Shown here piece after piece: positions 1-64,000 of a stretch of DNA of 64,000 nucleotides (positions are counted from its first letter, which is position 1; every line of letters begins with the position of its first letter). Origin of the DNA: Arthrobacter gandavensis (GTDB taxonomy: Bacteria; Actinomycetota; Actinomycetes; Actinomycetales; Micrococcaceae). The stretch lies in contig NZ_VTFU01000003.1 in NCBI RefSeq assembly GCF_009192735.1, positions 248,001 to 312,000 of the forward strand. Reading direction: 5' to 3'. The position numbers were made by a program, and so were the translations under genes. A model generated the notes under the pieces. It was not told the origin of the DNA, did no database searches, and was given only the letters and a program-made list of their open reading frames with translations.

Positions 1-63
1 CTTGTCGGCGGTAAGGACGTCGGCTCCGAAGGAAGCGTCGGTTACATCTTTGGCGTTGCTCAT
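1..63 (-). CDS. trxA: Thioredoxin TrxA, N-terminal fragment cut by the window edge
   Basis: Only the first 21 codons are present on the minus strand (MSNAKDVTDASFGADVLTAD...). The start follows trxB by 25 bp and has an AGGAGC ribosome-binding site 6 bp before the ATG. The short acidic lead-in followed by a D-x-F-x-x-D-V pattern fits the beta-strand opening of bacterial thioredoxins, and trxB-trxA order is the standard actinobacterial arrangement. The catalytic CGPC lies outside the window, so the assignment rests on the N-terminus and context. It should accept electrons from the TrxB encoded just upstream, and the two are very probably co-transcribed. Confidence 0.8.
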   Translation of the reverse strand, partial: MSNAKDVTDASFGADVLTADK

Positions 64-88
64 ATTGTGCTCCTAACAGGTTCTGAAC

Positions 89-1114
89 TTAGAGGGCTGC
101 GTGTTCGGATACGGCTTCGGCCGGCGGAGTGGGAACTTCCGCAGCGGTTTCGACGGCGTCGCCAAGATCGGCCAGATAGTGCTCGACGTCGATGGCCGCC
201 ACACATCCCGAGCCCGAGGCGGTGATCGCCTGGCGGTAGGTGGGGTCGATGACGTCGCCGGCGGCAAAAACGCCGGGCAGCGAGGTCTTGGACGTCCGGC
301 CGGCGACGGCGATGGTGCCTTCAGCGGTCAGTTCCAGCTGGTCCTTGACCAGGTCGGTGCGCGGGTCATTGCCGATGGCGACAAAGACGCCCGTCACCGC
401 GAGGTCGGACTCGGCGCCGTCAACGGTGCTGCGCAGGCGCAGGCCCGTCACCTTGTCCTCGCCGTGGATTCCCACGACCTCGGAATCCCAGACAAAGCGG
501 ATCTTCTCGTGGGACAGAGCGCGGTCCTGCATGATCTTGGATGCGCGCAGCGTGTTGCGGCGGTGGACCACGGTAACCGTGGAGGCGAACTTGGTCAGGA
601 ACAGGGCCTCCTCGAGAGCGGAGTCGCCGCCGCCGATGACAGCAATGTCCTGGCCCTTGAAGAAGAAGCCGTCACAGGTGGCACACCAGCTGACGCCGCG
701 GCCGGACAGGCGCTTTTCGTCCTCCAGGCCAAGCTCACGGTAAGCCGATCCGGTGGAAATGATGACGGACCGGGCCAGGAAGGTTTCGCCGGTGCCGATG
801 GTGACCTTCTTGATGTCGCCGTCGAGCTCAAGAGCCGTGACATCCTCGAACAGGATTTCGGTCCCGAAGCGGGCCGCCTGCTTCTCGAACTGGGCCATGA
901 GATCCGGGCCCATGACACCTTCGGGGAAGCCGGGGAAGTTCTCCACGTCGGTGGTGTTCATCAGCTCACCGCCGGCCGTGACGGAGCTGGCAATCAGCAG
1001 CGGCTTGAGGTTGGCGCGGGCGGTGTAGACAGCCGCTGTGTAACCGGACGGACCGGAACCGACAATGATGACGTCGCGCACGCCGTCGGCGGTTGCTGGG
1101 GTTTCGATGCTCAC
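89..1114 (-). CDS. trxB: Thioredoxin-disulfide reductase TrxB
   Basis: Cytoplasmic flavoprotein that reduces thioredoxin with NADPH. The 341-residue length is close to the usual low-molecular-weight reductases, with about 20 extra C-terminal residues. An FAD-binding dinucleotide motif GSGPSGYTAA lies at about residues 19-28, the redox pair CATC at 144-147 (SWCATCDGFFF), an NADPH motif GGGDSALEEA after it, and the C-terminal FAD signature AAGDVID near residue 285. The gene heads a trxB-trxA unit that reads toward the left edge. About 100 bp upstream is a GGAAT-N18-GTT element matching disulfide-stress sigma factor (SigR/SigH) promoters, which control trxBA in other actinobacteria. Confidence 0.97.
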   Translation of the reverse strand: MSIETPATADGVRDVIIVGSGPSGYTAAVYTARANLKPLLIASSVTAGGELMNTTDVENFPGFPEGVMGPDLMAQFEKQAARFGTEILFEDVTALELDGDIKKVTIGTGETFLARSVIISTGSAYRELGLEDEKRLSGRGVSWCATCDGFFFKGQDIAVIGGGDSALEEALFLTKFASTVTVVHRRNTLRASKIMQDRALSHEKIRFVWDSEVVGIHGEDKVTGLRLRSTVDGAESDLAVTGVFVAIGNDPRTDLVKDQLELTAEGTIAVAGRTSKTSLPGVFAAGDVIDPTYRQAITASGSGCVAAIDVEHYLADLGDAVETAAEVPTPPAEAVSEHAAL

Positions 1115-1221
1115 GGTTAGGTGTTCCTCTTCCTGTTGAAAACTCTCTCGATCCGGCCGTAATCCTGGTAAATCCCGGTGAACCCGGGATGCCGTTTGGT
1201 TACTCCGGGATCAGTGGGCAC

Positions 1222-1247
1222 AACCGTTACCGGCTCCAGCTTATTCC
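1222..1247 (-). promoter_or_regulatory. Candidate SigR/SigH-type promoter of trxBA
   Basis: On the minus strand GGAAT (1247-1243) is followed by exactly 18 bases and then GTT (1224-1222). This matches the GGAAT-N18-GTT consensus known for SigR of Streptomyces and SigH of mycobacteria, whose regulons include trxBA. The predicted start of transcription would leave a leader of roughly 100 nt before trxB. Match and spacing are seen directly; use by a stress sigma factor is inferred. Confidence 0.6.
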
Positions 1248-1279
1248 GCACCGCGCCCTGCGGGACACGGCAGGGGCCC

Positions 1280-1298
1280 GGTCCGGGCCGCCCGGACC
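1280..1298 (-). terminator. Hairpin after the pseudokinase gene, possible terminator
   Basis: An 8-bp perfect G+C-rich stem (1280-1287 with 1291-1298) has a 3-base loop and lies about 55 bp past the stop of the 1353-2924 gene. There is no T-run, so it is only a possible high-GC-type terminator. It would separate the murJ/pseudokinase transcript from trxB. Confidence 0.35.
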
Positions 1299-1352
1299 CC
1301 TGATCGCAGTCCGGGTCCGGCCCGGTTGCGCGGTGCACCGGGCGTGTGATCC

Positions 1353-2924
1353 CTACGAGACTGCGATTTCCGCGATGCGCAGGCCCCACGGGTACGCGGC
1401 CTGAAGGCCTCCGGTCAGGCGCGGCAGCTGGGTGAAGTTCACGATCACGTATTTGGCCGTGGCCGGTTCACCGTCCACCTTGGGGACCTGGATGCTGGTG
1501 GTGGGGCCGGTGAAACCGCTCTCGGCCACAGGGAAGGCACCGTCCAAGCTGGGGGAATCGTTGAGCAGCACTGAGAAACTGCCGCCGGTTCCGTTGAGCT
1601 GGCTGATGTCGATCTTGTTGATCGCCGATTCTTCCTCCAGCTCGACGACGAGTGCCAGGTTGGGGGCCAGACCGCCGAACGTGTCGTTGGCGTAGACGTA
1701 GCTGGACCAATACGTGGCAGTGTTGCCGTCCAGGATCTGGGGCAGCGCTCCGTCGTTTTCCGCGTCAAGCCCGGGGTTCCCCGGGACGAGGCGGCTGATG
1801 CCTGCGGGCACAGGGGCGGGGGCCGCCGGCGCCGGGGCCTCTGAAGACGGTGCTTCCACCGGCGCACTGGCTGAGGGCGTCGTGACGGCCTCCGGGACAG
1901 CGGTTTCTCCGCCGACCTTGCCCAGCTGGCTTGCGGCAAGCACGACGGCGCCAACCAGGACCACAGTCAGCACGGCGCCTACCAGGACGCGGCCCATGGT
2001 GCGGCGGCTGCCCGAGGCTTCGTCGTCGTCGTAATCCTCGTAGTCCTCGTAGTCACCGTCGTTGCCGCTGCCGGCGGCACTGGACGCGGCACTGGAGGCG
2101 ACGGCTGACTTCGGAAAGTTTGACGGCCGGCGCTCGGGTGCCTCTTCCGCGGAGCTGCGGACAGGGGGAGCGGCTGCGCCCGTGTTTTTGCCGGCCGGGG
2201 CATCGTCGGACACGTAGTCGTCCTCGGTCCAGCGTGAAACCTTGGGGGTCTGGCCGGTGGCCGGTGCCTTCGCCTTGCCCGACTGGGGCCGGGCCGCGGG
2301 GGGCGGCGGCATGTTTGCGGCTCCGGTTGCCGCTTCGGCGGGTGCATCCGCTGCGTCACCGAACTCCAGGTCACGGGCGGCGGCCGCTTCTTCGGCACCG
2401 GTGAGGGTTCCGCCGGCGCCGGCAGCAGTGCCTGCGCGGCCAAACTTGGGCAGTTTGGGGAGGGGACGGCCGGAGATCAGCGGTTTCCGGGGTGCCCGTT
2501 CCACGGGCTCGTCGACGTAGCGGTCCTCGTCTTCCGTCTCCGGCTCACGGGAGCGTGGCATCCCGAATATTTCAGAGCCGAGCGTGTCCGTGAAGAAGGG
2601 CTCCACGTACGGCGCGTCGCGTTCAATGACCAGGTCGAGCAGATCGGCGGCGTTCGCATTGTTGGTCACAAGGTACGTGCGGCCGTCGCTGACTCCGAGA
2701 TCCAGGATCTGCACGTTGCTGGCCCGCTCGCCGGTGGCGATCTCGCGGGCGCTGGCACTGACCTGCGCGGTGTTCTCGGGTGCTGCCAGGAGAATGCTCA
2801 CGGCACGGTTGAGCACCTGGTCCACTCCGTCGAGGACCAGGTCATTCTCCGCTGAGGCCAAAACCTGTGCGGTCACTTTATAGCGGCCCCCAAGGGTTGA
2901 GCCTGCGTCTACCGGCTGTGGCAC
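1353..2924 (-). CDS. Membrane-anchored pseudokinase-like protein with extracellular discoidin-like domain, MurJ partner
   Basis: The 523-residue protein has an N-terminal protein-kinase N-lobe remnant (LGGRYKVTAQVLAS, about 10-25) that stops after some 105 residues without catalytic HRD or DFG motifs. A long acidic and Pro/Ala linker follows, then one membrane segment (about 312-333) and an outside domain (about 375-523) with a discoidin-like opening (LDGNTATYWSSYVY). The mycobacterial MurJ (MviN) carries a pseudokinase and a similar outside domain as a C-terminal fusion. Here they are a separate gene directly after murJ. The GTG start is preferred to an upstream TTG at 2948 because GGGAGGA sits 6 bp before it. 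A regulator or scaffold of lipid II flipping is inferred. Confidence 0.72.
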   Translation of the reverse strand: MPQPVDAGSTLGGRYKVTAQVLASAENDLVLDGVDQVLNRAVSILLAAPENTAQVSASAREIATGERASNVQILDLGVSDGRTYLVTNNANAADLLDLVIERDAPYVEPFFTDTLGSEIFGMPRSREPETEDEDRYVDEPVERAPRKPLISGRPLPKLPKFGRAGTAAGAGGTLTGAEEAAAARDLEFGDAADAPAEAATGAANMPPPPAARPQSGKAKAPATGQTPKVSRWTEDDYVSDDAPAGKNTGAAAPPVRSSAEEAPERRPSNFPKSAVASSAASSAAGSGNDGDYEDYEDYDDDEASGSRRTMGRVLVGAVLTVVLVGAVVLAASQLGKVGGETAVPEAVTTPSASAPVEAPSSEAPAPAAPAPVPAGISRLVPGNPGLDAENDGALPQILDGNTATYWSSYVYANDTFGGLAPNLALVVELEEESAINKIDISQLNGTGGSFSVLLNDSPSLDGAFPVAESGFTGPTTSIQVPKVDGEPATAKYVIVNFTQLPRLTGGLQAAYPWGLRIAEIAVS

Positions 2925-3134
2925 GTGTTCCTCCCATGGAAACGGCAATTGGTGCGTTAAATGTGCTGCGGACTGACTTGCTGCTTGTCTAAGGGCTGCT
3001 GATTAAACGACGAGACTCCATAGCATGCCTTATTACCCATGCTACCTGCGCCCAAAGCCAAACCCTGAGTCGGGGCCCGCGTGCCTGTTACGCAAAAAAC
3101 TGACCCGGCCCGCCCGGGATCCCCGACGGGGTGC

Positions 3135-4805
3135 TCAGACCGCCCGGCGGCGGACCCTTGCGAGGATCGGATCGAGGAACGCATTCAGTTCGCTGACCTT
3201 CAAGGCGCGCAGCATGAAGTAGTACGACACGGCCATGAGGGAGCCGCAGACCAGCAGGGCGACGAGTGAACCTGTGAGCGACTGCCAGGCGAAGCCGTCC
3301 GCGGAATAACCGCCCAGCAGTCCCAGAGCGGCGGATCCGACAGCGGCGGAACCCAGGGCGGCAACCGTGAGCCGGACATGGACGTCGAAGACTTCGGCGG
3401 CGCCGTAGTGGCCCATCTTCCTTGTCAGGAAGATGTGGCTGACGATGACGCCGGCCACGTTGCCCAGCGAGTAGGCGACGGCCAGGCCGAAGATAATGCG
3501 GTTGGGCGGCAGGGCGGCGGCGCCCAGTGCCAGTGCAACCCCGAAGACTGACAGGATGACCTGCATGATCATGGGCGTTTTTCCGTCCTCGTCCGCGTAG
3601 AAGGCGCGGTTCATGAGGAAGGTGGCGCTGAGGAAGGGGGCGCTGACAGCGAGCAGCACCAGGACCTGGCCCTGCACGGCGGCGGAAGCTGTGGAACCGC
3701 CGGACAGCCACATGCTGATGGGCCCGGCCAGCACGACAAGGACCGCGGAGCAGAAGACCGTGGCCACACCGATGGCCCGCAGTCCGGACGAGACCGCGGC
3801 CCGCACGGCGTCCAGGTTCCTCTCCGTGAACGCCTGGGACATCTGGTTGAACAGCACCGTGGCCAGGGACAGCGTGATGACGGAGTGCGGAATCATGTAG
3901 AACATGGACGCCGTCTCGAGGTTCAACTGTCCGGCAATGACCTCGGGCGGGTTCATGGCGGCGTACGCCGGGCGGGCGGCCGAGGCAATGGTGGCAACGT
4001 TGGTGTAGACAATGTAGGCGCCGTTGCCCACCAGCATGGTGATAATGGTCCACTTGGCGACTTTGCCGGTTTGCCGCAGCCCGATCCCGCGCATCCGCAG
4101 GGTGGGGCGCAGTCCCAGGCCCAGCTTCCGCAGGGGAATGAGCAGGACGGCGGCCTGCAGCACAATGCCCAGCGTGGTGCTGCCTGCCAGCAGGACGGTG
4201 GCCGACGTGGTCCAGTTTTCCGGCGAGAAGTTGTTGGTTCCCTCCCGCCCGATCAGCATGATGAACAGCACGATGCCGGCAATGGCCACAATGTTATTGA
4301 CCACCGGCGCCCACATGTAGGCCCCGAAGCGGCCGTTGGCGTTGAGCGTCTGGCCGATCACGGCATACGCGCCGTAGAAGAAGATCTGGGGGAACAGCCA
4401 GTAGGCAAATGTGGTGGCCAGCGGGAGCTGTTCCTCCGTCAGCTGGGTAACCAGCGGGAGGATCCACGGGGCGGCCAGGGTTGCCGCCAGCGCTATGGCG
4501 GCCAGCCCCAGCAGGCTCAGGGTCATGATGGCTGAGACGAACTCGCGGCCGCCGTCCGGCCGTTTGCTGGCCTTGATGATCTGCGGCACCAGCACGGCGT
4601 TGAAGATGCCGCCGGCCAGGAGCAGATAGATGAAGTTCGGCAGCACGTTCGAGGAACTGAAGATGTCCGACACCAAGCCGGTGTTGCCAATGGCCACGGC
4701 CAGGAGGGCGGTCCGGACAAGGCCCAGGACTCGGGACAACAGGGTTCCAGCCGCCATGATTGCGCTGGAGCGTGCCGCGCTGGGAGCAATATTCGTTTCG
4801 GCCAT
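3135..4805 (-). CDS. murJ: Lipid II flippase MurJ (MviN family)
   Basis: A 556-residue polytopic membrane protein with about 14 hydrophobic segments and the family start RSSAIMAAGTLLSRVLGLVRTALL. MurJ flips lipid II across the cytoplasmic membrane for peptidoglycan synthesis. The length matches the core MurJ fold without the large C-terminal extension seen in mycobacteria; that part is supplied by the next gene. An AGGG ribosome-binding site precedes the ATG. It lies 69 bp after the NUDIX gene and 210 bp before the pseudokinase-like gene on the same strand, probably as one operon. Confidence 0.95.
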   Translation of the reverse strand: MAETNIAPSAARSSAIMAAGTLLSRVLGLVRTALLAVAIGNTGLVSDIFSSSNVLPNFIYLLLAGGIFNAVLVPQIIKASKRPDGGREFVSAIMTLSLLGLAAIALAATLAAPWILPLVTQLTEEQLPLATTFAYWLFPQIFFYGAYAVIGQTLNANGRFGAYMWAPVVNNIVAIAGIVLFIMLIGREGTNNFSPENWTTSATVLLAGSTTLGIVLQAAVLLIPLRKLGLGLRPTLRMRGIGLRQTGKVAKWTIITMLVGNGAYIVYTNVATIASAARPAYAAMNPPEVIAGQLNLETASMFYMIPHSVITLSLATVLFNQMSQAFTERNLDAVRAAVSSGLRAIGVATVFCSAVLVVLAGPISMWLSGGSTASAAVQGQVLVLLAVSAPFLSATFLMNRAFYADEDGKTPMIMQVILSVFGVALALGAAALPPNRIIFGLAVAYSLGNVAGVIVSHIFLTRKMGHYGAAEVFDVHVRLTVAALGSAAVGSAALGLLGGYSADGFAWQSLTGSLVALLVCGSLMAVSYYFMLRALKVSELNAFLDPILARVRRRAV

Positions 4806-4874
4806 TGTGACCCTATGTTCTCACTTCCACCGCGGAGTGCTTAAACCGGACGGGGCCGCGGGGATTCGGAGGCC

Positions 4875-5405
4875 CTACAGGTAGCGCGGAAGGATTTCCC
4901 GCGCGAGGTCCGCAATGCGGCGCTCATTCGGGAAGGAGAGCTTTTTCCCCAGCTCGGCCAACGGCACCCATGCCACGTCCACGGCTTCGTGGTCCGGATC
5001 ATTTTCGATGGTGAGATGGCCGCCGGTTGCCGCCAGGAGGAAATGGTGCACGGTCTTGTGCACGCGGTGGCCGCTGACTGTGAACCAATAGTCGATGCTT
5101 CCCAGAGCGGTCAGGATCCGGCCGTCGATGCCGGTTTCCTCGGCGATCTCCCGGATGGCGGCTTCCCGGCTGTCCTCTTCATTCTCGGGATGGCCTTTGG
5201 GTAAGCACCACTCGAGCCGGCCGCCGCGGTTGAGCCGGGCAATGATCGCCACCGGCAGGTCCGGGGATGAGGAATCCACCACGATTCCACCCGCGGAAAC
5301 CTCTTCCACCGTGGGAAGAGAGGCATGCACCGGATGCGCGCCGGCGCCGCCCATTGACGCCGTCAATGGGGTTCGCTTGGGTGCGCTCGGTACGGGATGG
5401 GCCAT
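4875..5405 (-). CDS. NUDIX hydrolase (MutT4-like position next to murJ)
   Basis: The 176-residue protein has a complete Nudix box, G-x5-E-x7-R-E-x2-E-E-x-G, beginning at GHPENE and ending REIAEETGI (about residues 89-111). All metal-binding glutamates are present. The substrate is not evident; the family cleaves nucleoside diphosphates linked to another moiety. The location between cca and murJ is the conserved actinobacterial site of a MutT-like gene. It diverges from cca with 144 bp between the starts. The first about 35 residues are low-complexity, so an internal start is possible. Confidence 0.9.
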   Translation of the reverse strand: MAHPVPSAPKRTPLTASMGGAGAHPVHASLPTVEEVSAGGIVVDSSSPDLPVAIIARLNRGGRLEWCLPKGHPENEEDSREAAIREIAEETGIDGRILTALGSIDYWFTVSGHRVHKTVHHFLLAATGGHLTIENDPDHEAVDVAWVPLAELGKKLSFPNERRIADLAREILPRYL

Positions 5406-5549
5406 AGGACCACTCTAACGATCTTTGTCCGGGGATGATGACTGTCACTGAGAGGGCCGGGGAGGACGCGGCAAAGCCCGGCGTGTCCGGAGCCCGGGAG
5501 GGGTCCGCTGTGCGTGTTGGCACCTTTTATCTGGCACGCTTAAAGCACT

Positions 5550-7025
5550 ATGGCGCACCTTTTTGATAGCTCGGCCCTGAAGACCCCCCTGCCCTCCGTC
5601 GTCGGCGACCTCGGAGCCCTGTTCCGGGACGCGGGCTTCGAGCTTTCCCTCGTTGGCGGTCCCGTCCGCGATCTTTTCCTCGGAAGGGTGTCGCCGGACC
5701 TGGACTTCACCACAAATGCCCGGCCGGACGACATCATCAACGTCATCCGCCGCTGGTGCGATACCTACTGGGAGATCGGCCGCGCCTTCGGCACCATCGG
5801 CATGCGCAAGGACGGCTTCCAGATCGAGGTCACCACCTACCGGGCGGATGCCTATGACCCGGATTCACGGAAGCCGGAGGTGGCGTTCGGGGACAAGCTT
5901 GAAGATGACCTGTTCCGCCGTGACTTCACCATGAACGCGATGGCGCTGCGGCTGCCTTCCCTGGAGCTGGTGGACCCCTTCGGAGGAGCACGGGACCTTC
6001 AGGCGGGACTTGTCCGGACCCCCGGCGCGCCGTCGACATCCTTCTCGGACGACCCGCTGCGCATGATGCGCGCCGCCCGCTTTGCGTCCCAGCTGGGTGT
6101 GGAGGTGGCGCCTGAGGTGTTCGAGGCCATGAAGGACATGGCCGGCCGGATCACGATTATTTCCGCCGAGCGGGTCCGTGATGAGCTCGTGAAGCTGATC
6201 AACGGCAAGGCGCCGTGGGCCGGCATCGACCTGCTGGTGGAAAGCGGCCTCGCGGAGCACGTCCTTCCCGAGGTGTCGGCGCTGAAGCTCGAAATCGATG
6301 AACACCACCGGCACAAGGACGTGTACCAGCACTCGCTGACGGTTCTCCGGCAGGCCTGCGGCCACGAGACCGGAGCCGACGGCGATGTTCCCGCCCCGGA
6401 CTTCATCCTGCGCTTTGCGGCGCTGATGCACGACGTCGGAAAGCCTGCCACCCGCCGTTTTGAGCCCAATGGGTCCGTGAGCTTCCTGCACCACGACGCA
6501 GTGGGGTCCAAGCTCACGGCCAAACGGATGAAGGCGCTGCGCTTCGACAACGACACGATCAAAGCCGTGTCCCGTTTGGTGGAACTGCACATGCGCTTCT
6601 ACGGCTACGGAGACGCGGGCTGGACGGATTCCGCCGTCCGCCGCTACGTCAACGACGCCGGCCCTCTGCTGCAGCGCCTGCACCGGCTGACCCGTTCCGA
6701 CGTCACCACCCGGAACCGTCGCAAGGCCGAGCGCCTGGCCTTCGCCTATGACGACCTTGAAGCGCGGATCGCAGCCCTGGCCGAGCAGGAGGAGCTGGCC
6801 GCCATCCGCCCGGACCTGGACGGAGAGGCCATCATGGCGCTGCTCGGTATCCGGCCCGGCCCGGTGGTGGGCCGCGCCTACCGGTTCCTGCTGGAAGCAC
6901 GCATGGAAAACGGGCCGTCCTCGGAAGAGGAGGCGGCGGCCATGCTCCGCAGCTGGTGGCTGGAACAGCCCGAAAGCCGGGCGGATTCCCCAAGCACGGA
7001 CAGCCCTGCCAAACCGGCCGAATAA
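5550..7025 (+). CDS. cca: CCA tRNA nucleotidyltransferase (PcnA/Cca family)
   Basis: A 491-residue class II nucleotidyltransferase that adds or repairs the 3' CCA of tRNAs. The head domain carries LVGGPVRDLFLG (about 36-47) and the catalytic DLDF (about 51-54). The RRDFTMNAMAL motif that senses the nucleotide follows near 128-138. An HD domain with the metal motif MHDVGKP lies at about residues 293-299, typical of the actinobacterial and cyanobacterial form. Actinobacteria often call this pcnA. The ATG has no strong ribosome-binding site. The histidine phosphatase gene follows after 68 bp on the same strand. Confidence 0.95.
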   Translation: MAHLFDSSALKTPLPSVVGDLGALFRDAGFELSLVGGPVRDLFLGRVSPDLDFTTNARPDDIINVIRRWCDTYWEIGRAFGTIGMRKDGFQIEVTTYRADAYDPDSRKPEVAFGDKLEDDLFRRDFTMNAMALRLPSLELVDPFGGARDLQAGLVRTPGAPSTSFSDDPLRMMRAARFASQLGVEVAPEVFEAMKDMAGRITIISAERVRDELVKLINGKAPWAGIDLLVESGLAEHVLPEVSALKLEIDEHHRHKDVYQHSLTVLRQACGHETGADGDVPAPDFILRFAALMHDVGKPATRRFEPNGSVSFLHHDAVGSKLTAKRMKALRFDNDTIKAVSRLVELHMRFYGYGDAGWTDSAVRRYVNDAGPLLQRLHRLTRSDVTTRNRRKAERLAFAYDDLEARIAALAEQEELAAIRPDLDGEAIMALLGIRPGPVVGRAYRFLLEARMENGPSSEEEAAAMLRSWWLEQPESRADSPSTDSPAKPAE

Positions 7026-7093
7026 GCCATCCTTCGCCGCGGTGCCAAAATGGAGACGGACGGAAACCCGTCCCAACCAGCGGAAGGAAGTAA

Positions 7094-7750
7094 ATGAGTG
7101 ACGCTGAGGACTTCGGTCCAGCGGTTCCGGATACGACGCCGGCAGGAACCCGGCTGCCCCGTCTGTGGCTGCTGCGCCACGGCGAAACGGAATGGTCCCG
7201 CGAGGGCAACTACACCGGCCTGACGGACATCCCCCTGACTGCGGAGGGTGAGGCGCAGGCCATCGCGGCCAAGGAAAAAATCGGGCAGGTCGATTTCGAC
7301 ATGGTCCTGTCCTCACCGCTGATCCGTGCGCGGCGGACCGCCGAGCTGGTGGGCCACCCCAACCCGCGGATCCTTCCGCACGCCCATGAGTGGGACTACG
7401 GAGACAACGAGGGCCGCAAGAGCACGCAGGTGCGCGCCGAGAACCCCGGATACCTCATCTGGAACGACGGCGTCCCCAACGGGGAGACCCTGGACCAGGT
7501 CGCCGAGCGCGCTGACCGGATCGTCTCGCTGGTGCAGGCCGGCTGCGGAACCCCAATGGACCGCGATCCGGAGGCAGCACCCGTGGAAAAGGTCCTCCTT
7601 GTGGCGCACGGCCACTTCCTGCGGATCCTGGCTGCCCGCTGGCTGGGGCTTCCGGCCGATCAGGGACGGCACTTTGTCCTTGGCACGGCCGCTGTCTGCA
7701 CCCTGGGCTGGGATAAACACACGCCGGCGATAGTGCGCTGGAACTATTAG
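7094..7750 (+). CDS. Histidine phosphatase (phosphoglycerate mutase superfamily)
   Basis: The 218-residue protein carries the branch-1 signature LWLLRHGETEWS near residue 25, in which the histidine is phosphorylated. The second catalytic histidine is in LLVAHGHFLRIL (about 177-188), and an acidic WDYGDNEG segment lies between them. The usual role is a phosphomonoesterase acting on a small metabolite. The substrate cannot be told; some actinobacterial relatives act on glucosyl-3-phosphoglycerate or are acid phosphatases. A GGAAGGAAG ribosome-binding site precedes the ATG. Confidence 0.9.
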   Translation: MSDAEDFGPAVPDTTPAGTRLPRLWLLRHGETEWSREGNYTGLTDIPLTAEGEAQAIAAKEKIGQVDFDMVLSSPLIRARRTAELVGHPNPRILPHAHEWDYGDNEGRKSTQVRAENPGYLIWNDGVPNGETLDQVAERADRIVSLVQAGCGTPMDRDPEAAPVEKVLLVAHGHFLRILAARWLGLPADQGRHFVLGTAAVCTLGWDKHTPAIVRWNY

Positions 7751-8548
7751 AAAAAAGAATCTTAATTAGTTTCACCGAAATGCTTGGCATGGAGGTGTTA
7801 ACTGTTGTACCTTTTTCCTGTGGCCAGCTTTCGGTTTCCAATCGGCACGGCCACACCAGCCAATGAAAAGCTCCGGGCATCGCAGTCCGGACATTCACAG
7901 CCGGTCCTGCGTCCCGCACACCGGCTCGTCCGCAAGTCCACGCACTCTGGAAAGGGAGGTGGGGTTATGATCAACCACGAATTCCTCACTGCCGCGACGG
8001 TTTCCTGCCTGCAGGCCGGTACGTCCATCCCTTCGACTGCATGGCCGGTTCTCCGGTCCGGACTGCGGATGACGGGCATGGCCCGGCGGCCGGATGCGGC
8101 AGGTCGGCCTTCCGGGTCTGCCCTTGGCCTCGGTGGCCGCGGGTAATTTTCCCGGCACCGCTCCGCGGCGCTATCCGGCGGTTGACTCCGTTCCCCGCTG
8201 CCCCTCCGTTCTCCGACGCCCCTGAAGCATTCCGGGAAATCACACAGCGATTTCCCGGCGGCTTCGGTGCACCGGCGTCCCGGACGGGCGGGAAGCGGGC
8301 CACGGCAGGAGCCAGCCCCGGCCATCCCGGCACCCCCTTCGGCATTCCTCCAGAGTCCGGCATGACTCCGCAATTACCCGCCTAAATTCCACCGCAGGTA
8401 ATTCGAGCCTTAATTGCCGCGCCCAAAGGAACAATTCAGCCGCAGCATCTGCCGCTTCCCGCGCGCTTTGCCGGAGATTATTCAATCTTTCACTTTCCTT
8501 ATCTTTGCGCACCCAAAAACAGGTGCCTCATTTCTTTCGGAGTTTATC
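7751..8548. other. 800-bp stretch with no firmly identified gene
   Basis: No long ORF with recognisable protein character is present. On the plus strand three tiny ORFs overlap by ATGA: 7789-7866 (25 aa), 7863-7970 (35 aa) and 7967-8146 (59 aa). A TTG at 7805 with a GGAGGTG site 7 bp upstream opens a 113-codon frame that contains the last of these. From 8380 to 8545 the DNA becomes clearly richer in A+T than its surroundings, as expected for a promoter region of the following small gene. A minus-strand frame at 8240-8512 has no ribosome-binding site and unusual codons. Confidence 0.4.
7967..8146 (+). CDS. Possible small protein of 59 aa, unknown function
   Basis: This small frame begins MINHEFLTAATVSCLQAG and has an unusually good ribosome-binding site, GGGAGGTGGGG, just before its ATG. 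Its start overlaps the stop of a 35-codon ORF (TTATGA), which in turn overlaps a 25-codon ORF, so translational coupling is possible. No membrane segment, domain or known family is visible, and the second half is Arg/Gly-rich as chance frames in this base composition often are. It may be a leader or regulatory ORF, or not be translated. Confidence 0.25.
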   Translation: MINHEFLTAATVSCLQAGTSIPSTAWPVLRSGLRMTGMARRPDAAGRPSGSALGLGGRG

Positions 8549-8824
8549 GTGCGTTCTTTTATCCTGCCCCCGTCCCCTCCACGCGAAGCCGTCCGGCTGC
8601 AGCAGACGCCAGCGGCAGCGCTGGCTTCCACGCAACCGGATCACCCGCCGTCGCAATCCATCACCGCGAAACCATCCGCCGTCTGGGCGAAGGTGCCGGC
8701 CGCAATCAACCGCATGCGGGCATCCTTCGCAAGCGCCGAGGCTGTTCACCAGGCTCGGCTGGACCGTGGCTTCAGCGGCCCGGAACGTCACCTGCTGGTC
8801 CGTTACACCAGTTCCGCCAAGTAA
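8549..8824 (+). CDS. Small basic protein of 91 aa, unknown function
   Basis: A GTG start has CGGAG 7 bp upstream, and the frame ends 27 bp before a strong terminator hairpin, which marks it as the last gene of a transcript. The N-terminal half is low-complexity. The C-terminal half (AVWAKVPAAINRMRASFASA onward, ending RHLLVRYTSSAK) looks like a compact helical basic segment. The family is not recognised. The frame is open upstream to 8414, but no ribosome-binding site supports the longer form. Confidence 0.5.
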   Translation: MRSFILPPSPPREAVRLQQTPAAALASTQPDHPPSQSITAKPSAVWAKVPAAINRMRASFASAEAVHQARLDRGFSGPERHLLVRYTSSAK

Positions 8825-8851
8825 GGACCGGCTGTCCGGGAACAAAACCGG

Positions 8852-8881
8852 GGGAGTTCGCGCTGTACTGCGCGAACTCCC
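8852..8881 (+). terminator. Strong hairpin terminator after the 91-aa gene
   Basis: A perfect 12-bp stem (8852-8863 with 8870-8881) has a 6-base loop and is followed by a short TTT. It isolates the small gene from mshA. Confidence 0.75.
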
Positions 8882-8998
8882 TTTGGCGTGCCGCCGCAGA
8901 GGTGATCAGGGCAACCGGCCCCGGAAACCATGCTCTGCCCCGAGGCGTTATAAAGTCGTAAGGGATCCAAACTGCAGCCGGCCAAGAAGGGAGTGCTG

Positions 8999-10246
8999 TT
9001 GCTCCAGATAAAGCGCGTGGCCATGCTCTCGCTGCATACGTCACCCTTGGAGCAGCCAGGCTCCGGCGATGCCGGCGGAATGAACGTCTACGTCCGCTCA
9101 GTCGCTGTTGAGCTGGCCCGGTCCGGGGTGGAGGTGGAGATTTTCACCCGGGCCTCCGATCCGCAGCAGCAGCCCCTGGTGGAGCTTGCCCCCGGCGTCA
9201 CTGTCCGGCACGTCGCCGCGGGACCGCGCCGCCGGATCGCCAAGGAGGCGCTGCCGGGGCTGGCCGCGGACCTGGCCTCCGGTGTCACTGACGTCCACCC
9301 CTTTTCCGGTGGACGCCGCTTCGATGTGATCCACTCCCACTATTGGGTGTCCGGCACGGCCGGGCTGGCCGTGGCCCGGGCCTGGGATCTTCCCCTGGTC
9401 CATACCATGCACACCATGGCGCGCGTGAAGAACCTGCAGCTCCAGCCCGGGGAAACGCCTGAGCCCCCGGTGCGGATCAACGGAGAACAGGAAATCGTGG
9501 ACGGCGCCACCCGTCTCATCGCCAATACCAGCACGGAGGCCGCCGAGCTGGAAACCCTGTACGGAGCGGACCCCGCCGGCGTTGACGTTGTGGCTCCGGG
9601 CGTGGACCTCCGGATTTTCTCCAGCAAAGACTCCGACGCCGCCCGTGCCCGCCTCGGTCTGCCGGGGAGTGCTTTCCACGTGGTCTTCGCCGGGCGCATC
9701 CAACGCATGAAGGGCCCCCAGGTGCTGGTCCGGGCGGCAGCGGAGCTGCGTGCCCGCCGGCCGGACATTCCGCTGAAGATCAGCATTCTCGGCGCCGGCA
9801 GCGGATCCGAGGTGCTCGACCTGCAACCGCTGATCGATTCCCTGGGCCTGCGCGCCCAGGTGTCGCTGCATCCGCCAGTGGACGCCCCCGAACTGGCCGA
9901 ATGGTTCCGGGCAGCCGATGTCGTCGCGGTGCCATCCTTCAGCGAGTCCTTCGGGCTTGTCGCCCTCGAGGCGCAGGCCTGCGGCACACCCGTGCTGGCC
10001 GCCAACGTCGGCGGGCTGCCCAAGGCCGTGGGCCACGGCCGCACGGGGCTGCTGGTGGACGGGCACGACGCCGGCCGGTGGTCCGCCGAACTGGAAAAAC
10101 TGTACGACGACGCCGGGCTGCGGCGGGCGCTGGGTTACGGTGCCGCTGAACACGCGGCGGCCTTCGGCTGGAAGCGCACCGCTTCGCTTACCTCCCGGAG
10201 CTACCTGCAGGCCGTCCGCCAGTTCTCCGCGCACTCCGTCCGCTGA
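8999..10246 (+). CDS. mshA: D-inositol-3-phosphate glycosyltransferase MshA
   Basis: First enzyme of mycothiol synthesis. It transfers N-acetylglucosamine from UDP-GlcNAc to inositol 3-phosphate. The GT4 fold begins with VAMLSLHTSPLEQPGSGDAG, a signature stretch of MshA, followed by GGMNVY. The C-terminal donor-site motif contains SFSESFGLVALEAQACGTPV. The TTG at 8999 (415 aa) is preferred because AAGGGAG lies 5 bp upstream; a GTG at 8993 overlaps that site. A TATAAA -10-like box lies at 8949-8954. The inositol phosphate it needs is made by Ino1, encoded nearby at 12.1-13.2 kb. Confidence 0.95.
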   Translation: MLQIKRVAMLSLHTSPLEQPGSGDAGGMNVYVRSVAVELARSGVEVEIFTRASDPQQQPLVELAPGVTVRHVAAGPRRRIAKEALPGLAADLASGVTDVHPFSGGRRFDVIHSHYWVSGTAGLAVARAWDLPLVHTMHTMARVKNLQLQPGETPEPPVRINGEQEIVDGATRLIANTSTEAAELETLYGADPAGVDVVAPGVDLRIFSSKDSDAARARLGLPGSAFHVVFAGRIQRMKGPQVLVRAAAELRARRPDIPLKISILGAGSGSEVLDLQPLIDSLGLRAQVSLHPPVDAPELAEWFRAADVVAVPSFSESFGLVALEAQACGTPVLAANVGGLPKAVGHGRTGLLVDGHDAGRWSAELEKLYDDAGLRRALGYGAAEHAAAFGWKRTASLTSRSYLQAVRQFSAHSVR

Positions 10247-10313
10247 TAGCTTGGACGGTATTCCACCAGTGCCGGTGGAGCACCGCCCAACGGGTACCGG
10301 AAGGACCGCATAG

Positions 10314-11999
10314 ATGCGCGCTGCCGCTGACATGTCCAGTGATTTGGAAATCTCCCGCCGGGCGGTGATGAAACCCGTGACTGATGTTGCGCGGGCCGCC
10401 GGCATTCCCGAAGAGGCCCTGGAGCTGTACGGGCGTTACAAGGCCAAGATCGACCCGCTGCTGGTGCCGCCGCGGAGCAGGCGCGGACAGGTGGTGCTGG
10501 TGACCGCCATGAGCCCCACTCCGGCCGGTGAGGGGAAATCCACCGTCACCGTGGGGCTGGGGGACGCGCTGGCGAAGGCGGGAGCCAGCACTGTCATTGC
10601 GCTGCGCGAGCCATCCCTGGGCCCGGTTCTGGGACTGAAGGGTGGAGCAACCGGCGGCGGCTACTCCCAGGTGGTGCCGATGGAGGACATCAACCTGCAC
10701 TTCACCGGGGACTTCCACGCCATCACCACGGCCAACAACGCCCTGACCGCCCTGCTGGACAACCACATCCACCAGGGCAACGAGCTGGGCATCGACCCGC
10801 GCCGGATCATCTTCCGCCGGGTGATGGACATGAACGACCGCTCGCTGCGCAGCATCGTCATTGGCCTGGGCGGGCCCGCGGAGGGCACACCGCGCCAGGA
10901 CGGTTTCGACATCACTGTGGCATCCGAGATCATGGCCGTGTTCTGCCTGGCCCGCGACCTGCCTGACCTGAAGGAGCGGTTGGCCCGGATCACCGTGGGG
11001 TACACCTACGGGCGGCATCCCGTGACGGTGCGCGACCTCGGTGTGGAGGGCGCGCTGACGCTGTTGCTGAAGGACGCCATCAAGCCGAACCTCGTGCAGA
11101 CCCTTGCCGGTACGCCCGCCTTGATCCACGGCGGTCCGTTCGCCAACATTGCCCACGGCTGCAACTCGGTCATCGCCACCGAACTGGCGCGCACCGTTGC
11201 CGACGTGGTGGTCACCGAAGCCGGTTTTGGCGCTGATCTGGGCGCCGAAAAGTACATGGACATCACGTCGCGTGCAGCTGATGTGGCACCGGACGCCGTC
11301 GTGCTGGTGGCCACCGTCCGGGCGCTGAAAATGCACGGCGGGGTGCCCAGGGACGAACTGGCCGCGCCGCACCCGGCCGCGCTGGAGACGGGGACCGCCA
11401 ACCTGCGCCGGCACATTGCAAACATCCGGAAGTTTGGCCTGAACCCGGTGGTGGCCGTCAACGTGTTCAGCACTGATACGCCGCAGGAAATCGAATGGCT
11501 GCTGGACTGGTGCGCCGCCGAGGGCGTGGCGGCGGCTGCGGCTGATGTGTGGGCCCAGGGCGGCGGAGGGCCCGGCGGGGATGCCCTGGCCGCACTGGTC
11601 CTGGCCGCCCTGGAAGAACCCGGAGACTTCCGGTGCCTGTATCCCTTGGAGCTGCCGGTGGAGGAGAAAATCCGCACCGTGGCCCGGGAAATCTACGGAG
11701 CCGACGACGTCGAATTCTCCCTTCCGGCGCTGCGCCGGCTGGAGGAGATCAAGGCCGGGGGATGGGACGGGCTGCCGGTGTGCATGGCCAAGACCCAGTA
11801 TTCGTTCTCGGACAACGCCTCCCTGCTGGGTGCTCCGGCCGGGTTCACCCTGCACGTGCGGGACCTGATCCTCAAAACCGGTGCGGGCTTCGTCGTCGCG
11901 CTCACCGGAGCCGTGATGACCATGCCCGGGCTGCCGAAGGCGCCGGCGGCCCTGCGCATGGACGTTGGTGCGGACGGCACGCCGCAGGGCCTGTCCTAG
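10314..11999 (+). CDS. fhs: Formate-tetrahydrofolate ligase
   Basis: A 561-residue ATP-dependent enzyme that joins formate to tetrahydrofolate and feeds one-carbon metabolism. It has the nucleotide-binding loop [18 protein letters not shown] (about 64-81), the conserved [22 protein letters not shown] region (split here only by description) and HFTGDFHAI, and it ends with the family-typical [11 protein letters not shown] segment. The length matches the family. A GGAAGGA site lies upstream of the ATG at 10314; an internal ATG at 10332 would also be possible. It sits 67 bp after mshA and ends before a strong hairpin. Confidence 0.96.
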
Positions 12000-12042
12000 G
12001 CGTCCTTTCCGTCCCCTGCCCCTGCCGTACCTCCGCCAAAAC

Positions 12043-12086
12043 GGCGGAAGGCGCCCCTCCCGGTGCTGGGAAGGACGCCTTCCGCC
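12043..12086. terminator. Bidirectional hairpin between fhs and ino1
   Basis: An 11-bp perfect stem (12043-12053 with 12076-12086) has a 22-base loop and sits between two convergent genes. It could stop transcription from both sides. There is no T-run. Confidence 0.6.
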
Positions 12087-12110
12087 ACCTCGGCGGAGAA
12101 ACGGGAGATG

Positions 12111-13196
12111 CTAGCGCTCAACCTCGCCGCGGATGAACTGCTCCACCTTTTCCTTGGCGATGTCGTCGTTGTACTGCTCCGGCGGGCTCTTCATGAAATA
12201 GCTGGACGCCGAAAGGATCGGTCCGCCCACGCCGCGGTCCAGCGCAATCTTCGCTGCCCGGATGGCGTCGATGATCACGCCGGCGGAGTTGGGGGAGTCC
12301 CAGACCTCGAGCTTGTATTCCAGCGACACCGGGGCGTCGCCGAAGTTGCGCCCTTCCAGCCGGACAAAGGCCCACTTGCGGTCATCCAGCCATGCCACGT
12401 AGTCCGACGGGCCAATGTGGACGTCGTCGGCCTTCAGATCCGCCGACGTGTTGGAGGTGACGGCCTGGGTCTTGGAGATTTTCTTGGACTCCAGCCGCTC
12501 GCGCTCGAGCATGTTCTTGAAGTCCATGTTTCCGCCGACGTTGAGCTGGTAGGTGCGGTCCAGGACGACGCCGCGGTCCTCGAACAGCTTGGCCATCACG
12601 CGGTGCGTGATGGTGGCGCCGATTTGGCTCTTGATGTCGTCGCCGATGATGGGAACTCCGGCGGCCGTGAACTTGTCGGCCCACTCCTTGGTGCCGGCAA
12701 TGAACACGGGCAGGGCGTTGACGAAGGCAACCCCGGCGTCGATGGCGCACTGGGCGTAGAACTTGGCGGCCTGCTCGGAACCCACAGGCAGGTAGCAGAC
12801 CAAGACGTCGACCTTGTTGTTCCGCAGCTCGGCAACAATATCCACCGGCTCGGCATCGGATTCAACGATGGTTTCCCGGTAGTACTTGCCCAGGCCGTCC
12901 AGGGTGTGGCCGCGCTGCACGCTGACGCCTGTTTCCGGAACCTCGGCAATTTTGATGGTGTTGTTCTCGCTGGCGCCAATGGCATCGGCCAGGTCCAGCC
13001 CGACTTTCTTGCTGTCGACGTCGAAGGCGGCCACGAACTGCACGTCATTGACGTGATAGTCGCCGAACTTCACGTGCATGAGGCCGGGAACGGTCAGTTC
13101 AGGGTCGGCGTCGCGGTAGTACTGGACGCCCTGGACCAGCGATGCTGCGCAGTTTCCGACACCGACGATTGCGACCCGAATGGGGTTCTTTGCCAC
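12111..13196 (-). CDS. ino1: Inositol-3-phosphate synthase Ino1
   Basis: Makes 1D-myo-inositol 3-phosphate from glucose 6-phosphate with NAD. The 361-residue length is the short prokaryotic form. The N-terminus [18 protein letters not shown] is the NAD-binding motif of this family. Other conserved parts are the [15 protein letters not shown] segment (about 180-194) and [11 protein letters not shown]. The product is the acceptor for MshA and the precursor of inositol lipids. It converges on fhs, and its upstream region (13197-13391) holds no gene. Confidence 0.96.
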
Positions 13197-13391
13197 GGTT
13201 CTCCTTTGAAGACAACAATTTTCGCTTGCCGCTCCGGACGCGGCAGGACCGGCCCAGTCTACGGCCTCACACGAGTGGTTATATGTCAGACATCACATCG
13301 CCGGCGCCGCCGTGGATAAACGGATGGGCTGATCCCGGACGCCGAGGGCAGGGGAAAACAGCAGAATTTCGCCCCGTGCCAGGTTCGATCC

Positions 13392-13568
13392 ATGAAACGC
13401 AAACCCGGAACAGCGGCACTCCTGGTTGCCGCCCTGCTGATTCTCGCGTGGAACACCCCAATACCGCCCGTGGTGGCCGGCCCCGCCGGCGTGGCCCTTT
13501 TCCTGGCGGCTTTTGTCCTCGTTGTGGTCCGCTCATTCCAGCGTGTCCGGAGGGACCAGACCCGCTAG
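13392..13568 (+). CDS. Small membrane protein, two transmembrane helices, 58 aa
   Basis: A short frame opens MKRKPGTAALLVAALLILAW, continues through an NTPIPPVVAGPAG turn into a second hydrophobic stretch (FLAAFVLVVV), and ends with a positive tail RSFQRVRRDQTR. Two helices with positive ends on both sides predict a hairpin with both termini in the cytoplasm. No ribosome-binding site is obvious. It precedes the GT87-like membrane gene by 51 bp. No family is recognised. Confidence 0.6.
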   Translation: MKRKPGTAALLVAALLILAWNTPIPPVVAGPAGVALFLAAFVLVVVRSFQRVRRDQTR

Positions 13569-13619
13569 CGCCGCGCGGCCCGGCAGCGGGCAGCAGGCGC
13601 CGGCGGCATACTGGTAGTC

Positions 13620-15095
13620 ATGGAGCCCAAGCCCAGGCGCCGGCCGCTACGAATAGTGGTGCCCAGCCGCAACGATCCGCTGCTCAGGACCCTGACCGAG
13701 GGCATTGGGGGGCCGCTTGGCCGCCACACGGCCCCGGGAATTGTCACTCCGGGATTCTTCACCGTGGAGCGGGTGCTGATTCTTCTGACCACCGCAGCCG
13801 CACTGCTCGCCCTGCTGGTGAAGAATCCGTGCCGCAGCAACGGCTGGACCACGCCGGGTCACTTCTATCAGGCCTGCTATTCGGACTGGCCGGTGCTGTT
13901 CGAGGACCGCGGCCTGGCCGACGGCGTCTTTCCCTTCCTGAGCCCGGGACACAGTTTCGAGTACCCGGTGCTGCTGGGACTGCTTGCCGGAGCCGTGGCG
14001 CTGCTCGTTCCGGGCAACGGTGTGGCTCCGGAGCGTGCACTGGCGTATTTCGACATCAACGCTGCACTCGCGGTGCTGGCCTGGATCGCCACGGTGGCCG
14101 CCACGCTGCGGATGAGCAACCGGCGGCCGTGGGACGCGGCCATGGTGGCGCTGGCGCCGGCCATGGTCCTGTCCGTGTTCATCAACTGGGACATCTGGGC
14201 GGTGCTGCTGGCCGCGCTCGGGATGCTGGCCTTTGCCCGAAACCGCCCCGTGCTGGCCGGTGTTCTGCTGGGCTTGGGCACGGCGCTGAAACTGTATCCG
14301 GTGCTGATTTTGGGCGCGGTGGTGGTCCTGGCCCTGCGCACGCTGCGTCTCCGCCCGGCCTTACAGGCAGTGGGCGGGGCAGCCGCGGCATGGCTCGCGG
14401 TGAACGTTCCGTTCATGATGACCGATTTCACCGGCTGGAAGTTCTTCCTCACCTTCACCCAGGACCGCCCTGCGGGGTTCTCGTCCGGGTGGTACGCCTG
14501 GAACATCCTGGCCGGGCGGATCGGAGGGGCCGAAGCCGGACCTGAGTTCATCAACTCCTGGGCGTTCTACCTATTTGCCGCCGCGTGCGCCGGCATAGCC
14601 GTACTGGCGCTCGCAGCACCACGCCGGCCCCGGCTGGCGCAGCTGGCTTTCCTGATTGTGGCCGCGTTTGTGCTCACCAACAAGGTCTACTCGCCGCAGT
14701 TTGTCCTGTGGCTGATTCCGCTCGTTGCCCTCGCCCGGCCCCGCTGGACGGACTTCCTGATATGGCAGTTCTTCGAGGTAATGCACTGGTGGGCGGTGTG
14801 GATGTACCTGGGCGGGCTCACCTCCGGGGGAGAACCCCAGCACAACATTGACGCGGCGTACTATGTCTGGGCCGTGGCCGGACACATGGCGGCCACCGCG
14901 TGGCTCATGATCCGCGTGGTGATCGACATTCTTTCTCCAGAGGAAGATCCAGTGCGCCGGCTGGACGTTGATGATCCGCAGGGAGGTCCGTTCGACCACG
15001 CCCCGGACCGGTTCCGCCTGGGGCGGGGAGCCGGAGCGGGCCGATTCCCGTTCACCCGCACCAAGACGGCGGAGCAGAAAGCAGGAAACCCATGA
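13620..15095 (+). CDS. Polytopic membrane protein, glycosyltransferase 87-like (DUF2029)
   Basis: The 491-residue protein has about ten hydrophobic segments. Its general layout resembles actinobacterial polyprenyl-phosphate-dependent mannosyltransferase-like proteins: a first helix near 48-66, then an outside loop with paired cysteines (NPCRSNGW, FYQACYSDWPVLFEDRGL) and a short aromatic/acidic motif (FEYPVLLG), a conserved VFINWDIW segment, and LKLYPVLIL. If it is a GT-C enzyme it would act on lipid-linked sugar at the outer membrane face. The catalytic acidic residue is not proven. Its stop overlaps the next gene start by ATGA. Confidence 0.7.
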   Translation: MEPKPRRRPLRIVVPSRNDPLLRTLTEGIGGPLGRHTAPGIVTPGFFTVERVLILLTTAAALLALLVKNPCRSNGWTTPGHFYQACYSDWPVLFEDRGLADGVFPFLSPGHSFEYPVLLGLLAGAVALLVPGNGVAPERALAYFDINAALAVLAWIATVAATLRMSNRRPWDAAMVALAPAMVLSVFINWDIWAVLLAALGMLAFARNRPVLAGVLLGLGTALKLYPVLILGAVVVLALRTLRLRPALQAVGGAAAAWLAVNVPFMMTDFTGWKFFLTFTQDRPAGFSSGWYAWNILAGRIGGAEAGPEFINSWAFYLFAAACAGIAVLALAAPRRPRLAQLAFLIVAAFVLTNKVYSPQFVLWLIPLVALARPRWTDFLIWQFFEVMHWWAVWMYLGGLTSGGEPQHNIDAAYYVWAVAGHMAATAWLMIRVVIDILSPEEDPVRRLDVDDPQGGPFDHAPDRFRLGRGAGAGRFPFTRTKTAEQKAGNP

Positions 15096-16537
15096 CTGAC
15101 GTTTCGGTGGTCGGAGCCGGACCCAACGGGCTGGCCGCGGCGGTGATCATGGCCCGGGCCGGTTTGTCGGTGCGGGTGTTCGAAGCGGGTCCCACGGCGG
15201 GCGGCGGGAGCCGGACCAAGGAACTGCTTGAACCGGGATACCGGTACGACGTCTGTTCGGCCGTTCATCCCATGGCCCTGGCATCCCCCTTTTTCCGGGA
15301 GTTCGGGTTGGCGGAACGGATCCGGCTCACGGTTCCGGACGTTTCGTACGCCCACCCCCTCGACGGCGGGGATGCGGGCCTGGCGTACCGGGATTTGGAC
15401 CGCACGGCCGCGGAGCTGGGGGCCGACGGCGGGGCCTTCCGCCGCCTGATGCTGCCCCTGACGGAGCGCAGCGAGGAGATCACGAAGCTGCTCATGTCGC
15501 CGCTGGTGCGCGGGTACCGGGAGCCGGCGGCAGCGCTCGCCTTTGGACGGGCTGCCCTGGAGCAGGGCACACGGCTGTGGAACCGGCGCTTCACCGGGGA
15601 AAAGGCCCCGGCCCTCCTGACCGGCGTGGCCGCGCACCCCGTGGGCCGGATGCCCTCGCTGCCTTCCGCCGGCGGCGGCCTGCTGCTGTCCCTGCTGGCG
15701 CACACCGTGGGCTGGCCGATCCCGGAAGGAGGATCACAGGCCATCGCGGATGCCATGGTCCTGGACCTGCAGGCCCACGGAGGGGAACTCGTAACCGGCC
15801 ACCGGGTGGCGTCGCTGGACGAAGTGCGCGGTTCCCGGACCGTGCTGCTCGATGTTTCCCCGGCCACCCTCCTGGATCTGGCCGGGGATGACCTGCCGCG
15901 CCCCTATGCCCGGGCGCTGGAGCACTTCCGCTACGGCAACGCCGCCTGCAAAGTGGACTTCATCCTTTCCGGGCCGGTGCCGTGGGCCAACGCAGGAGTG
16001 CACCGGGCAGGGACCGTGCACCTGGGGGGCACCCGCGCCGCGCTGGCCCGGGCGGAGGCACAGGTGGCCGCCGGGCAGCATCCGGACCGGCCCTATGTCC
16101 TGCTGTCCCAGCCCAGCAGTTTTGATTCCTCCCGCGCACCGGCCGGCCGCCACGTCCTCTGGGCCTACTGCCACGTTCCAGCCGGATCGACCCGGGACAT
16201 GACCGCGGCCGTTACCGCCCAGATCGAGCGCTTCGCACCCGGGTTCCGCGACGTCGTCGTACGTTCACAGGCAACGACGGCGGCGGACCTGGAGCGCTAC
16301 AACGAAAACTATGTGGGCGGAGACTTCGGCGGCGGGGCAGTGAACCTGCTCCAGATGGCGGCGCGTCCGGTGCCCGCCGTGAATCCATGGGTGACGCCGC
16401 TTCCCGGGGTGTACCTTTGCTCGGCCTCGACTCCGCCCGGCCCCGGTGTCCACGGCATGGGAGGACGCCACGCCGCCGGACTCGCGCTGCGGCGCGATCA
16501 CGGCCTGGCCGTCCCGGAGCTGGGGCCGGGAACTTAA
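15092..16537 (+). CDS. NAD(P)/FAD-dependent oxidoreductase, phytoene-desaturase-like
   Basis: A 481-residue flavin amine oxidase/CrtI-type fold. It has the N-terminal FAD motif VVGAGPNGLAAAVIMARAG and the acidic strand end RVFEAG. The C-terminal FAD-contact region reads CSASTPPGPGVHGMGGRHAA. CrtI relatives desaturate carotenoids, but no carotenoid gene is nearby, and this subgroup occurs widely with unknown substrate. It is translationally coupled to the GT87-like gene through the overlapping ATGA. Confidence 0.8.
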   Translation: MTDVSVVGAGPNGLAAAVIMARAGLSVRVFEAGPTAGGGSRTKELLEPGYRYDVCSAVHPMALASPFFREFGLAERIRLTVPDVSYAHPLDGGDAGLAYRDLDRTAAELGADGGAFRRLMLPLTERSEEITKLLMSPLVRGYREPAAALAFGRAALEQGTRLWNRRFTGEKAPALLTGVAAHPVGRMPSLPSAGGGLLLSLLAHTVGWPIPEGGSQAIADAMVLDLQAHGGELVTGHRVASLDEVRGSRTVLLDVSPATLLDLAGDDLPRPYARALEHFRYGNAACKVDFILSGPVPWANAGVHRAGTVHLGGTRAALARAEAQVAAGQHPDRPYVLLSQPSSFDSSRAPAGRHVLWAYCHVPAGSTRDMTAAVTAQIERFAPGFRDVVVRSQATTAADLERYNENYVGGDFGGGAVNLLQMAARPVPAVNPWVTPLPGVYLCSASTPPGPGVHGMGGRHAAGLALRRDHGLAVPELGPGT

Positions 16538-16636
16538 CCGAAGCCGCAGCCGTGGTCCCTCGCGGGGGATGGAGCCGCGAGCTTGTATCTTTAAGTCCGA
16601 CGCAAGGTGCTCAGGCTTTGCAGGGGGAAATGGAAC

Positions 16637-17944
16637 ATGGATAACCAGGACAACGGGTCACCGGGGAAACCGGACACCCTTGCTCTGCCTGCCGAACCTG
16701 GCCGGCAGCACCCCCAGTGGTGGATGGCCCTGCAGTCCGCGCTGTTTGCCTACGGCCTGACCGTGGGTGCGGCACTGGTAACCATGGCGCTCCTGGTCCT
16801 GGGGTTCTTCCTGGGCGGCACCGGAGCACTGAACGGCATGAATGACTCGGCCGGAACCATGGGCGTCCGGCTTGACGGACCGTCGGCACTGTTGATTTAT
16901 CCGTTTTTCCTCGCCGCCATGGCGCTGGGCGGAACACCGGTCCTGACGATTTCAGCCGCCGGGTTCGCCGACTTTCCGGCACCGCTTGTGAGCCTGTGGT
17001 TTGGCGCCCTCCCCCTGCTCCTGAGCGCGGTTGCGGTCACTTCCCTGTGGCGGCTGGGCCGCCGGACCGAGCGGAGGGAACCGCTGGGTTCGGAATGGCA
17101 CCGGTGGCTGTATTCGGCCCTGACCGGGCTGGGCCTTGCCGCCGTATCGGTCCTCCTGAGCCTGCTTGCCTCGCTGCGCGAGGACACGGAGGCAGGCGCC
17201 ATGTTCCTCACTGCGGCTTCACCGTCCCTGGTGGCCGGAGCGGTGCTGGTGGGCACGCTTGCCACCTGGGCGGGGCGAAAAAACGGAACCGGATCAGCGC
17301 CGCGCTGGATAGCCCGGATCGAACAGTCCCTCCCGGGAATCCGAACCGGGCTGCGGGTCGCCGGCGGCCATTACCTGGCCTACACCGCGGTCGCCGGAAC
17401 CGTGCTGCTGGTCACGGGGCTGGTGAAGGGCGGAGTGGCACTGGCCTTTGCTTCGCCGCTGTGGCTGCCGACAGCCGCCGGCTGGACCTATGGGCTGGGC
17501 CATCTCTCTGCCGTGGGAGAGTCCGGGCTGCCGGCGGCCGCGAACCTTCCTGGTTCCATCGGCGACCTGCCGGTATGGGCCAGCGCTGCGGCGGGGGTCC
17601 TGACCCTCCTGCTGGCTGCGGCAGCGTCCGTGGCGTGGTACCTGGCGCGGGACCGGAGTCCCGGGGTCCTTGCCCGGTTCCCCTCCTGGCTGACCCTGCC
17701 GGTGGCTTTTGCGTGTGCCGGGGCGGCCGTGTCAGTTCTTGGTCTCCTCGTCAGCGGCCAGACGTTTTCCGGCGGCGGCCGGGGACCGGCTTTCGGCACG
17801 GCCGGACCGGTGCCATGGACCTTCCTGGTGATGGCGGCCTGGGGCCTGCTGATTGAGGCGGGCGCCCGCACGATGGCCGGTCACGTGGCGCACCTTGTGC
17901 CGCCGCGGATTTCCAGAATGCTGACGGGCCAAACCGTCAACTGA
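16637..17944 (+). CDS. Polytopic membrane protein, unknown function
   Basis: The 435-residue protein has about nine hydrophobic segments separated by short Gly/Pro-rich loops and short Arg-rich cytoplasmic turns (RLGRRTERRE). The soluble lead-in is about 25 residues (MDNQDNGSPGKPD). The ATG at 16637 is chosen because AGGGGG lies about 9 bp upstream; the frame extends to 16607 without support. No transporter signature or catalytic motif stands out. It may belong to the actinobacterial DUF6350-type membrane proteins, but this is uncertain. Confidence 0.7.
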   Translation: MDNQDNGSPGKPDTLALPAEPGRQHPQWWMALQSALFAYGLTVGAALVTMALLVLGFFLGGTGALNGMNDSAGTMGVRLDGPSALLIYPFFLAAMALGGTPVLTISAAGFADFPAPLVSLWFGALPLLLSAVAVTSLWRLGRRTERREPLGSEWHRWLYSALTGLGLAAVSVLLSLLASLREDTEAGAMFLTAASPSLVAGAVLVGTLATWAGRKNGTGSAPRWIARIEQSLPGIRTGLRVAGGHYLAYTAVAGTVLLVTGLVKGGVALAFASPLWLPTAAGWTYGLGHLSAVGESGLPAAANLPGSIGDLPVWASAAAGVLTLLLAAAASVAWYLARDRSPGVLARFPSWLTLPVAFACAGAAVSVLGLLVSGQTFSGGGRGPAFGTAGPVPWTFLVMAAWGLLIEAGARTMAGHVAHLVPPRISRMLTGQTVN

Positions 17945-18023
17945 GGCCGCGGCGGGAGGGCCCGGACCGGTATCCCTTGCGCTCCCGGCCACGGCGTGGG
18001 GAACTGGGAACAGGAGGTTTGCC

Positions 18024-18293
18024 ATGACCGAGCACCTGAACAACCACCACCGGGACACCCTGGACCAGATCCTGCGGCACCCGACCAGTTCAAACATTGA
18101 ATGGAAGGACGTCCGCTCCCTGATGGAAGCGGTGGCCGACACCACCCGGGAGCACAACGGCAAATATGAGGTTACCCTCGCGGGCCAGACAGAGTTTCTG
18201 GAGCCGCCCCGGGGCAAGGACATCGATGAGCAGACGGTGGTGGATCTGCGGCGGATCCTGACCCGCGCCGGGTACAGCCCGGACAGCAAATAG
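18024..18293 (+). CDS. HicA-like small protein (type II toxin-like fold), 89 aa
   Basis: The conserved core HHRDTLDQILRHPTSSNIEW and the later HNGKYEVTLAGQTEFLEPP match a family of actinobacterial proteins related to HicA, the mRNA interferase with a double-stranded-RNA-binding-like fold. The histidine needed by toxic HicA would be one in the KHxG-type position, here HNGK, which is degenerate. No HicB antitoxin gene is adjacent, so it is probably not an active toxin-antitoxin pair. An AGGAGG site precedes the ATG. Confidence 0.75.
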   Translation: MTEHLNNHHRDTLDQILRHPTSSNIEWKDVRSLMEAVADTTREHNGKYEVTLAGQTEFLEPPRGKDIDEQTVVDLRRILTRAGYSPDSK

Positions 18294-18305
18294 GCCCTTG
18301 CCGGA

Positions 18306-18325
18306 CCGGTCCCCCGGGGGACCGG
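18306..18325. terminator. Palindromic hairpin between convergent genes
   Basis: A perfect 10+10-bp G+C palindrome lies between the HicA-like gene and the convergent ABM gene. It could terminate both. No T-run follows. Confidence 0.5.
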
Positions 18326-18345
18326 CCTGGCATCCCGCAGGCGGG

Positions 18346-18666
18346 CTACTCTACGGTCAGCTCACCCATCCGTGACCATTCTTCGCCCTCGATCGTGGTG
18401 TTGATGATCTTCGGAGTCTCCACCAGCGCCTGCACCATGTCCTTCATGGCCTGCTGGAAGTGGTCGCTCTGGACGTGGGCGGCAGCGGCGTCGTCCTTGA
18501 AGGCCTCAACCAGGACAAACTCGTTGGGGTTCTCCAGGCTGCGGGACCAGTCGAACCACAGGTTGCCGGGCTCGGCGCGGGTGGCGGCGGTGAAGTCGGC
18601 GGTCAGCTCCGGCCAGCGGTCTGTCCATTCCGGCTTGACGTTGAATTTTACGGTGATGAAGATCAT
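18346..18666 (-). CDS. Antibiotic biosynthesis monooxygenase (ABM) domain protein
   Basis: The 106-residue protein has the ferredoxin-like ABM fold of YgiN-type proteins. It opens MIFITVKFNVKPEWTDRW, followed by WFDWSRSLENPNEFVLVEAF and an AAAHVQSDHFQQAM segment, the usual helix carrying the conserved H-x-x-S-x-H-F pattern. Such proteins are cofactor-free quinol monooxygenases or heme-degrading relatives. The substrate is unknown. It stands alone between convergent and divergent neighbours. Confidence 0.85.
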   Translation of the reverse strand: MIFITVKFNVKPEWTDRWPELTADFTAATRAEPGNLWFDWSRSLENPNEFVLVEAFKDDAAAAHVQSDHFQQAMKDMVQALVETPKIINTTIEGEEWSRMGELTVE

Positions 18667-18781
18667 CTGTGCTCCTGACAGTTGGATCTAGTGCGGATCT
18701 TCATCGTAGGCAGATGCCGCGTGCCCCTGTCCACGCGGGGCCGGCATGCAGCTGCAGCTCACCGGATGGGAGGATGGGAAC

Positions 18782-20464
18782 GTGGCTCACCTCGACGTAT
18801 CCAACATTGACTATTTCCTCTCCGACGGCCGGCAGCTGCTCAACGGTGTCAGTTTCAAGGTGGGGGACGGGCACAAGACTGCCCTGATCGGCCCCAACGG
18901 CACCGGCAAGACCACGCTGCTGCGGATTATCGCCGAGGACATCAAGGCCGATGAAGGCACCGTGTCCAAGTCCGGGTCAATGGGCATCATGCGGCAGTTC
19001 GTCGGCCAGGTCCGCGACGACAGTACGGTCCGTGACCTGCTGGTTTCAGCGGCTCCTCCCGCGCTCGCAGCCGCCGCCAAGGCAGTGGACGAGGCCGAGC
19101 TGGCCATGATGGAGCACGACGACGAACCCACCCAGATGCGCTATGCCACCGCTATTGCCGACTGGGGCGATGCCGGAGGCTATGAGCAGGAAACCGTCTG
19201 GGATGAGGTCACCATGGCCGCGCTCGGCATGCCCTTTGACCGGGCCCAGTACCGCAGGGCCTCCACCCTCTCCGGCGGAGAGCAGAAACGCCTGGTGCTG
19301 GAGGCACTGTTCTCGGGTCCCGACGAACTGCTGCTGCTCGATGAGCCGGACAACTACCTCGATGTTCCGGGGAAGCGCTGGCTGGAAGCCAAACTCGCCG
19401 AATCCAAGAAATCGGTGCTGTTCGTCAGCCACGACCGCGAACTGCTGGACAACGCCGCCACCCGCATCGTCACCCTGGAGCCGGGGATCAACGGCGCCTC
19501 CGCCTGGATCCACGGCGGCGGTTTCAGCAGCTACGTCACCGCCCGCGAGGACCGCAACGCCCGGTTCGAGGAACTGCGCCGGCGCTGGGACGAGGAGCAC
19601 CTGAAACTCAAGGAGCTCGTCAACATGTACAAAAACAAGGCCGCGTTCCGCTCCGACATGGCCAACCGCTACCAGGCCGCGCAAACGCGGCTGGCGAAGT
19701 TCCTTGAGGCGGGTCCGCCCGAGGCGCTGCCCATTGAACAAAACGTGAAGATGCGGCTGCGCGGCGGCCGGACCGCCAAACGCGCCGTCGTTGCGCAGAA
19801 GCTGGAACTGACCGGCCTGATGAAGCCCTTCAGCACCGAAATCTGGTTTGGCGACCGGGTGGGCGTGCTCGGGTCCAACGGTTCCGGCAAGTCCCATTTC
19901 CTGCGGCTGCTGGCCGCCGGCGGCACGGATCCGGACAAGGAACACGAGCCGGTGTCCGAGGTGGAGATCGCTCCCGTCCCGCATGAGGGATCGGTGAAGC
20001 TTGGTGCCAGGATCCGGCCCGGCTTCTTCGCCCAGACCATGATGCGTCCGGACCTGCTGGGCAAAACCCTGCTGGACATCCTGCACCGCGGCGATGACCA
20101 CCGCTCCGGAATGGGCCGTGAGGCCGCCGCCGGAGCCCTGGACCGCTACGGACTGGCCGCGTCTTCGGAGCAGAAATACGATTCGCTCTCCGGCGGACAG
20201 CAGGCCCGGCTCCAGATCCTGCTGCTGGAACTGTCCGGCGCCACCTTGCTGCTGCTCGATGAACCGACCGACAACCTGGACCTGCACTCGGCCGAAGCCC
20301 TCGAAAAGGCCATTGACGCCTTTGAGGGAACGGTGCTGGCCGTGACCCACGACCGGTGGTTCGCCCGCAGCTTCGACCGTTTCCTGGTCTTCGGCTCGGA
20401 CGGCAAAGTCTACGAATCCGAGACCCCGGTGTGGGACGAAAAGCGCGTGGTCCGCGCCCGGTAG
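18782..20464 (+). CDS. ABC-F family ATPase (ribosome-associated, not a transporter)
   Basis: The 560-residue protein has two ATPase cassettes and no membrane segments. The first has Walker A GPNGTGKTT, signature LSGGEQKRL and Walker B LLLLDEPDNYLD; the second has GSNGSGKSHF, LSGGQQARL and LLLLDEPTDNLD. They are joined by a charged linker of the ABC-F type. ABC-F proteins act on the ribosomal exit site as translation factors or antibiotic-protection proteins. The GTG at 18782 has GGGAGGATGGGAA upstream, which decides against an ATG 12 codons earlier. It is a housekeeping-like member; a second ABC-F lies at 34.1 kb. Confidence 0.9.
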   Translation: MAHLDVSNIDYFLSDGRQLLNGVSFKVGDGHKTALIGPNGTGKTTLLRIIAEDIKADEGTVSKSGSMGIMRQFVGQVRDDSTVRDLLVSAAPPALAAAAKAVDEAELAMMEHDDEPTQMRYATAIADWGDAGGYEQETVWDEVTMAALGMPFDRAQYRRASTLSGGEQKRLVLEALFSGPDELLLLDEPDNYLDVPGKRWLEAKLAESKKSVLFVSHDRELLDNAATRIVTLEPGINGASAWIHGGGFSSYVTAREDRNARFEELRRRWDEEHLKLKELVNMYKNKAAFRSDMANRYQAAQTRLAKFLEAGPPEALPIEQNVKMRLRGGRTAKRAVVAQKLELTGLMKPFSTEIWFGDRVGVLGSNGSGKSHFLRLLAAGGTDPDKEHEPVSEVEIAPVPHEGSVKLGARIRPGFFAQTMMRPDLLGKTLLDILHRGDDHRSGMGREAAAGALDRYGLAASSEQKYDSLSGGQQARLQILLLELSGATLLLLDEPTDNLDLHSAEALEKAIDAFEGTVLAVTHDRWFARSFDRFLVFGSDGKVYESETPVWDEKRVVRAR

Positions 20465-20545
20465 AACTCAGCTTGTTTCGCCCCGCGGGGCAGTATGACC
20501 GGACCCGGTTTCCCATTGCGGCGCCAACCCCTGCACACTATAGGC

Positions 20546-21736
20546 GTGAAGACCTCCCTGGACCGTGCCCTGATATCCGTCTTCGTGATTTTCGGTCTCA
20601 ACGGCCTTATTTTCGCCAGTTGGGCCGCCCGCATCCCCGCCGCCGCTGAATCCCTCGGCATCGGTGCTGCCGGAGTCGGGATCCTGCTGCTGTTTTCGGC
20701 TGTCGGGTCCGTGTGTTCGCTGCCGCTGGCCGGATCCATCGCCCTGCGGATTGGCACCGCGGGTGCCGTGCGCGCCGGCGGGCTGGCGGCGTCGGCCGCC
20801 GCAGTGATCATCGCCGCCTCCCTGTTCTGGCCCAGCATCCCGCTGGCGGCCGGGGGGCTGCTGCTTTTCGGCGCCGGCATCGGGCTGTGGGACGTCGCCA
20901 TGAACCTCGAAGGCGCAGACGTTGAACGCCATCTTGGACGCACTGTCATGCCCAAGTTCCACGCGGCCTTCAGCGGCGGTGCGTTCGTTGGCGCCATGCT
21001 CGGTGCCGTGCTCTCCGCGGCGGGGGTATCCCTGTCCCTGCACCTGCTGGGCATCGTGGTGGTCGCTGTGGTGCTGGTGCTGGCAGTGCCGCGCAGCTTC
21101 CTGCCCGATCCGGTCCCCGTGCAGGACGACGGCGCCGCGCCCTCCGCGCCCCGGTCGCGGTTCGCTGCCTGGAAAGAGGGCCGCACGCTGCTGATCGGCG
21201 TCGTCGTGCTTGGCGCGGCCCTGACCGAGGGCGCAGCCAATGACTGGGTGGCGAAGGCCACCGTTGACGGCCTGGGCGCCAGTGAAGCCGCGGGCGCGAT
21301 CATGTTTGGCATCTTCGTTGCGGCCATGACCGCCACCCGGTGGCTGGGCGGCCGGCTGATCGACCGGCTGGGGCGTGTTCCCGCCCTGCGGATCTGCATG
21401 AGCGCCTCACTGGTGGGGCTGCTCCTCTTTGTGCTGGCTCCGAACCTGGTGCTTGCCGGCATCGGTGCGGTCCTGTGGGGGATCGGCGCGGCCCTGGGCT
21501 TCCCCATGGGAATGTCCGCGGCCGGCGAGGATCCGGCCCACGCGGCAAGCCGCGTTTCGGTGGTGTCAACCATTGGCTATACGGCGTTTTTTGTGGGTCC
21601 GCCGGTCCTGGGTTTCGTGGGTGAAATGTGGGGTGTCCGCAATGCGCTTCTGCTCGTGGGAGCCGCCATGCTGCTGTCCATCCTGGTGGCGCCTGCCGCC
21701 GCCGAGCGGAACAAGGTTTCCGAAGCCGCTTCCTAG
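20546..21736 (+). CDS. MFS transporter (YbjJ-like)
   Basis: About 12 hydrophobic segments in two halves. It starts MKTSLDRALISVFVIFGLNG and continues with FASWAARIP, the opening of the YbjJ-like subgroup of major facilitators. An RWLGGRLIDRLGR loop between helices in the second half is a facilitator A-type motif. Substrate unknown. The frame is open to an ATG at 20495, so the start is uncertain. The GTG at 20546 gives the usual short N-terminus but lacks a clear ribosome-binding site. Confidence 0.85.
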   Translation: MKTSLDRALISVFVIFGLNGLIFASWAARIPAAAESLGIGAAGVGILLLFSAVGSVCSLPLAGSIALRIGTAGAVRAGGLAASAAAVIIAASLFWPSIPLAAGGLLLFGAGIGLWDVAMNLEGADVERHLGRTVMPKFHAAFSGGAFVGAMLGAVLSAAGVSLSLHLLGIVVVAVVLVLAVPRSFLPDPVPVQDDGAAPSAPRSRFAAWKEGRTLLIGVVVLGAALTEGAANDWVAKATVDGLGASEAAGAIMFGIFVAAMTATRWLGGRLIDRLGRVPALRICMSASLVGLLLFVLAPNLVLAGIGAVLWGIGAALGFPMGMSAAGEDPAHAASRVSVVSTIGYTAFFVGPPVLGFVGEMWGVRNALLLVGAAMLLSILVAPAAAERNKVSEAAS

Positions 21737-21820
21737 CGCCCGCCCCAAGAGAAAACCAGCGGACCGGATGTGTCCGCAATAGGGGTACCGGAGCGGGAGC
21801 GCCGGGTCTATCTTCGACCA

Positions 21821-22873
21821 ATGTTCAACTCCCCCAACCACCCTGCGCAAAACCGCGGTTCCGGCTCGCCGCTGATCGAGGCGCACGGCGTCAGCAAAGT
21901 CTATAAATCGAAGGCCGGGCCGGTCCACGCGCTGGACGGCCTGAATATCTCAGTACCCGAAGGCACCGTCATGGCCCTGCTGGGGCCGAACGGCGCCGGC
22001 AAAACCACGGCCGTCAAGGTCCTGACCACGCTCATCAAACCTGACTCTGGTGTCCTCACCATTGACGGCATCGACGTGCTGGACAGCCCCAAGGAAGTCC
22101 GGCGGATCATCGGCGTCTCGGGACAGTATGCGGCGGTGGACGAGAACCTGACCGGCACCGAAAACCTGCGGATGGTTGGCCGGCTGTACCACCTGCCGGA
22201 CCGCCGGGCGCGGGCACGGGCGGCCGAGCTCATCGACATGTTCGAGCTCACCGACGCCGGAAACCGGCCGGTCAAGGGTTACTCCGGCGGCATGCGCCGC
22301 CGCCTTGACCTGGCCGGAGCACTGGTGAACAGCCCCCGGGTCCTGTTCCTCGATGAACCGACCACCGGCCTTGATCCGCGCAGCCGCATCGCCCTGTGGC
22401 AGGTCATTAAGGACCTGGTCGCCGGCGGCACCACTCTTCTGCTGACCACCCAGTATTTGGAGGAAGCCGACCAGCTTGCGGACACCGTGGCCGTCATCGA
22501 CCGCGGCGCGGTCATCGCCGAAGGCACCTCGGATCAGCTGAAGTCCCTGATCGGCGGCCACAGTGTTGCCGTGGCGCTGGTGGACGGAAACGACGCCGGC
22601 GCGGCGCAGGCCATCCTCGCCCGCCACGGCTCCGGCCAGCCGCACACCGCCGATGACGGCCGCACGCTCGAAGTCACCGTCCAGAACGGACCGGCATCGC
22701 TCCAACTCGTGCTCGCGGACCTCCAGGCGCAGGACATCGCGCTGCATGACGCGGGCATCCGCCGTCCAACCCTCGACGACGTCTTCCTGCAGCTGACCGG
22801 CCGCCCGGCCGAGGAGGAACCGGCAACCGATGGCGCCGAGGGCGCGGACAACAAGGAAGGAGCACGCCGATGA
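21821..22873 (+). CDS. ABC exporter ATPase, daunorubicin-resistance (DrrA) type
   Basis: Walker A GPNGAGKTT, Q-loop region, signature YSGGMRRRLDLAGAL and Walker B VLFLDEPTTGLD are all intact. The C-terminal extension of about 100 residues is typical of DrrA-like ATPases. It pairs with the permease whose start overlaps its stop by ATGA. An ATG at 21821 gives a compact N-terminus, and TATCTT 7 bp upstream resembles a -10 box that would make a leaderless mRNA. Export of a hydrophobic drug-like or lipid-like molecule is the family role; the substrate here is unknown. Confidence 0.9.
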   Translation: MFNSPNHPAQNRGSGSPLIEAHGVSKVYKSKAGPVHALDGLNISVPEGTVMALLGPNGAGKTTAVKVLTTLIKPDSGVLTIDGIDVLDSPKEVRRIIGVSGQYAAVDENLTGTENLRMVGRLYHLPDRRARARAAELIDMFELTDAGNRPVKGYSGGMRRRLDLAGALVNSPRVLFLDEPTTGLDPRSRIALWQVIKDLVAGGTTLLLTTQYLEEADQLADTVAVIDRGAVIAEGTSDQLKSLIGGHSVAVALVDGNDAGAAQAILARHGSGQPHTADDGRTLEVTVQNGPASLQLVLADLQAQDIALHDAGIRRPTLDDVFLQLTGRPAEEEPATDGAEGADNKEGARR

Positions 22874-23715
22874 CCGCCGCAACCACCCGGCTGCCCGCCG
22901 TAAGGACCGGAGGGAAGGCAGCCGCAGCCAACTGGGCCGGGGACGGCTGGACCGTCACCTGGCGAAACCTGATCAAGATCAAGCGCTCTCCGGACATGAT
23001 CATCTTCGCCGTCCTGCAGCCCATCATGTTTGTGCTGCTGTTCAGCCAGGTCTACGGAGGGTCGATCTCCGTGGCCGGGACGGACTACACGCAGTACCTC
23101 ATGGCCGGCATCTTTGCCCAGACCGTGGTCTTTGGATCCACGTTCTCCGGCGCCGCGATGGCGCAGGACCTCAAGGAAGGGATCGTGGACCGGTTCCGGA
23201 CCCTGCCGATGAGTCCGTCCGCGGTGCTGATCGGGCGGACCAACTCGGACCTGGTGCTTAACGCCATCTCCATGCTCATCATGATGGCCACGGGCCTGCT
23301 GGTGGGCTGGCGGGTCAACACGTCCTTTTCCTCCTTCCTGGCCGCTGTTGGGCTGCTGCTGCTTTTCTCCTACGCCTTCAGCTGGGTCATGGCTCTGCTC
23401 GGCATGACCGTGCGAACACCGGAAACGATCAACAACGCGTCGTTCATGATCCTGTTTCCCATCACCTTCATCTCCAACGCGTTTGTGCAGAGCTCCACGC
23501 TGCCGACGCCGCTGCGGATTTTCGCTGAATGGAACCCGGTTTCCGCGCTGGTCCAAGCCGCGCGGGAGCTGTTCGGCAACCTGGGCAACACCCCCGTTCC
23601 GGACACCTGGCCCATGCAGCATGCGGTGGCCACGGTGCTGATCGGATCGGTGGTGATGCTGCTCATTTTTGTTCCGCTTGCCGTGCGGAAGTTTGAGTCG
23701 GTGAGTTCCCGCTAG
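22870..23715 (+). CDS. ABC-2 type permease partner (DrrB type)
   Basis: A 281-residue permease with a soluble lead-in and six hydrophobic segments. It contains an IKIKRSPDMIIFAVLQPIMF entry typical of DrrB-like ABC-2 permeases and a LFSYAFSWVMALLG segment. It forms the membrane half of the exporter with the preceding ATPase, and the two genes overlap by 4 bp. Confidence 0.9.
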   Translation: MTAATTRLPAVRTGGKAAAANWAGDGWTVTWRNLIKIKRSPDMIIFAVLQPIMFVLLFSQVYGGSISVAGTDYTQYLMAGIFAQTVVFGSTFSGAAMAQDLKEGIVDRFRTLPMSPSAVLIGRTNSDLVLNAISMLIMMATGLLVGWRVNTSFSSFLAAVGLLLLFSYAFSWVMALLGMTVRTPETINNASFMILFPITFISNAFVQSSTLPTPLRIFAEWNPVSALVQAARELFGNLGNTPVPDTWPMQHAVATVLIGSVVMLLIFVPLAVRKFESVSSR

Positions 23716-23760
23716 GAACCCCAGGCCCCAAGATGGAGACACCAAGTGTGAGGACACACC

Positions 23761-24714
23761 ATGATTGAGGCACGCGAACTCACCAAGCGCTTTGGCGGGA
23801 AAACCGCCGTCGACGGCGTTACCTTTACGGTCCCGCCGGGCAAGGTCACCGGATTCCTTGGACCGAACGGTGCCGGGAAATCAACGACCATGAGGATGAT
23901 CGTTGGGCTGGATCATCCCACCGGAGGAACGGTGACGGTCAACGGAAAACCGTATGCCGGGCACCGGTCCCCCCTGCACGAGGTGGGTGCCCTGCTGGAG
24001 GCCAAGGCAGTCCACCCCAAACGCACTGCCTACAACCATCTGCGGGCTCTCGCCGCCACCGAAGGCATTCCCTCCGCCCGCGTCAGCGAAGTCATCGAAC
24101 TCACGGGGCTTGGATCGGCGGCGCGGAAAAGGGTCGGCGGGTATTCGCTGGGCATGGGGCAGCGGCTGGGCATCGCCGTCGCACTGCTGGGGGACCCGCA
24201 CACCCTGATCCTGGATGAGCCCGTCAACGGACTGGATCCGGAAGGCGTGAAATGGGTACGCTTCCTGGTCCGGGGGCTGGCAGCTGAAGGCCGGACCGTC
24301 TTCATCTCCTCCCACCTGATGAGCGAGATGGCGGTGACCGCCGATCACCTGATCGTGATCGGCCGCGGCCGGATCCTGGCCGATGCCCCCATCGGGGAAG
24401 TGCTGGCCGGGAGCCAGCAGGAGCGTGTCCTGGTGCGGACCGACGACGCCGCCGGCTTAGCTGCCGCCGTCGGCTCGCCAGGAGTGGAAGTGCGCCGGCC
24501 GGCGGCGGATCAGCTGGAAATTCTGGGGCTGACGTCCAGGAGCATTGCGGAAACAGCAAGGTCCCGTGGAATCCTCCTGACGGAACTCACCCCGCAGCAG
24601 GTCTCCCTGGAGGACGCTTACATGGAGTTGACCGGCGGAGAGGTCGAGTACCAGTCACGCCACATCAACCGATCATCCGATTCCCTCCCGGCCGGGGAAG
24701 GACAGCAGGCATGA
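23761..24714 (+). CDS. ABC exporter ATPase, first copy of a duplicated pair
   Basis: The 317-residue ATPase has Walker A GPNGAGKSTTM, signature YSLGMGQRLGIA and Walker B LILDEPVNGLDPEG. The S-L-G-M signature instead of S-G-G is characteristic of a BcrA/bacitracin-like subgroup. The protein is closely similar along its length to the ATPase at 25754-26728, so the two arose by tandem duplication of an ATPase-permease pair. Its stop overlaps the permease start by ATGA. Confidence 0.9.
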   Translation: MIEARELTKRFGGKTAVDGVTFTVPPGKVTGFLGPNGAGKSTTMRMIVGLDHPTGGTVTVNGKPYAGHRSPLHEVGALLEAKAVHPKRTAYNHLRALAATEGIPSARVSEVIELTGLGSAARKRVGGYSLGMGQRLGIAVALLGDPHTLILDEPVNGLDPEGVKWVRFLVRGLAAEGRTVFISSHLMSEMAVTADHLIVIGRGRILADAPIGEVLAGSQQERVLVRTDDAAGLAAAVGSPGVEVRRPAADQLEILGLTSRSIAETARSRGILLTELTPQQVSLEDAYMELTGGEVEYQSRHINRSSDSLPAGEGQQA

Positions 24715-25565
24715 GTGCAGCAGCAGCCCCCGCGGCGCAGGAGCCCCGCACTTCCGGATCCCGCCGGATCACCTTTCCGCGCGTGCTGCGCTCCGAATTG
24801 ATCAAGACCGCCACCGTACCCTCCACCGTCATCCTGCTGGCAGTGAGCTTCGCGGTGATGGTTGGGCTGGGCGCCCTGGTTGCCTGGGGAACGGTACAGC
24901 TGGTGAATGACCCGGAGGCTGGCCCGCCCGGAGGTTTCGGCACATCAGCGCAGAGCCTGGCCTATGACATCCCGGCATCCGGGCTGCCCTTCGGCCAGCT
25001 GCTGATCGCCGCGCTGGCGGTGGTGCTGATTGGATCCGAGTACACCACCGGCATGATCCGCTCCACCATGGTGGCCGTACCCACCCGCACGCCGGCGCTG
25101 CTGGCCAAGACCCTCGTGATTGCGGTCATTTCCTTCATCCTGGGCGTCCTGGCAGCCTTCGCCACTTATCTGGTGGCGCAGCCGATACTGGCCGGGTCCG
25201 ATCTTGATTTCGGGCTGGATGCGGAGGGGGTGCTGCCCTCCATCATCAATACCGGCACGGTGCTGGCACTGATCGCGGTCATGGGCGTGGCCATCGGTGC
25301 CCTGCTGCGCAGCACGGCCGGGGGAGTGGTGACCCTGGTGGGAGCCCTTTTTGTGCTGCCGATTATTACCGGGCTGCTTTCAGGCCTGGCGGATTGGGTG
25401 GTGGACGCCGAACGCTTCCTGCCCAGCAGCGCCTCTTCCGCACTGGTGGCCACCCGGGTTGCCCCGGAGGCATTCAACCAGGCCGAAGGCGGTCTCATTC
25501 TTGCCGGCTGGGCCGTGGTGCTGCTGGCAGGCGCCGTCGTCGTTCTCAAGAAGCGGGACATCTGA
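24711..25565 (+). CDS. ABC-2 permease, first copy of a duplicated pair
   Basis: The 284-residue permease has a cytoplasmic lead-in ending RVLRSELIKTATVPSTVILL, six hydrophobic segments and the conserved GSEYTTGMIRSTMVAVPTR loop. It shares a recognisable pattern with the permease at 26725-27603. It is the partner of the overlapping ATPase. The stop codon lies inside a set of three 10-bp direct repeats (25559-25588). Confidence 0.9.
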   Translation: MSAAAAPAAQEPRTSGSRRITFPRVLRSELIKTATVPSTVILLAVSFAVMVGLGALVAWGTVQLVNDPEAGPPGGFGTSAQSLAYDIPASGLPFGQLLIAALAVVLIGSEYTTGMIRSTMVAVPTRTPALLAKTLVIAVISFILGVLAAFATYLVAQPILAGSDLDFGLDAEGVLPSIINTGTVLALIAVMGVAIGALLRSTAGGVVTLVGALFVLPIITGLLSGLADWVVDAERFLPSSASSALVATRVAPEAFNQAEGGLILAGWAVVLLAGAVVVLKKRDI

Positions 25566-25614
25566 CTGCATCTGACTACGTCTGACCAGGGCGGCGCACG
25601 CCTGAACAGAGTCA

Positions 25615-25647
25615 GGGTCCTCCCTGAGTCATCCTGGGGGAGGACCC
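25615..25647. promoter_or_regulatory. Inverted repeat between the two duplicated ABC pairs
   Basis: Ten-base arms (25615-25624 and 25638-25647) are perfectly complementary around a 13-base loop. The left arm also takes part in a second near-palindrome, TCAGGG-TCCT-CCCTGA (25612-25627). An (A)TCATCCT motif occurs at 25628-25635 and again near 25662-25669. It could be a terminator of the first pair or an operator of the second. The lack of a T-run and the repeated motif favour an operator. Confidence 0.4.
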
Positions 25648-25700
25648 GGAAAAGTACCGAACTCATCCTCTGGGACGGTGTCTGCGATCGTGCTCTCCCC

Positions 25701-25706
25701 TAGGGT
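25701..25706 (+). promoter_or_regulatory. Candidate -10 box of the second ABC pair
   Basis: TAGGGT lies 47 bp before the ATG at 25754. The same hexamer is seen at proposed promoters of the KimA-like gene and the glycosyltransferase at 49706. The -35 position 17 bp upstream (GTGTCT) is poor, as expected if an activator or repressor acts at the inverted repeat just upstream. Confidence 0.4.
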
Positions 25707-25753
25707 GGAGGAAGCCCCCCAGGTTTCACTTCCGCCCAACTGTAAGGATCACC

Positions 25754-26728
25754 ATGATCGAGGCACACGGCCTCTCGAAACGCTACGGCGCCAAAATTGC
25801 CGTTGACGACGTTTCCTTTACCGTCCAGCCGGGCAAGGTCACCGGCTTTCTTGGCCCCAACGGCGCCGGCAAATCAACCACCATGCGCATGATCGTGGGC
25901 CTGGACCGGCCCACAGGCGGTGCCGTCACTGTGAACGGAAAACCCTACAAACAGCACAAGGCGCCCCTGCATGAAGTCGGTGCACTGCTCGATGCAAAGG
26001 CCGTGCACACCAAGCGCTCTGCGTACAACCACCTGCGCGCGCTGGCCGCCACCCACGGCATCTCCAACAAGCGGGTCAACGAGGTCATCGAACTGACCGG
26101 GCTGGGTCCCGTGGCGAAGCGGCGGGTCGGCGGCTTCTCCCTGGGCATGGGGCAGCGGCTGGGCATCGCCGTCGCACTTCTGGGGGACCCCCAGACGCTG
26201 ATCTTCGACGAACCGGTCAACGGACTGGATCCGGAGGGGGTCCTCTGGGTCCGCAATCTGGCCAAGGGCCTGGCATCGGAGGGACGCACCGTTTTCCTCT
26301 CCTCGCACCTGATGAGTGAAATGGCCGTCACTGCGGACCACCTGATCGTGATTGGGCGGGGCCGGATCATCGCCGACGCACCGATCAGCGAGATTATTGC
26401 CGGACAGGACAAGATCCGCACGCTTGTGCGCACGGACCAGCCGGAGGAACTGCGCCGGGCACTCGAGAACCGGGAAACCTCGTTTACACAGCTGGAGCCG
26501 GACCTGCTGGAAATCACCGGCCGGGAACCACGCAGCATTGCCGAGGCCGCCCTGGCCCGGCAGATCCTGATCTATGAACTGACTCCCCGCCAGTCCTCGC
26601 TTGAAGAGGCGTACATGGAGCTGACCCGGGACCAGGTCGAATACCAGTCACAGGCCATCGAACAGCCCCAGGCACCGGCCCCCGCAGCCGAGGCCACCTT
26701 GACCAGCGGCGGAGGAAAGTCAGCATGA
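25754..26728 (+). CDS. ABC exporter ATPase, second copy of a duplicated pair
   Basis: The 324-residue ATPase has Walker A GPNGAGKSTTM, signature FSLGMGQRLGIA and Walker B LIFDEPVNGLDPEG. Residues 25-115 match the first copy nearly position for position, for instance VTVNGKPY and EVGALLxAKAVH. An AAGGAT site precedes the ATG. The C-terminal 100 residues diverge more, which suggests different partners or substrates. It is coupled to its permease by ATGA. Confidence 0.9.
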   Translation: MIEAHGLSKRYGAKIAVDDVSFTVQPGKVTGFLGPNGAGKSTTMRMIVGLDRPTGGAVTVNGKPYKQHKAPLHEVGALLDAKAVHTKRSAYNHLRALAATHGISNKRVNEVIELTGLGPVAKRRVGGFSLGMGQRLGIAVALLGDPQTLIFDEPVNGLDPEGVLWVRNLAKGLASEGRTVFLSSHLMSEMAVTADHLIVIGRGRIIADAPISEIIAGQDKIRTLVRTDQPEELRRALENRETSFTQLEPDLLEITGREPRSIAEAALARQILIYELTPRQSSLEEAYMELTRDQVEYQSQAIEQPQAPAPAAEATLTSGGGKSA

Positions 26729-27603
26729 GCATCCAGACAGCACCAACACCGGCTCCCACCCGGAGCCGGGACGGCTCGGGCCTGAGTTTCGGACGAATTC
26801 TGCGTTCGGAATGGATCAAGGTCACCACCGTTCCCTCCACCGTGATCCTCCTGGCCATCACCCTCATTGTCATGGTGGGGCTCAGCGCCCTCTATGCCTG
26901 GCAGATAGCAGTGTCGGTCGACTTCATGGCGGATGCTTCTCCGGAGATGCAGGCCCAGATGGGCGGTGGCATGGAGATGCTTCGTGAACAGGCGCTGATG
27001 GCACCTGCCAGCGGGTACATTTTCGGCCAGCTGCTCATCGCCTCGCTGGCGGTTGTCCTGATCGCCTCGGAGTGGGGCACCGGCATGATCCGGTCCACCA
27101 TGGTTGCCGTGCCCACCCGGATCCCTGCCCTGCTGGCCAAGAATCTGGTCATTGCCCTGATCGCGTTTATCCTCGGTGCCGGCGCGGCGTTCATCTCCTA
27201 CTTCATTGCCCAGCCAATCCTCGGTGCCGAAGATCTGGACTTTGCACTGACTGAGGAGGGCGTACTGCGCTCCATCCTGAACACCGGAACCTATCTGGCG
27301 TTCATTGCCGTGATCTCCATGGCCATCGGCACGCTCCTGCGCAACACCGCCGGCGGCGTCGTGACGGCCATCGGACTGTTCTTCGTCTTCCCCGTCATCA
27401 TCGTGAACCTCATTCAAGGGCTCGCGGACTGGATTCCTGATGCCGCCCGCTTCCTGCCCACCAACGCCGGGGATCGAATGCTGATGTTCCCGGCCGAGAC
27501 CGCCGGGCAGCTCAATCCGCTGGAGGGCGGCCTCGTCATGGCCGCCTGGGCCGTGGCGCTGCTCATCATCTCCCTGCTCGTGGCCAAACGCCGCGACGTC
27601 TAG
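26725..27603 (+). CDS. ABC-2 permease, second copy of a duplicated pair
   Basis: The 292-residue permease follows the same plan as the first copy: a lead-in ending RSEWIKVTTVPSTVILL, six hydrophobic segments, and a GTGMIRSTMVAVPTR loop. A Met-rich insert (about 68-90) in the first outside loop is absent from the other copy and could alter what is transported. Confidence 0.9.
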   Translation: MSIQTAPTPAPTRSRDGSGLSFGRILRSEWIKVTTVPSTVILLAITLIVMVGLSALYAWQIAVSVDFMADASPEMQAQMGGGMEMLREQALMAPASGYIFGQLLIASLAVVLIASEWGTGMIRSTMVAVPTRIPALLAKNLVIALIAFILGAGAAFISYFIAQPILGAEDLDFALTEEGVLRSILNTGTYLAFIAVISMAIGTLLRNTAGGVVTAIGLFFVFPVIIVNLIQGLADWIPDAARFLPTNAGDRMLMFPAETAGQLNPLEGGLVMAAWAVALLIISLLVAKRRDV

Positions 27604-27778
27604 GGGCACATTCTTCGGGGACGGAGGCGGCGGAAGAACGGCCGCCGCGTCTGTCCCCGGATTCCTTTCAGGGCACGGAACTCCTCCACAGCGGGGAGTT
27701 CCTGTGTTTAATCCGTTGGCGCTCCACGGTTTCGGGCAGCCATTACGCGCGCAGAGCAGGCTCTGGTTGAATCGGAGT

Positions 27779-29053
27779 ATGCCTGATGCATTGGATCACA
27801 TTCATGACCTTGGCGCTTTTGTCAGCGCCTCTCCCTCCAGTTTCCATGCGGCCCGCGAGGGCGCGCGCCGCCTCGCCGCCGCCGGATTCACCGAACTCGA
27901 TGAAAGCCTGGACTGGCCGGCGAAGCCCGGGAAATACCATGTGGTGCGGGACGGAGCCCTGATCGCGTGGATTGTTCCGCAGGGGGCCGGCCCCGGAACC
28001 GGGTTCTCGATTCTGGGCACGCACACCGACTCGCCGTCCTTCAAACTCAAGCCGCAGCCCACCACCGGCCGGCTGGGATGGCTCCAGGCCGGTGTCGAAG
28101 TTTACGGCGGACCCCTGCTCAACTCCTGGCTTGACCGTGAACTGCAGCTCGCCGGACGCCTGGTCACCATGGACGGCGAGGAGCACCTGGTGGAAACCGG
28201 TCCGCTGCTGCGCTTTCCGCAGCTGGCCATCCACCTGGACCGGGCGGTCAACGAGGGCCTGAAACTCGACAAGCAGCAGCACATGAACCCGGTCTGGGGG
28301 CTCGGCGACCCCTCCACCGCTGACCTGCTGGAGCTGCTGGCCGCACGCGCCGGCCTGTCGGCCGACCAGGTGGGCGGATATGACATCGTGGCTGCGGATA
28401 CGCAGGAACCGCGGACCTTCGGCGCCGACAATGAATTCTTCGCCTCCGGCAGGCTCGACAACCTCTCCTCGGTGCATGCCGGACTGGCGGCATTGATTGC
28501 GGCGGCCGAAACGAAGACGGGCGGCTCCATCGCGGTGCTGGCTGCCTTCGACCATGAGGAGGTTGGCAGCGGCAGCCGCTCCGGAGCGGCCGGCCCGTTC
28601 CTCGAGGACGTGCTGAACCGGATCTCCGGAGGGCTGGGCGGGTCAGCAATGGACCGGCAGCGGGCCTTTGCCGGTTCGTTCTGCATTTCAGCCGACGCCG
28701 GCCACGCCGTGCACCCGAACTACGCCGAACGCCACGACCCCGCCAACCATCCCGTGCTCAACGGCGGACCGCTGCTCAAGATCAACGCCAACCAGCGGTA
28801 CACCACCGATGCTCCCGGCGCGGCACGCTGGGCCGGGCTGTGCCGGCAGGCCGGCATTCCGTACCAGGAGTTCGTGTCGCATAATTCGATGCCCTGCGGC
28901 TCCACGATCGGGCCGCTGACCGCCACCCGGCTGGGGATCCGGACCGTCGACGTCGGCATTCCGCTGCTGTCCATGCATTCGGCCCGCGAAATGGCCGGCG
29001 TGCAGGATCCCTTCCACCTGGCGAGGGTGAGCGAAGTGTTCTTCACCGGGTAA
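27779..29053 (+). CDS. M18 family aminopeptidase (aspartyl-type, ApeB-like)
   Basis: A 424-residue zinc aminopeptidase. Metal ligands lie in GTHTDSPSFKLKP, GRLDNLSS, DHEEVGSGSRSG (with catalytic Glu) and the C-terminal LLSMHSAREM. SADAGHAVHPNY is another family hallmark. It removes N-terminal acidic or other residues from peptides in the cytoplasm. The ATG at 27779 has a GGAG site, and family alignments start near this point; the frame itself is open from 27704. Confidence 0.93.
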   Translation: MPDALDHIHDLGAFVSASPSSFHAAREGARRLAAAGFTELDESLDWPAKPGKYHVVRDGALIAWIVPQGAGPGTGFSILGTHTDSPSFKLKPQPTTGRLGWLQAGVEVYGGPLLNSWLDRELQLAGRLVTMDGEEHLVETGPLLRFPQLAIHLDRAVNEGLKLDKQQHMNPVWGLGDPSTADLLELLAARAGLSADQVGGYDIVAADTQEPRTFGADNEFFASGRLDNLSSVHAGLAALIAAAETKTGGSIAVLAAFDHEEVGSGSRSGAAGPFLEDVLNRISGGLGGSAMDRQRAFAGSFCISADAGHAVHPNYAERHDPANHPVLNGGPLLKINANQRYTTDAPGAARWAGLCRQAGIPYQEFVSHNSMPCGSTIGPLTATRLGIRTVDVGIPLLSMHSAREMAGVQDPFHLARVSEVFFTG

Positions 29054-29115
29054 ACCGCGGTGAACTCCGGGCCGGTATGAGGCCCAGCCGGTCCGGAGCA
29101 CCTTCCGGCGTCCGG

Positions 29116-29257
29116 TAGACTAGCTAAGTCTGTGCTGTCGGCAATGCTGACGGCTTTCCCGCCCCTGGTCACCCAGATCCGGCGGGATGACAACGCAAAA
29201 GAACCTCCTGTTACGGAAATGCCGTGACCGTATAGCCCAAAGGAGGTGGGTTCACAA
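29116..29257 (+). promoter_or_regulatory. Promoter and long leader of the rpsF operon
   Basis: TAGACT (29116-29121) is a good -10 box with only a weak -35. The leader of about 130 nt contains three small hairpins, the last built on ACGG-AAATG-CCGT followed by ACCG, and ends in a strong AAAGGAGGTGGG ribosome-binding site. In many bacteria a leader before rpsF binds the S6:S18 complex for feedback control. The length and position fit such an element, but the consensus was not matched with certainty. Confidence 0.45.
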
Positions 29258-29611
29258 ATGCGTGCTTATGAACTGATGGTTATCATCGACCCCGAGGTAG
29301 AAGAGCGTACAGTCGAGCCTTCGCTCGACAAGTTCCTCAATGTTGTCCGCAACGATGGTGGAACCATCGACAAGGTCGACATCTGGGGCCGTCGCCGCCT
29401 CGCCTACGAAATCCAGAAGAAGGCTGAAGGCATCTACGCAGTGGTTAACTTCACCGCGACGCCTGCAGCTGCCGCTGAGCTTGACCGCCAGCTGAGCCTC
29501 AACGAGACCATCATGCGCACCAAGATCATCCGCCCGGAAGAGCAGAAGATCTCGAAGAAGGATGCCAAGAAGGCCGCTAAGGCTGAAGCTGCAAAGGTTT
29601 CCGCAGAGTAA
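29258..29611 (+). CDS. rpsF: Small ribosomal subunit protein bS6
   Basis: A 117-residue protein starting [20 protein letters not shown] with the bS6 fold and the typical [19 protein letters not shown] segment. The C-terminus carries a Lys/Ala-rich tail ([15 protein letters not shown]). It binds 16S rRNA with bS18 in the platform. The ATG at 29258 has the AAAGGAGGTGGG site 8 bp upstream. It is the first gene of rpsF-ssb-rpsR-rplI. Confidence 0.97.
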
Positions 29612-29644
29612 TTTCTGCAAACCAAACCGAAATCAGGAGGCAAC

Positions 29645-30214
29645 ATGGCAGGCGAGACAACTATTACCGTCGTCGGCAACCTAACGAATGATCCGGAACT
29701 CCGGTTCACGCCGTCAGGTTCGGCAGTGGCGAACTTCACCATTGCCTCGACTCCGCGGACCTTCGACCGCACGTCAAATGACTGGAAAGACGGCGAAACG
29801 CTGTTCCTCCGTGCATCTGTCTGGCGCGAAGCCGCTGAGAACGTGGCCGAATCCCTGACCAAGGGGACGCGTGTTGTTTGCCAGGGCCGCCTGAAGTCGC
29901 GTTCGTACGAAACCAAAGAAGGCGAAAAGCGCACCGTGATGGAGCTTGAGGTCGACGAAATCGGCCCCTCGCTTCGGTACGCTTCCGCGAAGGTCACCCG
30001 CACCCAGCGCTCCGGCGGCGGTGGCGGAGGCTTTGGCGGCAACAGCGGAAACTCCGGAAACAGCGGCTTCGGCGGCAATTCCAACCCCGCTTGGGGCGGA
30101 GGCCAGCAGCAGCAGCAGTCTGCACCGGCCGAAGATCCCTGGGGTGCTCCCGCAGGCGGCGGCAACGCCGGCGGCTGGGGCAACGGACCGGACTCCAACG
30201 ATCCGCCCTTCTAA
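29645..30214 (+). CDS. ssb: Single-stranded DNA-binding protein SSB
   Basis: The 189-residue protein has an N-terminal OB fold (about 1-115, with [20 protein letters not shown]). A Gly/Asn/Gln-rich linker follows, and the acidic tip DSNDPPF recruits replication and repair proteins. The linker contains a run of glutamines. An AGGAGG site precedes the ATG. It is the operon partner of rpsF and rpsR. Confidence 0.97.
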
Positions 30215-30267
30215 ATCTTGACCGAAGAGCGGTGCCTCCCCCCGGGGAACGTGCCTCCCTTCACTCC

Positions 30268-30336
30268 TGCGCCCTCGGGCGCAACCTCAGACGGCATTCG
30301 CCGTCGAGCCCATCCCGTGGAATGATCCACGGGCTC
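30268..30336 (+). other. Three consecutive hairpins between ssb and rpsR
   Basis: Stems at 30268-30274/30277-30283 (7 bp, 2-base gap so probably 6 bp), 30290-30295/30300-30305 (6 bp, ATTC loop) and 30306-30336 (10 bp with one bulge) fill most of the 145-bp gap. TAGACA (30340-30345) and an AAGGAG site follow. The array may tune the ratio of SSB to S18 by attenuation, processing or an internal promoter. Confidence 0.45.
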
Positions 30337-30359
30337 CACTAGACATAAGGAGCTCCACG

Positions 30360-30599
30360 ATGGCTAAGGCTGAACTTCGCAAGCCCAAACCAAAGTCCAA
30401 TCCCTTGAAGGCCGCTGACATCACTGTCATCGACTACAAGGACGTAGCATTGCTGCGCAAGTTCATTTCCGACCGCGGAAAGATCCGCGCCCGTCGCGTA
30501 ACTGGCGTAACCGTGCAGGAACAGCGCAAAATTGCACAGGCAATCAAGAATGCCCGTGAAGTTGCTCTCCTGCCGTACTCCGGCGCTGGCCGCGGCTAA
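30360..30599 (+). CDS. rpsR: Small ribosomal subunit protein bS18, cysteine-free form
   Basis: The 79-residue protein contains [20 protein letters not shown], the signature of bS18. It lacks all zinc-binding cysteines of the C+ form, for example where TGNC is usual the sequence has TGVT. It is therefore a zinc-independent (C-) S18. A cysteine-containing paralogue elsewhere in the genome would not be visible here. An AAGGAG site precedes the ATG. Confidence 0.97.
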
Positions 30600-30616
30600 G
30601 GAAAGGAACCTAACTC

Positions 30617-31066
30617 ATGGCAAAGCTCATTCTGACCCACGAAGTAACCGGTCTCGGCGCTGCCGGCGACGTCATTGAGGTAAAGGACGGTTACGCACGT
30701 AACTTCCTTCTGCCCCGTGGCTTCGCTCTGACCTGGACGAAGGGTGGCGAGAAGCAGGTTGAGTCCATCAAGGCTGCCCGCGCCGCCCGCGAGCACGCTT
30801 CCCTGGAAGATGCTCAGAAGCAGGCTGCTGCACTCTCCGCCAAGCCGGTCACGCTGGCCGTCAAGGCCGGCGAGTCCGGACGCCTCTTCGGCACCGTCAA
30901 GGCCGCCGATGTTGCTGCTGCTGTCGAGGCTGCCGGTCTCGGCACGATCGACAAGCGCAAGGTTGAACTGCCGACGCACATCAAGTCGGTTGGTTCCTTC
31001 CAGGCCAACGTTCGTCTGCACGACGACGTCGCCGCTGTCATCGACCTCAACGTCGTAGCCAGCTAG
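30617..31066 (+). CDS. rplI: Large ribosomal subunit protein bL9
   Basis: The 149-residue protein starts [20 protein letters not shown] and has the N-domain motif [13 protein letters not shown], the long central helix ([16 protein letters not shown]) and the C-domain ending VHLHD-like [11 protein letters not shown]. It binds 23S rRNA domain V. It lies 17 bp after rpsR and is the last gene before a double hairpin terminator. Confidence 0.97.
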
Positions 31067-31079
31067 TCTCGGTCGCACA

Positions 31080-31135
31080 GCACGCCTCCGGGCGTGCGCC
31101 GAGCGCCCTCCGCCCTTGTGGCGGGGGGCGCTTTT
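31080..31135 (+). terminator. Tandem hairpin terminator of the rpsF operon
   Basis: A 7-bp stem (31080-31086 with 31091-31097) is followed by a 13-bp stem with one wobble pair (31102-31114 with 31120-31132) that runs directly into TTTT. The second is a textbook intrinsic terminator, so dnaB needs its own promoter. Confidence 0.85.
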
Positions 31136-31233
31136 GCGTGTGCGTCGCTTTTGCGTCTGCACGAAGCACGCCGGGGGCCATGCCGCGGCCGCTCCTGCCC
31201 CGCTCCGCGCCAGTCACAGGTGCACTGAAGCAG

Positions 31234-31516
31234 TGTGGATATGGACTGTGGATAGCAGCTGTGGATATCAGCTGTGGAAATCAGCGGAAACCGGGGATAA
31301 CCAGCCGCCCGTATGCGCATTCCGTTCATCTGTCAACCTGCAAGCAGGGGCTGAATGTTGACAAAAAATAGTCTCTATACACAGGTGTGGACGGACGTTT
31401 GCCCTAGTCAGAGCGCTATTAGACTAGAAATAAATACTTTATCCACACCCTTATGCCCAACCTGTGCACAAGACACGCCCAGTTATGCACACCTTCTCCA
31501 CAAGCCCTGTGGATAA
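31234..31516. promoter_or_regulatory. DnaA-box cluster with A+T-rich core upstream of dnaB
   Basis: Sites matching TTWTNCACA exactly lie at 31439-31447 (+), 31483-31491 (+) and 31508-31516 (-). One- or two-mismatch sites lie at 31234-31242 (-), 31247-31255 (-), 31260-31268 (-), 31273-31281 (-), 31375-31383 (+), 31463-31471 (-) and 31494-31502 (+). The first four share one orientation at 13-bp steps. Between the two groups is an unusually A+T-rich stretch (31355-31440). Ten sites within 283 bp is far above chance in high-GC DNA. This is an origin-like or DnaA-titrating layout at dnaB, away from dnaA. Confidence 0.75.
31398..31425 (+). promoter_or_regulatory. Candidate dnaB promoter
   Basis: TAGACT at 31420-31425 is the same -10 box as before rpsF, with TTTGCC 16 bp upstream. 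Transcription would begin near 31432, just before the perfect DnaA box at 31439-31447, and give a leader of about 280 nt. A TTGACA at 31358-31363 has no -10 box at a proper distance. Confidence 0.4.
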
Positions 31517-31715
31517 CTCGTTTGGGGGCGGGGGGTTTCAGGACTACGGTTGCGGTGGAATCCCTTCTAAAACGGCTCCTTGCCGCCGCAGGGACGGTGC
31601 TGTTCCGCACCGGCGGCCGCCGCACGCCAAAATGTCACCGCGGCGGGATAGACCTGAATCAGCTGCCACCTGGCAGGGATCGCACCACAGCAGTACCTTG
31701 GGAAAGGGTTACACA

Positions 31716-33098
31716 GTGTCGCTCACGCATACTGACGCACCGGCTTCGAGCTCCAGCTCCGACTTCGCGCGGACACCGCCGCAGGACTTGGTTGCCGAGC
31801 AGTCAGTCCTGGGCGGCATGATGCTTTCCAAGGACGCCATCGCCGACGTGGTGGAGGTCCTCCGCGGCGTCGACTTCTACCGCCCCGCTCACGAGTCCAT
31901 CTTTGAAGCCATCATCGATCTCTACGGCCGCGGTGAGCCGGCTGACGCCGTCACCATTTCCGACGAGCTGACCAAGCGGGGCGAGATCAGCCGCATTGGC
32001 GGTCCCGCCTACCTCCACACGCTCATCCAATCCGTACCCACGGCCGCAAACGCCGGTTTTTATGCCGAGATTGTCCGTGAACGGGCCGTCCTGCGCCGCT
32101 TGGTGGACGCGGGAACAAAAATCGTGCAACTGGGTTACTCAGGCGACGGCATGGAAGTTGACGACATCGTCAACGCTGCCCAGGCCGAGGTTTTCGCCGT
32201 CGCGGAGCGCCGCACCGCTGAGGACTACGTCCCCCTGAAGGACATCATCGAGGGCACTGTCGATGAAATCGAAGCGGCCCAGCACAAGGGTGAGGGCATG
32301 ACGGGTGTGCCCACCGGATTCTACGAACTTGATGAACTGACGCAGGGGCTCCATCCCGGGCAGATGATCGTCATCGCCGCGCGCCCTGCAGTGGGTAAGT
32401 CGACCTTTGCCCTGGACTTCGCCCGCTCCGCCGCCATCAAGAACAACATGACCACCGTGTTCTTCTCGCTGGAAATGGGCCGCAACGAAATTGCCATGCG
32501 CCTGCTCTCCGCCGAGGCGACCATTGCCCTGCAGGATCTGCGCAAGGGAACCATCAAAGATGAGCAGTGGGGCAAGATTGCCACCACCATGGGCCGGATG
32601 AACGAGGCGCCGCTGTTCATTGACGACAGCCCCAACATGTCCCTGATGGAAATCCGGGCCAAGTGCCGGCGGCTGAAGCAGCGGCATGACCTCAAGCTCG
32701 TGGTCCTCGACTATCTCCAGCTGATGTCCTCCGGCAAAAAAGTGGAATCGCGCCAGCAGGAAGTGTCCGAGTTCTCCCGTGCCCTGAAGCTGCTGGCCAA
32801 GGAACTCGAAGTCCCCGTGATCGCGCTGTCACAGCTGAACCGTGGGTCCGAGCAGAGAACTGACAAGAAACCCATGATTTCTGATCTTCGTGAATCCGGG
32901 TCCATTGAGCAGGACGCCGACATGGTCATCCTGCTCCACCGCGAGGACATCTACGACAAGGAGTCGCCGCGCGCGGGCGAGGCTGACGTGATCGTGGCCA
33001 AGCACCGTAACGGCCCCACCAAAACCATCACCGTGGGCTTCCAGGGCCACTACTCACGTTTCTCCAACATGGCCGTCGAGGGCGGCTCGGGCTTCTAG
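31716..33098 (+). CDS. dnaB: Replicative DNA helicase DnaB
   Basis: The 460-residue hexameric helicase unwinds DNA at the replication fork. An N-terminal primase-interacting domain (about 18-120, LVAEQSVLGGMMLSKDAIAD) is followed by the RecA-like motor with Walker A ARPAVGKST (about 222-230), LEMGRNEIAMRLL, Walker B LVVLDYLQLM and LSQLNRGSEQR. No intein is present, unlike some mycobacterial DnaB. The GTG at 31716 is chosen because homologues begin here and AAAGGG lies upstream; the open frame back to 31464 runs through DnaA boxes and has no protein character. Confidence 0.96.
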   Translation: MSLTHTDAPASSSSSDFARTPPQDLVAEQSVLGGMMLSKDAIADVVEVLRGVDFYRPAHESIFEAIIDLYGRGEPADAVTISDELTKRGEISRIGGPAYLHTLIQSVPTAANAGFYAEIVRERAVLRRLVDAGTKIVQLGYSGDGMEVDDIVNAAQAEVFAVAERRTAEDYVPLKDIIEGTVDEIEAAQHKGEGMTGVPTGFYELDELTQGLHPGQMIVIAARPAVGKSTFALDFARSAAIKNNMTTVFFSLEMGRNEIAMRLLSAEATIALQDLRKGTIKDEQWGKIATTMGRMNEAPLFIDDSPNMSLMEIRAKCRRLKQRHDLKLVVLDYLQLMSSGKKVESRQQEVSEFSRALKLLAKELEVPVIALSQLNRGSEQRTDKKPMISDLRESGSIEQDADMVILLHREDIYDKESPRAGEADVIVAKHRNGPTKTITVGFQGHYSRFSNMAVEGGSGF

Positions 33099-33259
33099 CC
33101 CGGCTGGCCGGCCGCGGCCGGGGAAGGATCTCCATCATCTGGGGGTGGGCCTCGCCGGAAGCCCAGGTGGTCAGGCGCCGACTAGAATTGGTGCTGCCGG
33201 TCTGCACCCCATGGTTGTTCGCCAGCCGCCCCTGACCAGTTCTTCCAAGGAGTAATTCC

Positions 33260-33898
33260 GTGCCTAAATCCAAGCCCCGCAAGAAGGCGGCAGCCAAGAA
33301 GAAGCAGGCCCGCCGCACCGAGCACGAAACCAATCTGCTCTTCGGCAACACCCCCACCTTCGTCAGCGACGAGGGGGAAGCGCTGCTCACGGCCCGCGGC
33401 TGGATCAGCGAGCGAAGCCAGCCCGGCGGGGCCGACCAGGGCGACGCCTGGTACTGGATGCCGTCGCAGCTGCCCGCCTACCTGGAGGAAGGCGAACCGG
33501 TGCCCACCTCAGTCTTCCCCCTGGAAACCGGATTCGTCAGCCAGCTGGCGACCCCGGACGGCTCGGTTCCTCCTGAGGCACAGACCGAATACGCCTCCCT
33601 GGAGGAACTCGTGGCCGACCTTGAACGGCTTGAGGCCTACCGCGTTCCCGAGGAGTCCTGGACCGTGCTGGGCGGAGGGCCGGGCCAGGACGAGACCCCC
33701 GGCGAGCTCATTGACAGCATCGCCGAGGAATGGGAACTGGTGGCCGAGCTGATCCACTTCCCTTACAGCGACGGTCCCGGTCCCCGCTCCTTCGATGCTG
33801 TGGAGCATGCCTGGAGCGAAGGACGGCTTACCGATTACGCCTACCGCTCTGTCCTCGCCGGCCGGGGAATGCCGGTTCCGGAGCAGCCCGAAGCCTAA
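33260..33898 (+). CDS. Hypothetical protein with Lys/Arg-rich N-terminus, 212 aa
   Basis: The first 22 residues are strongly basic (MPKSKPRKKAAAKKKQARR). They are followed by an acidic globular part with aromatic motifs (DAWYWMPSQLPAYLEEGE, IAEEWELVAELIHFPYSDGP). There is no membrane segment. The basic tail could contact nucleic acid. An AAGGAG site lies upstream of the GTG start. It stands alone after dnaB; the family is not recognised. Confidence 0.75.
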   Translation: MPKSKPRKKAAAKKKQARRTEHETNLLFGNTPTFVSDEGEALLTARGWISERSQPGGADQGDAWYWMPSQLPAYLEEGEPVPTSVFPLETGFVSQLATPDGSVPPEAQTEYASLEELVADLERLEAYRVPEESWTVLGGGPGQDETPGELIDSIAEEWELVAELIHFPYSDGPGPRSFDAVEHAWSEGRLTDYAYRSVLAGRGMPVPEQPEA

Positions 33899-33939
33899 GC
33901 GGCTCCCCAGGGGTGACCTCACATGGCTGGGGAACGGCG

Positions 33940-34056
33940 TTGCCGTTGGAGCGGGAAGTCACTAGCATCGGGATCATGAAGCTTTCCTAGTTGATCCGCG
34001 CCCGCCCGAGGCGGGCACCTCTCGTCCTGCTCCCGTAAGGGACGGCAGAGGTGCCC
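33940..34056 (+). promoter_or_regulatory. Promoter and attenuator-like leader of the second ABC-F gene
   Basis: TTGCCG (33940-33945), a 17-bp spacer and TAGCAT (33963-33968) place the transcription start at about 33975, on the ATG of a 4-codon ORF. Beyond that ORF two hairpins compete. Stem A is 34000-34006 with 34010-34016. Stem B is a long, nearly perfect 15-bp hairpin of 34013-34027 with 34040-34056. Their arms share 34013-34016, so both cannot be complete at once. The plan resembles ribosome-mediated attenuators of antibiotic-resistance ABC-F genes. Which structure stops transcription is not settled by inspection. Confidence 0.6.
33976..33990 (+). CDS. Four-codon leader ORF (MKLS), possibly leaderless
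   Basis: ATG-AAG-CTT-TCC-TAG begins 8 bp after the TAGCAT box, so its mRNA would start at or next to the ATG and be translated without a ribosome-binding site. Its stop codon is 10 bases before hairpin A. Very short leader ORFs in which a drug-blocked ribosome stalls are known upstream of ABC-F and erm genes. Confidence 0.45.
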   Translation: MKLS

Positions 34057-34099
34057 CATATGCCCGGCCGGCGGCAGTTTCCCGGACACTAGGAACCCC

Positions 34100-35848
34100 A
34101 TGGCCTCTCCGCGCCGCACCACGTCTCCCACCACTTCCTCCACCATTTCCCCCAGCTACGCCCGGACCGCTGCTACGGCGAACTCTCGAACTGCGGCGTC
34201 CTCCGGCCACGGCGAACACCTGCGTCTGGACGGCGTCAGCTTTGGCTATCCCGGGCGCCGCGTGCTCACTGATGTGTCGTTCTCCGTGTCCCGGGGAGAC
34301 CGCACCGGGCTGATAGGGGAGAACGGGGCGGGAAAATCCACGCTCCTGCTGATCGCAGCGGGACTGCTTGTCCCGGATGCGGGATTAGTTACCCGGCCGG
34401 CATCCCTGGGCCTCCTGCGGCAGGAGCTGATGCCGCCGCCCGGGGCAACGCTGGAAGACGTGCTGGAGACCGCCGTCGCTCCCGTTCGCGGACTGGAACC
34501 GCTCCTGGAACAGCTGTCCGGGCAACTGGCCATTGCACCTCAGGACGCCGGGGTTGCCGACGCCTACGACGCCACCCTCCGCCGGGCCGAAGAATCCGGT
34601 CTGTGGTCCCTGGATGCGCGCATCAGCGAGGTCCTCGCCGGCCTGGGGCTGGCCGGAGTGGAACGGAGCCGGTCCGCGCACAGCCTGTCAGGCGGGCAGC
34701 GGCGCCGTCTGGCCGTCGCTGCGCTGCTGCTGGAGCGTCCGGCTGCGCTCCTTCTGGATGAGCCCACGAACCATTTGGACGACGACGCCGTCGCCTTCCT
34801 CGCCGCTGAACTCCGCGCCCGGCGGGGGCCGCTGCTGATGGCAAGCCACGACCGGTGGTTTCTCGATGCCGTCGCAACGGACCTGGTTGACCTCGACCCA
34901 GCCCCCGGAGCGGAAAGTCCAGCCGGACCGTCCGTGCAGGGCAGGCGCTTCACGGGCGGCTACACCGATTACCTTGCCGCGCGGACCGCGTCCCGCCGGC
35001 GCTGGCGCGATGCCTTCCAGGAGCAGGAAACAGAACGCGAACGGCTCCGGCGCATCGCGGACGTCGACGGACGGGAAATCTTTCACACCACGGTTCCGCG
35101 GACTGAGGCCAGGGGAGCCAAAAAGTTCTACAGCGACCGGGCCGCCAAGACCGTGGGCGGCCGGGTGCGGTCCGCCCGGCGCGGGCTGGCGGACCTTGAG
35201 CGGTCGGCGGTTCCGGAGCCTCCTCAGCCGCTGGTTTTCCACGGCATGGCCAATCCCCGCGGGTGGGAAGGCACACTACCCATCGAGGACGGAGCGGAGA
35301 TCCTGTGCCTGAAGGAGGCGGGAGTTGAGGGCAGGCTGCGTCCCGTCGACCTGGTGGTTCGGGCCGGAGACCGCCTGCTCGTCGAGGGCCGCAACGGTGC
35401 GGGCAAATCCACGCTTCTCGCGGTGCTGGCCGGTTCGCTCGTTCCGGTGCGCGGCGATGTCCAGCGCGCCCCGCAGGTTGAGGCCGGCCTGCTCCTACAG
35501 GAGGACCGCTGGCCCGATCCAGGGCTCCCGGCTGCGGATGCCTACCGCTCCCGGCTGGCCTTTCCCCGGGAAGCGCCATCCCTCGCGGAGCTCGGGCTGC
35601 TGCGCGCGGACGAGGAGGAGCAGCCGCTGGCCGAACTGTCGCCGGGACAGCGCCGACGGGTCGCCCTTGCCGTCCTGATGGCCGAACCACCGCAGCTGCT
35701 GCTGCTCGACGAGCCCACCAACCACTTGGCACTGTCCCTCGCCGAGGAGCTGGAACAAGCCCTCAGCACCTATCCGGGAACGGTGGTGGTGGCCAGCCAT
35801 GACCGGTGGTTCCGCCGGAGGTGGAACGGGCGGCGGATCACTCTCTAG
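34100..35848 (+). CDS. ABC-F ATPase, antibiotic-resistance-like
   Basis: A 582-residue twin-ATPase protein without membrane segments. It has Walker A GENGAGKST and GRNGAGKST, signatures LSGGQRRRLAV and LSPGQRRRVAL, and Walker B ALLLDEPTNHLDDD and LLLLDEPTNHLALS. The linker (about 295-375) is the part that reaches the drug site in resistance ABC-F proteins such as TlrC and VgaA. The Ser/Thr-rich first 38 residues may be dispensable. AGGAA lies before the ATG. The leader upstream suggests induction by ribosome-targeting drugs. The drug class cannot be read from sequence. Confidence 0.88.
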   Translation: MASPRRTTSPTTSSTISPSYARTAATANSRTAASSGHGEHLRLDGVSFGYPGRRVLTDVSFSVSRGDRTGLIGENGAGKSTLLLIAAGLLVPDAGLVTRPASLGLLRQELMPPPGATLEDVLETAVAPVRGLEPLLEQLSGQLAIAPQDAGVADAYDATLRRAEESGLWSLDARISEVLAGLGLAGVERSRSAHSLSGGQRRRLAVAALLLERPAALLLDEPTNHLDDDAVAFLAAELRARRGPLLMASHDRWFLDAVATDLVDLDPAPGAESPAGPSVQGRRFTGGYTDYLAARTASRRRWRDAFQEQETERERLRRIADVDGREIFHTTVPRTEARGAKKFYSDRAAKTVGGRVRSARRGLADLERSAVPEPPQPLVFHGMANPRGWEGTLPIEDGAEILCLKEAGVEGRLRPVDLVVRAGDRLLVEGRNGAGKSTLLAVLAGSLVPVRGDVQRAPQVEAGLLLQEDRWPDPGLPAADAYRSRLAFPREAPSLAELGLLRADEEEQPLAELSPGQRRRVALAVLMAEPPQLLLLDEPTNHLALSLAEELEQALSTYPGTVVVASHDRWFRRRWNGRRITL

Positions 35849-35888
35849 CGGTTTTCCCCGCTGCGCCGTCCTCCGCGGTGCTGCAGAA

Positions 35889-37874
35889 TCAGAGGCCGGA
35901 ACCGCGCGTCGGCGTGGCGTCGTGGCTTCGGCTGGAGGCAAGCTGCCACGGAACGCTGGCCACCATAATGCCGGGTTCAAAGTGCAGCCGCGCCTTGATG
36001 CGCAGCGCCGTTTGGTTGTGCACCAGCTGCTCCCACCAGCGCCCGACGACGTACTCGGGGATGTAGACGACAAACAGTTCGCGCGGGGCGGTCCGGCGCG
36101 CCTCGCGCAGGTAATTGAGGACCGGGGAAACGGTCTCCCGGTACGGGGAGGACAGCACGGTCAGCGGCACGGGGATCTGCATCCGCTCCCATTCCTCCAT
36201 GACGCGCTCGGTGTCCTCGGGATCAATGTCCACGATGATGGCATTCAGGCTGGAGGGCCGTGACGCCCTCGCATAAGCGAGGGCGCGCAATGCGGGCTTG
36301 TGGACCTTTGACACCAGGATCACGGCATTCACCCGCGAGGGGAGGGCCAGGCCCTGGTGGTCGTCCTCCACTGAGAGTTCCCGCGCCACGGAATCGTAAT
36401 GCGACCTGATGGTGAACATCATCAGGTACAGCCCGCCCATGGCCAGCAGGGCTATCCAGGCGCCGTGCGTGAACTTGGTGACAAGGACGATCAGCAGCAC
36501 CAGCGCGGTCATGCCGAACCCGACGGCGTTGATGGCCCGCGACCGCTGCATCCGGTGCCGGGATTCGGGGTTTCGCTCGGTCCGCAGCTTGCCGGTCCAG
36601 TGCCGGATCATGCCCAGCTGGCTGGCGGTGAAGGACACAAAGACTCCGACGATGTACAGCTGGATCAGGCGGGTGACATCGGCGTCGAAGACAAAGATCA
36701 GCGCGAGGGCTCCCAGTCCCAGGGCAATGATGCCGTTGCTGAAGGCCAGGCGGTCACCGCGGGTGCGCATCTGCCGGGGGAGGAAGCCGTCTTTGGCCAG
36801 GATTGAGGCGAGCACCGGGAACCCGTTAAACGCGGTGTTCGAGGCGAACACCAGGATCAGGCCGGTGGCGGCCACCACAATGTAGAAGGGAATGCTGCCG
36901 TTGCCGAAGACGGTTTCCGCCAGCTGGCTGATGACCGGGTGCTGCACGTACTCGGGCCCCACGGGGTTGCCGTTGAGCGTCAGCTGGGTGGCCGGATCCT
37001 GGACTACGCGGACCTCGGTGGCGCTGGCCAGGGCCAGGATTCCCGCCAGCATGGAGGCAGAGACGAGGCCGAGCAGCAGGAGCGTCGTGGCGGCATTGGT
37101 GCTCTTGGGCTTGCGGAACGTCGGCACGCCGTTGCTGATGGCCTCAACGCCGGTCAGGGCGGCCGCGCCCGAGGAGAAGGCGCGCAGCAGCAGAAACGCT
37201 CCGGCCAGGCCCACCAGGCCGTCGTCCAGGCCTGATTCGGGAACCAGATCAAAGGCCGCCGACGGTGAATCTGCGAGATTTCCGGTGGCCGCCTGGAAGG
37301 CGCCAAAAGCGCACATGCCCAGCACTGACGCCATAAACAGGTAGGTGGGAATGGCAAACAGCGCGCCGGCTTCGCGGATGCCGCGGAGATTCACCAGGAC
37401 CAGGACCGCCACCCCGACGGCGGCGATCGGAGCCTGCAGGCCGTTGAGTCCCGGGACCGCGGTGACCAAGTAGTGGGAGGCCGAGGACATGGACACCGCC
37501 ACCGTGAGCACATAATCGACCAGCAGGGCGGACGCCACGGTTAGCCCCGCCGGCTTGCCCAGATTGCTGCTGGCGATTTCGTAATCTCCGCCGCCGGACG
37601 GATACGCGTGCACATTCTGCCGGTAGGACGCCACCACCGTCAGGAGGACCACCACGACAGCCAGCCCAACCCACGGTGAAAGGGTCACCGCGGTAACCCC
37701 GGCCAGCGCCAGGGTCAGCAGGATTTCATCAGGGGCGTAAGCGGCTGAAGAGAGGGCATCGGACGCATATACGGGAAGGGCGATGCGCTTGGGCAGAAGT
37801 GTGCGCGAGAGCCGTTCATTGCCGTACGGACGCCCGACAAGAATGCGCTTTAACGCATTGAAGAATGTGAGCAC
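35889..37874 (-). CDS. APC-family permease, KimA-like potassium or amino acid transporter
   Basis: A 661-residue protein with about 12 hydrophobic segments followed by a cytoplasmic domain of about 190 residues. The N-terminus has LSRTLLPKRIALPVYASDAL and AYAPDEILL, the signature of KimA/YdaO-like potassium permeases. KimA imports K+ and is controlled by c-di-AMP in Bacillus. The GTG at 37874 is chosen because a promoter ends 8 bp before it. The frame is open 24 codons further. It converges with the ABC-F gene. Confidence 0.82.
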   Translation of the reverse strand: MLTFFNALKRILVGRPYGNERLSRTLLPKRIALPVYASDALSSAAYAPDEILLTLALAGVTAVTLSPWVGLAVVVVLLTVVASYRQNVHAYPSGGGDYEIASSNLGKPAGLTVASALLVDYVLTVAVSMSSASHYLVTAVPGLNGLQAPIAAVGVAVLVLVNLRGIREAGALFAIPTYLFMASVLGMCAFGAFQAATGNLADSPSAAFDLVPESGLDDGLVGLAGAFLLLRAFSSGAAALTGVEAISNGVPTFRKPKSTNAATTLLLLGLVSASMLAGILALASATEVRVVQDPATQLTLNGNPVGPEYVQHPVISQLAETVFGNGSIPFYIVVAATGLILVFASNTAFNGFPVLASILAKDGFLPRQMRTRGDRLAFSNGIIALGLGALALIFVFDADVTRLIQLYIVGVFVSFTASQLGMIRHWTGKLRTERNPESRHRMQRSRAINAVGFGMTALVLLIVLVTKFTHGAWIALLAMGGLYLMMFTIRSHYDSVARELSVEDDHQGLALPSRVNAVILVSKVHKPALRALAYARASRPSSLNAIIVDIDPEDTERVMEEWERMQIPVPLTVLSSPYRETVSPVLNYLREARRTAPRELFVVYIPEYVVGRWWEQLVHNQTALRIKARLHFEPGIMVASVPWQLASSRSHDATPTRGSGL

Positions 37875-37882
37875 GTGGACAA

Positions 37883-37911
37883 ACCCTAGACCCGGCTCCC
37901 GCGGCTGTCCA
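37883..37911 (-). promoter_or_regulatory. Promoter of the KimA-like gene, near-leaderless
   Basis: On the minus strand TGGACA (37911-37906), 17 bases and TAGGGT (37888-37883) are followed by the GTG start 8 bases later. The transcript should begin at or just before the start codon. Confidence 0.6.
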
Positions 37912-38007
37912 TAAGGAGGGGTTGTGCCCGGTATGACCTTCCGCACAACCAGACGCAGGACTTATAGCAGATTGGCTTATCCCCGCGGATTTCGAAACGG
38001 TAACGAT

Positions 38008-38020
38008 TGAGTGTGACTCA
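38008..38020. promoter_or_regulatory. Short palindrome in the KimA-rpf intergenic region
   Basis: TGAGT-GTG-ACTCA is a perfect inverted repeat in an A+T-richer stretch (37990-38040) between divergent genes. It may be an operator for either side. No known regulator consensus was matched. Confidence 0.3.
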
Positions 38021-38064
38021 TACCAATTTGGATTCGCTTGAGGTTCCGGCGCAGCGTCCCTTAC

Positions 38065-38175
38065 GGTGGTTAACGGTTCGGGAAAGACCGAACCCCCAGC
38101 CGGACCAACTAGATGTCCGGCGACCAGGCTGGCACCGTTCCAGGTGCAGCCGCACGCTCGGTGCCACGAGCCACC
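38065..38175 (+). ncRNA. Structured leader RNA upstream of rpf-lysM, candidate riboswitch
   Basis: Five helices fit together without conflict. A closing stem joins 38065-38071 to 38169-38175. Inside lie 38075-38081/38088-38094 (7 bp), 38099-38105/38115-38121 (7 bp) and 38131-38137/38159-38165 (7 bp), the last capped by 38144-38147/38152-38155. This is a multi-branch junction about 120 nt before the start codon. Leaders of rpf and LysM genes in actinobacteria often carry ydaO (c-di-AMP) or lysM-Actino elements. The conserved ydaO core was not found, so the class is open. Confidence 0.55.
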
Positions 38176-38204
38176 AGATGTCGCCACTTCGTCAGGCACC
38201 TTAA

Positions 38205-39053
<849 letters not shown>

Positions 39054-39105
39054 TCACCCGGCCTGAATCACCTCGGGAACCGCTGAACCGCGGGTCCCGT
39101 CAACA

Positions 39106-39140
39106 GGAAGGCGCTCCGTCAATATGGCGGGGCGCCTTCC
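39106..39140 (+). terminator. Hairpin terminator after rpf
   Basis: A 9-bp perfect stem (39106-39114 with 39132-39140) has a 17-base loop and is followed by a short TTT a few bases later. Confidence 0.6.
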
Positions 39141-39195
39141 TGCGTTTAAGTCTGCCTCCCGGGCGGTTCCGGATCTGTGCCGGCTGCAGCGGCGG

Positions 39196-39489
39196 CTACC
39201 CTCCGGCGACTGACTGCAGGATCAGGACCTCGGATCCCGGCGGCACAGTGCTGGCCAGCCCGTCCAGGGTCCGCAGTTCCTCCCCGTCAATGTAAACATT
39301 CACATACCGGCGCAGCTGGCCGGCTTCATCCCGGATGCGGCGCTCCAACCGGGGGTAGTCCAGCGCCAGCCCGTCCAGCAGCTGGGCCGCGGTGAGCTCA
39401 TCGCCTCCGGCGCGCTCCAGTTCACGGTGCCCCTCAGCGGCGGCGGAAAGCGCCGCCGGGAGCACCAGGCGCACCGGCCGGGCAGTCAT
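39196..39489 (-). CDS. MoaD/ThiS-family ubiquitin-like sulfur carrier
   Basis: A 97-residue beta-grasp protein ending in the diagnostic Gly-Gly (ILQSVAGG), the residue pair that is adenylated and thiocarboxylated. NVYIDGEELRTLDGLAST and PPGSEVLILQ match the family. The start overlaps the stop of the preceding propeller gene (TGATG), so both are made together. No moaE, thiG, cysM or E1-type adenylase gene is adjacent, so the pathway is unknown. Confidence 0.88.
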   Translation of the reverse strand: MTARPVRLVLPAALSAAAEGHRELERAGGDELTAAQLLDGLALDYPRLERRIRDEAGQLRRYVNVYIDGEELRTLDGLASTVPPGSEVLILQSVAGG

Positions 39490-40592
39490 CAGGCGGGATC
39501 CGCTGCCACTATTCCGGCCCGGACACACAGCACGTCCGGCAGGTTTCCGGCCACCAGCGAGAAGTTGTCGCCCTCGTCCGCGCTGCCGAACACCTGGCCC
39601 CCGCGGGTGCCGAAATATACACCGGCCGGTTCGCCGCTGTCGACGGCGGCGGCATCGCGGAGCACGGCGTTGAAGTCAGTCTCGGGCAGGCCCCGATTCA
39701 GGCGGGTCCAGGTTTCACCGGCATCGGTGCTGCGGTACACCGCCGGATGGCCGTCCGGGGGAATGCGCTCGCCGTCGGCCTTCAGCGGAATGGTCCAGAT
39801 GGTTCCGGGCCGGGTGGGATGGGCCAGCATGACAAATCCGAAATCGGCCGGCAGCCCTTCGGCAATCGAGATCCAGGAGTCCCCGCCGTCGTCGGAGCGG
39901 TACACGCCATGGTGGTTCTGCACATACAGCCGGCGCGGGTCGCCGGCGTCACGCGCCGCCTTGTGGACGCACTGGCCGAATTCCGGATTCGGATCCGGCA
40001 GGAAAGGTGCGGCGATGCCGTTGTTGCGGGGCGCCCAGGAGGTGCCGCCGTCGTCCGTCCGGTACACACCGGCGGTGCTGATCGCCACGTGCACGGTGTC
40101 GTCGGCGGGGCTCGGAAGCACCGTGTGGGCCGCGGCGCCGCCAAAGCCGGCGCCCCATTCGCTGCGGTGCGGATGCTCCCAGAACGCCTGGTTCATCTCA
40201 AAGTGCTCTCCGCCGTCGGTGGACTTCCACACCGAGATGGGTTCGGCGCCGGCCCACACCACTCCGGGCCGTTCCGCACTGTCCGGCTGCAGCTGCCATA
40301 CCCGGGCCAGCGCCTCGCCGGTGTCCTCCGGGAACCGGACGGCGCCGTCCTCCGGCTCGCTCCAGGTGGCGCCGAGATCATCGGAATGGACGACGCACGG
40401 TCCCCAGTGCCAGTTCATGATGCCGGCGAGAATCCGCGGCCTGCCGCCGCGCGTGTCAATCGCCAGCGAAGCGACCTCATCCATCAGGAAGTGCGGTCCC
40501 GTCACGTTCCACGTCTGCCGGTCGGTGCTGTCGGCCAGCCAGAGGCTCTTCTTGGTGCCGATGGCCAGGACCGCGGTGTCCCCGTTTTTCAT
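39489..40592 (-). CDS. BNR/Asp-box beta-propeller protein, sialidase-like fold
   Basis: The 367-residue protein has repeated Asp-boxes: HSDDLGATWSEP, KSTDGGEHFE, RTDDGGTSWA, RSDDGGDSWIS, RSTDAGETWTR and GSADEGDNFS. They mark about six propeller blades of the WD40/YVTN/BNR superfamily. There is no signal peptide or membrane segment, so it is probably cytoplasmic. The catalytic arginine triad of sialidases is not evident, so sialidase activity is unlikely. It is translationally coupled to a MoaD/ThiS sulfur carrier. The ATG at 40592 is used; the frame is open 9 codons further. Confidence 0.85.
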   Translation of the reverse strand: MKNGDTAVLAIGTKKSLWLADSTDRQTWNVTGPHFLMDEVASLAIDTRGGRPRILAGIMNWHWGPCVVHSDDLGATWSEPEDGAVRFPEDTGEALARVWQLQPDSAERPGVVWAGAEPISVWKSTDGGEHFEMNQAFWEHPHRSEWGAGFGGAAAHTVLPSPADDTVHVAISTAGVYRTDDGGTSWAPRNNGIAAPFLPDPNPEFGQCVHKAARDAGDPRRLYVQNHHGVYRSDDGGDSWISIAEGLPADFGFVMLAHPTRPGTIWTIPLKADGERIPPDGHPAVYRSTDAGETWTRLNRGLPETDFNAVLRDAAAVDSGEPAGVYFGTRGGQVFGSADEGDNFSLVAGNLPDVLCVRAGIVAADPA

Positions 40593-40713
40593 GCGAACAT
40601 TGGACCACGCTTCGGGCACCCGGACAAGGCCCCGCCGGTGCAGCCGACATGGAAATACTGGCTTCGCTCCGGTAGGTATGGGGGATGTTCTTTCTGTTTT
40701 TGGGCTCCGCCCG

Positions 40714-41634
40714 GTGATCTACATTGACCCGCCCCTGTGGCCGGCGCACAACACGGTCTTCTCGCATCTGGTGTCCGACACATCGCTGGCCGAACTGCAT
40801 GACTTTGCCGCGGACGCCGGCATAGCTTTCCGCGCGTTCGATCTGGACCACTATGACGTCCCCGCCAGCCGGTACCGCGGCCTGGTGGAGCGGGGCGCGG
40901 TGGAGGTCGACGGCGGCACGCTGGTGCGCCTGCTGATCCGCAGCGGGCTGCGGATCAAGGCGCGGGAGCGCAGCGCATCCCTGGTGCATCCCCTGCTCAC
41001 CCGGTGGGAGGCGCTGCTGCCGGGCAGCCGGGAGCTGGGCGCGGAACTGCTGAACCGCTGGGGCGAGCCGCACCGCCGGTACCATGACCGGCGCCACCTC
41101 CTTGCGGTCCTGGAAGCGGTGGAGCTGCTGTGGCCCCGCCCGCCGCGTGCGCTCCTGCTGGCTGCGTGGTTTCATGACGCCGTGTACCGGGGCGCCGGTG
41201 ACGACGAGGAACAGTCGGCGCGCCTGGCCGCCGCCCTCCTGGCCGATGCAGGGTTGCCCGGCCCGGAAATCCGGGAAGTTCAGCGGCTCGTGCTGCTGAC
41301 GGCGGGACACGCTCCCGCGTCCGGCGACGCCGCCGGGCAGGTGCTGTGCGACGCTGATCTGTCGGTGCTGGCACGGGAACCGGCGGCCTACGCACATTAT
41401 CTGTCCGACGTGCGGCACGAGTACCGGCACCTGGACGACGCCGACTTCGCCGCCGGCCGGCGGGGGGTGGTGCTGCGCCTGCTGGCCCTGGAACCGCTGT
41501 TCTCCACTGCCGCTGCGCGGAGCCGCTGGGAAGGGCAGGCGCGGCGGAACCTGATGTCCGAACTTGCCGCCACCGGCGCTGGCCCGGGCGGGGAGGGGAC
41601 CGGCCGCGGCTTCGGAGCCGGGAAAAAGCCATAG
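40714..41634 (+). CDS. DUF4031 domain fused to an HD-superfamily phosphohydrolase domain
   Basis: The 306-residue protein has two parts. The N-terminal about 85 residues (VIYIDPPLWPAHNTVFSHLV) are a DUF4031 domain. The rest resembles COG4339 metal-dependent HD phosphohydrolases, with RRYHDRRHLLAVLEAVE, LAAWFHDAVYRG and DADLSVLA, which carry the metal-binding histidines and aspartates. The substrate is unknown; HD enzymes of this group act on nucleotides. The GTG at 40714 fits DUF4031 starts, while an ATG at 40678 in frame is an alternative. Confidence 0.82.
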   Translation: MIYIDPPLWPAHNTVFSHLVSDTSLAELHDFAADAGIAFRAFDLDHYDVPASRYRGLVERGAVEVDGGTLVRLLIRSGLRIKARERSASLVHPLLTRWEALLPGSRELGAELLNRWGEPHRRYHDRRHLLAVLEAVELLWPRPPRALLLAAWFHDAVYRGAGDDEEQSARLAAALLADAGLPGPEIREVQRLVLLTAGHAPASGDAAGQVLCDADLSVLAREPAAYAHYLSDVRHEYRHLDDADFAAGRRGVVLRLLALEPLFSTAAARSRWEGQARRNLMSELAATGAGPGGEGTGRGFGAGKKP

Positions 41635-41663
41635 AGTTCTACTGTGCGTAAGGGACAGCAGCC

Positions 41664-42920
41664 GTGAACGGCCCAGGTGAGCCGTGGACGGGGCATGTGA
41701 GGGGCAGCCGGGGATACCGGGGGGTCCTCATCGGCCTGGCCGCTGCCGGGATGGCCACGTTTGCCCAGCTGTATTCCCTGCAGGGAGTGCTCCCCGCATT
41801 GGCGGCCGACCTGGACATCTCAGCCTCCTCGGCGGCGCTGACCGTTTCCGCGGCCACCCTTGGGCTGGCCGCAGCCGTGATTCCGTGGGCTGCCGCAGCA
41901 GACCGTTTCGGCCGGCTGCCGGTCATGCGGGTGGCGATTCTTGCCGCCGTCGTCCTGGGCCTGGCGGTTCCCTTCAGTCCCAACCTGCCCGCACTGCTGG
42001 CGCTGCGCTTTGTTGAAGGCGCAGCGATGGGCGGAATCCCCGCCGTCGCGCTGGCGTACCTGAGCGAGGAAGTGTCCCGGGTGCACGCCGCCGTGGCGGC
42101 CGGCAGCTATGTCTCGGGCACCACCATCGGCGGCCTCGCGGGCCGCATCGTGGCCGCTCCGCTGAGCGACGCCGGCAACTGGCGGATCGGCGTCGGCGTC
42201 GTCAGCATCCTTGCGGCAGTGGCAGCGGTGGTGTTCATGCTGACCGCACCCAAGCAACGGGGCTTCCTGCCGCTGCGCCGCACCGACCCCGGCCCGGGCC
42301 TGGGCGGGCGGCTGCTGGCTCAGCTGCGCAATCCACGGCAGCTGACCCTGTACCTGCAGGCATTCCTGCTCATGGGCGGATTCGTGGCCGTGTACAACTA
42401 TCTGGGCTTCCGGCTGGGCGCGGCGCCGTTTTCGCTGCCGCAGAGCGTGGCCAGTTTCCTGTTCCTGGCCTATCTGGCCGGCACCTGGTCTTCCCGCGCA
42501 GCCGGAAGCCTCGCCGGGCGGCTCTCCGGGCACGGCGGCCGCCGCACCGTGCTGCTGGGGTCCATCGCAGTGATGGCCGCCGGACTGTCACTGACGCTGG
42601 CCTCATGGCTGCCCGCGATAATCGCCGGACTGGTGGTCTTTACCGCCGGTTTCTTCGCCGCTCACTCCATCGCATCGGGCTGGGCGCCCTTCCTCGCCAC
42701 CGAAGGACGGGCGCAGGCCTCGTCGCTGTACAACCTCTTCTACTACGCCGGTTCCAGCATGCTCGGCTGGATTGGCGGATTCTTCCTCCAGCTGTGGGGC
42801 TGGGGCGGGCTGAGTGCCTTCGTGGGAGTACTGCTGGCACTGGCCGCCGCTGCGGCAGCCGCCGTGCTCACACCCGAATCCGGACCGGCAGCGGCCCAGC
42901 CCGCGGTGGGAAAACCGTAG
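41664..42920 (+). CDS. MFS transporter, drug or metabolite exporter type
   Basis: A 418-residue protein with 12 hydrophobic segments. AADRFGRLPVMR between helices 2 and 3 is the major-facilitator A motif. RFVEGAAMGGIPAVALAYLSEE fits the AraJ/CynX-like exporters. Substrate unknown. The GTG start at 41664 comes 29 bp after the DUF4031-HD gene. The next gene begins 9 bp after its stop. Confidence 0.88.
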   Translation: MNGPGEPWTGHVRGSRGYRGVLIGLAAAGMATFAQLYSLQGVLPALAADLDISASSAALTVSAATLGLAAAVIPWAAAADRFGRLPVMRVAILAAVVLGLAVPFSPNLPALLALRFVEGAAMGGIPAVALAYLSEEVSRVHAAVAAGSYVSGTTIGGLAGRIVAAPLSDAGNWRIGVGVVSILAAVAAVVFMLTAPKQRGFLPLRRTDPGPGLGGRLLAQLRNPRQLTLYLQAFLLMGGFVAVYNYLGFRLGAAPFSLPQSVASFLFLAYLAGTWSSRAAGSLAGRLSGHGGRRTVLLGSIAVMAAGLSLTLASWLPAIIAGLVVFTAGFFAAHSIASGWAPFLATEGRAQASSLYNLFYYAGSSMLGWIGGFFLQLWGWGGLSAFVGVLLALAAAAAAAVLTPESGPAAAQPAVGKP

Positions 42921-42929
42921 GCTGGTCCC

Positions 42930-44291
42930 GTGCGCACTTCTTCTTCGCAGGCTTCCAGTCCGGCCCTTGGCCGGCGCATCCTGGCACTGGCCGTTCCCGC
43001 GCTGGGCGCGCTCATCGCCGAGCCGCTGTTCCTGATCGCGGATTCCGCCATTGTGGGGCATCTGGGCGTCAACCAGCTTGCCGGGGTGGGCCTGGCCTCC
43101 ACAGTGCTCCAGACCGCCGTCGGCCTCATGGTGTTCCTGGCGTATTCCACCACCGGGACCGTGGCGCGCTATCTGGGCGGAAACCGGCACGGTGACGCCG
43201 TGGCCGCCGGCCGGGACGGAATCGGCCTGGCGCTGATCCTGGGCGTGGTCCTTTCCGTGGCCGGAATCCTGGCCGCGCCATGGCTGGCCTCAGCGCTGGG
43301 CGCCACCGGCGAAGTGCACCGGTTTGCCGTGGATTATCTGCAGTATTCGATGCCGGGACTGACCGCCATGCTGGTGGTGCTGGCCGCCACCGGCGTGCTG
43401 CGCGGGCTGCAGGACACCCGCACCCCGCTGGCTGTGGCCGGCATCGGGTTCGCCGTGAACATTGGCCTGAACTACCTGCTGGTTTACGGGTTCAACCTGT
43501 CGGTGGCCGGTTCGGCCCTGGGCACGAGCATCACCCAATGGGGCATGGCCGCGGTGTACCTGGTGCTGGTGGGCCGGATGGCTCGGCGGGCCGGAGTGTC
43601 CCTGCGGCCCTCACCGGCAGGGATCCTGGCCACCGCGCATGTCGGTTCCTGGCTGATGCTGCGGACGCTGAGCCTTCGGCTTGCCGTGCTGGCCGCGGTG
43701 CTGGTGGCAACGGCGCAGGGACCGCAGTCACTGGCCGCCCACCAGCTGGTGATGACGGTTTTCACTTTCCTTGCCTTCGCCCTGGACGCCCTGGCGATCG
43801 CGGCCCAGGCACTGATCGGCAAGGAACTGGGGGCGGGAAACCGGCCGCTGGCCCGGGAGCTGACCCGGCGCATGATCCGCTGGGGTGTTGGCTTCGGTGT
43901 GATCACGGGCGTTCTGCTCGCTGCCGCCGCGCCTTTTGCGGGATGGATCTTCACGCCCGACGCCGGGGTCCAGTCCGCGCTGACCGCCGGATTGTGGGTG
44001 CTGGCGGTATCGCAGCCAATCTGCGGACTGGTGTTTGTGCTGGACGGCGTGCTCATCGGCGCCGGCGACGCGCGCTACCTGGCCCTGACCGGAGTGCTGA
44101 ACCTGCTCGCTTACCTGCCGCTGCTGTGGTGGGTCCATGCCTCGGACCTGGAAGGGCCCAACGGGATTGCCTGGCTGTGGGCGGCTTTTGCCCTGGGTTA
44201 CATGGCGGCGCGGGCCATCACGCTGACGTGGCGGATCCGCCGGGATGCCTGGATGGTCACCGGGGCGGCGCCCCGCGCTTCAAGCGACTAA
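42930..44291 (+). CDS. MATE family efflux transporter (DinF type)
   Basis: A 453-residue protein with 12 hydrophobic segments in two six-helix halves. It starts RRILALAVPALGALIAEPLF and has DSAIVGHLGVNQLAGVGLAS, typical of DinF-like MATE proteins that exchange Na+ or H+ for drugs. LRGLQDTRTPLAVAGIGF and GAGDARYLALTGVL are the two internal half-repeats. It forms a two-gene unit with the preceding MFS gene. Confidence 0.92.
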   Translation: MRTSSSQASSPALGRRILALAVPALGALIAEPLFLIADSAIVGHLGVNQLAGVGLASTVLQTAVGLMVFLAYSTTGTVARYLGGNRHGDAVAAGRDGIGLALILGVVLSVAGILAAPWLASALGATGEVHRFAVDYLQYSMPGLTAMLVVLAATGVLRGLQDTRTPLAVAGIGFAVNIGLNYLLVYGFNLSVAGSALGTSITQWGMAAVYLVLVGRMARRAGVSLRPSPAGILATAHVGSWLMLRTLSLRLAVLAAVLVATAQGPQSLAAHQLVMTVFTFLAFALDALAIAAQALIGKELGAGNRPLARELTRRMIRWGVGFGVITGVLLAAAAPFAGWIFTPDAGVQSALTAGLWVLAVSQPICGLVFVLDGVLIGAGDARYLALTGVLNLLAYLPLLWWVHASDLEGPNGIAWLWAAFALGYMAARAITLTWRIRRDAWMVTGAAPRASSD

Positions 44292-44347
44292 GCTGGTTGG
44301 TGGCCAACCGGCCATAGGACTCGTTATACGAAAGCGGAGGACCAGCA

Positions 44348-44938
44348 GTGGGAGATTCGAACCACGGCACCCCGTGGGTACCCATCCTCCTGCGCTCGGC
44401 AACGGCGGCAGCATTCGGCATCCTGACCGTCTTCTGGCAATCCCCGGGCGTGAGCGTCCTGTCAGCCGCGGGTGGACTGTACCTGCTGCTCACCGCCGTC
44501 GCCGTCTGGCGCATGGCCGCACTGGCCGGCGCAAGCCGGCAGGCGCAGGTCCGCAGCCTCCAGCTCCTCGAAGCCGCCGGCTACGCGGTGGCCGGCCTTG
44601 CCGTACTGGCACTGCGTTCCGTGGACGTCTTTTGGATCGCCGCCGGCGCTGCCTTTTTGGTTGGCGGCGTGGTGGAGCTGTACCTCTGGGTCAAGGCCCG
44701 CAAGGCCTTCCTCCCCGCACGGGACTGGCTGATTACCGGAGTGGTGAGTATGGGAACGGCCGCGATCCTGGTTGCCGTGCAGGCGATGGGCCTTGGTGCC
44801 CACGCCATGCTGGGAGTCAGCGGCGGGGCGGCCATCATCATCGCCGTCGTGCTGGCCACCTCAGGGCTGGGTGCCCGCTGGGACGCCCGGACGCAGCGGG
44901 AATCACACCCGGCAGCGGCAGCACGGGAAAAGCCGTAA
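44348..44938 (+). CDS. DUF308/HdeD-like six-helix membrane protein
   Basis: A 196-residue protein with six hydrophobic segments as three helical hairpins, as in HdeD relatives. The start opens GDSNHGTPWVPILLRSATAA. GGAGG lies 7 bp before the GTG. The function of the family is poorly known, with links to acid stress in enteric bacteria. The C-terminal tail is Arg/Ala-rich and cytoplasmic. Confidence 0.8.
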   Translation: MGDSNHGTPWVPILLRSATAAAFGILTVFWQSPGVSVLSAAGGLYLLLTAVAVWRMAALAGASRQAQVRSLQLLEAAGYAVAGLAVLALRSVDVFWIAAGAAFLVGGVVELYLWVKARKAFLPARDWLITGVVSMGTAAILVAVQAMGLGAHAMLGVSGGAAIIIAVVLATSGLGARWDARTQRESHPAAAAREKP

Positions 44939-45004
44939 ACTGAAGAACTCCGGGTTCTACGCACTGTAGAACCTGTGACACCAACGCAGCAGGAGGAAAA
45001 GACA

Positions 45005-45403
45005 GTGGCGAACAGCTCATCCGGTGGGCCGCAGAAGCGGAACTCCGTGAAGGCCCCGCTCATTTTTTCAGCCGTGCTGGCGCTGATTGCTGGCGTTGCC
45101 ACCATGATCTTCGCCACCGGCGGAGCCGACAAGGAACTGCGCCTGGACCTGGCGCTCATCGCAGCCGGCATTGCGTTCATCGCTTCACTGCTGATCTGCT
45201 CGCTGCTGCTGATGACGGAAAAGCCCAACCCGGACCACCTCAGCGAGGGATCCGGCGTTAACCGCAGCTCGGCCAAGATTCCCGGCGGTGCCGGCAGCGT
45301 GGGAGGCAACACCGCCGCGCCGCAGGCAAACACCCCTTCACCGGCGGCAGGCACGGCCGACGCAGCTGAGACCGGCTCCCGCCCCACGGATCCGACAGCC
45401 TAG
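45005..45403 (+). CDS. Small two-helix membrane protein, 132 aa, unknown function
   Basis: Two hydrophobic helices (about 16-37 and 47-70) are separated by TGGADKELRLDLA. A Gly/Ala/Pro-rich tail of about 60 residues follows. AGGAGG lies 8 bp before the GTG at 45005. It follows the HdeD-like gene by 66 bp. No family is recognised. Confidence 0.75.
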   Translation: MANSSSGGPQKRNSVKAPLIFSAVLALIAGVATMIFATGGADKELRLDLALIAAGIAFIASLLICSLLLMTEKPNPDHLSEGSGVNRSSAKIPGGAGSVGGNTAAPQANTPSPAAGTADAAETGSRPTDPTA

Positions 45404-45435
45404 GCATCCGGTCCGCGGGGCAGAGCCGCTGCGAA

Positions 45436-45627
45436 TCAGTCGAAGATCTCCTTGCTGATGTCCGTCGGGGCGTCGTATTGGCGCTCGGGCAGGTTCCCCA
45501 GCGCGTCCAGCACCGACGAGTCGGCCTTGGCTCCCTGGGCTTTTTGCACGATGTCGTCCTTGGATGCCGGGTAGTCCAGCCCGCCCAGTGCCTTCTGAAT
45601 GTCGATCGGGCTCGGTTTGTCAGCCAT
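45436..45627 (-). CDS. DUF2795 family small protein, 63 aa
   Basis: The sequence MADKPSPIDIQKALGGLDYP and the following ASKDDIVQKAQ match DUF2795, a small helical fold widespread in actinobacteria. It ends YDAPTDISKEIFD, the usual family C-terminus. AAGGAGC precedes the ATG. The function is unknown. It lies just after the glycosyltransferase-2 gene on the same strand and may share its transcript. Confidence 0.85.
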   Translation of the reverse strand: MADKPSPIDIQKALGGLDYPASKDDIVQKAQGAKADSSVLDALGNLPERQYDAPTDISKEIFD

Positions 45628-45662
45628 GATGCTCCTTCCGTTGTTGTGGCAGCCAGCTATGT

Positions 45663-46523
45663 TCACTGTCCGAACAGCTGCTCGGCAGCGTCTGTGGAAC
45701 GGTCCCGGACCGTCGTTGGTGATTCCAGGTGCACGGCGCCGGAGGGAACCAGCCCTGCCCCGCCGTACCTCTCCATGACCCGCCATTGTGCGGCGACGTC
45801 TTCGCCGGAATGATCCGGCGGCAGGTCCTCCCAAAAGCTGAAGCCCCCGCAGTCCAGCAGCTTCCTGCGGTCAAAGAGCACGCAGGCGCCCACCCAAGCC
45901 ACCTTGTACAGCTGCCAGGAGCCCGCGGGAACGCCGAGGCGAGCGGCGAGATGGGTCAGGTTGGCCGCATTGTGCAGCGGCCAGCGGTCGAATCCCGGTC
46001 CGCCCCGGCGGATCCGCTCCGGCTGGACCCGCCCGAGCCACGGCTCGAAGGCCTCCTGCTCCGCGGGCCGCCGGTCCTGCAGGTAGGACAGGCCCTGTAC
46101 TGCCGCGCCGATAAACCCGCAGCCGGCCTCCGCCAGTGCCCCGGCCATCCGCCGCAGCATGTCCGGCTCCAGCCAAACGTCGTTGTCCAAATAGAGCACG
46201 AGCGGTGCCCGGGCCAGGTCCAGCAGGTGCTGGCGCTGCTGGGCCAAACCGCGTGCCGGAAGGTTCCGTTCCAGTTGCACCGGCCGGCCCTGGGCCCGGA
46301 GGACCCGCACCATCGCGGCGGCCGCCGGATGCTCCCACGACGGCGGGCCGGAACTCTGGTCGCTGACCACAACACCGAACGCGGGATCGTCCTGGGCGGC
46401 CAGTCCCGCCAGGGTTACCGCGAATTCCGCCGCCCGGCCGCGGGTCGGGATCAGGACCTGCAGGGGAACGGGCCGGTTGCTGTCATCCCCGAGCCCCCAG
46501 TCGCCGGACCACTTCCGGCTCAC
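45663..46523 (-). CDS. Glycosyltransferase family 2
   Basis: A 286-residue GT-A enzyme. VPLQVLIPTRGRAAEFAVTL is the nucleotide-sugar entry strand. The metal-binding D-x-D is in YLDNDVWLEPDML (about 125). WVGACVLFDRRKLL and FSFWEDLPPDHSGEDV form the acceptor part. No membrane segment is seen. Its start overlaps the hldE-like gene by 4 bp. It should transfer a sugar, perhaps the activated heptose-like sugar made next door. Confidence 0.88.
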   Translation of the reverse strand: MSRKWSGDWGLGDDSNRPVPLQVLIPTRGRAAEFAVTLAGLAAQDDPAFGVVVSDQSSGPPSWEHPAAAAMVRVLRAQGRPVQLERNLPARGLAQQRQHLLDLARAPLVLYLDNDVWLEPDMLRRMAGALAEAGCGFIGAAVQGLSYLQDRRPAEQEAFEPWLGRVQPERIRRGGPGFDRWPLHNAANLTHLAARLGVPAGSWQLYKVAWVGACVLFDRRKLLDCGGFSFWEDLPPDHSGEDVAAQWRVMERYGGAGLVPSGAVHLESPTTVRDRSTDAAEQLFGQ

Positions 46524-48109
46524 GGCCCGGCCCCGGCTTCATCCCGGCCTCCGCTCCCGGCCGGGGCCGGGCCCACCGGCTGCTGCGTGGCCCCGGACTG
46601 CGGGTGCTTCGGGGCATCCGGGCGGAGCGACGACGCCTGGATCCGCTCCACGACGGCGGAGGTGGAATGATCCGCCACATAATCCAGGATCCGCACCTGG
46701 CCGCCCAAGCCGCGCACCACCGGAGTTTCCTGCAGCATCTCGGCGGAGTAGTCCCCGCCCTTGGCGTAGATGTCCGGGCGCAGCGCCTCGATCAGCGGAA
46801 TCGGGGTGTCCGTGTCGAAGACCGTCACATAATCCACGCAGCTGAGCGCGGCAATGACTCCCGCCCGGTCATGCACCGGATTGATCGGCCGGCCCGGCCC
46901 CTTCAGCCGGGTCACCGAGTCATCTCCGTTGAGCGCGACCACCAGAATGTCGCCCAGGGCCTTGGCCTGCTGCAGGTAACGGGTATGCCCGCGGTGCAGC
47001 ACGTCGAAGCATCCGTTGGTGAGCACTATCCGCCGGCCCGCCGCCCGGTCCGCCGCCACGCGCGCGGCCAGTTCGCCCGGCGCCAGTGCGGTGTCCGCCA
47101 GGGCGGTCAGGTGCAGGGTCAGGTCCGCCGCGGTGCACACCGAGGTGCCCGCACGCTGGACCACAATGTCCGCGGCATTCTGGGCCAGGTCGGCCGCAGT
47201 GCTCAGCGGCAGTCCGGCTGCCCGGGCCATCGTCAGGCATGCCACGAACGTATCACCGGCTCCCGACGCATGTTTTTCCGACGCCGGCCGGGCCCAGGTC
47301 CGGTGCACGGATCCATCGCCGGTGAACAGGACGGTGCCCTCGCGGTCCAGGGTAACGACGGCGGACCCCGCCCCGGCAGCGCGCAGCAGGTCCCGCCCGT
47401 ACCCGGTAATCTGGCCGGCCCGGTCCGTCTGCGGCCGCAGCGTGATGCCCAGCAGACGGGCTGCCTCCAGCGCGTTGGGGGTGACGACGTCGGCCCCCAG
47501 CCCGGTCCAGAGTCCCGGATCATGGGCATCCACCACGGTGAACCTGCGGCCGCGCATAGCCGTCAGCGCATCGCGCACCGGTCCGTGCAGAAGCCCGGTC
47601 CCGTAGTCGCACACCACAAGTGCGTCCGCGTCCTGCAGCCAGGCATCCAAAGAAGCGGCCAGGCGCTCCTCGGCATCGGCGGGGACCGGTGTCCCGCCGT
47701 CGTCCATCCGCAGCAGTACCTGCTCCCCGGCCTGCACCCGGTACTTCGTGGCCGTGCGGGCAGCGGGATGTGAGTGAACCTGTTCCAGGTCGATGCCTGC
47801 CGCGGCCAGGAGGGCGCACAGCCGCCGGCCCGGCTCGTCGTCGCCCACCAGTCCGGCCAGGCGCACCCGGGCACCGAGGGACTGTAGGTTCATGGCGGTG
47901 TTGGCGGCGCCGCCGGGAGCGTAATCCCTGTGGTTAATGTCGACCACGGGGGCCGGGGCCTCGCGGCAGAACCTGTCGGTGGTGCCGGACCACCAGCCGT
48001 CCAGCATCACGTCCCCGATCACGGCAATCCGCGGTGCTCCTTCGGCCAGGCGGCCCGGCAGCCACGGGGCCAGGCTGCGCAGGCCGGAGAGGTCCTGCGG
48101 GGCACTCAT
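46520..48109 (-). CDS. hldE: HldE-like bifunctional sugar kinase/nucleotidyltransferase, copy 1
   Basis: The 529-residue protein has two domains. The first (about 25-320) is a PfkB kinase with GDVMLDGWW, YAPGGAANTAMNLQSLGA and ASGAGDTFVACL, whose Asp is the catalytic base. The second (about 358-490) is a cytidylyltransferase-fold domain with TNGCFDVLHRGHTRYL and YAKGGDY. This is the architecture of HldE/RfaE, which phosphorylates D-glycero-D-manno-heptose 7-phosphate and later adds AMP to heptose 1-phosphate. It has a Pro/Ala tail. Starts and stops overlap both neighbours by 4 bp. Confidence 0.88.
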   Translation of the reverse strand: MSAPQDLSGLRSLAPWLPGRLAEGAPRIAVIGDVMLDGWWSGTTDRFCREAPAPVVDINHRDYAPGGAANTAMNLQSLGARVRLAGLVGDDEPGRRLCALLAAAGIDLEQVHSHPAARTATKYRVQAGEQVLLRMDDGGTPVPADAEERLAASLDAWLQDADALVVCDYGTGLLHGPVRDALTAMRGRRFTVVDAHDPGLWTGLGADVVTPNALEAARLLGITLRPQTDRAGQITGYGRDLLRAAGAGSAVVTLDREGTVLFTGDGSVHRTWARPASEKHASGAGDTFVACLTMARAAGLPLSTAADLAQNAADIVVQRAGTSVCTAADLTLHLTALADTALAPGELAARVAADRAAGRRIVLTNGCFDVLHRGHTRYLQQAKALGDILVVALNGDDSVTRLKGPGRPINPVHDRAGVIAALSCVDYVTVFDTDTPIPLIEALRPDIYAKGGDYSAEMLQETPVVRGLGGQVRILDYVADHSTSAVVERIQASSLRPDAPKHPQSGATQQPVGPAPAGSGGRDEAGAGP

Positions 48110-49524
48110 GCGCGCCCCCGCAGCCGCGGAATTCCTACGTGAACCACCTTGACCAGGCTGAACTCGTCCAACAGCTCGGGGCCGTACCCGAAACCGGCAC
48201 CGCTCTCGCCGCGCGGCTGCGCCGAGCCGCCCGGGGCGCCGCCAAACACTGCGTTGACCTTCACGGTTCCCACCGGCAGCGCCGCGACGGCGCGGTGCGC
48301 GGACTCGATCGCGGGAGTGAGAACGGTGGCGGCCAGCCCGAACCGGTCTCCTGCCGCCAGCGCCAGCCCTTCTTCGAAACTGTCCACCACTTGGACCGGG
48401 GCCACCGGCCCGAACGTCTCTTCCGTGAACACCGTCATGGCCCGTGAGCAGTTCAGCAGCACGGTGGCGGGATAGTGCGCGCCGGACCCGGGAGGGACCA
48501 CCCCGCCCTCGGCCAGCACCGCGCCTTTACCGACGGCGTCGGCCACCTGGGCGTGCACCTCGGTCCGCAGCCGTTCATCCACCAGGGGCGCTGGCGGAGC
48601 GTCGCGGTTGCGGCGGCGGGCTTCGCGGATCAGCGCTTCACAGAACGGAACGGCCAGCTCCCGGTGCACGTAAATGCGTTCGACGGCGGTGCAGATTTGC
48701 CCGCTGTTGCTGAAGGCCCCCACGGCGGCCTGCTCGGCGGCCCACTCCGGGTCCACCCCGGCGTCGATCAGCAGCGGATCATTGCCGCCGTTTTCTCGGA
48801 TGACGTGCGCGCCGGTCAGTGCCGCCGCACGGCTGATCCTGGCGCCGGCGACACTGGAACCCACATGCCCGAGCACATCGATCCCGGTCTCCATGGTCAG
48901 CAGCGCCCCCGTGTCGGCCCCTCCGGTCAGGGTTTCCAGGACCCCCGGCGGAAAGCACGGCGACAGCAGTTCCCCCAGCAGCACCCCGGTATGCGGGGAG
49001 CGTTCGCTGGGTTTGTGGATGACTGTGTTGCCGGTCGCCAGGGCGGCTCCAATGAGGCCGGCCGCCACGGCCACCGGGTCATTCCACGGCGTCAGGAGTG
49101 CTGCCACGCCGCGCGGCTCAGTGACTGTGTAGTCGGCCGCCAGCACCGAGCCGCGCAGACTGAGGCCGCGGTGCACCGGACCCAGCTCGGCGTACTGTTC
49201 CAGTGTTGCGACGCCGGCCGAGACGCCCGCCAGCGCCTCCTCGACGGGCTTGCCGGTTTCCCGGTTGTTGAGCTCGGCCAGCCCGCGTGCACCGGCGGCC
49301 AGAGCTGCTGCTGCCGCCCGCAGGGCCTTTCCCCGGCCGGCGGGATCCGTGGCGGCCCATCCCGGGTGGGCCTGGCGCGCAGTCCGGACAGCGGCCCCGA
49401 CCTCGTCCCGCCCGGCAGCAGCCAGTTCGCCCACGAGGGTGCCGTCGGCCGGATTCCGCACCGAAAGGACGGCGGGAGTGTCCGCACCGAAGGTGGATGA
49501 GGCCGAAGCGACGCTGGCTGACAT
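48106..49524 (-). CDS. Aldehyde dehydrogenase family protein
   Basis: The 472-residue protein has the NAD(P)-dependent aldehyde dehydrogenase fold. The catalytic cysteine lies in FSNSGQICTAVERI, the glutamate in the ENGGNDPLL region, and TEETFGPVAPVQVV is near the end. The substrate is unknown; its place at the head of the hldE-like operon suggests a sugar aldehyde. The ATG at 49524 has GAGGAG 5 bp upstream. The frame stays open to 50223 but would overlap the divergent glycosyltransferase gene, so that part is rejected. Confidence 0.9.
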   Translation of the reverse strand: MSASVASASSTFGADTPAVLSVRNPADGTLVGELAAAGRDEVGAAVRTARQAHPGWAATDPAGRGKALRAAAAALAAGARGLAELNNRETGKPVEEALAGVSAGVATLEQYAELGPVHRGLSLRGSVLAADYTVTEPRGVAALLTPWNDPVAVAAGLIGAALATGNTVIHKPSERSPHTGVLLGELLSPCFPPGVLETLTGGADTGALLTMETGIDVLGHVGSSVAGARISRAAALTGAHVIRENGGNDPLLIDAGVDPEWAAEQAAVGAFSNSGQICTAVERIYVHRELAVPFCEALIREARRRNRDAPPAPLVDERLRTEVHAQVADAVGKGAVLAEGGVVPPGSGAHYPATVLLNCSRAMTVFTEETFGPVAPVQVVDSFEEGLALAAGDRFGLAATVLTPAIESAHRAVAALPVGTVKVNAVFGGAPGGSAQPRGESGAGFGYGPELLDEFSLVKVVHVGIPRLRGRA

Positions 49525-49632
49525 GGAACTCCTCGGGATCGGGACGCTGGCTTCTCTGTGTGTAGGTTTCCTACCCTTTTGGCCGCCGTTTACACGCGTT
49601 TCCGGTGGAAGATTTTTCTTCGCCGGGTTCGG

Positions 49633-49661
49633 TTGGGATAGGCCGGGAGAAGCCCTAGGGT
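49633..49661 (+). promoter_or_regulatory. Promoter of the GT9 gene
   Basis: TTGGGA (49633-49638), a 17-bp spacer and TAGGGT (49656-49661) lie 45 bp before the GTG start. The spacing is ideal. Confidence 0.55.
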
Positions 49662-49705
49662 GGGGCCAGCAGGAGATCCTCAGGACCCCCGGGAAAGGAC
49701 GCGCG

Positions 49706-50908
49706 GTGGACAGGACGCATGAGCAAAAAGCGGCAGGGTACGGCCCGCCGCAGGGGACCAATGGTCTGCGGGGCCGGGCGCCGGAGGATCCCCGCCCGCC
49801 CGTGCGCCGCGGTGTGGGCCCGGTCCTGGAACCGTTTGAGGGCGTGAAGCGGATTGCTGTGCTGCGCGGCGGCGGCCTGGGGGACCTCATGTTTGCCATG
49901 CCGGCTCTGGATGCGCTCGCCGCGTCGTATCCGGAAGCCGAGCTCACGCTGCTGGGCACGCCGCTGCACGCGGCCCTGCTGGCGGGACGGCCCGGACCGG
50001 TGGACCGGGTGGAGGTGCTGCCCCATGCCGAGGGTGTCCGCCCCGGCCGCCCGGATCCGGCCGCGCTGGCCTCGTTCCTTGCTGGGATGCGGGCCCGAAA
50101 ATTCGACCTTGCCGTGCAGGTGCACGGGGGCGGGCGCAACTCCAACCCTTTCCTGCTGGAGCTCGGAGCGGCGCACACGGTGGGCACCCGGACTCCCGAC
50201 GCGGTGCCGCTGGAACGCACCATTCCGTACGTCTACTACCAGCATGAGGTGCTGCGGGCACTGGAGGTGGCGGGTCTGGCCGGCGCGGTTCCACTGTCCC
50301 TGGAGCCGCAGCTGGAGGTCCTGCCCGTGGAGGAGGAAAAAGCGGCAGCATACGTGGTCCCCGGCCGTGACCTGGTGACGCTCCATCCCGGCGCCACCGA
50401 TCCCCGGCGCCGCTGGCCGGCGCCGGCCTTCGCGGCCGTGGCTGCGCGGGCCGCGGCGGACGGCTGCCAAGTGCTGGTGGTGGGTGACGACAGCGACCGC
50501 GCACTGGCGGAACAGATCGTTGCACTGAGCCTGGCCGCGGCCGGACCGGGCGCCGTCGTCGGTTCCGTGGCCGGGAAGCTGGACATCGGCACCCTGGCCG
50601 CCGTGCTCAAGACAAGCGCGGTAATGGTCGGCAACGACAGCGGCCCGCGGCACCTGGCCCAAGCGGTGGGAACACCCACCGTGGGCGTCTACTGGTTTGG
50701 AAACGTCATCAACGCCGGCGCCCTGGGACGCACCCGGCACCGGGTGCACATGTCCTGGGTGTCCGCCTGCCCGGTGTGCGGTGTGGACGTCACCCAGGTG
50801 GGCTGGACCGCCGAGCGCTGCCCGCACGATGATTCCTTTGTGGCCACTGTTGATCCGGAAGCGGTGTATGCCGACGTGGCCGAACTGCGGGCGGCGCCGC
50901 CGGCCTAG
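49706..50908 (+). CDS. Glycosyltransferase family 9 (heptosyltransferase-like), copy 1
   Basis: The 400-residue GT-B enzyme resembles WaaC/WaaF. It has RIAVLRGGGLGDLMFAMPAL near the start (about 50-69), HPGATDPRRRWPAPAFAAVA in the middle and GNDSGPRHLAQAVGTPTVGV as the donor site. These proteins transfer heptose from ADP-heptose. It reads away from the aldehyde dehydrogenase and has its own promoter. AAAGGA lies upstream of the GTG. The C-terminus has a CPVCG pair and a later Cys of unknown role. Its stop shares the CTAG with the convergent heme oxygenase stop. Confidence 0.9.
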   Translation: MDRTHEQKAAGYGPPQGTNGLRGRAPEDPRPPVRRGVGPVLEPFEGVKRIAVLRGGGLGDLMFAMPALDALAASYPEAELTLLGTPLHAALLAGRPGPVDRVEVLPHAEGVRPGRPDPAALASFLAGMRARKFDLAVQVHGGGRNSNPFLLELGAAHTVGTRTPDAVPLERTIPYVYYQHEVLRALEVAGLAGAVPLSLEPQLEVLPVEEEKAAAYVVPGRDLVTLHPGATDPRRRWPAPAFAAVAARAAADGCQVLVVGDDSDRALAEQIVALSLAAAGPGAVVGSVAGKLDIGTLAAVLKTSAVMVGNDSGPRHLAQAVGTPTVGVYWFGNVINAGALGRTRHRVHMSWVSACPVCGVDVTQVGWTAERCPHDDSFVATVDPEAVYADVAELRAAPPA

Positions 50909-51573
50909 CCGGCCGCGGCGGCTTCAGCCGTCCGGGCCAGTTCCTCGAACAGTGCCCGGTTCAACCGGAAGCCCAATGCCGCCTCGTGAATAAAGTCATT
51001 CTCCGCCTCGGGTGAGTCCATTGCTGCATCCAGGTGGCGGCGGTAGTCGTCCTTGTAGGGCTTGAGCTTGTCGATGCCGGCGAAGTCCCACATGGACAGC
51101 GCTTCGCCCGGGATGGCGTAGTGCCGGCCGACCAGCCGGCCGATGATCTGGCCGCCGGAAAGATCGCCCAGGTAGCGCAGGTAGTGGTGGGCCAGGAAGC
51201 GGACAGCATCGGTTTGCGCCGTCTCGTGCAGGCGCGCCACGTAGGCCTGCGTGGACTCCAAGGCCGGCGGAATGTCGGCGAACCCGTGTGCCGGGCGGAG
51301 CTGCGCCAGGTCTGCCTGCAGCGAGGCCATCCGGTCCAGGCGTTCATCCAGGACGTCGGCCAGGTCCGGCCGGGACTCCCGCAGCTGCCGCGCCCCCGCT
51401 TCCAAGGCGGCGTAAATGTAGGCGTACTGGCTCAGCAGCCGGACGTAGCCAACCGCTGTCGACTGCCCCTGCAGCAGCGAGGTGATGAAGCCGGAGCTTT
51501 CCGCCGCCTCATGGTCGGCCTGCGTGGCAGCCTTCAGTCGCGCAGGAAAGGACGGGGCGAGTTCCGTTGTCAT
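50905..51573 (-). CDS. hmuO: Heme oxygenase (HmuO type)
   Basis: The 222-residue enzyme opens heme to biliverdin, CO and free iron. The proximal histidine is His21 in ATQADHEAAESSGF. The distal helix is LRYLGDLSGGQIIGRL. It is closest to HmuO of Corynebacterium. It is divergent from the HtaA-HmuTUV cluster, with a DtxR-like site between them, so iron-limited expression is likely. An AAGAACGACC run precedes the ATG, a weak ribosome-binding site. Confidence 0.95.
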   Translation of the reverse strand: MTTELAPSFPARLKAATQADHEAAESSGFITSLLQGQSTAVGYVRLLSQYAYIYAALEAGARQLRESRPDLADVLDERLDRMASLQADLAQLRPAHGFADIPPALESTQAYVARLHETAQTDAVRFLAHHYLRYLGDLSGGQIIGRLVGRHYAIPGEALSMWDFAGIDKLKPYKDDYRRHLDAAMDSPEAENDFIHEAALGFRLNRALFEELARTAEAAAAG

Positions 51574-51631
51574 GGTCGTTCTTTCGTCGGGATGAATTAA
51601 GTCATGTTTGTGTTTCGTATTTGGATACTAG

Positions 51632-51650
51632 CAAGGTTAGCCTTACCTTT
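51632..51650. promoter_or_regulatory. DtxR/IdeR-like iron box
   Basis: CAAGGTTAGCCTTACCTTT keeps the central AGGTTAGSCTNACCT pattern of the 19-bp DtxR/IdeR operator with 14 of 19 matches. It lies 54 bp before the HtaA gene and 58 bp before the divergent heme oxygenase gene, so one bound iron-loaded repressor could silence both. Confidence 0.7.
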
Positions 51651-51703
51651 ACGACTGTTGCGCCACTCGCGCCGCATTTCTCCCTCCAGCAAGAAAGACC
51701 ACG

Positions 51704-54067
51704 ATGACAACTCCGTTGGGAGCGCCTGCCCGAAGGCTGATCTCGCTATTCCTGGCCGCGCTGCTGGCCGTTGCCGGAGCACTGATCCTGCCCGCTCCGG
51801 CACATGCCGCCGGCCCCTTAGTAACAACGACCCCGGTGTATGCAGCGGGAGGTACGGTCACCGTCACCGGATCAGGCTTCACCGCTGCCAGCCCCGGTGT
51901 CTACATTGGGCTCGGTGCGGCCGGTGCTTCCGGCTTCTACACCTCCGGTGCCACGGACACGGTCTGGGCAGCTCCCGGAAACGTGGAAGGCGACGGCGCC
52001 GCCGGGCGGACCACGCCGATGACGGCGGAGGGCACGTTCACTGCCACCCTCACCGTTCCCGCCGGTGCTGACGCCGGGTTCGCGGTCTACACGTCCAAAG
52101 CCCATGGCCAAGGCTTCAGCGACCCCAGCCAGGACACCGTCACCGACGTGTCCGTGCTGCCTGCACCCTCGGTCACCGCCGCGCCGATCTCCGAAGACGG
52201 CGGAACCCTGACGGTCACCGGCAGCGGCTTCTTTCCCGACTCGCGCGGGGTCTATGTGGCGCTGGCCGACGCCGGCACCATGGCGATCGACCGCTCCAAC
52301 CCCACCGCCCAGTGGCTGCGGGCCGGCGCCGGCCTGAACCCGGACGGAACCTTCAGCACCACCTTCGAGGTCGGACCGCGCCTGGAAACCGGCGACCTGT
52401 ACGTCCTGACCGCCCGCGGCCACTTGGCCACCGACGTCGACCTCTCCACCCGCACCGCAGTGTCCTACACGCCGTCCACGGCCGCGCCGGCGCCGGAGCC
52501 CACTCCCGAACCGACTCCCACCGACGAGCCCACTGCTCCGGCACCGAGGCCGGAGCCGACTCCCGAGCCGACGGACACGCCGACCCCGGCCCCGTCCGAC
52601 AAGCCCACACCGGAGCCCACACCGGAGCCGACCCCCACTCCCACACCGGAGCCGACCCCAACGGAGAAGCCCACTCCGGCACCGTCCACCGCCAGCCGGG
52701 TCGCCGACGCCACGCTGAACTGGGGCGTCAAGTCCTCCTTCACCAACTACCTGTCCTCACCGGTCGCCAACGGCGGCTGGACCCTGGACGGCGTTACCCG
52801 CTCGGGCAACTCCTTTGGCTGGTCCAACGGCAGCGGCAATGTGGAAACCTCCACGTCCACCGGCCTGGTCACTTACCCTGGCACGCTGCGGTTCACCGGC
52901 CACGACGGGGACTTGGACCTCACCTTCTCCAACCTTGCGGTCCAGCTCCGGTCCAAGACCGAGGCCGTGCTGCGCGCTGACGTTACCGACACCGGACAGG
53001 CACCGGGGACCCGGCCCACCGGTCCGACCGTCATGACCGGGATTGACATCGCCACTGTGGACCTGTCCGCGGCGGCTGTCGCCGCCGACAGCATCCGCGT
53101 CAGCGGCGCCCCGGCCACCCTGACCAGTGCCGGCGTGGCTGCTTTTGCCAACTTCTATCCGGCCGGTGCCGCCCTGGATCCGGTCAGCTTTGTGCTGCCG
53201 CTTGATAAGCCCGGTTCCGGCACCACCCCCGTTATTCCGGACACCAACGGCGCACCTCCGCCCGCGGTTGCCCCCGGCGCCGGCGGAAACGACACCGGCG
53301 CGGTAACTACCCCGGAAAAGGCTCCGGAAGCCACGGTCCCGGCCGCGGTTCAGCAGACCGAATCCAAGCCCCGCTACGCCACCGTCTGCACCTCCAACGC
53401 CGTTCAGGGTGCCACCCTGGACTGGGGTGTGAAGAGCTCCTTCCGCAGCTACATCCGGTCGGCCATCGCCAACGGCGGCTGGACGGTCAACGGCGTCGCC
53501 GACACCGGCAGCGGATTCTCCTTCGGCTCCGGCACCGGCAGCTATGCCTCGGATTCCCGCACCGGAGCAGTGTCCTACCCCGGCAGCATCAGCTTCCAGG
53601 GCCACGGAGACACCCTGAAACTCACTCTGTCAGGAATCTCCATCCGCCAGACCGGCCCAGGGACCGGCGTCCTGATGGCCACCGTTGAGTCCTCGGACAT
53701 GGACGGGAACCGCAGCGTCCACAGCGGTGTCCCCTTCGCCGCCCTCGACCTCTCCGGCGTCAGCGTCGGCGCCGGCGCGGTGTCAGTTGCCGGAGCGCCG
53801 GCCACCCTGACCGCAGAAGGCGCGGCAGCCTTCGCGGGCTTCTACGAGGCAGGTGCGGCCCTGGATCCGGTCAGCTTCACCTTCCCGCTGGGTGAAGCCA
53901 CCGACTGCTCCTCGGTCCTGGTGGACGAAAACGGAAACCCGGTCGGGTCGCTGGCGAGCACCGGACTGGGCGGCACCTCCGTCCTGGCCGGGGCCGCGGC
54001 CCTGGCCCTGCTCCTGGGCGCCGGCCTGACCCTGGCAGCACGACGAGGCCGCACGGCCCATGTCTAA
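51704..54067 (+). CDS. Cell-surface heme-binding protein with two HtaA domains
   Basis: The 787-residue protein has a signal peptide ending AHA-AG (about 36). Two beta-rich repeats follow (about 40-260, each opening with TVTVTGSGF or TLTVTGSGF). A Pro/Glu/Thr repeat linker (about 265-325) leads to two HtaA domains (about 330-505 and 565-740), each opening LxWGVKSSF and carrying the conserved Tyr used for heme. It ends in LASTG (750-754), a hydrophobic helix and RRGR, a sorting signal of the LAxTG kind used by class E sortases. It would catch heme at the wall and pass it to HmuT. Confidence 0.9.
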
Positions 54068-55208
54068 CCCAGGAAAACCGGGCAGTCTCCGCGCCCGTTC
54101 CGCAGCTCGCATCGCCTCCGCGGCGGCCGCCGTCCTGATTCTTTCGGGATGTGCGGCCGCCGCGCCGGCGGGCCCAGCCGCCGCGCCGCCCACGGCTGCG
54201 ATTTCAGCGCCTGCCGCCGGGAACCCCGATGCCGGCATCCCTTCTTCAGAGCAGCCGGCGCCGGCCGCGGACCTTGCCGGCCCCTCGACCGCCTTGCCGA
54301 TCGCCGACATTGTTCCGGTGGCGGCAGCACCGTCCCCGGCGCTGCCGGCAACCTTCACCGACTTCTCCGGAACTTCGGTCACCGTCCGCGATGCCTCGCG
54401 GATCCTCGCCCTGGACCTTTACGGCACCCTGGCGCAGACCGTGATCGGGCTGGGCCTGGGAGAGAACCTGGTGGGACGCACCACCTCGGACACCGACTCC
54501 ACCATGAATGACTTGCCCACGGTGACGGCCAGCGGCCACGAATTGAACGCCGAAGCCATCCTGGCCCTGGGACCCACCGTCGTGCTGGCCGACAAAACCA
54601 TTGGGCCGCCGGAAACACTGCAGCAACTGGCCGACGCCGGCATCACCGTCGTGTATTTTGATCCCGCCCGATCCGTGGACGGAATCGACGACGCGATTAG
54701 CGCCGTCGGAACAGCCCTGGGCGTGAAAGAGGCCGCCGACCAGCTCAATGCGCGCGTTGCCGCCGAGCTGGCAGAGGCACGCCGGGACATCGCCGCCATG
54801 GTGCCGGCGGAGCAGCCCGGGGCCGCTTTCCTGTATATCCGCGGCACCGGAGCGGTGTTCTTCATCCTGGGTGAAGGCAGCGGCGCCGACGGCCTGATCA
54901 GCGAACTCGGCGCCCGCGACGTCGCCTCCGACGCCGACCTGGCCGGCACCCGGCCGGCCAACGCCGAAGCCCTGGCGGCGCTGAATCCCGAGGTCCTGCT
55001 GGTGATGAGCGCCGGCCTGGAGTCCACCGGGGGCGTGGACGGGCTGCTGAAGCGGCCCGGGGTTGCGCAGACCGCAGCAGGACAGAACCGGCGCATCGTG
55101 GACCTGCCGGACGGGCAGGCACTGAACTTCGGTCCCGGCACCCCCGCCACCCTGCTGGCCGCCGCCCGCGCACTCTACGCACCGGGAAGCGCCGAGGTGC
55201 CGCAGTGA
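54060..55208 (+). CDS. hmuT: Heme ABC transporter substrate-binding lipoprotein HmuT
   Basis: The 382-residue protein has a lipobox LILSGC with Cys31, so it is a membrane-anchored lipoprotein after cleavage. A low-complexity spacer (about 32-95) is followed by the two-lobed periplasmic-binding fold typical of iron and heme carriers, with [20 protein letters not shown] and the closing lobe near [18 protein letters not shown]. The ligands of the HmuT heme are not certain by eye. Its start lies inside the last codons of the HtaA gene, and its stop overlaps hmuU by 4 bp. Confidence 0.92.
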
Positions 55209-56389
55209 CAGCGCCCGTCCGGGCCGGAAAGAGATCGTCGGAAACGAGGGCGTCGGAAACGACGGCGGAACCGGCGGCGGAAACTGCTGCGGGGGATCTG
55301 AGGGCGGCAGCCCAGCCGGTGCCCGCCGCCGCCCGGCAGTCCGCCGCGGCAAGCCGAACCGGACGCCGAGCCGCGCTGCTGGGAGTATTGCTGTCACTGG
55401 CCCTTTTCCTGCTGCTGCTGGCCTCGGCGGCGGCCGGCCAGTTTCCGGTCGCCGTGCCGGACATCATCGAATCCCTCCAGCGCCGGATCGCGGGTACTCC
55501 GGCGCCCGACCCGTCAGCTGTCCTGGTGGACGGCACCCTGTGGAGCGTCCGCTTCCCCCGGCTGGTCCTGGGTCTGCTCGTGGGCGCGGCCCTGGGCATG
55601 GCCGGCGCCGTCATGCAGGGAGTCTTCGGCAACCCGCTGGCCGAGCCCGGCGTCATCGGCGTGGGATCCGGTGCTGCCGTGGGAGCCTGCCTGGTGATTG
55701 TCCTGGGCTTCGACGCCCTCACGCCGTTTGCCCTGCCGGCCGCCGCCTTCGCCGGCGGGCTCGTGACCACAGCAGCCGTCTACCTGCTCTCCCGCTCCGG
55801 AAACCGGTCCATGGTACTGACCCTGGTCCTTACCGGCATTGCGGTCAATGCCGTTGCCGGCGCGGTCATTTCCTTCCTGGTCTTCGTGGCCGACACCTCC
55901 AGCCGTGAACAGATTGTCTTCTGGCAGATGGGATCCCTGGGCGGGGCGACCTGGACCGCAGTGGGCGCTGTCGCCGTCGTCCTGGCGGCGGGCACCGCAG
56001 GTGTCCTGGGAATGTCCCGCCGGCTGGACCTGCTGGCCCTCGGCGAGCAGGCCGCCCGGCACTCGGGCGTGAACGTGGAACGGCTGCGCATCGCGGCGAT
56101 TGTCTGTGTTGCGCTCCTGACATCGGCGGCCGTGGCGTATGCCGGCGTCATCGGCTTCGTGGGCCTGATCGTGCCCCACGCGCTGCGCCTGGTGACCGGC
56201 CCCTCGCACCGGTACCTGATTCCGCTGTCCGCCGTAGCCGGCGCCCTGCTGCTTTCCGGGGCTGACCTGGTGGCCCGGACCGCCATCGCCTACGCCGACC
56301 TGCCGATCGGGATCTTCACCGCCCTGGTGGGCGGACCCGTCTTCTTCCTGCTGCTGCGCAGGACCCTGCGCCGACAAGGAGTGCTCTGA
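55205..56389 (+). CDS. hmuU: Heme ABC transporter permease HmuU
   Basis: The 394-residue protein is of the FecCD/BtuC type with about nine to ten hydrophobic segments. RFPRLVLGLLVGAALGMAGA and QGVFGNPLAEPGVIGVGSGA are the family signatures. A GFVGLIVPHALRLVTGPSHR loop contacts the ATPase. The first about 55 residues are a charged Ala/Glu-rich extension before the first helix. It is linked with hmuT by a 4-bp overlap and hmuV starts 2 bp after it. Confidence 0.94.
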   Translation: MTAPVRAGKRSSETRASETTAEPAAETAAGDLRAAAQPVPAAARQSAAASRTGRRAALLGVLLSLALFLLLLASAAAGQFPVAVPDIIESLQRRIAGTPAPDPSAVLVDGTLWSVRFPRLVLGLLVGAALGMAGAVMQGVFGNPLAEPGVIGVGSGAAVGACLVIVLGFDALTPFALPAAAFAGGLVTTAAVYLLSRSGNRSMVLTLVLTGIAVNAVAGAVISFLVFVADTSSREQIVFWQMGSLGGATWTAVGAVAVVLAAGTAGVLGMSRRLDLLALGEQAARHSGVNVERLRIAAIVCVALLTSAAVAYAGVIGFVGLIVPHALRLVTGPSHRYLIPLSAVAGALLLSGADLVARTAIAYADLPIGIFTALVGGPVFFLLLRRTLRRQGVL

Positions 56390-56391
56390 CC

Positions 56392-57234
56392 ATGGCGCCG
56401 ACGACCCGCCGGAAAACTCCCGGAACCACCGGACCGGCGCCCGCCCCGCCGGACCAGCCCGACGCCGGCCCGCTGCTGGCGGCCCAGGATGTCGTCTATG
56501 CCCCGGGCGGACAGCCGGTGCTGCGGGGCATCTCCCTGGCCCTGCAGCCGGGCGAGGTCACCGTGATCATCGGCCCCAACGGGGCCGGGAAGTCCACGCT
56601 GCTCTCCGTCCTGGCCGGCGACGCTGTTCCGGATTCCGGCACGGTGGAACTGGCCGGACGCCCGCTGCGCTCCTGGAAAACCGGTGATGCCGCGCGCCGG
56701 CGGGCCGTGATGGCGCAGGACACCTCGGTCGCTTTCCCTTTTCCCGTGCAGGAAGTGGTGCAGATGGGCCGCAACCCGTGGCGGAAGACGCCCCGGGAAC
56801 ACGAGGACGGCGTCGTGGTGGACCAGGCCATGGGCACCACCGGCATCCGGGAACTCGCCGGACGCAGCGTGACCCTGCTGTCCGGCGGGGAACGCCAGCG
56901 GACCGCACTGTCCCGCGTCCTGGCGCAGCAGGGCAGTGTCCTGCTGCTCGACGAGCCGGTCTCCGCCATGGACATCCGGCACCAGGAACAGACCCTGAAA
57001 ACCTGCCGACGGCTGGCCGCGGAGGGCGCCGCCATCGCCGTTGTCCTTCACGATCTGGATGCGGCGGCCGCTTATGCGGACCGGTTGGTCCTTCTGCAGG
57101 ACGGACGAATCCGCGCCGTCGGAAGCGTCGCCGAAATCTGCCGGGCGGAGATCCTCAGCGACGTGTACGGCACCCCCATTGAGGTCTTCCGCCTCGCGGA
57201 AGCGGGCCGCCTGCGGGTCGCCCCGGTACGTTGA
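56392..57234 (+). CDS. hmuV: Heme ABC transporter ATPase HmuV
   Basis: The 280-residue ATPase has Walker A GPNGAGKSTLL, signature LSGGERQRTALSRVLAQ and Walker B LLLDEPVSAMDI, with switch histidine in AVVLHDLDAAAAYAD. It drives heme import through HmuU. It begins 2 bp after hmuU and completes HtaA-HmuT-HmuU-HmuV. Confidence 0.94.
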   Translation: MAPTTRRKTPGTTGPAPAPPDQPDAGPLLAAQDVVYAPGGQPVLRGISLALQPGEVTVIIGPNGAGKSTLLSVLAGDAVPDSGTVELAGRPLRSWKTGDAARRRAVMAQDTSVAFPFPVQEVVQMGRNPWRKTPREHEDGVVVDQAMGTTGIRELAGRSVTLLSGGERQRTALSRVLAQQGSVLLLDEPVSAMDIRHQEQTLKTCRRLAAEGAAIAVVLHDLDAAAAYADRLVLLQDGRIRAVGSVAEICRAEILSDVYGTPIEVFRLAEAGRLRVAPVR

Positions 57235-57266
57235 GGCTCCCGCTCGAGCCCGCAGAAAAGTCCAGA

Positions 57267-57968
57267 TCAGGGCCAGGAGTCCTCCTCCTCGTGGCAAATG
57301 ACCATTTCCCTGATTTCGCAGCCGCGCGGCTGGTGCAGGGCAAAGAGAATAGCCTCGGCCACGCGCATCGGGTCATTGAGCCGGGAATCGTCCTGCGGTT
57401 TGTACTGCTCCGTCCGGTCGTCGAAAAAGTGCGTTTTCATTCCGGAGGGGATCATGGTGGTCACGCCCATGCGGCCGCGGGTCTCGGCCGCGAGGGCACG
57501 GCTGAAACCGATCACGCCGAACTTCGAGGCGCAGTAGGCGGTGGCATCCGAGACGGCTTTGATGCCCAGGCTGGAGGCCACGGTCACGGCCCGGCCGTGG
57601 CTGTCGAGCAGGTGGGGGAGGGCTGCGCGGACCACTGAAACGGTGCCGAGCAGGTTCACTCCGATCACCTTTTCCCATTCTTCGGCGGCCACGTCCTCCA
57701 GCCGGCCGCAGCGGTCGATTCCCGCCGCGGTCACCACCGCGTCCAGGCCGCCCAGGGACTCGGCGGCCTCACGGACGGCGGCCTCAACGGCGGCCCGGTC
57801 CGCGACGTCCACTTCAATGGCTTTTGCCGCGCTGACGGAGCTGATGTTCCGGTCCAGCACGACGGCGGTTCCGCCGGCGGCGGTGACTGACTGGACCACG
57901 GCGGCGCCCAGGCCTGAGCCGCCGCCGGTCACGAGAACCCGGCCGGGGTTGGAGAGTTGCAGAGTCAT
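57267..57968 (-). CDS. Short-chain dehydrogenase/reductase (SDR)
   Basis: A classical SDR of 233 residues. The cofactor motif is TGGGSGLGAAVV near residue 15, followed by VLDRN, an acidic end suggesting NAD preference. The catalytic pair is in YCASKFGVIGF, with a Ser in VTVASSLGIKA. The substrate is unknown. It lies 91 bp after the second hldE-like gene and may be the last gene of that operon. It converges on hmuV. Confidence 0.9.
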   Translation of the reverse strand: MTLQLSNPGRVLVTGGGSGLGAAVVQSVTAAGGTAVVLDRNISSVSAAKAIEVDVADRAAVEAAVREAAESLGGLDAVVTAAGIDRCGRLEDVAAEEWEKVIGVNLLGTVSVVRAALPHLLDSHGRAVTVASSLGIKAVSDATAYCASKFGVIGFSRALAAETRGRMGVTTMIPSGMKTHFFDDRTEQYKPQDDSRLNDPMRVAEAILFALHQPRGCEIREMVICHEEEDSWP

Positions 57969-58059
57969 GGGTTTCCTTTCATGGATGTCCGGCGTCGGAG
58001 GATGCCGGAGACAAATCGGATGTTCCGCCGGACATGGGCGGAACGGGCAGTGCCGGCCG

Positions 58060-59424
58060 CTAACCCACCTTCGCCAGGGCCGCTGCCAGTGCGGTGGTGG
58101 ACCGGGCGGGATGGTAGGGGACCGTCACGGTTTCTCCGCCCCAGGCTTTGATGAGCCGGGCTTCGGGCAGCTGGTCTTCGCGGTAGTCGCCGCCCTTGAC
58201 CCAGATGTCCGGCCGCAGCCGTTCCAGCGCCGCTTCCGGGGTGTCCTCCTCGAAAACGAGGACTCCGTCCACACAGCCCAGGGACAGCAGCAGTTCGGCC
58301 CGGTCCTCCTGGGCGATGATGGGGCGCTGTTCGCCCTTGAGCCTGCGGACCGAGCTGTCGGAGTTCAAGACCACAATCAGGCAGTCGCCCAGCCGCCGTG
58401 CCGCGGACAGGGTCCGGGCATGCCCGGCATGCAGCAGGTCAAAGCAGCCGCCGGTGGCAACCACGGTTCCGCCGCGCCCGCGCACCGTCCGGGCGGCGGA
58501 CAGCGCATCCAGGCTGCCGCTGTGCAGCTGGACCGGAGGCTCTTCCCGCTGCAGCGCTGAAACTCCGCCGGCGGCGAGGAACCCGGCGGCTGCCTGCACC
58601 GCCTGCTCAACGGCTGGTTCCAGGGCGGACCCGCGGGCCAGGGCCGTAATCAGTGTTGCGGCGAACCGGTCACCGGCGCCGCAGGTATCTCCGGCCTGCA
58701 CTTCCGGGGCTGGAATCACCTGGGGCAGGCCGGCGGCCGGAAGCACGAGTGCTCCCAGCGAGCCCAGCGTCACCACCACGGACCGGCTGTGCCATTGTCC
58801 GAGGAGCGTTTCCGCGGCATGCAGGGCTGCTGGAATTCCGGCGCTTCCGCCGGTCCCGGCGCTGCGCAGCGCTTCGGGCAGGTTGGGCGTGACGGCGGCA
58901 ACGCCGGGCACCGGATCCGCCCCGGCCGGATGCGGGTCCCAGATCACCGGCACCCGTCCGGCCAGTTCGGCCAGGGCTTCGCGCAGCCGGGGGCTGGCGG
59001 TCAGGCCGCGGCCGTAGTCCGCGACCACCACCGCGTCCGCAGCGGAAAGGACCGAAAGCATCTGCGCCGTGACCACGGGCACCGGCGGGGGTGAGCAGCC
59101 CTCGTCAAAGCGCACCACGGCCTGGTCGCCGGCACGGATCCGCGTCTTGACCGGTGTCGGTGCGCCGGAGGGGCCAGCGGTGACGGCGATGCCGGTAAGG
59201 GCATCACGCAGGTCGGCGGAAGCGGCGTCGTCGGATAATACGGTCACCAGCGCCACGTCGCTGCCGTCGCGGGCAAGCATCCGGGCGACCAGCCCGGCCC
59301 CTCCGGCGCGCCTTCGGGTACTGTCCACGTCCACCACCGGAACCGGAGCGTCGGGGGAGAGCCGCTGCGCGCTTCCGGTGATATCGGTGTCCAGCAGAAC
59401 GTCACCAACCACCACGATTTTCAC
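58060..59424 (-). CDS. hldE: HldE-like bifunctional kinase/nucleotidyltransferase, copy 2
   Basis: The 454-residue protein has the same two-domain plan as copy 1. The kinase part has VVGDVLLDTDITG, RRAGGAGLVARMLA and DTCGAGDRFAATL. The nucleotidyltransferase part (about 318-445) has TGGCFDLLHAGHARTL and WVKGGDY. The kinase domain is somewhat shorter and the sugar-binding N-terminus differs from copy 1, so it may use another sugar phosphate. It overlaps the gmhA-like gene by 4 bp. Confidence 0.87.
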   Translation of the reverse strand: MKIVVVGDVLLDTDITGSAQRLSPDAPVPVVDVDSTRRRAGGAGLVARMLARDGSDVALVTVLSDDAASADLRDALTGIAVTAGPSGAPTPVKTRIRAGDQAVVRFDEGCSPPPVPVVTAQMLSVLSAADAVVVADYGRGLTASPRLREALAELAGRVPVIWDPHPAGADPVPGVAAVTPNLPEALRSAGTGGSAGIPAALHAAETLLGQWHSRSVVVTLGSLGALVLPAAGLPQVIPAPEVQAGDTCGAGDRFAATLITALARGSALEPAVEQAVQAAAGFLAAGGVSALQREEPPVQLHSGSLDALSAARTVRGRGGTVVATGGCFDLLHAGHARTLSAARRLGDCLIVVLNSDSSVRRLKGEQRPIIAQEDRAELLLSLGCVDGVLVFEEDTPEAALERLRPDIWVKGGDYREDQLPEARLIKAWGGETVTVPYHPARSTTALAAALAKVG

Positions 59425-60119
59425 GGCTGTTCCTTCCCGCCGCGGCGGAACACCTCGGCGTCAAAGGCCCGGCACAACGCATGCAGGGCAATCAAGTGGG
59501 CCTCCTGGGCATTGGCGGACCGCGCATCGATGGTGACGGCGTCGTCGCAGGCCTCGCTGAGCGGATTCGGCCCGCGGCCCGTGAGCGCCCAGGTGGTAAT
59601 CCCGGCCGTGCGGGCGGCCTCGGCGGCGCGCAGCAGGTTGGGGCTGCGGCCGCTGGTGGAGAGCAGCATCAGCACATCACCGCGGCGTCCGTGGCCCAGC
59701 ACCTGCCTGGCGTAGAGCTGCTCGAAGCCGTAGTCGTTGGCGATGGCCGTCACGGCGGATGTTTCCGCATGCAGGGCAATGGCCGAGAACGGTCTCCGTT
59801 CGCCGTCGAACCTTCCCACCAGCTCCGCCGTCAGGTGCTGGGCCTCCGCCGCGGATCCGCCGTTGCCGGCGGCCAGCAGGCGCTGCCCGGCCAGGAGGCG
59901 GACGGCGAGTTCCACACCCCATCCGGTCAACCGCCGGGCCTGCGCCTCGACGGATGCCACCGCCGGCCGCAGATCGGACAGGTGCTGCAGGACGGCGAGG
60001 TGAGCTGATTGGTGCGCCGAATGCTGGGCAGGGGAGAGAAGGGTGTCCGGGGTGCTGGAGGACTGTGCAGCGGCCAGCATGGTGCCGATGGCCGTGGTTT
60101 CCGGGGTCTTGGGCTTCAC
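59421..60119 (-). CDS. gmhA: SIS-domain phosphoheptose isomerase-like protein (GmhA)
   Basis: A 232-residue protein. [20 protein letters not shown] and [14 protein letters not shown] are the SIS phosphosugar signatures of GmhA, which converts sedoheptulose 7-phosphate to D-glycero-D-manno-heptose 7-phosphate. The first about 35 residues are an extension absent in E. coli GmhA. The C-terminal helix has [14 protein letters not shown], in which His is a zinc ligand in GmhA. It lies in a run of genes with 4-bp overlaps, together with hldE- and gmhB-like genes. Confidence 0.9.
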
Positions 60120-61384
60120 AGCGCTTTCCCTCCCAACGGCTGCAGGCTGTCCCGGCGGACGGCCGGCATGCTGTCCATGGCCACCTGGTATGCCTTTTCG
60201 GTGTCGGCCGCCACCCTGGCCCAGGAGTAACGGCCCCTGGCACGCTGCCGTCCGGCAGCACCCAGCCGGGCGGCATATTCCGGGTTGCTCAGCAGCTCGA
60301 ACAGGGCCGAGGCCAGTGCCCGCGGGTCGCGCGGCGGCACGTGCAGCCCGGTTTTGCCGTGCACCACAGTGTCAATGAGCCCGCCCACGGCTGACGCCAC
60401 CACCGGAACGCCGCAGGCCATGGCCTCCAGGGGAACGATGCCGAACGGCTCGTACCAGGGGGCGCAGACCACGGCGTCGGCGCTGCGGAGCACCGCCGGC
60501 ATTTGTTCCCGGGGAACCTGCCCGCGCAGCACCACGCGGTCTGCCACTCCCAGAATGCGGGCCAGCGCCAGCAGCCGCTGGGCTTCCGGATCGGAGGCCA
60601 CGCCGGCGGAGTCGGAGGCGCCGCCCACAATCAGCAGTTCGACGTCGTCGAGGCCCTTTTCCGCCAGCAGCGCCAGTGCCTGAACCGCCAAATCCACGCC
60701 CTTGCGCGGAACGAGGCGGCCGACGGCGGCAATCCGAAAGCGCCGCCCCTTCGGCTCGGCCGGTCCGCCGGACCCGAAAAGGTCCAAGTCGACTCCGCAG
60801 GGAGCAACGGAAATCCGGTTCCCCTGAACACCCATGGCCTTGAGCTCAAAGACCTCGTCCGAGCAGGTGGCAATGACGCGGTCCGCGGTGCGCCCCACGG
60901 ACGGCTCCAGCCAGGTGCGCTGCGGAGGGCTGGTGTCCTCGGTGCCCTGGTGGCGCTTTTTTACCGTGCCCAGGGCGTGAAAGGTCTGCAGCACCGGCAC
61001 GGGACAGCCCGGTGCTTCGACCCGCCGGGCGGCTTCCAGCGCGGCTACCCCTGACATCCAAAAGTGGGCGTGCACCACGTCCGGCGGCGAGGCGCCCCAG
61101 TCAGTGCTGATACCCTCGGCCAATTCCCGCATGTACGGCAGCAGGACGTCCTTGGGCAGGGTGCGCGCCGGTCCCGCGGCCACATGCACCACATCCAGCC
61201 CCTCACACACCGGAACCACGTCCGGCAGGCCGGGGTCGTCACGGCGGGTATAGACGCGTACGGAATGCCCCCGGCGCGCCAGCGCCACGGACAGTGCGGC
61301 AACGTGGACGTTCTGGCCGCCTGCATCGACCCCGCCCAGGGCGGCCAGCGGACTGGCGTGTTCGGACACCATTGAGATTTTCAC
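60116..61384 (-). CDS. Glycosyltransferase family 4
   Basis: The 422-residue GT-B enzyme has the N-terminal acceptor motif [20 protein letters not shown] and the C-terminal donor signature [20 protein letters not shown]. It looks like MshA and sucrose-phosphate-synthase relatives, but the SGDAG signature of MshA is lacking. The GTG at 61384 is chosen because homology begins at [12 protein letters not shown] and GGAGGGGG lies upstream. It overlaps both neighbours by 4 bp. Confidence 0.88.
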
Positions 61385-62448
61385 TGCATTCCCCCTCCGG
61401 CAGCTCCTGACAGTTCCGTTCGCCGCTGCTGCGGCAATTCCCCGGTGGCAACGGGGCAGCTCAAGACGGGGACCGTGCTGCCTCCGCGCGTCGTGATGTC
61501 GGACAGTGTGTTGTCCCACGCCGCCAGGAAAGCCGCCAGGCCGTAGTGTTCCAGCGCAAATTCCCGGGCGGCCATGCCCCGCCTGCGTGCTTCGTCCGGA
61601 TCGGTGAGCAGCTCAGCGGCCGTCCGCACCAAATCCTGCACGTCCGCCGAGATCCGCCCGGCTTCCGGGGGGACGGCGCGGACAGCTTCGGTGGTGGCCA
61701 GCGCCAGCACCGGAAGACCCAGGTGCATCGCTTCGAGGAGGGACAGCCCCAGGGACGTCCAGCGCATGGGATGGACGTAGGCGCGGCATCCACTCAGTTC
61801 CGTGTGCAGCTGCTCAGCCGGCAGGTCTCCGCGGACAGACAGTTCATCGAGGCCCAGGCCGGTGGCGGCGCCCAGTCCCTCAGTCCCCATTCCAAACACT
61901 TCCAGCCGCGCGGCGCGGGCAAAGCGTGGCAGGAGGTCAGTGCCGGTGACCCGCCAGCGCCGCACCGGTTCGTTAATCACCACGCCCAAATGCTCCCGTT
62001 CGCCCGTGTACCGGTAGCCGGGGTCCGGAATGCCGTGCTCGATGACCCGCACGGGGGCCCGGCCGCTGTCCCAGAACAGCTCATTGAAGTGGGTGACGTG
62101 GACTATGGGAATGCTGCTCTGGTCCGCCAGCGGATGGAGCGAACCCGGCACGCTGCCGCGGGGAGTGTTGTGTTCCAGATACACGGCCGGCAAATCGATG
62201 CCGGGCCGCCGGCCCAGCAGGCGCTCGCACGCGGCGATCTCCTCCGGGCGCTGGAGTACGACGGCGTCAATTCCGGCGTCGCGCAGGTCCCCGGGCGCGC
62301 ATTCGACAGCCGATGCCGGCCACCTCCGCCCGCCCCTGCCCAGCCCCCACGGGCCGCCGTCCGCGGTGACCGGAAGGATGTACTCGTGCTGCCCGCGGAC
62401 AAACGCTTCCATCCAGCCGCCGTGCACATGCCAAAGCAGGATCCTCAT
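61381..62448 (-). CDS. Glycosyltransferase (GT-B fold, family 4-like)
   Basis: A 355-residue protein. The N-terminus is [20 protein letters not shown], and the C-terminal donor region has [21 protein letters not shown], matching the E-x7-E pattern of GT4. [14 protein letters not shown] precedes the Rossmann switch. GAGGA lies before the ATG. It is one of four consecutive carbohydrate genes with 4-bp overlaps. Confidence 0.85.
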
Positions 62449-63509
62449 ACAGTCCTCGTTTCTCTCCGCGTTCCCAGGGAAGTCACGCCGGTGGTCAAGC
62501 GATGTACGGCTTCCACCACCTGTTCCGGAGTCACGCCGGACAGGCAGGGGTGTCCGGGGACGGGGCATTCGCGGGCCCGGCTTAGCCGGCAGGGCGCATT
62601 TTGGTCGCCCAGCAGTTCCAGGGGCACCCGGTACGGAGCCCAGCGCACGGCTGGAACCACGGGCGCGAACAGGCTCACGACGGGAGTTCCGACCGCCGCC
62701 GCCAGATGGGCCGGTCCGGTGTTGCCCACGACAACGGCTGATGCGCCGGCAAGCACGCCCGCCAGGGAGCGCAGGTTGGTGCGCCCGCCCAGGTCCAGTC
62801 CCGCCACGCCCGCCACCGTGGCCGTGAGCCGCGTTTCTGCGGGTCCACCGGTGACGAGCACCCGGTATCCGGCGGCGGTCAGCAGCTCCACCACGGCGGC
62901 GTGGTGCAGGGCCGGCCACGCGCGGGCCGGCACCGCAGCCCCGGGATGGACCACCACATAGGGTCCTTCGCCCACCAGGTGCCCAACGTCACCGGTGCCG
63001 CGCAGGCGCAGGCGTCCGTCGTCGTCGTCGGGAAGGCGGTAGCCGGCCGCCGCGGCGATCTGGAGCGCACGGGTTGCTTCGGGCTGGTCCTCGGGAAAAT
63101 CTTCCCCGGGCCGCAGGCGGACATCCAGGAGCGAACCCGCATAGTCCACGGACGCGCCGGTGATCCGGGAAACACCTGCCAGGCGCAGCACCATGGCAAG
63201 GGGAAGCGGGGACTGGTGAAAGGACGTGAGGATCACCGCTTCCTCGATCTCCGCGCTGCGGATGTCCTGTTCCAGGCTGGTGAGGGAAGCGGCGCTTACC
63301 GCTGGCGCCGGGTCGCTGATCCAGGGGGCGTTCCAGGTGAGGACGCTCTCGGCGCCGGGAAGGAGCCGCCCGGCGTCGGCGCCCCGGGGTCCGCAGAGCA
63401 GGGTGACGCGGGTGTGCGGCGCGGCGGCGACGGCGCGAACGGCCGGCCCTGCGAGCAGGACATCCCCGGCGCTGTCCAGCCGGGCCACCAGGACGCCGCC
63501 GCGTGTCAC
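62445..63509 (-). CDS. Glycosyltransferase family 9 (heptosyltransferase-like), copy 2
   Basis: A 354-residue GT-B enzyme like WaaF. It has GGVLVARLDSAGDVLLAGPA, VVVHPGAAVPARAWP and VGNTGPAHLAAAVGTPVVSL. A C-terminal RECPVPGHPC stretch has a Cys pair. The GTG start overlaps the stop of the preceding phosphatase gene, and the stop overlaps the next start by ATGA. It pairs with the GT9 at 49706 as a second heptosyltransferase-like enzyme. Confidence 0.9.
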   Translation of the reverse strand: MTRGGVLVARLDSAGDVLLAGPAVRAVAAAPHTRVTLLCGPRGADAGRLLPGAESVLTWNAPWISDPAPAVSAASLTSLEQDIRSAEIEEAVILTSFHQSPLPLAMVLRLAGVSRITGASVDYAGSLLDVRLRPGEDFPEDQPEATRALQIAAAAGYRLPDDDDGRLRLRGTGDVGHLVGEGPYVVVHPGAAVPARAWPALHHAAVVELLTAAGYRVLVTGGPAETRLTATVAGVAGLDLGGRTNLRSLAGVLAGASAVVVGNTGPAHLAAAVGTPVVSLFAPVVPAVRWAPYRVPLELLGDQNAPCRLSRARECPVPGHPCLSGVTPEQVVEAVHRLTTGVTSLGTRRETRTV

Positions 63510-64000
63510 GGGCGGTCCAGGAGCAGTGCGACGGCGCCGGCCAGATCCGCGGCCACCAGGGGAGCGGCGGCGGTTTCCTCGGGGCGGGTGACGGGTGTGG
63601 GGACCAGGACGGCGCGGGCACCGGCTGCTTCAGCGGCGTCCATGTCCGCGCCGATGTCCCCGATCACTGCGACCTCTGCGGGCTGCAGGCCCAGCCTGGC
63701 GCAGGCGCTGTGGATCATGCCCGGCTGTGGTTTGCGGCAGGAGCAGCCGTCCCCGGGACCGTGCGGGCAGATTTCCCAGACGTCGAAGCGGCCGAGCAGG
63801 TGCTGGATCCGGGCGTTAACCGCGTTCACCTCGGTTCTGGTGAGCAGCCCGCGTGCAATTCCGGATTGGTTGGTGATGACGCCCGTCCGGATGCCGTGCC
63901 CGCGCAGTGTCCGCATGACGCCGGCCGCCTGCGGGAAGGGATCAACGAGGGTGGGGTTGCCGTTGTACGGGACATCCCGGACCAGCGTCCCATCGCGGTC
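63506..64000 (-). CDS. gmhB: HAD-IIIA phosphatase, GmhB-like, N-terminus beyond window
   Basis: The visible 164 residues begin in the catalytic motif DRDGTLV and continue VITNQSGIARGLLTR, with a zinc loop CPHGPGDGCSCRKPQPGM and VIGDIGADMDAAEAAGA. All match D,D-heptose 1,7-bisphosphate phosphatase GmhB, which sits between the two HldE steps. Only a few N-terminal residues should be missing. It is the first visible gene of the minus-strand operon. Confidence 0.9.
   Translation of the reverse strand, partial: DRDGTLVRDVPYNGNPTLVDPFPQAAGVMRTLRGHGIRTGVITNQSGIARGLLTRTEVNAVNARIQHLLGRFDVWEICPHGPGDGCSCRKPQPGMIHSACARLGLQPAEVAVIGDIGADMDAAEAAGARAVLVPTPVTRPEETAAAPLVAADLAGAVALLLDRP

What the first reader, a model, noticed from the sequence alone, without database searches (positions are those of the whole stretch)
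31234..31516. Origin-like DnaA-box cluster in front of dnaB
The 283-bp region holds three perfect TTWTNCACA boxes and seven near matches. The left four lie in one orientation at 13-bp steps, the right group is mixed, and an A+T-rich core lies between them. This is the architecture of an origin or of a DnaA-titration site such as datA or the Bacillus DnaA-box clusters. Yet it lies at dnaB, and dnaA is not in the window. DnaA could control dnaB, or the locus could be an additional DnaA sink near oriC. Box positions are seen directly; function is inferred.
Basis: partly seen in the sequence, partly recalled or inferred. Interest (0 to 1): 0.78.

Follow-up and report, generated by a model that had tools for sequence, protein, structure and literature searches.

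The report
DnaA-box array at dnaB promoter
In front of the gene for the replication helicase lies a row of binding sites for the protein that starts DNA replication; the row keeps step with the gene's promoter in many related bacteria, so it most likely lets the initiator set helicase production rather than being a second start site.

Summary
The cluster is real: 3 perfect and 8 one-mismatch TTWTNCACA boxes in 31234-31516, the densest cluster in the 432 kb of its contig examined. dnaA-dnaN, the usual origin, lies about 47 kb away.

Six right-hand boxes sit at fixed distances from a conserved promoter-like sequence (TTGnnn-17-TACGGT) before dnaB in 23 of 25 genus genomes. Outside the genus, 127 of 132 class genomes examined have at least one box there, mean 4.3 (recA control 1.1). 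Candidate -10 elements keep phase with the last box (period 11.5 bp; 0 of 1000 and 0 of 2000 random trials as strong). Twenty genomes of other classes averaged 1.2.

DnaA binding upstream of dnaB is published for two mycobacteria; a DnaA mutant that bound this promoter less also under-expressed dnaB (PMC7738170, passages).

Best reading: a DnaA-responsive control region of dnaB, probably activating, perhaps also a DnaA sink; very unlikely an origin. A new member of a known kind; I found no description of the class-wide promoter-locked geometry in the open-licence papers searched.

The parts
30617..31066 (+). rplI (ribosomal protein L9), gene upstream
   Evidence: ORF; Pfam Ribosomal_L9_N and _C
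31234..31281 (-). left group: four minus-strand DnaA boxes at 31234, 31247, 31260, 31273 (13-bp steps)
   Evidence: mostly not conserved within the genus except the stretch 31260-31269
31356..31364 (-). weak box TTGTCAACA
   Evidence: 1 mismatch to TTRTCCACA, 2 to TTWTNCACA
31375..31394 (.). facing pair: CTATACACA (+, 31375) and CCGTCCACA (-, 31386, 2 mismatches to TTRTCCACA); 31381-31389 invariant in the genus alignment
31405..31454 (.). A+T-richest 50 bp of the gap (66% AT); poorly conserved in the genus from about 31414 to 31438
31439..31447 (+). box A, TTATCCACA, at -106 from the -10 element
31451..31459 (+). box B, TTATGCCCA, at -94
31463..31471 (-). box C, TTGTGCACA, at -82; overlaps CTGTGCACA on the plus strand at 31462 (2 mismatches)
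31483..31491 (+). box D, TTATGCACA, at -62
31494..31502 (+). box E, TTCTCCACA, at -51
31508..31516 (-). box F, TTATCCACA, at -37; ends 5 bp before the -35
31522..31550 (+). candidate dnaB promoter: -35 TTGGGG (31522-31527), 17-bp spacer, -10 TACGGT (31545-31550)
   Evidence: TACGGT with TTGnnn at 17 bp in 23 of 25 genus loci; phasing of TAnnnT with boxes in 28 labels. Transcription start not measured
31700..31708 (+). ribosome-binding-site-like GGGAAAGGG, largely conserved in the genus
31716..33098 (+). dnaB, replicative helicase (GTG start inferred from conservation)
   Evidence: Pfam DnaB and DnaB_C

Best explanation
It is the DnaA-responsive control region of dnaB. DnaA binds a row of boxes on a grid of about 11 bp (one helical turn) just upstream of the dnaB promoter. 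The boxes lie upstream of the -35 element rather than over the promoter, as activator sites do. From there DnaA, probably as a cooperative assembly, raises dnaB transcription, tying helicase supply to initiator level and to replication of this origin-near region. Shown here: the boxes, their conservation, and their phase lock with a promoter-like element. Shown by others in mycobacteria: DnaA binding at the equivalent site. Inferred: activation rather than repression, cooperative assembly, and the transcription start.
For: Outside the genus, 127 of 132 genomes examined (42 labels: 37 families, the own family split by genus) have at least one box within 700 bp upstream of dnaB, 116 of 132 at least two, mean 4.34. 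Shuffles gave 0.39 and the flank further upstream 0.16 per 700 bp for 94 loci, three genomes among them counted twice. recA upstream gave 1.1 (30 loci). Box-to-box spacing: 12 bp same strand in 17 labels against 4.1 expected, 66 bp in 13 against 4.9, facing 24 bp in 13 against 2.3 and facing 12 bp in 12 against 2.3; these four exceed the largest value seen at any spacing in 300 jitter controls (12 same strand, 10 facing). TAnnnT -10 candidates keep phase with the last box: period 11.5, R 0.764, 0 of 1000 shuffled-sequence and 0 of 2000 label-shift controls as strong. Plus-strand boxes relative to the -10 peak at -51, -62, -72/-73, -83/-85, -94/-96 and -106 (77 loci, 28 labels, the window included); the window's boxes A, B, D, E and (minus strand) F fall on those peaks. 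All six boxes plus TACGGT are in place in 23 of 25 genus loci. Boxes are also upstream of dnaB where rplI is not in the fetched stretch. PMC7738170: DnaA bound upstream of dnaB on M. tuberculosis DNA in vitro and at the homologous region in M. smegmatis in vivo; [quoted passage not shown]
Against: No expression or binding data exist for this organism. The direction of control rests on position and one published mutant, which may act indirectly. Families f6 and f11 and genus g103 of the own family have almost no boxes at dnaB (0 to 3 per genome), so control by DnaA is dispensable. Same-strand spacings of 11, 44/45, 55/56 and 65 bp are above their own expectation but not above the largest jitter-control value at any spacing. 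Box C (-82, minus) is not on a peak shared by three or more labels. The total number of TAnnnT after the last box is only mildly above chance (55 against 44 +/- 6.4); it is their placement that is not random. The recA control is itself above the shuffle level. Ten or more boxes is more than a simple activator needs.
Confidence: 0.62

Rival explanations
1. DnaA sink: the cluster mainly titrates (or inactivates) DnaA soon after the origin fires, like datA or the DnaA-box clusters of Bacillus and Streptomyces; control of dnaB is secondary.
For: Ten to thirteen boxes in 24 of 25 genus loci and 9 in one. dnaB lies 3-144 kb from dnaA in 96 of 96 genomes that I picked by eye because both genes were listed on one contig, so the sites double early. 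In family f11 dnaB sits 268-417 kb from dnaA in four genomes, and the three of these whose dnaB upstream I read have 0, 0 and 1 box. PMC5742627 states that DnaA-box clusters in B. subtilis and S. coelicolor repress untimely initiation (passage).
Against: A pure sink needs no phase lock to a promoter. f6 has dnaB about 30 kb from dnaA in two genomes yet 0 and 1 box there. A better candidate for a pure sink in this genome is the crgA-rhomboid cluster, which lies between convergent genes.
Confidence: 0.22
2. DnaA represses dnaB (or only dampens it), as it does at its own promoter.
For: DnaA autoregulates dnaA by binding its promoter in several species (PMC8203912, passage). A tandem box pair 12 bp apart, as in boxes A/B, is also found upstream of dnaA in 18 of 21 class loci, there on the minus strand.
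Against: The boxes end upstream of the -35 and do not cover the candidate promoter; the DnaA mutant with weaker binding made less, not more, dnaB mRNA (PMC7738170, passage).
Confidence: 0.12
3. A second or alternative replication origin.
For: Many boxes and an A+T-rich stretch in one gap.
Against: The dnaA-dnaN gap 47 kb away has its own box cluster. The A+T-rich core is poorly conserved within the genus while the boxes are fixed. The lowest cumulative GC skew in the 432 kb read is near 212 kb, on the dnaA side, but the signal is weak: a nearly equal low lies at 302 kb, past dnaB.
Confidence: 0.02
4. Chance or compositional artefact.
For: Near matches are individually common (0.56 per kb on the contig).
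Against: Shuffles, the contig scan, the recA control and class-wide conservation.
Confidence: 0.01

Closest known systems
DnaA-bound region upstream of dnaB in mycobacteria (Rv0057/dnaB; PMC7738170, passages read)
   Same: Same gene, same position upstream of dnaB, same class of bacteria; one of five DnaA-bound regions, of which oriC, dnaA upstream and Rv0010c-Rv0011c (Rv0011c is crgA, recalled) also have box clusters at matching places in this genome
   Different: Binding was measured there, not here; box geometry relative to a promoter was not in the passages I saw; the fifth region (Rv3843c-RVnc0040) was not matched here
DnaA boxes upstream of dnaB in Caulobacter crescentus (Hottes 2005, as cited in PMC8203912 and PMC7738170)
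   Same: DnaA boxes predicted upstream of dnaB, dnaB in the DnaA regulon
   Different: Another phylum; array geometry not compared
datA (E. coli) and the DnaA-box clusters of B. subtilis and S. coelicolor
   Same: Dense DnaA boxes outside oriC
   Different: Described as repressing untimely initiation (PMC5742627, passage); promoter phasing not compared here, and the IHF partner of datA not looked for. In genome G175, taken as Streptomyces, the dnaB cluster (2 perfect TTRTCCACA) is separate from a serS-pheA cluster (3 perfect) 85 kb from dnaA, which by my recollection of cosmid names would be the published D78
oriC of this genome (dnaA-dnaN gap)
   Same: Dense DnaA boxes, A+T-rich stretch
   Different: Lies between dnaA and dnaN, 8 boxes in 300 bp; not at dnaB

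Membership tests
DnaA-regulated promoter (dnaB type) | DnaA boxes next to the gene's promoter, more than chance | tested here: met
   the promoter itself is predicted, not mapped
DnaA-regulated promoter (dnaB type) | arrangement conserved in relatives | tested here: met
   23 of 25 genus loci; 132-genome survey with 5 genomes lacking boxes; phasing
DnaA-regulated promoter (dnaB type) | DnaA binds the site | not testable with these tools
   published for two mycobacteria, not for this organism
DnaA-regulated promoter (dnaB type) | dnaB expression responds to DnaA | not testable with these tools
   one published mutant correlation
Chromosomal origin (oriC) | box cluster with a conserved unwinding stretch | tested here: not met
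   A+T-rich stretch present but poorly conserved in 25 genus genomes
Chromosomal origin (oriC) | lies at a GC-skew switch | tested here: inconclusive
   weak skew signal, lows near 212 kb and 302 kb of C6
DnaA titration locus (datA or DBC type) | dense boxes outside oriC, near the origin | tested here: met
DnaA titration locus (datA or DBC type) | loss raises initiation frequency | not testable with these tools
   needs a deletion strain
datA proper | IHF site beside the boxes | not tested
   no search made

The most novel reading that the evidence does not exclude
Across the class Actinomycetia the dnaB promoter is an ancient DnaA-driven switch: a helical row of DnaA assembled at one-turn spacing acts as an enhancer locked in phase with RNA polymerase, and the same sites double as an early-replicated DnaA sink. 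Helicase supply and initiator availability would then form one feedback loop.
Probability: 0.35. Interest if true: 0.7.

Novelty: new member of a known kind. Interest (0 to 1): 0.52.

Why it matters
It turns one published observation in mycobacteria into a rule with a precise geometry for much of a class of bacteria, and predicts which boxes matter. It also offers a clean system for asking how an origin-binding protein works as a transcription factor, and whether helicase supply limits initiation in bacteria such as Arthrobacter and Streptomyces.

Tried and rejected
Origin reading: rejected (GC skew alone is inconclusive). Chance: rejected. Tie to rplI rather than dnaB: rplI was found in the fetched upstream stretch in 44 of 120 loci, 26 of these 44 being rows of the genus; boxes are upstream of dnaB with or without it. 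The stretches reach about 1.5 kb, so rplI may lie further out.

Identity with the S. coelicolor clusters H69/D24/D78: those names and places are recalled from memory, and the 2006 paper is not held. I therefore do not equate the dnaB cluster with D78.

A promoter at TTGACA (31358-31363) was considered and dropped because it is not conserved in the genus.

Do families without boxes carry a substitute? Perfect TTRTCCACA were scanned in three genomes only. G380 (f6) has three within 280 bp at 304.9 kb, about 0.87 Mb from its dnaB; in G360 (f11) and G356 (f6) I saw no such triple away from dnaA. Not followed up.

Limits of the survey: the listings were cut by the tool, so weakly matching families (for example f30 and f43) were not examined; genomes were chosen by hand for spread over families.

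Print status: the searches showed no paper describing the class-wide conservation or the promoter phasing. I saw listings, and passages of seven papers. The library holds only open-licence papers.

Full report
What was checked. It exceeds chance: 11 matches to TTATCCACA (up to 1 mismatch) in the window, 7 of them here, against 3.03 expected and at most 7 in 100 shuffles. In the 3.72-Mb assembly only three places hold three or more perfect TTWTNCACA within 400 bp, all on contig C6 within 63 kb, and 8 of the genome's 16 perfect TTATCCACA lie in them. In the 432 kb of C6 that I read (of 534 kb), the densest 300-bp stretches are this locus (12), the crgA-rhomboid gap (9), dnaA-dnaN (8) and dnaA upstream (5); no other reaches four.

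Where it is. The window lies at C6:248001-312000. dnaA is at C6:231642-233060 and dnaN at 229950-231074, so the cluster is 46 kb from dnaA's start. It sits between rplI and dnaB (Pfam). The nearest named DnaB relatives are Arthrobacter (A. koreensis, 94% identity); the tool warns that the window's own record may be left out of that listing.

Conservation in the genus. In 25 genomes of the genus (own one included) the 700 bp before dnaB hold 9-13 boxes, mean 10.7 (shuffles 0.9). An alignment of the 25 shows that the right group (about 31440-31525) is the conserved part; most of the left group and of the A+T-rich core are not. In 23 of 25 genomes all six right-hand boxes lie at identical distances from a TACGGT hexamer with TTGnnn 17 bp before it. 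In the other two (L013, L022) no TAnnnT lies at the fixed distance; the letters printed there suggest a shift by one base. A 26th genus genome (L155) has 9 boxes with the same six-box spacing.

Conservation in the class. From the genomes (246 class genomes; 139 order genomes) I examined 132 outside the genus; the rest were not fetched, the listing was cut, and some families (for example f30, f43) were not examined. Of the 132, 127 have at least one box within 700 bp of dnaB, 116 at least two, 104 at least three, 95 at least one perfect; mean 4.34. The 42 labels are 37 families, with the own family split by genus; two labels of the own family are the same genus. For 94 loci (three genomes counted twice) shuffles gave 0.39 and the flank further upstream 0.16 per 700 bp. 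recA upstream in 30 genomes gave 1.1, itself above shuffle level, with the gene start placed roughly; dnaA upstream 4.3 (21 of 30 loci long enough); dnaA downstream 6.1 (27 of 30). Twenty of the 136 genomes of other classes were read: mean 1.2 against 0.35 in the flank, 7 of 20 with none, the highest 5. The array looks like a feature of the class.

Geometry. Against a jitter control, box-to-box distances are in excess at 12 bp (17 labels, 4.1 expected) and 66 bp (13, 4.9) on the same strand and at 24 bp (13, 2.3) and 12 bp (12, 2.3) facing; these exceed the largest value at any spacing in 300 trials (12 and 10). Distances of 11, 44/45, 55/56 and 65 bp are above their own expectation but not above that maximum. 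Candidate -10 elements (TAnnnT) after the last box fall at 28-32, 39-43, 51-54 and 63-65 bp, with none at 24-27, 33-38, 44-50, 55-62 or 66-72 (128 loci, the window included). Their best period is 11.5 bp (R 0.764), reached by 0 of 1000 shuffled-sequence and 0 of 2000 label-shift controls. The pattern TAnnnT, the 15-80-bp range and the 9-14-bp period scan were my choices. The total number of TAnnnT is only mildly above chance (55 against 44, s.d. 6.4). Relative to the first such -10, plus-strand boxes peak at -51, -62, -72/-73, -83/-85, -94/-96, -106 and -117, and minus-strand ones at -37/-38 (77 loci, 28 labels). The window's boxes are at -106+, -94+, -82-, -62+, -51+ and -37-; all but -82- are on peaks. 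None of the six covers the -35 or -10.

Exceptions. Five of 132 genomes have no box: two each of f6 and f11, one of genus g103. In f11 dnaB is 268-417 kb from dnaA in the four genomes checked; the three of them whose upstream I read have 0, 0 and 1 box. In f6 the distance is about 30 kb in two genomes; two further f6 genomes have dnaA near the contig start and dnaB near its end. Elsewhere dnaB is 3-144 kb from dnaA in 96 of 96 genomes, median 37 kb; these were picked by eye from cut listings because both genes lay on one contig, their places were copied by hand, and for 11 small genomes taken as circular I used genome sizes that are rounded in nine.

Published binding. PMC7738170 (passages) maps M. 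tuberculosis DnaA in vitro and M. [quoted passage not shown] Rv0011c is crgA (recalled). This genome has clusters at four matching places: dnaA-dnaN, dnaA upstream, crgA-rhomboid and dnaB. PMC8203912 (passage) reports predicted DnaA boxes upstream of dnaB in Caulobacter. PMC5742627 (passage) describes sink-type clusters in B. subtilis and S. coelicolor.

Reading. DnaA binding is very likely. The lock to the dnaB promoter argues for transcription control. The placement upstream of the -35, with the published mutant, argues for activation. A sink function may coexist. An origin is very unlikely. The kind is known; the class-wide, phase-locked geometry was not seen in the literature searched (open-licence papers only).

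Noticed in passing
L001 (G000:C6:216746-217126): A second strong DnaA-box cluster lies between the convergent genes crgA and a rhomboid protease, about 14 kb from the dnaA-dnaN cluster; genome G175 (taken as Streptomyces) has one beside crgA too, and the Rv0010c-Rv0011c region is DnaA-bound in mycobacteria. Lying between convergent genes, it is the better candidate for a DnaA sink.
   Followed up: partly
L125-L154, dnaA upstream regions: A tandem pair of minus-strand boxes 12 bp apart sits upstream of dnaA in 18 of 21 class loci long enough to test.
   Followed up: partly
L230 (G175:C1:3714693-3714999): Genome G175 has a further cluster of three perfect TTRTCCACA between serS and pheA, 85 kb from dnaA. 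I did not locate serS-pheA in the window's genome.
   Followed up: partly
DnaB open frames of 800-1500 aa: Many class genomes have dnaB open frames far longer than the window's 460 aa, some matching in separate parts, which suggests inteins.
   Followed up: no
window 31462-31471: Box C is a near-palindrome (TTGTGCACA overlapping CTGTGCACA on the other strand); TTGTGCACA recurs 24 bp after a plus-strand box in several families.
   Followed up: partly
window 31473-31479: ACACGCC between boxes C and D is invariant in the 25-genome genus alignment but is not a DnaA box; its role is unknown.
   Followed up: no
family labels f6 and f11: These families nearly lack the dnaB array; f11 also has dnaB 268-417 kb from dnaA in four genomes.
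   Followed up: partly
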